Positions 1 through 26,042 of a stretch of 26,042 nt of DNA are shown piece by piece. The first letter of the stretch is position 1; each line of letters begins with the position of its first letter. Under the pieces are notes generated by a model. It searched no databases and was not told where the DNA came from. It saw only the letters and a list, made by a program, of their open reading frames with translations. Source of the stretch: a virus; IMG/VR virus record IMGVR_UViG_3300042549_003323, positions 1 to 26,042 of that record; one strand, given 5' to 3'. A program made the translations under genes and the position numbers.

Positions 1-1147
1 TCATTGCATCTAAGCAGTGATTCCATTTATCTATTGGCGTCTCGCTCTTCTTTTCAAGCCAACAATAGTTGTTTAATTCCTTTATCAAATTTACGGAATT
101 TTCTTCAATAATCAAGTCATAATCTTGAATTAAACTTATCCCATATTTAACTGAATCTGCACCTTTTATTGTCGCTACTATATTTAAACCTCTTGCTTTA
201 AGTTCTGCTATCAATCTAGGCTCTGAATTGTCCCCTACTATTAGATCTCTACCCGCAAATTGTTGGTTTAATTGTGCAAGTTCACTTGTTGTTAAACCTT
301 GCTTATGTATGTGTTCTTTAATATATATCTTTTTGTTTGTCCTATCAATTGACGTTTCAATTAATGTCGATGGATCGTTACTGAATCCATAATCTTGCCC
401 GAACACCGAACCATTATCTTTGTTGAATTCTCCTATCTTCCAATTGGTAAAGATAACACCCTCTGCTTTTTCCAACCATCCACCTAATATAGTGTGTTTA
501 TACTTATCAGGTCTACGTTCTTTTATCGTTTGTATTTGATTTAAGAATGATTCAGATAAGTTGTTATAATTATCTAGGTATGTCGTATGAATGTATGTAG
601 TATCTCCCTTAATTATATTACTACCGGCTTCAACTCCTTTTGCTTCAAAGAACTTTTGGTAAATAAAATGTTCCTTAGTTGCTGGATTAAGTATAAGTAT
701 TACCCTGTTTTGTTTGTCTTTAGAACGTATCGAATAATCTATCTTATCAAATGTATCTTCATCAGTTAGCTCTTCTGCTTCATCTAATATCCATGTCGTA
801 ACTCCAGCCAAAGATTTAAGGTTTGCCGTTTGAGTTCCTGAGCTTGTCTTTATACCTTTAAATAATATCTTACTCCCTGTCCTTAGGTTTATAATCTCGT
901 CCTTTGTTATATGAAAATCGGAGTGCTTATCTAGTACATCAATCTTATCAATAAACTCAGGAATAATAGAAACGTGAGCAGAAGTAAGTGTATATCTTGT
1001 AAATAGAATGGTATGCCCACTTTCATATGTAAGTAATAGAAGTAACAAGTTAATGCTGTAAGACTTACCACTACCCCTCCCACCAGTAATAATAAAATAT
1101 CTGCTATCACTTCCAAATGATTTATATTTAGGATTCAGTATTACCAA
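1..1147 (-). CDS. terL: Terminase large subunit (3' end cut by window edge)
   Basis: This is the DNA-packaging motor: an ATPase that pumps DNA into the prohead plus a nuclease that cuts the concatemer. About 382 codons are open to the window edge. Walker A GGRGSGKS lies at residues 22-29 and Walker B ILDEAEE has D122/E123. The C-terminal RuvC-like nuclease has acidic residues at D252 (GQDYG), D306 (GDNSE) and D380 (NHCLDAM), the last a few residues before the cut. No ATG is available. A stop lies just upstream, and I chose the TTG at 1147, which gives an N-terminus typical of Terminase_3 proteins (a short NPKYK-like lead, then YFIITGG). It overlaps the terS 3' end by 20 bases. ATA or GTA starts a codon or two later are possible. 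The family assignment is firm; only the start and the missing last residues are uncertain. Confidence 0.95.
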   Translation of the reverse strand, partial: MVILNPKYKSFGSDSRYFIITGGRGSGKSYSINLLLLLLTYESGHTILFTRYTLTSAHVSIIPEFIDKIDVLDKHSDFHITKDEIINLRTGSKILFKGIKTSSGTQTANLKSLAGVTTWILDEAEELTDEDTFDKIDYSIRSKDKQNRVILILNPATKEHFIYQKFFEAKGVEAGSNIIKGDTTYIHTTYLDNYNNLSESFLNQIQTIKERRPDKYKHTILGGWLEKAEGVIFTNWKIGEFNKDNGSVFGQDYGFSNDPSTLIETSIDRTNKKIYIKEHIHKQGLTTSELAQLNQQFAGRDLIVGDNSEPRLIAELKARGLNIVATIKGADSVKYGISLIQDYDLIIEENSVNLIKELNNYCWLEKKSETPIDKWNHCLDAM

Positions 1148-1406
1148 AGTTAATCAAATCTTTTAGTGTTGTTGTATTAATTGTAACATCTGACTCAACT
1201 CTTTCTTTAGGTTTACCACAACCATACTCAATTAGTATCTTAGCACTAGCAATCCTATCAACAGGACGTTTTGTCTCGTCAATCATTATTTCTGCAATCA
1301 CTCTGAAAGCATCTTCTACATGTGGAGCAGCTAGGTTAAATCCTTTAATCTCTGTTGCTAAAGATTTACGACCAGCTCCCTCTCTTTTACCTCCTGTACC
1401 CGCCAT
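1128..1406 (-). CDS. terS: Terminase small subunit
   Basis: This is a 92-residue protein whose N-terminus GKREGAGRKS is typical of small terminase subunits and related phage DNA-binding proteins. The middle (residues 28-60) looks helical and includes the RPVDRIASAKILIEYGCGKP stretch seen in this family. The small subunit recognises the packaging site and recruits the large subunit, and its position directly upstream of and overlapping terL supports the call. The start is an ATG at 1406. A 78-base gap separates it from the preceding gene and contains only a weak inverted repeat (TTCAGG 1428-1433 / CCTGAA 1455-1460). Confidence 0.85.
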   Translation of the reverse strand: MAGTGGKREGAGRKSLATEIKGFNLAAPHVEDAFRVIAEIMIDETKRPVDRIASAKILIEYGCGKPKERVESDVTINTTTLKDLINFGNTES

Positions 1407-1484
1407 TGATTTCTATTGATTAGTCAATTCAGGCAAACTACAAAAAAGAATCTACCTGAATATATTACTTGTATTATATCGTTA

Positions 1485-1841
1485 TTAATATGCGTCATAT
1501 ATTCGTTTCAAATCATTATACTGATCTCTCAAACAAGAAGCACATGCTGTATATTGCAAGTTCCCTGTTTGGAATACTCTGTTATGAGTTCTTTGCATCA
1601 ACATAGAATCTACTAAGGATGTTTCTGCTTTCTTTAACCCTCCTTCGTTAAGCCAAAGATACTCATCTTCATTTAGGCAAAGTGGTTTTTTTCTATAGGA
1701 CCAAAGTTCGTTTAGTTTTGCTTTACGTTCATCACATCCACAATCTTCACCTAATATAAACTTTGCTACCTTATCTATTCCTGTTGCTTGGAGTACGTTC
1801 TCAATTGTATCTCCTAGTCCTGTTGCTTTTCTTTTAGCCAT
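1485..1841 (-). CDS. Conserved phage protein with paired cysteines, between sigma factor and terS
   Basis: This 118-residue protein has an N-terminal segment with GLGDTIENV and TGIDKV, then CGC at residues 34-36 followed by DERKAKLNELW, and ends with CASC at 100-103 and DQYNDL. I recall similar GDTI...CGCdkRKekLN proteins from other Bacteroidota phages, but no function is known to me. The two cysteine pairs (34/36 and 100/103) could form one zinc site; that is inference. It overlaps the end of the sigma-factor gene by 28 bases, so the two are probably translationally coupled. Sitting just before terS, it may serve in packaging or late regulation. Confidence 0.7.
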   Translation of the reverse strand: MAKRKATGLGDTIENVLQATGIDKVAKFILGEDCGCDERKAKLNELWSYRKKPLCLNEDEYLWLNEGGLKKAETSLVDSMLMQRTHNRVFQTGNLQYTACASCLRDQYNDLKRIYDAY

Positions 1842-2338
1842 TCGTAATCTTCGTTTAAGTAATCTTGATAGTCTTCACTAAGTAAACTCCTTAAGTGCTT
1901 TTTTGTTCTATTGGTCGTGTAGAATATACAAGATAGACTGATTCCTGTCTCTTTAGATAGTTCTCGCATTGACTTGCCACTTGTCACGTATAGTTCGAAT
2001 AGCATCTTGTCAAACCAATCTACATTATTAAGTTCGTCTCTAACGCGTTTATTTAGTTCTCCGTAAGCAATTATGCTTTCGGTCTCGCAAACGGCCTCAG
2101 AAACGGTCTTATCTAGTTCAAACGTGGTTGGCTCTTTCTTTAGGAAGTCAAAGTAAATATTTCTCAAAGTAATCCATACAAACGATGTCGAAATCTTTTG
2201 ATCTGGTTTGATGTATTTATCTAATCGAAGATACATTTCCTGTACTATGTCTTCTGCCTCCGTTTTACAGCCAAAAGAGCGGACAATATTAGTCCACTCT
2301 CTATGTTTCTTTGCTATCTCTGCTATTTGAGGATTCAT
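1814..2338 (-). CDS. Phage RNA polymerase sigma factor (sigma-70/ECF-like)
   Basis: This 174-residue protein probably redirects host RNA polymerase to phage promoters. Residues 24-70 resemble sigma region 2, with the acidic EAEDIVQEMYLRLDKY helix followed by an aromatic stretch (TSFVWITLRNIYFDFLKK). Residues 108-150 resemble region 4, with a helix-turn-helix read as SMRELSKETGISLSCIFY and then basic residues. The frame can be extended seven codons to a TTG at 2359, but the ATG at 2338 forms a TAATG junction with the stop of the upstream gene and is the better start. Its place just before terS-terL suggests control of late genes. The C-terminal tail is acidic. Confidence 0.8.
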   Translation of the reverse strand: MNPQIAEIAKKHREWTNIVRSFGCKTEAEDIVQEMYLRLDKYIKPDQKISTSFVWITLRNIYFDFLKKEPTTFELDKTVSEAVCETESIIAYGELNKRVRDELNNVDWFDKMLFELYVTSGKSMRELSKETGISLSCIFYTTNRTKKHLRSLLSEDYQDYLNEDYEWLKEKQQD

Positions 2339-2604
2339 TATGCTTTGTTTATTTTCCAAGCAGAAATGTTATTGAACTTTCTTCCATCTGCTGTAGTGAA
2401 TACTCTTGAATTGAACTCTACATTAACGATGTCATCTAGTAAATTAAACTTAAAGAAGTTTTCTACCTTTGTGTCTCCGTATATATCAAACAGCAATGTG
2501 TTTGGGTATTCACCTTGTAATTCGGTAACTTCGAATGTCACTCTGTTTTCTTTTCCTGAATTCTGAACTTCACCAATCCAAGTAATCTTTCCGTTGTATA
2601 TCAT
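2338..2604 (-). CDS. DUF3127 OB-fold protein, probable ssDNA-binding
   Basis: This 88-residue protein matches the DUF3127 pattern: a GKITWIGEVQ strand, then RVTFEVTE, YPNTLLFDIYGDT, a hydrophobic segment with VNVEFNSR, and the closing FNNISAWKI. DUF3127 proteins are predicted OB-folds, common in Bacteroidota and their phages, and are thought to bind single-stranded DNA. The gene's stop and the ATG of the sigma factor share TAATG. The ATG at 2604 starts ten bases after the homing-endonuclease stop. Confidence 0.8.
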   Translation of the reverse strand: MIYNGKITWIGEVQNSGKENRVTFEVTELQGEYPNTLLFDIYGDTKVENFFKFNLLDDIVNVEFNSRVFTTADGRKFNNISAWKINKA

Positions 2605-2614
2605 ATTTAATTTT

Positions 2615-3094
2615 TTAATTGCTTAAAGATAGTAATTTATTTTGATACGCAACATGTGCATCATATTCTTTTTCAAAATATCCTAAACAAATATCTTTTC
2701 CGTTTATCATTATTCTTGACCTCCAATTACCTGTGCGTTTATTCCAGCTCACACCTTTATATTTACTTGAATATTTACCTTGAGTTTTATAAGAGTTAAA
2801 TCTATTTGTAACTATTTGTAGATTATCTAATTTATTATTTGTTTTATTAGAGTCGATATGATCTACAACCAAATCATGACCGCATGGAGTATGATTTAAG
2901 AAAGTCATTGCTATCAATTGATGAACTCTTTGTGGCTTTCTTTTTTTATTTTTAGTTAAAGAAACTTGAAGGTATCCTTTATTTTCATGCGACTTTAATA
3001 TAACTTCATTTGCATATATTATACTCTTTACATTTCCTAAATTACTAACTTGATACAACCCTTCGTATCCAACTATATCTTTAAATATTTCCAT
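2615..3094 (-). CDS. NUMOD4-HNH-AP2 homing endonuclease
   Basis: This 159-residue free-standing homing endonuclease has three parts. NUMOD4 spans residues 1-30 (GYEGLYQVSNLGNVKS). The HNH_3 nuclease core spans about 55-97, with DHID at 78-81 and NNKLDNLQIVT after it. An AP2-type DNA-binding domain spans 110-155 (KYKGVSW, then GNWRSRI and LGYF). Such enzymes cut intron- or gene-less alleles and spread their own gene by repair. It lies in a 15-base/10-base gap pattern between the MazG-like gene and DUF3127, without the overlaps that join most other genes here, which fits a later insertion. All catalytic His/Asn positions I can see are intact. Confidence 0.9.
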   Translation of the reverse strand: MEIFKDIVGYEGLYQVSNLGNVKSIIYANEVILKSHENKGYLQVSLTKNKKRKPQRVHQLIAMTFLNHTPCGHDLVVDHIDSNKTNNKLDNLQIVTNRFNSYKTQGKYSSKYKGVSWNKRTGNWRSRIMINGKDICLGYFEKEYDAHVAYQNKLLSLSN

Positions 3095-3109
3095 GTTTAA
3101 ATATAAGCA

Positions 3110-3445
3110 TTATTTATTTAACTGCGATGCAATTTCTTTTAATTTTTCAATATAAAGTGTTGCGTCCATTAATTCTTCCTGTAGATGCTGCAGAAAGTCA
3201 TCCGTATTGTTTGCATCTAGTGTTGTTCCATACTTTGCTATACCTATTTCTGACCTTGTTTTGTATGCTTCGATAACCTTTGCTACAATAGCATCTTTTG
3301 GCGTGAAGTAGTCTTTGCTAAGTTGAAATAAATCGTCTCGCATTACAGCATTCTCATGATTTAATTGTCTTATCTTTTCAAACAATTGACTTGTTAACAG
3401 CTGCTCCATCATCAATGAGTGCTTTAACTCTTCTTTCTTTGTCAT
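3110..3445 (-). CDS. MazG-like all-alpha phage protein (putative NTP pyrophosphohydrolase)
   Basis: This 111-residue protein has a helical first half, then residues 62-105 show RSEIGIAKYG, a conserved W/F position, and the EELMDATLYIEKL helix with E90, E91 and D94. That pattern (KYG followed by EExxDA...Y) resembles the phage proteins allied to the MazG/all-alpha NTP pyrophosphohydrolases, which clean or tune nucleotide pools. The full set of MazG acidic motifs is not visible, so catalytic activity is uncertain. Its start overlaps the RlpA-like stop by four bases (ATGA). Confidence 0.5.
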   Translation of the reverse strand: MTKKEELKHSLMMEQLLTSQLFEKIRQLNHENAVMRDDLFQLSKDYFTPKDAIVAKVIEAYKTRSEIGIAKYGTTLDANNTDDFLQHLQEELMDATLYIEKLKEIASQLNK

Positions 3446-3759
3446 ATTTTCTTTATTTTAATATTTATTACTCCTTTATCTAATTCAGCTATTTTACTAA
3501 ACGCTTTCTTTGATAGGTCTAATGTTACTTTACGGAATGATCCTGTATCTGTAACTTTAACTATCACACTCTTTCCGTTATCTACGTTGGTTACTTTTAA
3601 CTTCGTTCCTAGCTTATGCGTATTACTAGCGCAAGTCAACTTATTCATATCATAGATTGCTCCTGAACGCATAACTTTACCATTGAATGTATCACTATAG
3701 TAAGTAGCCTTAAAACTTGTTAGAACGCACCAAACACACATTGCAATTATTATTTTCAT
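3442..3759 (-). CDS. RlpA-like double-psi beta-barrel secreted protein
   Basis: This 105-residue protein has an N-terminal hydrophobic signal-like segment (1-17, MKIIIAMCVWCVL) followed by a compact RlpA/barwin-type barrel. The visible family landmarks are ATYYSD, the RSGAIYDMNKLTCAS segment (the T-sG-e.yd...tAA region), LGTKLKVTN, VIVKVTDTGSF and LDLSKKAF. RlpA proteins act on or bind peptidoglycan; bacterial RlpA is a lytic transglycosylase that targets naked glycan strands. The aspartate in VTDTG is retained. It lies among replication and recombination genes rather than in the lysis module. The start is one base from the stop of the upstream gene, and the stop overlaps the next gene by four bases. 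Confidence 0.75.
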   Translation of the reverse strand: MKIIIAMCVWCVLTSFKATYYSDTFNGKVMRSGAIYDMNKLTCASNTHKLGTKLKVTNVDNGKSVIVKVTDTGSFRKVTLDLSKKAFSKIAELDKGVINIKIKKI

Positions 3760-4112
3760 TAGTCTAATATTTTAATTCGTTTCATTTGACTATAACCAAC
3801 ATCACCTCTTGTTATGTATTGAAATTCGTATTTCGGCTTATAATTAACAAATTCTCTTACAATCCAATCATGATTGTTTGAATCTCTAACCAAACACAAC
3901 TCACCAACTTCAGGAAGTTTAATAGGTCTTTCTTGACTGAATCCTTGTAACGTGTATTCTGTGAATGATAGTGTTTTAAGGTCTTTTTTTGCATAACTAA
4001 CAGTATATTCACTAAACCTAACTATAATTGGACATCTTGAATCAAATATAAATCCCCACCCATATTTGAAGTCAAAAACTTTATCTTCTAATTTAAAAAT
4101 CTCTTTTTTCAT
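3759..4112 (-). CDS. Conserved hypothetical protein (SFTEYTL / GFSQERP family)
   Basis: This 117-residue protein belongs to a family I recognise from Bacteroidota mobile DNA by its KYGWG segment near residues 17-21, the central LSFTEYTLQGFSQERP block, and a C-terminal half with VRDSNNHDWIVREF. The first part could form a small SH3/KOW-like barrel and the second a WxxR-type repeat, but no function is established to my knowledge. It overlaps the upstream 77-residue gene by four bases (ATGA) and abuts the RlpA-like gene. Confidence 0.7.
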   Translation of the reverse strand: MKKEIFKLEDKVFDFKYGWGFIFDSRCPIIVRFSEYTVSYAKKDLKTLSFTEYTLQGFSQERPIKLPEVGELCLVRDSNNHDWIVREFVNYKPKYEFQYITRGDVGYSQMKRIKILD

Positions 4113-4342
4113 AATCCTTTTATTTTATCAATTTGTTTGTGAACGTTTTTACAAATGTAAATATAATTGTCACTTTGTTTTACATTCATTACACTTGTTA
4201 GCTCTTCCACGTTCGCTTCGATTAACTTCATTTGTTCTTTATTCCTTTCAACAAAAATATTGTCTTCGGGAAGTTGCTCTAGTATCTCTAACATAATTTG
4301 CTGTAAAATTAATACTTGAGTTGCTGATTTAATTATATTCAT
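4109..4342 (-). CDS. Small helical hypothetical protein
   Basis: This 77-residue protein has no recognised domain. It appears almost wholly helical, with heptad-like hydrophobic spacing in the first 50 residues (ILQQIMLEILEQL, then EQMKLIEANVEEL), which suggests a coiled coil. Four-base ATGA overlaps with the genes on both sides place it firmly in the operon. A TACATTTG sequence that fits the host -7 box occurs inside the gene at 4152-4159 but probably just encodes residues. Confidence 0.6.
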   Translation of the reverse strand: MNIIKSATQVLILQQIMLEILEQLPEDNIFVERNKEQMKLIEANVEELTSVMNVKQSDNYIYICKNVHKQIDKIKGL

Positions 4343-4476
4343 TTTGTTATTTTTATAAAATTTTCTTTAAAAGATTCAAGGCTTAAAACTATGTCAAGTC
4401 CTTTTTGTGGTCGTACACGAATAAAACCGTTACCCATTAATAATAGGGTAACGATTGAATTATCTCTTTTATCCAA
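4339..4476 (-). CDS. Small hypothetical protein, 45 residues (TTG start) or 32 residues (ATG)
   Basis: This small frame fills the gap between the exonuclease gene and the 77-residue gene. Its TTG start at 4476 overlaps the exonuclease stop, and its TGA overlaps the next ATG in an ATGA junction, so it is coupled at both ends. The protein begins LDKRDNSIVTLLLMGNG and ends FKENFIKITK. An internal ATG at 4437 would give 32 residues. That ATG lies in the 3' arm of a perfect 8-bp hairpin (4428-4453). No domain is recognised. The coupled ends are the main support. Confidence 0.5.
   Translation of the reverse strand: MDKRDNSIVTLLLMGNGFIRVRPQKGLDIVLSLESFKENFIKITK
4428..4453 (-). promoter_or_regulatory. 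Hairpin burying an ATG (possible translational control)
   Basis: A perfect 8-bp inverted repeat (CGTTACCC 4428-4435, GGGTAACG 4446-4453) encloses a 10-base loop. On the minus-strand transcript the 3' arm contains ATGGG, so the possible internal start codon at 4437 would be base-paired. No T-run follows on the minus strand, so this is not a terminator. Confidence 0.4.
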
Positions 4477-5101
4477 GTAATAATTTGATTTTTGCATCAT
4501 AATCTTTTAAAAATATTTTACAGTTATTTACTTTGTTTTGCATTTGCTCAATCATAGATGGATCATATTCCAAGTCAAAACTGTAAAAGCGTTCGTTGAT
4601 TGGCATGTGACTATAGAATATATCGTTACCATAGTTAGCTTCTGCAGGTGTATCTAGTAATACATAGACTAACTTTGCTTTCTTTACACCTGTTAAGTGC
4701 ATATACACTTGTAATTGTGCTTCGTAGTCTTTATTGATTGGTGAAGTAATAGCATCTAAGAAAGTAACGTAATCCCATGAGCATTTAGTATCTATTACAA
4801 ATTCATCTGTGATAACATCTGGTGTACCTTGGAAGTGTTCATCGTTGAAATGTACTATATTCTTTTCAAGTATACCTAATCCAAATCTCTCTGCACAAAT
4901 ATCAATAGCTTCATCTTCGCACATATTACCTTTACGGAAGTATTTAGAATCTATTTCATCACGTACTCCTGACTTTTGTTCTGCGTACCATTTTTTTAGG
5001 TAAGTAATCATTGACGCACCTAACTTTAAATCGTCTTTGCCGTTTGTTAAAAGCAATCCGCCTTGTGATGCTCTATGCCTGTATATCTTATTTTCCATCA
5101 T
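4469..5101 (-). CDS. PD-(D/E)XK exonuclease (lambda-exo/YqaJ/RecB-like)
   Basis: This 210-residue recombination nuclease shows the PD-(D/E)XK core: an acidic helix with E62/E64 (CEDEAID), GTPD with D95, a short hydrophobic strand ending IDTK (D104, K106), and the AQLQVYMHLTG helix (about 128-138) that holds the conserved Q and Y of the YqaJ/RecB-type fold. Such enzymes resect double-stranded DNA ends to make single strands for annealing. The 173-residue gene immediately upstream is its likely partner. The ATG at 5101 overlaps that gene by 14 bases; a second ATG follows at once. Length is normal for the family. Confidence 0.85.
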   Translation of the reverse strand: MMENKIYRHRASQGGLLLTNGKDDLKLGASMITYLKKWYAEQKSGVRDEIDSKYFRKGNMCEDEAIDICAERFGLGILEKNIVHFNDEHFQGTPDVITDEFVIDTKCSWDYVTFLDAITSPINKDYEAQLQVYMHLTGVKKAKLVYVLLDTPAEANYGNDIFYSHMPINERFYSFDLEYDPSMIEQMQNKVNNCKIFLKDYDAKIKLLLG

Positions 5102-5609
5102 TTAATAATTTAGCTACCGCTTCAGATACGTTATACTTCGTTTTAACTTGCTCAATAGTGTAATTACCACCTTGTAATGCTTTCTTAACTGCATCAAAGT
5201 TTGGTGTGTTAGGTTGTAATTCAGGAAGTAATTTAAATCCTTTAACTCTTATACCGCCAACTACTTTACCCATCATTCTAATTGTCTCATCAAATTGTAA
5301 CTCTACTTTAGTTCCAATCCAGTTACCTATATTACGTGAATCCAAAAGTGATAATCCTTTCTCTAGTACCAAGTTGTTAGCTATCATTTTACGATTAGAA
5401 CTATTACAAACCATGTCCATTACATCCTCTTCAAACTCCAGGAAGTAACCATCCGTTTTGTTACCACTTACATCTACACCTTTTGAGTAATATGCATCTT
5501 TGATTGTAAGTATGCAATTACCTTTCTCTGCTGTAATTATTGCAACATCTACTCCAGCAAGATGGGTGTGTTTACGATATTTCATTGCGTCTATATTATG
5601 CTCTTTCAT
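5088..5609 (-). CDS. Putative recombination partner / ssDNA-binding protein
   Basis: This is a 173-residue protein of a conserved phage type that I recall lying next to exonucleases, but I cannot name the family. The visible features are a YRKHTHLAGVDV start region, alternating beta-like strands (CILTIKDAYY, YFLEFEEDV), a LDSRNIGNWIGTKVELQFD segment, and a C-terminal helical tail (QVKTKYNVSEAVAKLL). The beta-rich body could be an OB-fold, which would fit ssDNA binding or annealing; that is inference from context. The ATG at 5609 overlaps the upstream gene by 14 bases, while an ATG at 5585 begins 11 bases after that gene's stop and is equally likely. Confidence 0.6.
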   Translation of the reverse strand: MKEHNIDAMKYRKHTHLAGVDVAIITAEKGNCILTIKDAYYSKGVDVSGNKTDGYFLEFEEDVMDMVCNSSNRKMIANNLVLEKGLSLLDSRNIGNWIGTKVELQFDETIRMMGKVVGGIRVKGFKLLPELQPNTPNFDAVKKALQGGNYTIEQVKTKYNVSEAVAKLLNDGK

Positions 5610-5802
5610 TGTCTTTGTTTTTAAGTATTATTTCTATTAAATCTGGTTCGCTGAATTCCCACATTAAGTATTGCAATAAATCCATTGCTAGTGATACTTG
5701 TTGTGGTTTGGTGTTTACTTCTTCACCTAAGATGTAACCTAGTCTTTTAATTATTTTTAGGTTAATTTCATGCTTATCCGTTAAATCTGCTACTATTTTC
5801 AT
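5596..5802 (-). CDS. Small hypothetical protein
   Basis: This 68-residue protein is mostly helical, with the segments INLKIIKRLGYIL, VSLAMDLLQYLMW and DLIEIILKNK. It is not recognised. It is joined to the upstream 75-residue gene by a four-base ATGA overlap and overlaps the next gene's first ATG by 14 bases, so it is part of the recombination operon. Confidence 0.55.
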   Translation of the reverse strand: MKIVADLTDKHEINLKIIKRLGYILGEEVNTKPQQVSLAMDLLQYLMWEFSEPDLIEIILKNKDNERA

Positions 5803-6026
5803 AATTTAACTAGTTTTAAAACGTTTAATTTTTCTTGTATCATTGTAGTTAAGCTAGGGTATTTATCTAATGCATTCGTGTACATTAACTCTAATGACTT
5901 TATAGTCTCTACTAACTCATCGTACTTCTTAGCTTTTGCTTCAATGCTTTCTTTTACTAATTCACATTCTCCTGTTGCATAATTAGTCTTAAACTTTGCT
6001 TTTAAATAGGGGCTTGGGTAACTCAT
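5799..6026 (-). CDS. Small hypothetical protein, first gene after the conserved promoter element
   Basis: This 75-residue protein has a short Pro/Lys-rich N-terminus (MSYPSPYLKAKF) followed by a long helical, coiled-coil-like stretch (AKKYDELVETIKSLELMY). It is not recognised. It is the first gene downstream of the conserved promoter element at 6055-6090: the TATATTTG box ends about 28 bases before this ATG. It therefore probably leads the recombination operon. Confidence 0.55.
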   Translation of the reverse strand: MSYPSPYLKAKFKTNYATGECELVKESIEAKAKKYDELVETIKSLELMYTNALDKYPSLTTMIQEKLNVLKLVKL

Positions 6027-6054
6027 AATTCAAATATTAAATTGTTTATATATG

Positions 6055-6090
6055 CAAATATAACACGTTTATTATAATATTATATCATTT
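6055..6090 (-). promoter_or_regulatory. Conserved promoter/operator element, copy A
   Basis: On the minus strand this ends in TATATTTG (6055-6062), a full match to the Bacteroidota -7 box TAnnTTTG, about 28 bases before the ATG at 6026. The whole 36-base segment is 31/36 identical to 17053-17088, including an uninterrupted ATATTATAATAAA core. The usual -33 TTG is not apparent, so a phage sigma factor or an activator may be involved. Confidence 0.6.
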
Positions 6091-6408
6091 CTATAATATA
6101 TTTTCAATTATTTTCATTATTGCATCATAACTTTCTATTTCTGAATCAATTATATTACCATAAGTTATACCTTTAGATTTTTGTAAACAGATTGCAGATG
6201 TCTTTTGTTGGTTTAATTCGTCAATTCTAAACTTTTGTAATGGCTTTAAAGTATCCTTTATTTCCTTTGATTCTATAAATATTGATACTCCATTCTTAAT
6301 GCATATTAAATCGGTAATACCATTCTTATTTGTTTTGATTAGATTGATAACATACCATCCATTTTTCTCAAATGTGGTTTTAATTTTCGTTTGGAATGCA
6401 CTTGCCAT
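6091..6408 (-). CDS. VRR-NUC family nuclease
   Basis: This 105-residue small nuclease of the VRR-NUC branch of the PD-(D/E)XK superfamily has GITDLI with D33 and then FIESKE with E46 and K48, followed by the family's LKPLQKFRIDELNQ segment (Q58 region). VRR-NUC proteins in phages usually sit beside an SNF2-like helicase, as here: the helicase stop and this ATG share TAATG at 6408. The pair probably acts on branched or damaged DNA during replication. The length is typical for phage VRR-NUC proteins, and the catalytic residues are present. Confidence 0.85.
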   Translation of the reverse strand: MASAFQTKIKTTFEKNGWYVINLIKTNKNGITDLICIKNGVSIFIESKEIKDTLKPLQKFRIDELNQQKTSAICLQKSKGITYGNIIDSEIESYDAIMKIIENIL

Positions 6409-7631
6409 TATTTAAAATCTTTAGTGAAATATGATAATGTATAATTCTTTTTATTCATTACTGCCTTGTAAATTTTATCCTCAATACCACCTTTTGCAAA
6501 GAACCAGTAAATGTTATTTTCTAGTCTGTCAATAGTTGTTAATCTCTCCCGACTTTGCCAATATGATACAGCACTAAAGTCAATATTCATGTATATAAGC
6601 GAACTAGCACGACTAAGATTTACACCCTCACGACCTGATACAATTTGATAAGCTATTGATTTATCCGTTGTATTGAACTCGGATAGCTCTGTTGTTAGTG
6701 TATCCCCAAATATGAATTGTAAAGCGTCTAATTCAGCTTTAAATTTATAAAATATCGCAATTTGTCTACTCTTAAATATTGTATAAATACGTATTGCTTT
6801 TGAATAATCTAGTACAGCTGTATTTGATGACTCAAATTTGATAGTTCCTGAATACAATTGATGCATTTTAGACATTAATTTTACTGGCGTGTCACAAAGT
6901 ATCACTTCATTTTTACCCTCAACTACCAAGTCTTTCTTTAATCTATTAATTAACTTATATGTTGATTCTTTCATATCAACGTAAATAATATGTTCGTTTA
7001 CTTTAGAAGTAAAACCGCTTTCTTGTTGGGTAAATTTAATCATATAAGGTGCTATTACTGGTTCAATTAATTCTTTCTTTGCGTCTGAATAGTCTTTTAC
7101 TATTGCATAACCTAATTGTTTTTGCTTGACATTTACAAATACCATAGCCCATTTAAAGAAATTAGGATACTGATTAAATGGAGTGTATTTACTTACAAAG
7201 AATTGATGGTATAGTTGTGAATACGATTCAGGCGATGGAGTCCCACTTAAGAATATAAGCGGTAAATGTGAATATCGTTGTTTAAATTCTTTAGTTCCTT
7301 TACTTGGTTTACTATAAGAACCATACTTGTGATGCTCGTCACTTATAACAACGTCAAAAATTCCTGTAACCTTATGGATTGATTCAGTATTTATAACTTG
7401 TAAATCAAAAGAAAATGACATACTAGCGTAATCTGATTCAACTGAACTAATTGCTTTCTTCTTGGTAACAAATAGGACTGATTTAGCATTATACAATTCA
7501 CAAGTATTTAAAGCTATCAAAGTTTTTCCGCAGCGTGGTTCAATCGCTAAGTACACTATCTTCTTATCTCGTAATATCTCAACGGCTTTTTTAGATAGGT
7601 CAAGTTGATACGAACGTAATTCTTTTTTCAT
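6408..7631 (-). CDS. SF2 (SNF2-like) DNA helicase paired with VRR-NUC
   Basis: This 407-residue superfamily 2 ATPase has a Q-like motif in LRSYQLDL, Walker A PRCGKT (32-37, with Cys where most have Gly/Ala), Walker B DEHH (98-101), motif III SGTPSP (129-134), and motif VI in YWQSRERL (357-364) with the arginine finger position. The C-terminal RecA-like domain includes VSGREGVNLS. Phage members of this type are thought to remodel replication or recombination intermediates; no target is known. It overlaps the upstream gene by four bases (ATGA) and the VRR-NUC gene by one. Confidence 0.85.
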   Translation of the reverse strand: MKKELRSYQLDLSKKAVEILRDKKIVYLAIEPRCGKTLIALNTCELYNAKSVLFVTKKKAISSVESDYASMSFSFDLQVINTESIHKVTGIFDVVISDEHHKYGSYSKPSKGTKEFKQRYSHLPLIFLSGTPSPESYSQLYHQFFVSKYTPFNQYPNFFKWAMVFVNVKQKQLGYAIVKDYSDAKKELIEPVIAPYMIKFTQQESGFTSKVNEHIIYVDMKESTYKLINRLKKDLVVEGKNEVILCDTPVKLMSKMHQLYSGTIKFESSNTAVLDYSKAIRIYTIFKSRQIAIFYKFKAELDALQFIFGDTLTTELSEFNTTDKSIAYQIVSGREGVNLSRASSLIYMNIDFSAVSYWQSRERLTTIDRLENNIYWFFAKGGIEDKIYKAVMNKKNYTLSYFTKDFK

Positions 7632-7948
7632 AATTCCTTATCGTTTAATGCAAAATATAAGTTTTGAAGTTGATGAACGTATTTAATATTGTCGTATGTC
7701 CAATCGTAAACTTCACATTTTAATTCCTCTGAATCATTAAAATAGAAACTAATTGTACCATGTTCTTTTTCGGTGTAGTAAATTTTACCTTTTATATATC
7801 CAAACTTTAACAACCACTCTTCTGTTAGTGGGATAGGTTTATATATTAAAACACCATCTTCTATTAATTTTAATCTCCAATAAGTAACAAAAACAAAATC
7901 TTCATCTTGCATTATAGAGTTTCCAATTCTTAATTCACTTGCTTTCAT
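7628..7948 (-). CDS. Conserved hypothetical protein (RIGN ... HQLQNLYFAL family)
   Basis: This 106-residue protein belongs to a family I recognise from Bacteroidota genomes and phages by three landmarks: KASELRIGN at the start, YKPIPLTEEWLLKFGY in the middle, and VHQLQNLYFAL at the end. All three are intact. The function is unknown to me. The ATG overlaps the upstream small gene by 14 bases and its stop overlaps the helicase start by four. Confidence 0.75.
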   Translation of the reverse strand: MKASELRIGNSIMQDEDFVFVTYWRLKLIEDGVLIYKPIPLTEEWLLKFGYIKGKIYYTEKEHGTISFYFNDSEELKCEVYDWTYDNIKYVHQLQNLYFALNDKEL

Positions 7949-8123
7949 ACTTCTTAATTAAATAGTTTATATGTCTTTTAATGTGTTTTAAGTCTTTTAG
8001 CACATAGTTTAGTTTACCAATTGATTCCAACCTTTCAGGGTATTTATCTATAATTTCTTGCATTGAATTGCTTACTTTCTCAATTTCTGCATCTATTAGT
8101 ATATTACTTAGTTTTCCATCCAT
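7935..8123 (-). CDS. Small helical hypothetical protein
   Basis: This 62-residue protein is charged and predicted helical throughout (SNSMQEIIDKYPERL, then LKDLKHIKRHINYLIKKY). It is not recognised. It overlaps both neighbours by 14-16 bases. It is similar in size and character to the gene just upstream (8108-8317), but clear homology is not visible by eye. Confidence 0.5.
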   Translation of the reverse strand: MDGKLSNILIDAEIEKVSNSMQEIIDKYPERLESIGKLNYVLKDLKHIKRHINYLIKKYESK

Positions 8124-8317
8124 TCTTTTGCTTCTATTTTAGTGTCGTACATAATTATATCTGCTCTAATTAAAGATAGTGCTATGATTGAATTTTCTAA
8201 ACTAGATATTAAATCTATTCTAGCAGCATGATTTTCTTGTAACCAATCAACAGAATCTTTATACTTATCCATTATGCTTTCGATTTTTTTAATTGCTATT
8301 ATACTATCTATCGTCAT
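8108..8317 (-). CDS. Small helical hypothetical protein
   Basis: This 69-residue protein begins MTIDSIIAIKKIESI. The frame extends to a TTG at 8344, but the ATG at 8317 overlaps the SF3 helicase stop in an ATGA junction and is the natural start. It is helical, with no recognised domain. Its partner context is the replication helicase upstream. Confidence 0.5.
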   Translation of the reverse strand: MTIDSIIAIKKIESIMDKYKDSVDWLQENHAARIDLISSLENSIIALSLIRADIIMYDTKIEAKEWMEN

Positions 8318-9750
8318 AATCCTTGCAGTTCGTTTGAATCCCAAATATCTTCTATTGGCTCGTTATTATAGCTTTTAGTAGCTTCAAACATAATCTTTGT
8401 AATACCTCCTGATGTTGTTGTATGGTATTTAATCCCGTAATGTTTAGCATACGACTTTAAACCAATAGTTAAGCTATTTTGTTTGTACCATTTCTTTAAC
8501 TCAGGGTACGAATTTAAGAAGTTATCGTAAATGGTCTTTACGTTTACCCACTCATTATTAGGAATAGATGGAATAAACGTATGTAGCTCACTACTTATTT
8601 TGTCAATTAATTTTCTAATCTCTAAATTCTTTGTATTACTACGGACCAATCCATTGTTCAAATATTTACGTAAACACTCCATCATGTAGTTATCAAACCT
8701 AGCCCATTCCTGTTTGTCCCAATCGTTAAATAATTTATTACCAAAAAACATTTCCGGCGTATAATCCGCATTGAAAAACGTAGACATTTCAACTTCGAAC
8801 TTCCTAGCTTCGTGACTTCCACCATCACCTTTAATAGTATAGTTAGTTGTTATTATAATTTTTGGGCTTTCCTCAACGCTTAATCTAATAGCATCTTTTC
8901 CTTTATATTCTATACAAATACCCTCCGTAATTACACTGAATAATGATTCAAAACTAAAGTTCCGTTCAACGTCATCAAAGACCAATATTTGGCAATCAGT
9001 AGATACATTTTGATAAGGGAATGATTTATTAAATGTAAATGTTTTACCATCCAATGATTGAACATTTTTAATTTGTTTTAAAGCGTTCCAAATTAATCCT
9101 TTACCACTTCGTCCATTTGGATTATCGCTTATCATTTCATCGTTAAATATAATAGCTCTATTGTTTGAATTGGTTTTATATGAATGAAGTAAGTAACCTA
9201 AAACAGATTGCAAAGTGTTATAACGTTCTACATCTTCACCGCTTACTTTCCAAACAAAAGTTCTAAATTGTGATTGGTGATGGTCCGCTTTAATAAAATC
9301 CCTATCTATAACTTGTTTCTTCCAAATAGAAATATTTACATCTTTGTAATCTATAATTTTACGTTCGTCTTTAGTTATGTTTACAATACAATTATTGTAA
9401 AAGAAATAGGCATTATCTTTGTCATCCTTCATTACTTGAATTTCTTTAGTTGAAATCATTGAAAGAAAATCACGTTTGAAATATTTTAGGTTACCACTCA
9501 TTAAATTGTAAACGCCTATACCTAAATCGTTATCTTCAACATAATTTAAAATAAAGTCTTTTAAATCGGTTTCATCTTTTATTTCTAAAAATATACCATT
9601 TTTTTTTATAATGTTAAACGTACTATTTGCGTTTGGTTTGTTTTTAAAGTAATCGTTTTTCTCTAAAAACTTTTTAAAAAGGTAATTATTAAGGTCAATT
9701 TTTCCATTCTGATTTACAGACCAGAACGGCATTAAATTATTATCATTCAT
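8314..9750 (-). CDS. Superfamily 3 replication helicase (D5/DUF5906-like)
   Basis: This 478-residue protein is probably the replicative helicase. The ATPase core shows Walker A NGRSGKG (212-218), Walker B ILVFDDVE (about 255-262) and the SF3 motif C strand KIIITTNY (297-304) with the sensor asparagine. The N-terminal 170 residues resemble the D5_N-type region (many aromatic/Lys-rich segments) and carry no visible primase motif. The C-terminal 100 residues probably form a winged-helix (VKTIYDNFL ... TIGLKSYAKHYGIKY). It is the first gene after a TATATTTG promoter with a roughly 100-base leader. A primase, if any, must lie elsewhere. Confidence 0.8.
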   Translation of the reverse strand: MNDNNLMPFWSVNQNGKIDLNNYLFKKFLEKNDYFKNKPNANSTFNIIKKNGIFLEIKDETDLKDFILNYVEDNDLGIGVYNLMSGNLKYFKRDFLSMISTKEIQVMKDDKDNAYFFYNNCIVNITKDERKIIDYKDVNISIWKKQVIDRDFIKADHHQSQFRTFVWKVSGEDVERYNTLQSVLGYLLHSYKTNSNNRAIIFNDEMISDNPNGRSGKGLIWNALKQIKNVQSLDGKTFTFNKSFPYQNVSTDCQILVFDDVERNFSFESLFSVITEGICIEYKGKDAIRLSVEESPKIIITTNYTIKGDGGSHEARKFEVEMSTFFNADYTPEMFFGNKLFNDWDKQEWARFDNYMMECLRKYLNNGLVRSNTKNLEIRKLIDKISSELHTFIPSIPNNEWVNVKTIYDNFLNSYPELKKWYKQNSLTIGLKSYAKHYGIKYHTTTSGGITKIMFEATKSYNNEPIEDIWDSNELQGL

Positions 9751-9785
9751 GGAATATTTATTTAAAATAAGTGCCGTAAGTAGGT

Positions 9786-9843
9786 GCGTGGAATAACCTA
9801 CAAACGGACTTATTTTGATTAAAATTTTTCGGAGTTTCCACGC
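9786..9843 (-). promoter_or_regulatory. Inverted repeat in the SF3 helicase 5' leader
   Basis: A perfect 8-bp inverted repeat (GCGTGGAA 9786-9793, TTCCACGC 9836-9843) encloses 42 bases. It lies between the -7 box at 9853-9860 and the helicase ATG at 9750. If transcription starts about 7 bases after the -7 box, the RNA would begin almost at the first arm. This may be a leader structure; no T-run follows, so it is not a terminator. Confidence 0.45.
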
Positions 9844-9852
9844 TTCGAGTTA

Positions 9853-9860
9853 CAAATATA
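9853..9860 (-). promoter_or_regulatory. Bacteroidota -7 box before the SF3 helicase
   Basis: TATATTTG on the minus strand matches TAnnTTTG. It lies directly after the methyltransferase stop (9861) and about 100 bases before the helicase ATG. No clear -33 TTG is seen at the expected spacing, because that position falls within the methyltransferase 3' end. Confidence 0.5.
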
Positions 9861-10874
9861 CTAAAAAAGTGTTTCTTGTTTAGGTATAGCTTTAAATCTT
9901 TTTTCAGCTTCTTTCATATTTAAAATAGCTTGTTTAAAATAACTATCTTTTAATTCTATTCCTATTGCTTTACGCCCCATAGAAACAGGACTATAAACTT
10001 CGCTACCTACACCCATAAAAGGAGTTAAAACAACTTCGTTAGGATTAGAATATAATTCAATAATTCTATCTATAACATCTAATTGTAATGGGTGTACATG
10101 CTTTTCGTCGTCTTCCTCTTTTGAATCTCTAAACGGTAAAACGTTATCAATTCTAATATCATCCCAAACAGAACTAGCGTAACGTTGCCAAATATAATGA
10201 TTCAACTTTGTAATTTTATTATCTTCATTTATTGAGTTTAAATGTTCCCATAATTCAACTTCATTAAAATCTGTATTATTTGCATTATTCCAAGCTCTTA
10301 AAATGTTTGGTAAAATAGGAATCTCACCAGCATAATGATTAATTCCAAATTCATGTGTTACGGGTACTTTGTTTTCACCTTTTTTAGTAAATACTAATAC
10401 ATAGTCAGGCATAGCGGTAAAACACTTTGTAGAATCTTCAACTATAAATTTATGCATTAAAGACTGAACCATCGTTCTCATTCTAACTTTTAAAGGCTCT
10501 TTCCAAATTGTTATACGATTACGATATTCAAAACCATATTTTTGATGAAGTCTAATAATCTCATTAGGGAAGTCCCATAGTCTACATGTGTTATCAAAAA
10601 CATCCGTACAGTGAACGGCAGTTATACGCCCTGGCTTAGTTACTCTTGAAATCTCTTTTATTAAAAATTCATATTGTTCTAAAAATTGTTCTTTACTTTC
10701 GCAGTTTGAAAAATCATTTTCACTACTTGAATAATTATATAATCCAGCAAATGGAGGTGAATATACTGATAAATCAATTGATTCATTATCTAGTGTTGGC
10801 ATTACTAACATACAATCGCTATTATAGATAGCGTAACGGTCTGTAATTACTTGGTCTTTTACTTTGTTTTCCAT
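9861..10874 (-). CDS. DNA methyltransferase, beta-class (N4-cytosine or N6-adenine)
   Basis: This 337-residue amino-methyltransferase has the permuted (beta-class) motif order: catalytic motif IV SPPF at residues 39-42, and the SAM-binding TPFMGVG at 284-290 followed by AIGIEL near 303-307. SPPF/SPPY is most often found in N4-cytosine enzymes such as M.PvuII, but N6-adenine activity cannot be excluded. It follows the SF2 helicase by two bases. Phage methylase-helicase pairs of this kind usually have no restriction partner, and none is seen here; protection of phage DNA from host restriction is the likely role. The middle contains an HYxWQRYASSVWDDI segment typical of phage members. Confidence 0.88.
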   Translation of the reverse strand: MENKVKDQVITDRYAIYNSDCMLVMPTLDNESIDLSVYSPPFAGLYNYSSSENDFSNCESKEQFLEQYEFLIKEISRVTKPGRITAVHCTDVFDNTCRLWDFPNEIIRLHQKYGFEYRNRITIWKEPLKVRMRTMVQSLMHKFIVEDSTKCFTAMPDYVLVFTKKGENKVPVTHEFGINHYAGEIPILPNILRAWNNANNTDFNEVELWEHLNSINEDNKITKLNHYIWQRYASSVWDDIRIDNVLPFRDSKEEDDEKHVHPLQLDVIDRIIELYSNPNEVVLTPFMGVGSEVYSPVSMGRKAIGIELKDSYFKQAILNMKEAEKRFKAIPKQETLF

Positions 10875-10876
10875 GA

Positions 10877-12244
10877 TTATAAAAATTTAGGTTTAATTAA
10901 TTCTTTGTTAAATTCTTTTGTTATGTGTTCAAATGAACGATTTACATTTTCAGTTAGGTTTTTATGTAACTGGATTGCTTTTTGTGTTTTTTGTTGTAAT
11001 GCTTCTAATACCCTTGTTTGACCATCGGATATAACCATATCAATAGTTACATCTTTTGTTTGTCCAAACCTCCAAAAACGTCTTATTGCTTGGTAATATT
11101 GTTCGTAAGACCATGTAGGGAAAAATACAGAATGATTACAGTGTTGCCAATTTAAACCCATCGATGTCATTTTGGCTTTTGTAATTAATCTTTTAATTTC
11201 ACCATTTGCAAACGCTAATAGTATTTCTTCTTTTTTATCTATAGATTGACTACCTATTATTTCTACAGCGTCTTTATCCATTGATTTAAGAATAGAACTT
11301 TCATTATTTGTATTACACCAATACACGGAAGTTTTACCGCTTGCTAATTCTATAGCTTTTTCGCATCTACTTTGTTCTGTTTGCTTTTGTTCGTGTCTAA
11401 TTTCATTAAAGTTTTTAGCTACTATATTAAACATTTGTAATTGACCATCTATAGATATTTGATTAGTATTTTCTACTATATGTTTATTAATAATCAATTC
11501 AGGTAAATTATAACAGTCATTTGAAAAACCTAAATCGCTAGGCATCTTTGCCATAATTGACCATTGATTAACCCATGCGAAAAAATCCTTTTCCGCGTGT
11601 GGTTTTAAATAAAACTTTTCACCTATATTACGATTAGTTGAGTCTACAGCATTGTTATTTTGTTTAAAAAACTTCCCTAACATATCCATATATCCCATAT
11701 ATCCCAGAGCTTCTGATGAGGTTCCAAGTTCTATAAAATCATTTGGACTAGGTGTAGCTGTACTTAAAAATCTATATGGTATTTTTTTAACAAATGTTGT
11801 AACTTCTTGTTTTATTTTACCATCAAAATTTTTTAATATAGAACTTTCATCTAATATTACGCCCTCAAACTCATTACTATTAAAGTAGTGCAATCTCTCG
11901 TAATTACATACAACTATTTTCTTTTTATGCTTGCCGTCTTTTGAATATTCAATATCATCTATACCTAGTTTATTAGCTTCTAAAATGAACTGAAAAGCAA
12001 CCGCTAAAGGTGTTAATATTAATACTTTTTTATTAGTATGATTTACTATGTTTTGAGCTAGTGATAATTGTACTAATGTTTTTCCTAAACCAGTATCTAA
12101 AAAAACCGCTGAACGTCCTTTTAAAATAGCTTTCTCAATAACATGCTTTTGAAAATCAAATGCTATATCTGGAATGTAATTAGCTTTAAATCCAAAGTTA
12201 CCTATTGAATGCTTTTTGTTTTCTATAAATTCTTTATAATCCAT
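10877..12244 (-). CDS. SF2 (SNF2/DEAD-like) helicase adjacent to methyltransferase
   Basis: This 455-residue helicase shows an FQKHV-type Q region at 31-35, Walker A TGLGKT (51-56), motif Ia LTPLAV (78-83), Walker B LDESS (131-135), motif III STATPSP (161-167), and motif VI QAIRRFWRFGQ (385-395), all intact. The C-terminal RecA domain includes TKAKMTSMGLNWQ (motif V). Between the two ATPase halves is an insertion with an aromatic FFAWVNQW segment. Such helicases regularly precede a DNA methylase in phage genomes; the pairing may help the methylase act on phage DNA or process forks. It overlaps the upstream NUMOD4-like gene by one base (TAATG). Confidence 0.88.
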   Translation of the reverse strand: MDYKEFIENKKHSIGNFGFKANYIPDIAFDFQKHVIEKAILKGRSAVFLDTGLGKTLVQLSLAQNIVNHTNKKVLILTPLAVAFQFILEANKLGIDDIEYSKDGKHKKKIVVCNYERLHYFNSNEFEGVILDESSILKNFDGKIKQEVTTFVKKIPYRFLSTATPSPNDFIELGTSSEALGYMGYMDMLGKFFKQNNNAVDSTNRNIGEKFYLKPHAEKDFFAWVNQWSIMAKMPSDLGFSNDCYNLPELIINKHIVENTNQISIDGQLQMFNIVAKNFNEIRHEQKQTEQSRCEKAIELASGKTSVYWCNTNNESSILKSMDKDAVEIIGSQSIDKKEEILLAFANGEIKRLITKAKMTSMGLNWQHCNHSVFFPTWSYEQYYQAIRRFWRFGQTKDVTIDMVISDGQTRVLEALQQKTQKAIQLHKNLTENVNRSFEHITKEFNKELIKPKFL

Positions 12245-12516
12245 TATACTATTATTAAATTATTTACGTGATTGTTAAATATATCTTTATCAATTCTGTA
12301 TACTCGTTTAAATGATTCCGATATAAATTTACGTGCTACTTCGGATGCCAAAAATACATCTTTTTTTCTACTATTGTTCTCTAGTGTCAAAGTTACTTTT
12401 GTTTTATATTGATTGCATTTGATAGGCTTTAAGTTACGATTAGTGTTTATATTCTTAACATTACCAAAGTTACTAATGTAATAATGTTCTTCTAGGTGTT
12501 TCCACTCTTCTACCAT
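12244..12516 (-). CDS. Degenerate NUMOD4/HNH protein without catalytic histidines
   Basis: This 90-residue protein starts like a NUMOD4 domain (EEWKHLEEHYYISNFGNVKN) and continues with a beta segment, then VYRIDKDIFNNHVNNLIIV. That tail aligns by eye with the HNH_3 core (VDHIDGNxxNNxxxNL), but the DH pair is replaced by YR, so the nuclease is probably inactive, and it stops right after the core. It may be a decayed homing endonuclease or one kept as a DNA-binding protein. The frame has no internal stops. It overlaps the lipoprotein gene by seven bases and the helicase by one, so it is embedded in the operon. Confidence 0.7.
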   Translation of the reverse strand: MVEEWKHLEEHYYISNFGNVKNINTNRNLKPIKCNQYKTKVTLTLENNSRKKDVFLASEVARKFISESFKRVYRIDKDIFNNHVNNLIIV

Positions 12517-12734
12517 TCTTGCTCATTAAACATACAATAATCATTTCCAGGATGTGCATTAATCCAATCACCAGGATATAAATAAAATTTCTTTAAATTA
12601 CCTGTGTTAGAATTTCTAATAACAATAGAATGATCCTTTACATTATCATCTACAATTAATCCACAAGATGATGGTTCTTTCTGACAGCTAAACAATCCAA
12701 TTGCTAATGCTGATACTAATACTAATTTTTTCAT
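12510..12734 (-). CDS. Small lipoprotein
   Basis: This 74-residue protein begins MKKLVLVSALAIGLFSCQ, a textbook lipoprotein signal with lipobox LFSC and the lipidated Cys at residue 17. The mature part is about 57 residues with two further cysteines (C23 and C67 region, CGLIV and DYCMF) and an acidic/aromatic C-terminus. The frame is open upstream to an ATG at 12764, but that codon lies inside the terminator stem and would spoil the signal peptide, so 12734 is chosen. Small phage lipoproteins often block superinfection at the receptor; that role is inferred from size and location only. The terminator T-run ends 16 bases before this ATG, with no promoter between. Confidence 0.75.
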   Translation of the reverse strand: MKKLVLVSALAIGLFSCQKEPSSCGLIVDDNVKDHSIVIRNSNTGNLKKFYLYPGDWINAHPGNDYCMFNEQEW

Positions 12735-12750
12735 AATAATTGGTTTAAAT

Positions 12751-12802
12751 AAAAAAAGCCCCATCGAAGTGTAAAGGTCTCAAGTTTACAAATCGATAGG
12801 GC
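12751..12802 (-). terminator. Intrinsic terminator directly before the lipoprotein gene
   Basis: On the minus strand a 9-bp stem (12794-12802 with 12758-12766, one G-U pair), a 3/3 internal loop, and a 6-bp inner stem (12785-12790 with 12770-12775) end in seven T (12757-12751). The apical loop 12776-12784 contains an 8-base sequence complementary to the loop of the upstream hairpin. Confidence 0.8.
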
Positions 12803-12811
12803 AAATATCTT

Positions 12812-12841
12812 AAGTGTTACAATGTTTGAGACCTAACACTT
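12812..12841 (-). ncRNA. Upstream hairpin with loop complementary to the terminator loop (attenuator-like leader)
   Basis: A perfect 8-bp stem (AAGTGTTA/TAACACTT; 12812-12819 with 12834-12841) encloses a 14-base loop. Loop bases 12826-12833 (TTGAGACC) are the exact complement of 12776-12783 (GGTCTCAA) in the terminator loop, and the pairing can be extended on one side to about 14 bp through AAGTGT. The two hairpins could thus kiss, or the long pairing could replace the terminator. The ncRNA label is inference from structure. Confidence 0.45.
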
Positions 12842-12941
12842 TGCTAAATTACTACATTATTTTATATCTGCAATAATTTTATTAAAAATTATTGTTATTT
12901 ATATTGATTCTAAATAAAATGTTGAATTTTGCGAAAAACGT

Positions 12942-13024
12942 AAAAAGGTTAAAAGTTTGCTTGAAAATGTAGAAACTTTGATGTTTTGTAAGTTCTTAAA
13001 TATCAATAATTTAAAGGAAACTTG
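12942..13024 (+). repeat. Left arm of large imperfect inverted repeat
   Basis: Three blocks recur inverted in the right arm in mirror order: AAAGGTTAAAA with flanks (12943-12959), ATGTTTTGTAA (12981-12991) and ATAATTTAAAGGAAACTTG (13006-13024). The last block matches the right arm except for one inserted base. Confidence 0.6.
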
Positions 13025-13182
13025 TTTTTGATTAGTTTGTTGATTTATAGTAGTTTACGTATAAAGTTAAAACTTTTTTCACTTTTTTTTTTATTTATTG
13101 TTTTAGTGTAATATAGCAAAACACTTTCTACATTTCATTACTTTCTATGAGTATCAATAAGTTAAGCTATTTTCAAGTTTTT

Positions 13183-13257
13183 CAAGTTTCCTTTAAAATT
13201 ATATAAATCAATACGTTACAAAACACCTAAATTTTATACAAGTTTTAACCTTTTCTA
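13183..13257 (-). repeat. Right arm of large imperfect inverted repeat
   Basis: The reverse complement carries the left-arm blocks: 13183-13202 (CAAGTTTCCTTTAAAATTAT), 13216-13227 (TTACAAAACACC) and 13239-13257 (AAGTTTTAACC core). Spacing between blocks differs by 1 and by about 9-10 bases from the left arm. A 9-base tandem TTTTCAAGT (two copies, 13170-13187) overlaps the arm's inner end. Confidence 0.6.
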
Positions 13258-13263
13258 CTTTTT

Positions 13264-13482
13264 CTATTCCATCAACAATCCATTATCGTGCATTATTTCT
13301 CTAATTTTAGCACGAACAAGTTCTGCCATTTCAATTTCGCTACCTATTTCAGAGTATTTATATAGCCCTCGATAGTATTGGTCTAGTTCGTCAATTACAA
13401 ACGCGTATTTCCATCCGTATAGTGCGTACTTAATATCGTCTTGATCTTCTAGTGAGTCGAATTCTAGTGTTACTTTTGCCAT
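13264..13482 (-). CDS. Conserved small phage protein
   Basis: This 72-residue protein has an acidic, beta-like start (KVTLEFDSLEDQDDIKYAL) and a helical remainder (YAFVIDELDQYYRGLYKY, then LVRAKIREIMHDNGL). This FDSxEDxDD...AL pattern followed by a LDxYxR...KY helix is a common type of phage early protein of unknown function. It lies 34 bases after the metallophosphoesterase and is the last gene before the gene-free region. Confidence 0.65.
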   Translation of the reverse strand: MAKVTLEFDSLEDQDDIKYALYGWKYAFVIDELDQYYRGLYKYSEIGSEIEMAELVRAKIREIMHDNGLLME

Positions 13483-13516
13483 GATTAAATTTTTATTTTA
13501 TTTTAAGGTTATATCC

Positions 13517-14635
13517 TTAAAAAAGTGTGGTTAATCTTGCGACTTGTCCATGTTTTTTATGGAATATAAATCCTTCTATTGCTAGTGGTGAGTGTTGATA
13601 CCCGCTTTTGTGATGCCAACTATCTGCAGGTGATGGTGAACGTAGCGACTCAATTTGTACGGACATTACATCTTTGCTTGTTTTGTGGTGAACGTGGTGA
13701 GTAAACCAATATCTATGCTTGCAATCGTGCCAATGTTGACTAGCTTCATGGCACATTAATAAAGGTAAATCTGTTTGTTTAGCTCCGTCTCCATGTGTTG
13801 TACCGATTAAGTTCTTTCCGTATGTTGTATATTTACGATGTGAAGGAGAACGATTAAATGTGATGTTTGGGTGTTCGTTGTACCATGAATAGATAGAATC
13901 CATTAAAAAGAACCCACTCATTTCATCGTGATTAGATACATTATATACAACTTCTAGGTCTGCAATAGCTACTAACGTGCTAATAATGTCAATATATAAC
14001 TGTTTTGCCATCAGAAAAGCATCGAACCACTTCATATGCGTGTCTTGTTGCGTCCCCTTTGTTGTTTGATTTCGTACGTTGTCCGTATTTAAGACATCAT
14101 TTCCTACAATTAATATGATCTTATCTATATTAAAACCTTTAGACTTACTTAAAATAGACGCTACTCCATCCTTAACACGTTGCACTGCCATCTGTGAGTT
14201 GTACTCCTCACCTGTTTCAAACGCAGAACATAGTTTGTTAACGTGTATGTCTGCAGGATCTATAAGTAAACAGTGTGACTCTTCCTCTGAATCCGTTCTA
14301 ATTATCTGAATGTAATTAGGTTTGATGTCCTTAACCGATGCGATAAAGTCTTCTTTAAAGTCTTCATATTTAAATGTGTCAGTTTCACCTTTTACATTTA
14401 TGGAGTAGTGCTTACCTTTATACCAATAGTTTTTGATTTTGTCGGGATCTATTCCTACAGCTTCACACTCATCGAATACACCTTTGTTTTTGGCTCTATC
14501 TAGCATTTTAGAAGTTTGCCTTCTTTTGGTGTCAGAATATTCTAGGTTGTTTTCTTTACAGATTTTCTTTGCAATTTCAGTAATATTAACTCCGTGTTTG
14601 TAGAGCTCTATTATCTCGGTTTTAAATTCAACCAT
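13517..14635 (-). CDS. Calcineurin-like metallophosphoesterase with N-terminal HTH
   Basis: This 372-residue protein starts with a region (1-50) resembling a helix-turn-helix (IIELYKHGVNITEIAKKI). The phosphoesterase core from about 122 holds the metal-binding motifs in order: DIH (D129, H131), GNDxxN (178-183), NHD (235-237), HGD (281-283) and HHVHH (313-317). Such enzymes hydrolyse phosphodiesters, so a DNA or nucleotide substrate is likely, given the early-gene context; RNA or cyclic nucleotides cannot be excluded. It is monocistronic with the 72-residue gene and is set off by a terminator upstream. A weak TTATTTG sequence lies about 15-25 bases before the ATG, and no full promoter match is seen. 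Confidence 0.85.
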   Translation of the reverse strand: MVEFKTEIIELYKHGVNITEIAKKICKENNLEYSDTKRRQTSKMLDRAKNKGVFDECEAVGIDPDKIKNYWYKGKHYSINVKGETDTFKYEDFKEDFIASVKDIKPNYIQIIRTDSEEESHCLLIDPADIHVNKLCSAFETGEEYNSQMAVQRVKDGVASILSKSKGFNIDKIILIVGNDVLNTDNVRNQTTKGTQQDTHMKWFDAFLMAKQLYIDIISTLVAIADLEVVYNVSNHDEMSGFFLMDSIYSWYNEHPNITFNRSPSHRKYTTYGKNLIGTTHGDGAKQTDLPLLMCHEASQHWHDCKHRYWFTHHVHHKTSKDVMSVQIESLRSPSPADSWHHKSGYQHSPLAIEGFIFHKKHGQVARLTTLF

Positions 14636-14690
14636 TTAAATACGTATTAGTACAAATAAGTAACTATATATTTAGGGAATTGTTTTGCAT

Positions 14691-14721
14691 AAAAAAAACT
14701 CCTACCAATTACGATAGGAGT
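14691..14721 (-). terminator. Intrinsic terminator of the small-gene operon
   Basis: On the minus strand a perfect 7-bp stem (ACTCCTA/TAGGAGT, 14715-14721 with 14698-14704) with a 10-base loop is followed by eight T. It begins 18 bases after the stop of the last small gene. Confidence 0.85.
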
Positions 14722-14738
14722 CCAAGCAAGAGGCTTTA

Positions 14739-14966
14739 CTACAGCGATTCTGGAGTTACGTTGCTTTTTAAATATAAATCAATAAATTGCTCAATTGTTA
14801 ACCCAATGTGATTTTCTCCGTTATCTCGAAAGAACTTGAAGAAGTCTATTAAGTAGTTACGTTCTATTTCTTTTGCTTTGTCGAATACATCATTTACTTC
14901 TTGATAATGTTTAACATTAATAAATTGATATAATTCAACAAATAAATGTTCGGTTGCTCTTTTCAT
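14739..14966 (-). CDS. Small hypothetical protein, last gene of the operon
   Basis: This 75-residue protein is helical and aromatic-rich (HLFVELYQFINV, then IERNYLIDFFKFFRDNG), ending with a TIEQFIDLYLKS helix. It is not recognised. Four-base overlap with the zinc-ribbon gene upstream; the operon terminator follows. Confidence 0.55.
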   Translation of the reverse strand: MKRATEHLFVELYQFINVKHYQEVNDVFDKAKEIERNYLIDFFKFFRDNGENHIGLTIEQFIDLYLKSNVTPESL

Positions 14967-15187
14967 CTTTTAAAAAAATTAAGTATTATTTGTTTTTTAC
15001 TAGCTTGTGTGAATGTAAACTTACCATCTACACGATGCGTAAACCCTTTATCTAATATATTGCGTTTAAGCGTGCAAAATCTGCATTCGATAGTCTTACC
15101 CTTATTTGATTTTATTTTGTATTTAGACTCGTCTAAATGATACATAAACATGGGGTAGTTATTCCTACAGGTGAAACATTTTTTCAT
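14963..15187 (-). CDS. Small zinc-ribbon-like protein
   Basis: This 74-residue basic protein has two CxxC knuckles, CFTC (C4, C7) and CRFC (C35, C38), spaced as in small zinc ribbons, followed by a Lys/Arg-rich tail. It probably binds zinc and possibly nucleic acid. Its ATG starts four bases after the upstream gene's stop, and its own stop overlaps the next gene by four bases. Confidence 0.6.
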   Translation of the reverse strand: MKKCFTCRNNYPMFMYHLDESKYKIKSNKGKTIECRFCTLKRNILDKGFTHRVDGKFTFTQASKKQIILNFFKR

Positions 15188-15191
15188 AGTC

Positions 15192-15347
15192 TTAATACTC
15201 TTTAAATATACTTACAAATTCATACTCATTTCCCAATGTTAATGAAGCACTTTTTAGTGGGTATTCTCTAATTAGTTTTGCTTTAATTTTAGGTAACTCT
15301 ACGTAAGTAGTATTTCCATCAAATAAAGGTGGTGTTCCAATTTTCAT
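15192..15347 (-). CDS. Small hypothetical protein (51 residues)
   Basis: A 51-codon frame with an ATG start fills the space between its neighbours. The protein begins MKIGTPPLFDGNTTYVEL and ends FVSIFKEY. It looks beta-rich and has no recognised domain. It starts four bases after the upstream gene's stop and ends four bases before the next ATG, which is strong packing evidence for a real gene. Confidence 0.6.
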   Translation of the reverse strand: MKIGTPPLFDGNTTYVELPKIKAKLIREYPLKSASLTLGNEYEFVSIFKEY

Positions 15348-15351
15348 AACT

Positions 15352-15507
15352 TTATATTTTACCTTGTTGATGCAATACCATTAACTGCTTTCTTGTTTTC
15401 AAATACATCTCAAACGTGTACACTTTTTGTATTTTAGTGAAGTGCTTGATGTAGTTTCCATAAAGTCTTTGTTTATTCCAATCAATACATTTTTTACTTA
15501 GTTTCAT
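15352..15507 (-). CDS. Small basic hypothetical protein (51 residues)
   Basis: A 51-codon frame with an ATG start. The protein is very basic and aromatic: MKLSKKCIDWNKQRLYGNYI, then a helix with KVYTFEMYLKTRKQLM. It may bind nucleic acid; that is inference from composition only. It lies 14 bases after the upstream stop and four bases before the next gene. Confidence 0.55.
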   Translation of the reverse strand: MKLSKKCIDWNKQRLYGNYIKHFTKIQKVYTFEMYLKTRKQLMVLHQQGKI

Positions 15508-15521
15508 TTCTCAATTATTTA

Positions 15522-15680
15522 TTAATCATCAAAAGGATGATTTCCATCCATTGTTATTTTTATAGTGCTACCTTCTTCAATTACTTGTCCAATATTATCC
15601 CAACAAATGCCATCAGATAATACTACTATTTTGTCTTTAGGTAACTTTTCAAGTGAGTTAATTAATTCTTGTACTGTCAT
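15522..15680 (-). CDS. Small conserved phage protein (52 residues, MTVQELINSL type)
   Basis: A 52-codon frame starting MTVQELINSLEKLPKDK, an opening shared by many short phage proteins of unknown function (xTVxELIxxLxxLPxD), followed by a beta segment and an acidic end (HPFDD). The ATG overlaps the upstream stop in an ATGA junction. Confidence 0.65.
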   Translation of the reverse strand: MTVQELINSLEKLPKDKIVVLSDGICWDNIGQVIEEGSTIKITMDGNHPFDD

Positions 15681-15868
15681 TTCTTAATCATTTTATCGTA
15701 ATACTCCTCAACACTATCGTACTGCTGATGAAAGGTTGATTTTTTAGCTTCTTTCATCGCTTGTATTATTTGGTTGCGTTCCATTTTTAACGCTTCAATA
15801 ATTGCTTTGCTATCTTCTTCATCCCAAAAAATAGCTAATTGATTTTCTAACCATTCTACTGCTGTCAT
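15677..15868 (-). CDS. Small conserved phage protein (MTAVEWL type)
   Basis: This 63-residue protein starts MTAVEWLENQL, an opening common to short phage proteins that are often a few tens of residues long, with an IIQAMKEAKKSTFHQQYDS middle. That layout (TAVxWL ... IxxAKxME or similar) is widespread and of unknown function. ATGA overlaps join it to the genes on both sides. Confidence 0.7.
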   Translation of the reverse strand: MTAVEWLENQLAIFWDEEDSKAIIEALKMERNQIIQAMKEAKKSTFHQQYDSVEEYYDKMIKK

Positions 15869-16158
15869 AACTTATAAAATATTGCTTTCTCACTTTCACT
15901 TAATTGTTCATATCTCGCGCTAAACCCGTTTATCATATTTTCCTCTGAATCATACGCTTCGTTTTTATATCCTAAACCTACTTTTGTTTGCATTCTAAGT
16001 TTCTCTAACTCCATACGTTTTAAGCCCTCTATTTGGCATTTATGTACCTTTGTAGCACGTTTTTTTAACTCGTTTAAAATAGTTACGTTAAAAGGCTGTT
16101 TATGCAGTCTGTTCGTAAGAGTTTCTGTGCTTAATTTTCTTGCTAGCTCGTTTGTCAT
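15865..16158 (-). CDS. Small charged hypothetical protein
   Basis: This 97-residue basic protein is predicted helical (ILNELKKRATKVHKCQIEGL, then MELEKLRMQTK) with an acidic C-terminal end (YEQLSESEKAIF). It is not recognised. Its ATG overlaps the stop of the micropeptide upstream (ATGA), and its stop overlaps the next gene (ATGA). Confidence 0.55.
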   Translation of the reverse strand: MTNELARKLSTETLTNRLHKQPFNVTILNELKKRATKVHKCQIEGLKRMELEKLRMQTKVGLGYKNEAYDSEENMINGFSARYEQLSESEKAIFYKL

Positions 16159-16220
16159 AATATAAATAGTATTGTAATGGTTATTACTATAATCGCTAAT
16201 ATCATTTTTGCTACAAACAT
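16155..16220 (-). CDS. 21-residue hydrophobic micropeptide
   Basis: The frame encodes 21 residues: MFVAKMILAII, then VITITILFIL. It has a single Lys near the start and is otherwise all hydrophobic, enough for one membrane span with no tail. Its stop overlaps the next ATG (ATGA), and its start overlaps the 3' end of the 46-residue gene by ten bases. That packing suggests it is translated. Its role is unknown; a small membrane regulator or lysis helper are possibilities. A chance frame in AT-rich DNA cannot be excluded. Confidence 0.45.
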   Translation of the reverse strand: MFVAKMILAIIVITITILFIL

Positions 16221-16351
16221 GTATAGTATTTTGGTCTATCGTTAGTAAAATACGTTTCTTTCATCTTTTTAACGCGTTTCATGTGCTTTCTGTCTTTTTC
16301 GATAGTATCTATTATCCAATAAATAAAACCTCCTAAAATTGCCTCTATCAT
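16211..16351 (-). CDS. Small membrane-associated protein (46 residues)
   Basis: A 46-codon frame with an ATG that overlaps the upstream stop (ATGA). A hydrophobic N-terminus (MIEAILGGFIYWIIDTI) is followed by a very basic segment (RKHMKRVKKMK), giving a short possible membrane anchor with a positive cytoplasmic tail. It is not recognised. Confidence 0.55.
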   Translation of the reverse strand: MIEAILGGFIYWIIDTIEKDRKHMKRVKKMKETYFTNDRPKYYTCL

Positions 16352-16545
16352 AATTCTTTAATTTCTTGTATTAATTTTTTCTTATCAAATGATTTACTTC
16401 CATTTTCTACTATAAATAGTATAGCGTATAATTTAGCTATTTCTTCATATATAGTAAAAGTTTCATGATTATATTTATAATCTTTTTTTACTATTTGTTG
16501 AAAATAACTAGAAACTAATCTAGTGGCTTCTTTTTTATATCTCAT
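16348..16545 (-). CDS. Small conserved protein, paralogue-like to the previous gene's C-terminal half
   Basis: This 65-residue protein begins MRYKKEATRLVSSYFQQI and ends FDKKKLIQEIKEL. It follows a pattern I recall from many phage early proteins: a KKKAxxLVxxF start, a central helix (AKLYAILFIVENG), and a closing KxEIxxL. The C-terminal half of the upstream gene (from residue 49) shows the same layout, so the two look like a tandem duplication. Function is unknown. ATGA overlaps join it to both neighbours. Confidence 0.6.
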   Translation of the reverse strand: MRYKKEATRLVSSYFQQIVKKDYKYNHETFTIYEEIAKLYAILFIVENGSKSFDKKKLIQEIKEL

Positions 16546-16856
16546 AATTCAATTATTTTTTGTTTAACACCTTCCCAGTAAAATATATTTACATCATCTT
16601 TAAGACCTTTTAAAGCTATGTACATCGTCATCATCATATCAATAGCTAATAATGCATCTCTTTTTGTGCTAAATTTTTCTATTAATTCGATAGCTTTGTT
16701 TTTCTCGTTCATATTTTTTACATTTGGTTTGTAATCACAACAATTACAATATTTATATTTTTTATTCCATATATGTAGTTTACCGCAAAACTTACAATTC
16801 CAAGTATATGTCTCGCACCCCATATCAATTAAAGATATGGGATAGTGCGTAAACAT
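16542..16856 (-). CDS. Zinc-ribbon fused to a small conserved helical domain
   Basis: This 104-residue protein has an N-terminal cysteine-rich part (CKFC 21-24, then CNCC 37-40, with C14 before), likely a zinc ribbon. From residue 49 (MNEKNKAIELIEKF ... WEGVKQKIIEL) it has the same layout as the next gene, a common stand-alone phage protein. It may be a fusion, or an internal start at M49 (16712) may make the short form too. The ATG at 16856 overlaps the upstream gene by 32 bases; an ATG at 16823 lies just past that gene's stop, inside the 16814-16849 hairpin. Confidence 0.6.
   Translation of the reverse strand: MFTHYPISLIDMGCETYTWNCKFCGKLHIWNKKYKYCNCCDYKPNVKNMNEKNKAIELIEKFSTKRDALLAIDMMMTMYIALKGLKDDVNIFYWEGVKQKIIEL
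16814..16849 (-). promoter_or_regulatory. Strong hairpin across the gene junction, hiding an ATG
   Basis: An 8-bp perfect stem (CCCATATC 16819-16826, GATATGGG 16834-16841; 7-base loop) is continued after a 3-base bulge by 5 bp (16814-16818 with 16845-16849). On the minus-strand RNA the alternative ATG at 16823 and the upstream gene's stop lie in it. No T-run follows, so it is not a terminator; translational control or RNA stability is a possible role. Confidence 0.45.
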
Positions 16857-17031
16857 TTTTACAAATTTGTTCTTTTGCTTTTTTAGAACGTTCTGTTTTT
16901 TGTTCTAACATTTCAGATATAAAATCTTGTTCTTGTTTAAATGCTAATTCAATAGCTTTGTTTTCATCCATTGTAGGATTTTCTTTTAAGATATTAAATA
17001 ATCTTTCTGTAATAGTTTCTAAAGTTTTCAT
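16825..17031 (-). CDS. Small helical hypothetical protein, first gene of the operon
   Basis: This 68-residue, highly charged helical protein (TITERLFNILKEN, then ENKAIELAFKQEQDFISEML) is not recognised. It is the first gene after the conserved promoter element (17053-17088), with the TATATTTG box ending about 21 bases before the ATG at 17031. It overlaps the zinc-ribbon gene by 32 bases. Confidence 0.55.
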   Translation of the reverse strand: MKTLETITERLFNILKENPTMDENKAIELAFKQEQDFISEMLEQKTERSKKAKEQICKNVYALSHIFN

Positions 17032-17052
17032 ATTTTTCTCTGTTTGTTTCTA

Positions 17053-17088
17053 CAAATATAATGCTTTTATTATAATATCATAACATTT
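17053..17088 (-). promoter_or_regulatory. Conserved promoter/operator element, copy B
   Basis: TATATTTG on the minus strand (17053-17060) matches the Bacteroidota -7 box, and the full 36-base segment matches 6055-6090 at 31 positions. It sits between the endolysin terminator and the first gene of the small-gene operon, exactly where a promoter is needed. Confidence 0.65.
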
Positions 17089-17101
17089 TATAAAATAAAG
17101 T

Positions 17102-17133
17102 AAAAAAAAACGCAACCGATTAAGATTGCGTTT
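17102..17133 (-). terminator. Intrinsic terminator of the virion/lysis transcript
   Basis: On the minus strand a perfect 8-bp stem (AAACGCAA/TTGCGTTT, 17126-17133 with 17108-17115), 10-base loop, then six more T (nine in all from the stem into the run). It begins 20 bases after the endolysin stop. Confidence 0.85.
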
Positions 17134-17152
17134 AAAATAGATTGTTATATAG

Positions 17153-17623
17153 TTACAAAATAGGATAAGATATCCCGTTTGTATCTTTAAATGTAGGCTT
17201 GTTTTTCAATGTTTGCCATGTGTAACCAAATGCTTTTTGAAAATGAGGGTAATCTTTGAAATTTTTCCAATCACCACCATGCTCGTAACCTTTGCTTTTA
17301 AAGTATTCTACTACTAACTTAAAGTAAGGAGAGCTAATATTCCAATCTATACTCTCAAAAGTTCCGTTATTATCCTTATCTAGTAGTATAGCTATATCAA
17401 AAGCAAGCCCATAGTTATGTATAGATTGCCCTCCTTTAGCGTTCGTTACTTTAGGTCTTTGATTGTATAGCTTGTTTTGTTCTTCTACACTTCGATAAAC
17501 GTAAGCAAAACGCAATCTAACACCCTTAGGTAACTTATTATTACATTCGATATAATAATTCTTTAACTCTTCTCTGATTTTAGGATGCGCAGTTGCTATC
17601 CTATCTAGTGTTAATTTGTCCAT
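17153..17623 (-). CDS. M15-family peptidase endolysin
   Basis: This 156-residue cell-wall peptidase of the M15 (VanY/phage L-Ala-D-Glu endopeptidase) type has YRSVEEQNKLYNQRP at 43-57, the zinc ligands in SIHNYGLAFD (H69, D76), GGDWKNF with W119, and PHFQ with H127. These enzymes cut the stem peptide of peptidoglycan at the end of infection. No signal peptide is seen, so it needs a holin, and the two-TM protein just upstream is the candidate. Its ATG overlaps that gene's stop by one base. A terminator follows. Confidence 0.92.
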   Translation of the reverse strand: MDKLTLDRIATAHPKIREELKNYYIECNNKLPKGVRLRFAYVYRSVEEQNKLYNQRPKVTNAKGGQSIHNYGLAFDIAILLDKDNNGTFESIDWNISSPYFKLVVEYFKSKGYEHGGDWKNFKDYPHFQKAFGYTWQTLKNKPTFKDTNGISYPIL

Positions 17624-17802
17624 TACTCAACAGCTAAATGAGAGATTGACTTAACTGTTGCACCGATTGTAAGTAATACACCGCCTACGATTGGAAGTGG
17701 AGTTACTAATACACCTCCTACGATTGTAAGTGCTACACCTACTTTTCCAATTTTTACCCAAAACTTTGGTCGTGGTGCTTTTATTCTATCGATTAATTTC
17801 AT
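17623..17802 (-). CDS. Two-TM holin candidate
   Basis: This 59-residue protein has a basic N-terminus (MKLIDRIKAPRPKFWVKIGK) and two glycine-rich hydrophobic segments, about 21-36 (VGVALTIVGGVLV) and 38-52 (PIVGGVLLTIGATV), joined by a proline turn. It matches small phage holins in size, topology and position directly before the endolysin, but there is no sequence family I can name. The frame extends upstream to a TTG at 17847; the ATG at 17802, two bases from the upstream stop, is preferred. Confidence 0.6.
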   Translation of the reverse strand: MKLIDRIKAPRPKFWVKIGKVGVALTIVGGVLVTPLPIVGGVLLTIGATVKSISHLAVE

Positions 17803-17803
17803 A

Positions 17804-18484
17804 TCAATTATATTTAATGTTTGCGAATTTGCCGTTAATTGCTTCAAATGTATCTTGTAAATCTTTTGGAAGTAAATCTATTCCAAACGCATAAATATTA
17901 TAACAAGCTAATATTTTACTAAAATGCGTATCGTAATGTTCACATGAAAAAATTGCTTCCGTTCTATGTTGAAAACCTAAAACAACACCATGCCTAAATA
18001 CTTCAAATAATTCTATTACGTAATCAACCTCTTCTTTACTTATTCCTTTACTTAACCAATGAGTTCTAATTTTATCTATATAAATTTCGTGCATGTTCCA
18101 TAAAGAAGATAGTATTAATTGCTTTAATTCGTCGCTAGATAACTTGCTAAAATCGTTATCTAAGAAATCACTAAACTTATCATAACATACGTTACATTTA
18201 AACTTTACAAAATCGGAACTCATTCGTGATTTAGTCTCGTCGTATTTGCCGTGAGAAAAAAACTTTAAAAATAATGCTTCTCGTTTAACTCTTTCAAGTG
18301 TAGGAAATATATCATGAGACTTCAAAGACTTAATATCTTGTATTTTTTCTTTACGTTTAATTAATGAAGTAAACCATGTCGATATAGGTTTATGAAAGTA
18401 ATATAGAATTACAACCAATACAACCAACACGAATATCATTATCGGGGATAGTTTAGAATTTAGTATCGATTGTAGTTCTTGCAT
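17804..18484 (-). CDS. Membrane-anchored protein in the lysis region
   Basis: This 226-residue protein has a single strong membrane span at about 13-30 (LSPIMIFVLVVLVVILYYF), a short basic stretch (LIKRKEKI), and a large soluble part that looks helical, with scattered Cys/His (CNVCYDKF, CEHYDTHF). The basic residues after the span suggest that the soluble part is cytoplasmic. It is not recognised. Being next to the holin and endolysin it may act in lysis or in membrane-level control of infection; no motif supports either. Confidence 0.6.
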   Translation of the reverse strand: MQELQSILNSKLSPIMIFVLVVLVVILYYFHKPISTWFTSLIKRKEKIQDIKSLKSHDIFPTLERVKREALFLKFFSHGKYDETKSRMSSDFVKFKCNVCYDKFSDFLDNDFSKLSSDELKQLILSSLWNMHEIYIDKIRTHWLSKGISKEEVDYVIELFEVFRHGVVLGFQHRTEAIFSCEHYDTHFSKILACYNIYAFGIDLLPKDLQDTFEAINGKFANIKYN

Positions 18485-18702
18485 TATATCCCAATAATTG
18501 TTATTGTAAATTCATAAGGAGTGCCTAAAACAGCTTCTAATCCTTCGGTATATTGAATATAATAGATATTATCAATTTCCGAGTGATTATAATTAACCCA
18601 ATATAACGTATCACCTAATTCGTTTGGCAATCCTTTATAAGTAGAACATAATTCACGTGCATTTATCGCATATTGTTCTGTTGTATATGTGTACCCTAAC
18701 AT
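18484..18702 (-). CDS. Small hypothetical protein in the late region
   Basis: This 72-residue, tyrosine-rich protein (LGYTYTTEQYAINA ... YYIQYTEGLEAV) looks mixed alpha/beta. It is not recognised. It abuts the adhesin gene (2-base gap) and its stop overlaps the next start by one base. Confidence 0.5.
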   Translation of the reverse strand: MLGYTYTTEQYAINARELCSTYKGLPNELGDTLYWVNYNHSEIDNIYYIQYTEGLEAVLGTPYEFTITIIGI

Positions 18703-18703
18703 A

Positions 18704-19615
18704 TTAATAAATTGAATAATAAGCGTTAATATTTGACTCTATCCCAGCTCTATCTGTCGTTTTATCACTTAAATAAAATATAGTTTCGTACATTCCAATA
18801 TTAGGAGAAAACAAAGCTATATTTGATGGCGCACTCATTAACACAAAATTTGACGCAGTTGAAAATTGACCGCTATCATTTATTGCCATAGAAGTATCTA
18901 CACCGTTAAATCTACCTGTTAATGTTGTAGAACCAAAATGTGCTTGATGAATAAAAGGATTAGTATTGAATGATGATTGTGCTAAACTTGTAGATGTATC
19001 GCGTATACTAGACCTTAAAATAGTATCATTTGCTGACATTTCATATCTACTACCTCCACCTCCAGCATTTGAAGTTCCTCCAATATAAAAAGATATATTT
19101 TCATACGTATTGGTTGCTAAAGCGGATATTTTACCAGCTGTTATTATTGATATTGGTCTGTTTTGTAAATTAGAAATTGGAGTTTGTAAACATCTTAGTC
19201 CATTTGCAACATTTGTAGATAAAATTATTTTTCCATTTAAAGTATTATTTACTCCAATATATCTTATATATGGTTGGTTATCAAATGTCGTTTGAGTTGC
19301 ATTGTTTCCATTTCCTGACTGGTCATACCATATTGAAATAGAAGCATAAATTGCAGAACCTAAAAACGTATTAACTGAATTTATATCAAAATTGCCGTTT
19401 GCATCAAAACCTACATCTAAAGATGACTGGTCTGGGAATCTAACTACTCTAACAGCGTATCCAGTATAAGCACTTCTTAGTTTTCGTAAAGAGTAAGCAC
19501 CTATTGCGTTAGGATAGGTATCTAGTAATTTACCAGATGAATTTATACCACCTTTCATAGCAGTAGCCTTCAACGTTGGAACGTGATTATTAAGAATTCC
19601 GTACCCGTAGAACAT
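18704..19615 (-). CDS. AbfB-like concanavalin-type adhesin (tail or fibre protein)
   Basis: This 303-residue virion protein has a lectin-like domain that resembles the catalytic/ConA-type domain of alpha-L-arabinofuranosidase B: GAYSLRKL (39-46), an AVRVVRFPDQSS stretch, GFDANGNFD (69-77), and the WYDQSGNGNNATQ signature (97-109). The remainder is a beta sandwich typical of LamG/ConA folds. In phages of Bacteroidota such domains occur in tail fibres or head decorations that bind surface or environmental glycans. Whether it retains hydrolase activity is uncertain. It follows two fibre-like genes with gaps of 1-2 bases. Confidence 0.8.
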   Translation of the reverse strand: MFYGYGILNNHVPTLKATAMKGGINSSGKLLDTYPNAIGAYSLRKLRSAYTGYAVRVVRFPDQSSLDVGFDANGNFDINSVNTFLGSAIYASISIWYDQSGNGNNATQTTFDNQPYIRYIGVNNTLNGKIILSTNVANGLRCLQTPISNLQNRPISIITAGKISALATNTYENISFYIGGTSNAGGGGSRYEMSANDTILRSSIRDTSTSLAQSSFNTNPFIHQAHFGSTTLTGRFNGVDTSMAINDSGQFSTASNFVLMSAPSNIALFSPNIGMYETIFYLSDKTTDRAGIESNINAYYSIY

Positions 19616-19616
19616 T

Positions 19617-19886
19617 CTAACCTAAGATTAAGTTAACCGAACCGCTTGTTAAGTCAACACCACTAAATAATACACCTTGACCTGTAATCAACGCGCCAGC
19701 TTTAACGGCAGTTGCAGGAGTTGTAATATACGTACTTTTAACATCTGTACCGCCAACTTTAATTGATGCAAAAACCGTGTCTTCTAATACGAAAATTCCA
19801 GCAATTGTAGCAGTTACTTCCGTTGTGTCATTCACTAATTTAGTTCCTTTCGTAGCAACTAATCTATCTAAATTTGGTAAACTCAT
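19617..19886 (-). CDS. Small beta-rich virion protein
   Basis: This 89-residue protein is Thr/Val/Ala-rich and beta-like throughout (TTEVTATIAGIFVLEDTV, then GALITGQGVLFSGV), the composition of a small head-decoration or fibre-tip protein. It shows no named motif. It lies 2 bases after the fibre-like gene and 1 base before the adhesin gene. Confidence 0.6.
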   Translation of the reverse strand: MSLPNLDRLVATKGTKLVNDTTEVTATIAGIFVLEDTVFASIKVGGTDVKSTYITTPATAVKAGALITGQGVLFSGVDLTSGSVNLILG

Positions 19887-19888
19887 AT

Positions 19889-20344
19889 CTATTTTATTAT
19901 TTTGATTTCTAATTGTGCGACATCTAGCAATGAGTCTAATAATGAAGCTGCTGTACTATCCGCGGTGTAAAACGTTATTACTGTTGTAGACGTTCTATAC
20001 GCTCCTATATTTGTTCCTGCTCCACTAGCTCCTACCGATATATTTATAAACGTTTTTGAAGCAGTAAATAAAGCACTTGAAGCTGTTAATGTATACTCTC
20101 CTGCAGCAGCCCTAGCAAAGGTAAAAGTTTGAGTAACCTCTGTTTCGTAGCTCCAATCTACAGTTGGTGCACTAGTACCTGTTTGTGACAATGTAAACAT
20201 TATAGTTTTGAATGGTCTTATCTCCGCGCCTGTAACAGATTTAGTGTCGTACGTAGCTCCGTTGTAATCTGACACCATCACTAAGTCACTATCTTCTAGT
20301 TGTGCTGCCTTCGGTGTTAACTCGCTTATCTTTTTGTTTGCCAT
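19889..20344 (-). CDS. Fibre-like protein with KISELTP virion-attachment motif
   Basis: This 151-residue protein starts KKISELTPKAAQLEDSDLVMVSD, a form of the KISELT...LxDxDLxxVxD motif found at the N-terminus of many phage tail/fibre proteins. The rest is a Ser/Thr/Ala-rich beta domain. It probably joins the adhesin downstream to the virion. It may also overlap a small frame (20289-20420) at its 5' end. Confidence 0.7.
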   Translation of the reverse strand: MANKKISELTPKAAQLEDSDLVMVSDYNGATYDTKSVTGAEIRPFKTIMFTLSQTGTSAPTVDWSYETEVTQTFTFARAAAGEYTLTASSALFTASKTFINISVGASGAGTNIGAYRTSTTVITFYTADSTAASLLDSLLDVAQLEIKIIK

Positions 20345-20420
20345 CTTTTTCTATCTTCTTTAGATATAACTCTAATTTAATAACATTGTTTTGTTTAGGC
20401 TTGTATACCTCTCTAATCAT
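20289..20420 (-). CDS. Possible 43-residue basic protein overlapping the fibre gene start
   Basis: A 43-codon frame whose ATG overlaps the connector stop (ATGA) and spans the otherwise empty 72 bases before the fibre-like gene, then overlaps that gene by 56 bases. The protein is very basic (MIREVYKPKQNNVIKLELYL, ending TTRR). The coupled start and filled gap support it, while the long overlap weakens it. Confidence 0.4.
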   Translation of the reverse strand: MIREVYKPKQNNVIKLELYLKKIEKDGKQKDKRVNTEGSTTRR

Positions 20421-20917
20421 ATATACCAATTTGATAAGTAATTCTTTTTTTGTGGCACAACATCACCGTTTGTGTTGGTTTGATATTCAGGAAATAAAGT
20501 TTCGTTATCACATATGTAATCTAAGAATCTTTGTGAGTAATTTTCAGCAATACGTTTTTCTTTCTCAATCAAATAATCAACTTCTTCCTTACTTACTATT
20601 TCAGCATTTTCAGAACTATGTTTATAAAGTCCTTTATTAGAAATCGAATAAGCTGCGAATGGTAAATATTCTACCATCGTAAAGTGGATTAACATAGGCT
20701 TTAAATACGTATTTACAAGCGTTGCATAATTACCACTCAATGTACTTGCTGCTATATCATTCTTAATTTTAGTCATTAAGTCAGTACCTACATATTGTAA
20801 CACCCAAATATCCTGTGCGATTTTTATGAAGGGTATTACCTTATCCGTATCAACATTACCATTTAATGCTGTATACGCTTGCAAATCTGCTTTCCCTATT
20901 AATAATGCTTCTGCCAT
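20417..20917 (-). CDS. Head-tail connector protein (DUF6712-like)
   Basis: This 166-residue helical protein resembles the Bacteroidota phage connector type: LIGKADLQAYTALNGNVD, KVIPFIKIAQDIWVLQYVGT, a YLKPMLIHF segment, SNKGLYKHSS, and a closing helix before PEYQTN. Such proteins close the portal vertex after packaging. It follows the portal-fusion gene directly (TAATG), which fits. Confidence 0.7.
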   Translation of the reverse strand: MAEALLIGKADLQAYTALNGNVDTDKVIPFIKIAQDIWVLQYVGTDLMTKIKNDIAASTLSGNYATLVNTYLKPMLIHFTMVEYLPFAAYSISNKGLYKHSSENAEIVSKEEVDYLIEKEKRIAENYSQRFLDYICDNETLFPEYQTNTNGDVVPQKKNYLSNWYI

Positions 20918-22641
20918 TAGTTAAATCGTTTATTTGTTGGTAAGAATCCATTGTACGGCATATCCGTTGGTCTTTGATATACTCGCTTGTCATTAGTTGG
21001 TGCTATTTCCCCAGCTTTACGTGTTTGTGCTGGGGTAAATGTTTTAGCAAGTGGTGAATTAGCATCTGATTTTTTAAGATATGTCTCTCTCATCCACTTA
21101 TGGTGACAATCTCCACCTCCTTTATATAACCAAATTGAATAAGTATCTGCTCCTTCTGGGCCCCATCCTTCATTAACTGCTTGTGAATCCATTGCGATAA
21201 TGTCTTCTTTACGATATATTTTGTTTGCTTTAATCATTCCCTTGCAAAAATCCCTAGTATTGTCAGAAACACCTCCAACATATCTATATCTATGTTTGAA
21301 AACAGCACCATCTTGCTCTGACTTTATGTTAGCTCTTGCAGTCCCTGAAGAAACTAGGTTAACAATTTTAGATAATAACGTTTTTTTTGGTGAATTTAAT
21401 GCTTCTAATTCAGCATCTAACTCATCCTCTAAGTCATAATCAACTTCTCTACTATCAATTAACACATATTCATGTCCATCAATCCATTCAATATGCTCTT
21501 CAGCACTCATTTCAACGCCTGTTTCTTCTTTAACTTGTTCAGTAGATTGTGCGTTTGATAAGTCTACAAATTCCAAAGGTTGTAAAGTCTTAAAGAATAA
21601 CTTTAATGATACACCATTAAATGCTAAGATACTATCCAATGCCTCGAGTATTACCTCTTGCTTTGGTCTTATTACCATGTTATCAAATAGTATCACACTA
21701 TTCTTTAACTCATCTGCATTTGCACTAAAACCTGTGGTTGTAGCAATACCAAAAATAAGTGGAGATGTTACGCAATGACCTGTTAAAATCTTACTTCTGC
21801 ACTCGTCTGACAAATATTGATAATGTTCAGGTGCATCATTGAGTGGAACACTATCAATTGTAGTCTTTTTAGCTTCATCTTCATTAAATGAAACTACTAC
21901 TTTCTTACCCGTTGAACCTGTTAATTTACTTATCGTAGCACGCGCAATCTCATCTTTTTGTTCGTCGGTTGGTGTACCATTATTAAAGTTTACAATAGTC
22001 GTTGGACTGAATCCATTTGTTACCTCATTAATAAGGTATTCGCTTATCTTTTCTTCTAATACAGTATATTCTAAAGCTCCTTGGTAATCAACACGACTAA
22101 AATACTTAGCACCTACTGAATAAGGCTGTATCATTAGTATCTCTATCTCTGATGTACCCTCACCGAATGCGTCAAATCTTTTAGGTACAAACTTCTTTGG
22201 ATCTTCCCAATTATCGGAATAGTAATACCCTACAATATTTCCGTCTTTATCGCATTTCTCTGGTCGTAATAATTGCACAGGGATATGATAAACCTTTATA
22301 ACATTTTTATGACCTTTATCGTAATGCACTTGAAATGCACCTTGACCTAATAAATATAAGTCTTGTATAACTCTACGCAAATCATTTGCTGTAAATAGAG
22401 TCAACATCTGAGCGTAATCATTTGGCTTTTTAGACGCATCTAACGCACTCAAACCTTTTCCGTAGATTAATCTACTAATATTGTTCACAACAGCACTATG
22501 TGTCGCACTATTGGAATATCTATCGATTAAGAATTGAAAGTAATTATTATCTTCTCCATAGTTTACCCATTCATTACGCTTATCTTCCGTAACTATTGGC
22601 GATGTATATGCAGATAATTCTATAACGTGGTTACTAGTCAT
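20917..22641 (-). CDS. Portal protein fused to a minor head (Mu F-like) domain
   Basis: This 574-residue protein has a first 400 residues resembling phage portals (a long helical/beta core with RRVIQDLYLLGQGAFQVHYD, a VTSPLIFGIATTTGFSANADE wing/stem region, and FFKTLQPLEF). The C-terminal part from about 452 looks like the SPP1 gp7/Mu F head-morphogenesis domain: YVGGVSDNTRDFC (455-466), IYRKEDI, and GGGDCHHKW (508-516). The portal is the DNA-entry ring; the minor head domain usually comes as a separate protein in the next gene. The fusion reads as one uninterrupted frame. It starts with an 8-base overlap after the 128-residue gene. Confidence 0.85.
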   Translation of the reverse strand: MTSNHVIELSAYTSPIVTEDKRNEWVNYGEDNNYFQFLIDRYSNSATHSAVVNNISRLIYGKGLSALDASKKPNDYAQMLTLFTANDLRRVIQDLYLLGQGAFQVHYDKGHKNVIKVYHIPVQLLRPEKCDKDGNIVGYYYSDNWEDPKKFVPKRFDAFGEGTSEIEILMIQPYSVGAKYFSRVDYQGALEYTVLEEKISEYLINEVTNGFSPTTIVNFNNGTPTDEQKDEIARATISKLTGSTGKKVVVSFNEDEAKKTTIDSVPLNDAPEHYQYLSDECRSKILTGHCVTSPLIFGIATTTGFSANADELKNSVILFDNMVIRPKQEVILEALDSILAFNGVSLKLFFKTLQPLEFVDLSNAQSTEQVKEETGVEMSAEEHIEWIDGHEYVLIDSREVDYDLEDELDAELEALNSPKKTLLSKIVNLVSSGTARANIKSEQDGAVFKHRYRYVGGVSDNTRDFCKGMIKANKIYRKEDIIAMDSQAVNEGWGPEGADTYSIWLYKGGGDCHHKWMRETYLKKSDANSPLAKTFTPAQTRKAGEIAPTNDKRVYQRPTDMPYNGFLPTNKRFN

Positions 22642-23020
22642 TTAATATAAATTGGTTTGTTGTTGTATTTTCTGTATATCTTCCATCATTTACGCTATAT
22701 TCACGTACATCTGCAAACCCTTGTGAAGTAGCAATTTGTGCTGTACAGAATATTTTACCCTTCCATGTGTAATAAGCAATTGAATTATAGTAAAGAACAG
22801 CTTTATAAGTATGTCCTTCCTTTAATGCGGGATTGATAGTGATAGTGACAGTATCGTAATAATTCCCAGCAGTCGTGCCTGTTAAATCAATTACCCTAGC
22901 TATGTTTGTTTCTTCATCTGTTATCTGTAGCTTATTAGCTCTAGGCAATGCGCTTAAATTCGTCAGTCTTTGTGTGACTACGAAACCTTGAACGGATGTT
23001 GTTGGCTCTAATACTATCAT
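22634..23020 (-). CDS. Virion structural protein
   Basis: This 128-residue protein, beta-rich and with no named motif, has the segments VLEPTTSVQGFVVTQRLTN, DTVTITINPALKEGHTYKAV and YYNSIAYYTWKGKIFC. Length and position (between the tube candidate and portal) suggest a head or tail accessory protein. The frame can be extended 13 codons to a GTG at 23059, but the ATG at 23020 lies clear of the terminator (23060-23090) and is preferred. Confidence 0.6.
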   Translation of the reverse strand: MIVLEPTTSVQGFVVTQRLTNLSALPRANKLQITDEETNIARVIDLTGTTAGNYYDTVTITINPALKEGHTYKAVLYYNSIAYYTWKGKIFCTAQIATSQGFADVREYSVNDGRYTENTTTNQFILND

Positions 23021-23059
23021 GTATATATAACTTAAAGAATTACATTTTGTTTTAAACAC

Positions 23060-23090
23060 AAAAAGGGATGCCGAACTTAATCGACACCCC
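23060..23090 (-). terminator. Intrinsic terminator after the tube-candidate gene
   Basis: On the minus strand a 9-bp stem (23082-23090 with 23065-23073, two G-U pairs), an 8-base loop, then five T (23064-23060). The next gene starts 40 bases further on, so readthrough is expected. Confidence 0.8.
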
Positions 23091-23116
23091 TTCTTAGCCT
23101 AGTGAACTATTTTAGG

Positions 23117-23665
23117 CTATGAAGTAACCATTGTAGCACTTGTAAATAACGCTAACATCGCAGTTGATGTAGACGCATTCAAGAAGTTAGCAGGAACTTT
23201 TTCATCAGCTACGAAATTCAAAGAATATCCTGAAGCAGATTTCATTTCACCACCTGTTGAAATTGTACCCCCTACAACATCTGCACCTTGCTCAAGTCCC
23301 ATAATGAAGAATTGGTCATTATTAGTCTGTACCACGATGTGAGGACGTCCATAAGACAATAATTTAATTTGCTTATGAGTAGCAATATCTTGGTGCTTTA
23401 ATCTAATGTTTAATTTTTGACTGAAATAAGTAGTGCCAGCATTACGATCAGACACTACATCTTGGTCAAAAGTATTGTCTACTCCTTTTAATTCATATTT
23501 ATACAAGACATCTACATTCGTAATTGCTGTAATCATATCTGTATTTGTAGCGTCGTACGTTATATCTGCTCGAGCTATTTGGTAGTTAATGAAGTAAACT
23601 GCTTTAAGACCTCCAACTTGGTCTTTGCACTCTTCTAATCTACCTTTTGCAATATCACATGCCAT
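23117..23665 (-). CDS. Virion structural protein, tail-tube candidate
   Basis: This 182-residue protein is of a type I associate with Bacteroidota phages, recognised by its opening CDIAKGRLEECKDQVGGL and a following VYFINYQ strand, with a C-terminal GGEMKSASGYSLNFVADE. The two early cysteines (C3, C13) are conserved in that type. A tail-tube role is suggested by its size, beta content and place just after the capsid gene; I cannot confirm it. It is bracketed by terminators at 23689-23716 and 23060-23090. Confidence 0.65.
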   Translation of the reverse strand: MACDIAKGRLEECKDQVGGLKAVYFINYQIARADITYDATNTDMITAITNVDVLYKYELKGVDNTFDQDVVSDRNAGTTYFSQKLNIRLKHQDIATHKQIKLLSYGRPHIVVQTNNDQFFIMGLEQGADVVGGTISTGGEMKSASGYSLNFVADEKVPANFLNASTSTAMLALFTSATMVTS

Positions 23666-23688
23666 GAGTTTATAGTTTTAATGTTTAT

Positions 23689-23716
23689 AAAAAAAGGGAG
23701 GAGTATATCCCCTCCC
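23689..23716 (-). terminator. Intrinsic terminator after the major capsid gene
   Basis: On the minus strand an 8-bp GC-rich stem (23709-23716 with 23696-23703, one G-U pair), 5-base loop, then seven T (23695-23689). It lies between the capsid stop (23741) and the next ATG (23665). It probably sets a high capsid:downstream ratio by partial termination. Confidence 0.8.
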
Positions 23717-23740
23717 CTAGTATTGAAAATCAGTCAGTTA

Positions 23741-24694
23741 CTAATTTGCGGAATTGGTGATTCCGTAAGTCACGATATCTGATACTGAGTGGTAGTTAAC
23801 TGCGTAACCAGCTCTCATTACGATTCTTACATTGTCATCCCCTAAAGTTTCAGCAGTATCAATCAAACGTACTTCGTTAGCGTCGTTTAACAAACCACAA
23901 CCAAAGAATAAGTTAGAAGTTTGAGCAGCGATTGCTTGGTTAGCAGTCAATCCGTTTGCTACGAATAATGGAATACCATCAAAAGTCAATTGACCATTGT
24001 TATACCATTGCGTCCCTTTGTTATCAGAACCATTAGCACCTAATCCTGAAGCTCCAAATCCACCTAATGCACGAACATATAATTTAGCGATGTTTTGAGA
24101 TACATAAAGTTTCAAATCATCTTTACCATATAATGCAGCTGGAATTGCGTCAACAATTTTTCCTAATTCAGCAATAACGTTAGCAGCAGTAACAGTTGTT
24201 CCAGCAACCTCATTTGCGGTTGGCAATGAAGCGTCAGCAGTTAATAATGTCATGATACCAGCAACTTGTCCGTCAGTAGCATTAACACCATTCCAAATAG
24301 ATACCTCAATCGCAGCAGCAACTTTCTCTACTACGAATGCAAGTAAGTAATCAGCGAAAGATTTAGCTAATACTTTGTTTGCAGAATAACCCATTTCTTC
24401 AGATTGCCAAGAAGTGATGTAGTCTTTTTTACATAAAGATAAATTAACTTGGAAATTCTCTAAAGTCAATGTACGCTCTGTAATAGTTACAGTTGAAGTA
24501 GCAGAGAAATCACAGCTCGCATTTGCAAGAAGCCCGTCCGTACTCAATTTGTTAATAACCGCTTTGTACGCGATGTTAGGCATGATAGTCATACCTCCGT
24601 TTGCTAATGTGTTACCGCTTAATAAAGCAGCTTTTACCCACATTCCTGAATGTTGACCAGAATATGAAGTCGTTAATGATGTTGTAGTTGCCAT
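23741..24694 (-). CDS. Major capsid protein (HK97-fold)
   Basis: This 317-residue protein's features fit a Bacteroidota-phage HK97-type capsid protein: an N-terminal arm (SYSGQHSGMWVKAALLSGN), a glycine/alanine-rich body with few charged residues, the IPLFVANGLTANQ and FFGCGLLNDANEV segments, and the ending NVRIVMRAGYAVNYHSVSD, typical of the P-domain/A-domain edge. Codon choice is more GC-rich than in neighbouring genes, fitting high expression. The scaffold-like gene lies eight bases upstream, the normal order, and a terminator follows. Confidence 0.88.
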   Translation of the reverse strand: MATTTSLTTSYSGQHSGMWVKAALLSGNTLANGGMTIMPNIAYKAVINKLSTDGLLANASCDFSATSTVTITERTLTLENFQVNLSLCKKDYITSWQSEEMGYSANKVLAKSFADYLLAFVVEKVAAAIEVSIWNGVNATDGQVAGIMTLLTADASLPTANEVAGTTVTAANVIAELGKIVDAIPAALYGKDDLKLYVSQNIAKLYVRALGGFGASGLGANGSDNKGTQWYNNGQLTFDGIPLFVANGLTANQAIAAQTSNLFFGCGLLNDANEVRLIDTAETLGDDNVRIVMRAGYAVNYHSVSDIVTYGITNSAN

Positions 24695-24702
24695 AGTTTA
24701 TT

Positions 24703-25299
24703 TTATTTATAAATTGTTTCTAAAATGTTGTCGCGAATACTTCTCGCTTTACCTGGTGTTAAGTCGATGTGATCAACTGTTTTTGAATTCTCAGGATTGA
24801 ATTGTATAGGTTTTGGCTCTTCTGTAAGCTCTACAACCACCTCTTCTGTAACCTTAGAAAGCTCTACAATCTTAGCTTCTAACTCTGCAATCTTTTCTTC
24901 TAATGCGGAGAAATGTTGCTCTTCAACTTGTGAACGTACGATTTTTTTAACCTTCGTTTGTTCAGGTGTTTTTTCAGCTTCAACAGGAATCTCTTCCTCT
25001 TTAGGCTCTTCAGTGTTCTCTTCAGTAGCTTCAACGATTGAATCAATGATTCCCTCTTCTTTTACTACTAAGATTTTGCCATCTTCCAATTCGTACTTAT
25101 CTACAGGAAGTGGCACAGGTTCAGCATCAGGAACTACGATAAATACGTTTTGTCCTGGCTCGAATGCGTCTGCTTGGATGGTTGTTATACCATCAGGCAA
25201 AACTTGGTCTTCTAATTTCGTATCTAAAACTTCAGGCTCAACACCTGTAAGTTCAATAAGAAAGTTTTTAACCTTTTTTAAAAGTGTTTCTTTTTCCAT
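24703..25299 (-). CDS. Scaffold-like capsid assembly protein
   Basis: This 198-residue, very acidic protein is Glu/Val/Pro-rich between about 85 and 120 (TEENTEEPKEEEIPVEAEK) with a coiled-coil stretch after it (FSALEEKIAELEAKIVELSK) and a basic C-terminus (ARSIRDNILETIYK). This is the layout of phage scaffolding proteins, which guide shell assembly and bind capsid with a basic tail; there is no visible protease motif. Directly upstream of the capsid gene, the usual place. Confidence 0.7.
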   Translation of the reverse strand: MEKETLLKKVKNFLIELTGVEPEVLDTKLEDQVLPDGITTIQADAFEPGQNVFIVVPDAEPVPLPVDKYELEDGKILVVKEEGIIDSIVEATEENTEEPKEEEIPVEAEKTPEQTKVKKIVRSQVEEQHFSALEEKIAELEAKIVELSKVTEEVVVELTEEPKPIQFNPENSKTVDHIDLTPGKARSIRDNILETIYK

Positions 25300-25335
25300 A
25301 CTTTATTAACTAATTATTAAATAGTTTGTTTTAAA

Positions 25336-25533
25336 TTACCCCCTAGATTCAGAGATAACTCTCTCAACTACAACGTGATTAATAGTCGCTACGGATTGTC
25401 CTAACTCGCTTCCAATCCCTTGCGCTTGTAGTGATCCGTCACAACATTCAGTAGAGTATTTTCCATCCTTACATAGACAGCCCCTTTTACCGCCTTTTGG
25501 TGATGACCTTGAAACTTTTACTTTTTTTTCCAT
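25336..25533 (-). CDS. Small cysteine-rich phage protein (CLC...CCDGSLQAQGIG)
   Basis: This 65-residue protein has a basic Ser/Lys start, then GCLCKDGKYSTECCDGSLQ with C19, C21, C30 and C31, followed by AQGIG. This Cys block is a recurrent feature of small proteins near the structural genes of Bacteroidota phages, as I recall, with no known function. The four cysteines could bind a metal or form disulfides in the virion. Its ATG abuts the stop of the fibre-like gene. Confidence 0.7.
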   Translation of the reverse strand: MEKKVKVSRSSPKGGKRGCLCKDGKYSTECCDGSLQAQGIGSELGQSVATINHVVVERVISESRG

Positions 25534-26042
25534 TTATATTTCAGTTATGATTACATTTAAATGAACCAAAGTAACATTGTTTGAACTTTGATTTTTTACC
25601 CATACTTCAACATAGTCATTTACATCTAAATTGACTATTGTTTGTATGTGAATTGTTGATGCTTTACCACTTGATGAACAAGTAACATCCATCTCACTAG
25701 AATCTACTATCACCCCGTTTTTATAAAAAGCAAAATTAAGTATATTATTATTTCCACTTGTAACTGAAACAGATGCTTCTAATTTGCAATTTCTATTAGT
25801 ATTTAAGTTTGTTATTCTATTATTTGTATGTTGAAAATTATCGTTATAAAGTCCTAACGTAGTAGTTGTGTTTAATTTATAAAAGTTAGTTGTCGTAATG
25901 GTTGTTACGCTAGTTCCTAAATGGTCGTAATAATTTAGAAATGAATTGAATTTACTTCTTAATATTCTGCGTAACTCGTCCGAACCATCATCAAAATACA
26001 AATAGTTTGTAGACTCAATATGTGTCGAATCATTATATCTTA
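25534..26042 (-). CDS. Fibre-like beta-sandwich protein (5' end cut by window edge)
   Basis: The frame stays open to the right edge, so the true start is outside. A TTG at 26001 is in frame but the codons upstream (ending STNY) have no stop. The visible part (at least 168 residues) is Asn/Thr-rich and beta-like, with a DELRRILRSKFNSFL helix followed by strands (TLGLYNDNF, NILNFAFYKNGVIVDSSEM, NDYVEVWVKNQSSNNVT). The FYKNG...VDSS and DYVEVWVKN pattern resembles C1q/TNF-like jelly-roll heads of phage fibres. A role in host binding is likely but not shown. Confidence 0.7.
   Translation of the reverse strand, partial: RYNDSTHIESTNYLYFDDGSDELRRILRSKFNSFLNYYDHLGTSVTTITTTNFYKLNTTTTLGLYNDNFQHTNNRITNLNTNRNCKLEASVSVTSGNNNILNFAFYKNGVIVDSSEMDVTCSSSGKASTIHIQTIVNLDVNDYVEVWVKNQSSNNVTLVHLNVIITEI

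Follow-up and report, generated by a model that had tools for sequence, protein, structure and literature searches.

Judged from its sequence, the element at 12751–12841 on the minus strand of the window is one copy of a promoter-proximal leader family in Bacteroidota phages, and we favour, with moderate confidence, the reading that it combines a phage promoter with a cis-acting transcription attenuator in which two hairpin loops make a kissing contact. The window is the whole 26,042-nt stretch of DNA analysed here, a 26-kb phage fragment taken from a virus record, whose minus strand carries nearly all of its genes. Members of the family share a host-type −7 box, a 5′-terminal hairpin, a linker, a terminator with a complementary apical loop, and an ATG that in most cases lies 7–30 nt further on (Table 1).

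Architecture of the leader and covariation of its helices

The original prediction of a hairpin followed by a terminator on the minus strand (12841–12812 and 12802–12751) was borne out, as was the exact complementarity between the loop at 12826–12833 and that at 12776–12783. In the window copy, the match between loops I and II amounts to 9 nt when one flanking pair is counted. The further claim, that the match extends through AAGTGT, stood in the window, where the flanks AAGTGT/ACACTT pair with a one-base offset and where, as in near-identical relatives, the complementarity reaches past the loops to ~14 bp in total; it did not stand for other members of the family, from which this extension is missing and in which only the 7–9 nt loop match is conserved.

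The 111-nt RNA of the window element gave a folding z of −5.1. Such an arrangement appeared in 0 of 120 dinucleotide-shuffled strands of the window, and a search of the window itself returned exactly one such place on the minus strand (at 12840) and none on the plus strand. The lipoprotein ATG lies at 12734, 16 nt past the T tract. The sole ATG in the window leader falls in the 3′ terminator arm and shares the reading frame of the lipoprotein, and a conserved leader ORF was absent from the alignments.

Table 1 Features of the leader, its downstream genes and the second copy in the window.
Feature	Position	Strand	Remarks
TTG, candidate −33 element	12871..12873	-	19 nt 5′ of −7 box; sequence
−7 promoter box TAATTTAG	12844..12851	-	Motif match and position, immediately 5′ of hairpin I
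Hairpin I, 5′-terminal	12812..12841	-	Perfect 8-bp stem AAGTGTTA/TAACACTT, 14-nt loop
Loop I GGTCTCAA	12833-12826	-	Exact complement of loop II TTGAGACC
Loop I word AGGTCTCAA	12826..12834	-	Covaries with loop II
Linker, 9 nt	12803..12811	-	Family median 15
Hairpin II, terminator hairpin	12758..12802	-	10-bp outer stem, small internal loop, 6-bp inner stem, 9-nt apical loop
Loop II TTGAGACC	12783-12776	-	Complementary to loop I GGTCTCAA
Loop II word TTGAGACCT	12775..12783	-	Complement of loop I word
U tract of intrinsic terminator, T7	12751..12757	-	Sequence
Downstream gene 1, 74-aa predicted lipoprotein (MKKLVLVSALAIGLFSC...)	12510..12734	-	Close homologues behind leader in relatives
Downstream gene 2, NUMOD4/HNH-type endonuclease fragment, 90 aa	12244..12516	-	
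Downstream gene 3, SNF2-like DNA helicase	10877..12244	-	Directly behind leader in many relatives
Second copy, −7 box TATATTTG	9853..9860	-	Directly 3′ of methyltransferase stop codon
Second copy, hairpin I, loop word GCGTGGAA (9843-9836)	9829..9848	-	Same type as L055, L034, L035
Second copy, terminator hairpin, loop word TTCCACGC (9793-9786)	9769..9811	-	
Primase/VirE-like gene behind second copy	8314..9750	-	Weak DNA primase match; T tract to ATG 17 nt

Such elements are numerous in loci related to the exonuclease and helicase genes, and covariation was assessed on aligned members of the family. In a 19-sequence alignment, the paired fraction of the loop-pair cells was 98%; shuffling lowered it to 71%, and sliding the partner to 46% or less. 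The loop pair carried 33 two-sided changes vs 8 in shuffles; its covariation (0.643 vs 0.145) was reached in 0 of 500 shuffles. Co-variation of the loops in relatives, named beforehand as the refutation test of the original prediction, was thus found, and complementarity kept in this way is consistent with loops able to kiss. Among 26 members sharing one loop word, the four-helix structure was 91% paired with 107 two-sided changes (0 of 500 shuffles): the stem of hairpin I (helix 1) showed two-sided changes at five of five pairs, and the outer and inner terminator stems (helices 3 and 4) covaried as well.

Homologues were also gathered with the loop words masked, and most of them retained complementarity. 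Of the 30 distinct changed loop pairs obtained, 12 were perfectly complementary and 6 had one mismatch, and several of the remaining 12 were register or unrelated matches. Furthermore, a covariance model without loop pairing picked up a locus (L246) whose loops pair over 10 nt. These alignments show hairpin I, hairpin II and the loop–loop pairing to be covarying RNA helices, and covarying complementarity of two hairpin loops is one of the marks of kissing-loop RNAs. Within and outside the words, substitution rates were similar (1.0–1.6-fold), except in one identity bin, where loop II reached 2.1-fold. As the words evolve at roughly the pace of the remaining element, strong positive selection acting on them was rejected.

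Family size, promoter and genomic context

A descriptor comprising box, hairpin I, reverse-complementary loop word and terminator, scanned over 1.45 Mb, returned 72 distinct matches; the same 1.45 Mb returned 6 with reversed words, 10 with complement-only words and 15 with identical words. In IMG/VR, the pattern TATATTTG-N8-20-GGTCTCA-N38-68-TGAGACC matched 115 stretches and its control with the second word reversed, and so non-complementary, matched 0, while a version with the strands swapped between the loops (GTGAGAC...GTCTCAC) matched 40. The arbitrary word GCATGAC gave 0 IMG/VR matches; fully random loop words are disfavoured by this result, because of which the loop-word repertoire is probably biased. 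In total, ~150 distinct leaders with 59 loop words were collected, and the commonest word, GGTCTCAC, occurred in 60 of the 150, many of those loci having been fetched with that word.

The named isolates examined carry two to three leader copies per phage: three in the complete isolate hattifnatt9-1 (at 9365, 13306 and 14341), two each in hemulen6-1 and snork6-1, and copies at 35872 and 40361 in FCV-1, an unrelated F. columnare phage. Leaders occur in virulent phages too; the records of Elizabethkingia, Polaribacter and Bacteroides phages yielded none. Among 150 Flavobacteriaceae genomes, 2 matched, one in a short phage-like contig and the other at an ordinary terminator; chromosomal use by hosts was rejected, neither match being a chromosomal leader. 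The assignment of the leader as phage-specific is provisional because the covariance model (R1) is largely confined to one subtype and failed to find others, and because the 150-genome scan used stricter filters. A leader-like element with the AGCGTAAC word pair and a larger terminator was observed at 6604 in a Bacteroidales MAG contig (L245), which suggests a range beyond flavobacterial phages.

The Flavobacterium −7 consensus TAnnTTTG spans −12 to −5 (PMC9723704). Since the box TAATTTAG lies at 12851–12844 with a TTG 19 nt upstream, the transcription start is predicted, from this promoter motif, at ~12839, the foot of hairpin I. In relatives, TATATTTG occupies the same −7 position; across 79 related elements, a median of 5 nt separates the box from the hairpin, and 91% of the boxes start with TAT. 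With an RNA that begins with hairpin I, the 400-nt structured region upstream would lie outside the leader RNA. The 500-nt intergenic fold was accordingly rejected as part of the leader RNA, the promoter sitting at hairpin I, and the stretch first proposed for folding (12735–13263) was too wide in scope. The gap between U tract and ATG leaves no room for a second promoter, in agreement with the expectation that the terminator stands 16 bases before the lipoprotein ATG with no promoter between.

The intergenic DNA itself (12870–13263) contains long imperfect inverted repeats with 52-nt arms that are 73% complementary, and the 12740–13270 stretch gave a folding z of −5.8. DNA related to 12870–13263 lies directly 5′ of the leader in two further loci (L065 and L081). 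This inverted-repeat region is possibly a replication origin.

The distance from U tract to ATG was 7–31 nt in 56 of 57 GGTCTCA leaders with a nearby ORF start (48 nt in the other one), and mostly 9–50 nt in a 36-contig survey. Behind the ~150 distinct leaders stand 61 unrelated downstream gene families, many of them in replication or homing; they include SNF2-like helicase, NUMOD4/HNH and GIY-YIG endonucleases, replication initiation and primosomal proteins, DUF3987 primases, DUF6291, lipoproteins, and small proteins without an assigned family. Leaders that are 93–99% identical precede unrelated genes, as in L059, where a different protein follows a 99% identical leader; the originally supposed link to a lipoprotein–helicase–methyltransferase block was therefore given up. 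Because near-identical leaders precede unrelated genes across these 61 families, the leader is a transferable control module rather than a sensor dedicated to a single product.

In three loci (L059, 930–1464; L003, 3116–3651; L008, 6366–6890), another protein replaces the window lipoprotein behind a near-identical leader, which by sequence comparison is gene swapping at the leader boundary. In L120, a DUF805b RNA (RF02914, 49.5 bits) occupies 1379–1411, between the kissing-loop terminator and the next ATG, placing two cis-regulatory RNAs in tandem.

The 74-aa lipoprotein of the window recurs behind the leader in L172, with one residue different, and as a more distant homologue in L181. The NUMOD4-type piece that follows it (12244–12516) is without a recognisable HNH catalytic domain in Pfam and may be a decayed homing endonuclease. 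Two separate helicase genes, both phrog_62, were observed in the window (6408–7631 and 10877–12244). The window also contains a second leader copy (9860–9769, minus strand) with different loop words and an interrupted T run (ACTTATTTTAA); it lies 5′ of the primase/VirE-like gene, which it is inferred to control. A terminator 5′ of the exonuclease (14723–14696) was ruled out as a third copy, being without a partner loop.

Proposed attenuation by loop–loop contact and competing explanations

The element has the general layout of a leader attenuator, with a promoter and then a hairpin and U tract before a start codon. In the mechanism we propose, transcription from the host-type promoter would start at hairpin I, most transcripts would stop at ~90 nt, at the U tract after hairpin II, and the downstream replication, homing or accessory genes would be made only on readthrough by RNA polymerase. 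The conserved role of the two loops would be pairing (kissing), either in cis within one nascent transcript or from one RNA molecule to another of the same kind; this pairing would be needed whatever the word, with the strands exchangeable between the loops. Kissing would either favour or hinder termination, and the level of readthrough would be set by a factor acting on the loop contact, for which a PUR-fold-like protein is one candidate.

A rough estimate, based on assumed rises per nucleotide and per base pair, puts the median span of a straight coaxial cis kiss at ~8 nm and the reach of the median 15-nt linker at ~9 nm; on this model a cis contact appears feasible for most elements. The linker was too short without bending in 25 of 73 elements, including the window copy, where the 9-nt linker has to cover a straight span of ~9 nm with both hairpins complete and bending would be required. 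Because the linker of the window copy is too short without bending, the loop contact may be transient or may form between molecules.

Proteins of 56–80 aa belonging to one family, of which gp44 of hattifnatt9-1 is an example, are often encoded by the first gene behind the leader. The AlphaFold model of this small protein comprises four strands and one helix (pLDDT 86.6), and its best PDB matches were PUR-alpha repeats (probability 1.00, TMq 0.76) with non-significant E-values of 0.14 and above; the modelled resemblance to a PUR fold is no more than suggestive. An HMM, for which genes following leaders had served as input, matched 46 of 7479 small ORFs, a set partly fetched by leader, and 37 of the 46 lay directly behind a leader. 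Contigs and genomes analysed in full contained 7 matches among 2034 small ORFs, all 7 directly behind a leader. The PUR-fold-like protein found directly behind the leader in some phages is a candidate regulator; most leader-bearing phages, the window fragment included, were without a detectable member, and it is for this reason not a general one. We also raise, as a tentative and rather doubtful extension, a phage-specific class of RNA switch that would sense through the loop contact of a leader terminating its own transcription. Matching leader RNAs in the same cell would read this contact, so that a sense RNA controls replication genes according to copy number or superinfection, or else the reader would be a PUR-fold protein, encoded immediately behind the leader, that recognises the kissing helix whatever its sequence.

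Loop words were not enriched elsewhere in their own phage genome (31 occurrences vs 28.5 expected), and of 43 elements one had the promoter motif TANNTTTG on its antisense strand; both results speak against a separate antisense partner encoded by the phage. Copies within one phage carry different, non-cross-complementary words (12 genomes), which is compatible with homotypic control in trans. Here terminated leaders would build up and bind nascent copies of the same leader, loop I pairing with loop II; as phage copy number increases, replication-gene expression would fall (or rise), and the effect would extend to a co-infecting phage whose loops are the same, in a sense-RNA analogue of plasmid copy-number control. 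We consider this unlikely. The mutually different words, the absence of enrichment elsewhere, the presence of both partners in the same RNA and the position of many leaders 5′ of replication genes speak for it, but leaders also precede homing endonucleases and lipoproteins, the loop words evolve at no more than roughly the pace of the remaining element, and the dominance of GGTCTCA/TGAGACC across phages, in part a result of fetching by that word, fits poorly with strong selection for orthogonal words.

A start at hairpin I and a terminator at ~90 nt is also the anatomy of bacterial small-RNA genes, and the element could encode a stable, trans-acting ~90-nt RNA whose target is an RNA or protein of the host or the phage, with the downstream gene fed by upstream or residual readthrough. 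The nearly constant distance from U tract to ATG and the 61 different downstream gene families argue against such a gene, and the 59 loop words, together with the swapped strands, against a fixed target, which makes this explanation improbable. The mechanism first put forward, refolding of the two hairpins into one long helix that destroys the terminator, can draw on the ~14-bp complementarity with its one offset in the window and near-identical relatives, but is very hard to sustain, since the long helix is 10 kcal/mol less stable than the two hairpins (−19.4 vs −29.4 kcal/mol), its AAGTGT/ACACTT extension is not conserved, and the outer terminator stem lies untouched outside the complementary stretch. 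Finally, the word pair forms an inverted repeat, with strand-swapped versions, as would inverted operator half-sites of a DNA-binding protein falling in hairpin loops by chance, but this DNA-level reading is highly unlikely given that hairpin I and both terminator stems covary independently of the words and that the order promoter–loop I–loop II–U tract is fixed on the sense strand.

Significance and relation to known systems

The attenuator with a loop–loop contact that we favour would be a widespread uncatalogued regulatory RNA of Bacteroidota phages, often heading replication and homing genes, and would provide initial access to the timing of gene expression in those flavobacterial phages that use the host promoter motif. 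Cultured pairs carry such leaders, hattifnatt9-1 on Flavobacterium sp. LMO9 and FCV-1 on F. columnare, and naturally occurring kissing-loop terminators that differ from one another would also lend themselves as parts to RNA engineering.

Rfam 15 at the gathering score gave no match in the window, L167 or L170 and none on a leader among 15 further loci; at a relaxed E-value, the only matches were weak and terminator-like, NsiR1 and Spot 42 among them, and scored far below the gathering threshold. The initial view of an attenuator-like leader of no recognised class agrees with this outcome. A blastn search of the 1.2-kb region against named phages returned no match, and no described phage kissing-loop terminator was found in the literature covered (open-access papers and few subscription papers, no preprints); the text of the Baltic phage paper does not contain the words terminator, promoter, intergenic or RNA (PMC7077304).

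The antisense attenuators of pT181 and pIP501 resemble the phage element in having a leader RNA, a loop–loop first contact and an intrinsic terminator that decides the expression of a replication gene. Their partner, however, is a countertranscript from the opposite strand, whereas here both loops belong to one RNA, and the countertranscript that defines plasmid antisense attenuators was not found, with the antisense promoter motif as rare as described above. ColE1 RNAI/RNAII likewise has two fully complementary hairpin loops in which structure outweighs sequence, but these are two opposite-strand RNAs acting on a primer, rather than one leader RNA with a terminator. In the repZ leader pseudoknot of IncI-alpha/IncB plasmids, complementary loops lie within one leader RNA, as in the phage leader; that pseudoknot acts on translation and is countered by the antisense Inc RNA. 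In the phage leader, unlike repZ, one of the loops belongs to an intrinsic terminator.

Among phage systems, the P4 CI RNA and P1/P7 c4 (Rfam C4) are also leader transcripts with internal complementary segments and premature termination; the present leader differs in matching no Rfam family, in its compact loop–loop pair combined with an intrinsic terminator, and in its presence in virulent phages as well. HK022 put RNA and the lambda 6S/Q late leader are promoter-proximal phage leaders with hairpins controlling readthrough, as here; put acts on RNA polymerase without a terminator of its own, and Q acts through DNA. Neither is known to have paired loops, unlike the phage leader described here. 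The short leader ORF of trp-like leader-peptide attenuators has no counterpart in this family. Lysine, purine and cobalamin riboswitches share with it an intramolecular loop–loop contact in a leader with a terminator, but the phage leader has no conserved ligand-binding core, and its loop sequences vary widely while only the pairing is kept. Set against these systems, the family appears to be an uncatalogued leader attenuator, distinguished by a covarying loop–loop contact that reaches into the loop of the terminator.
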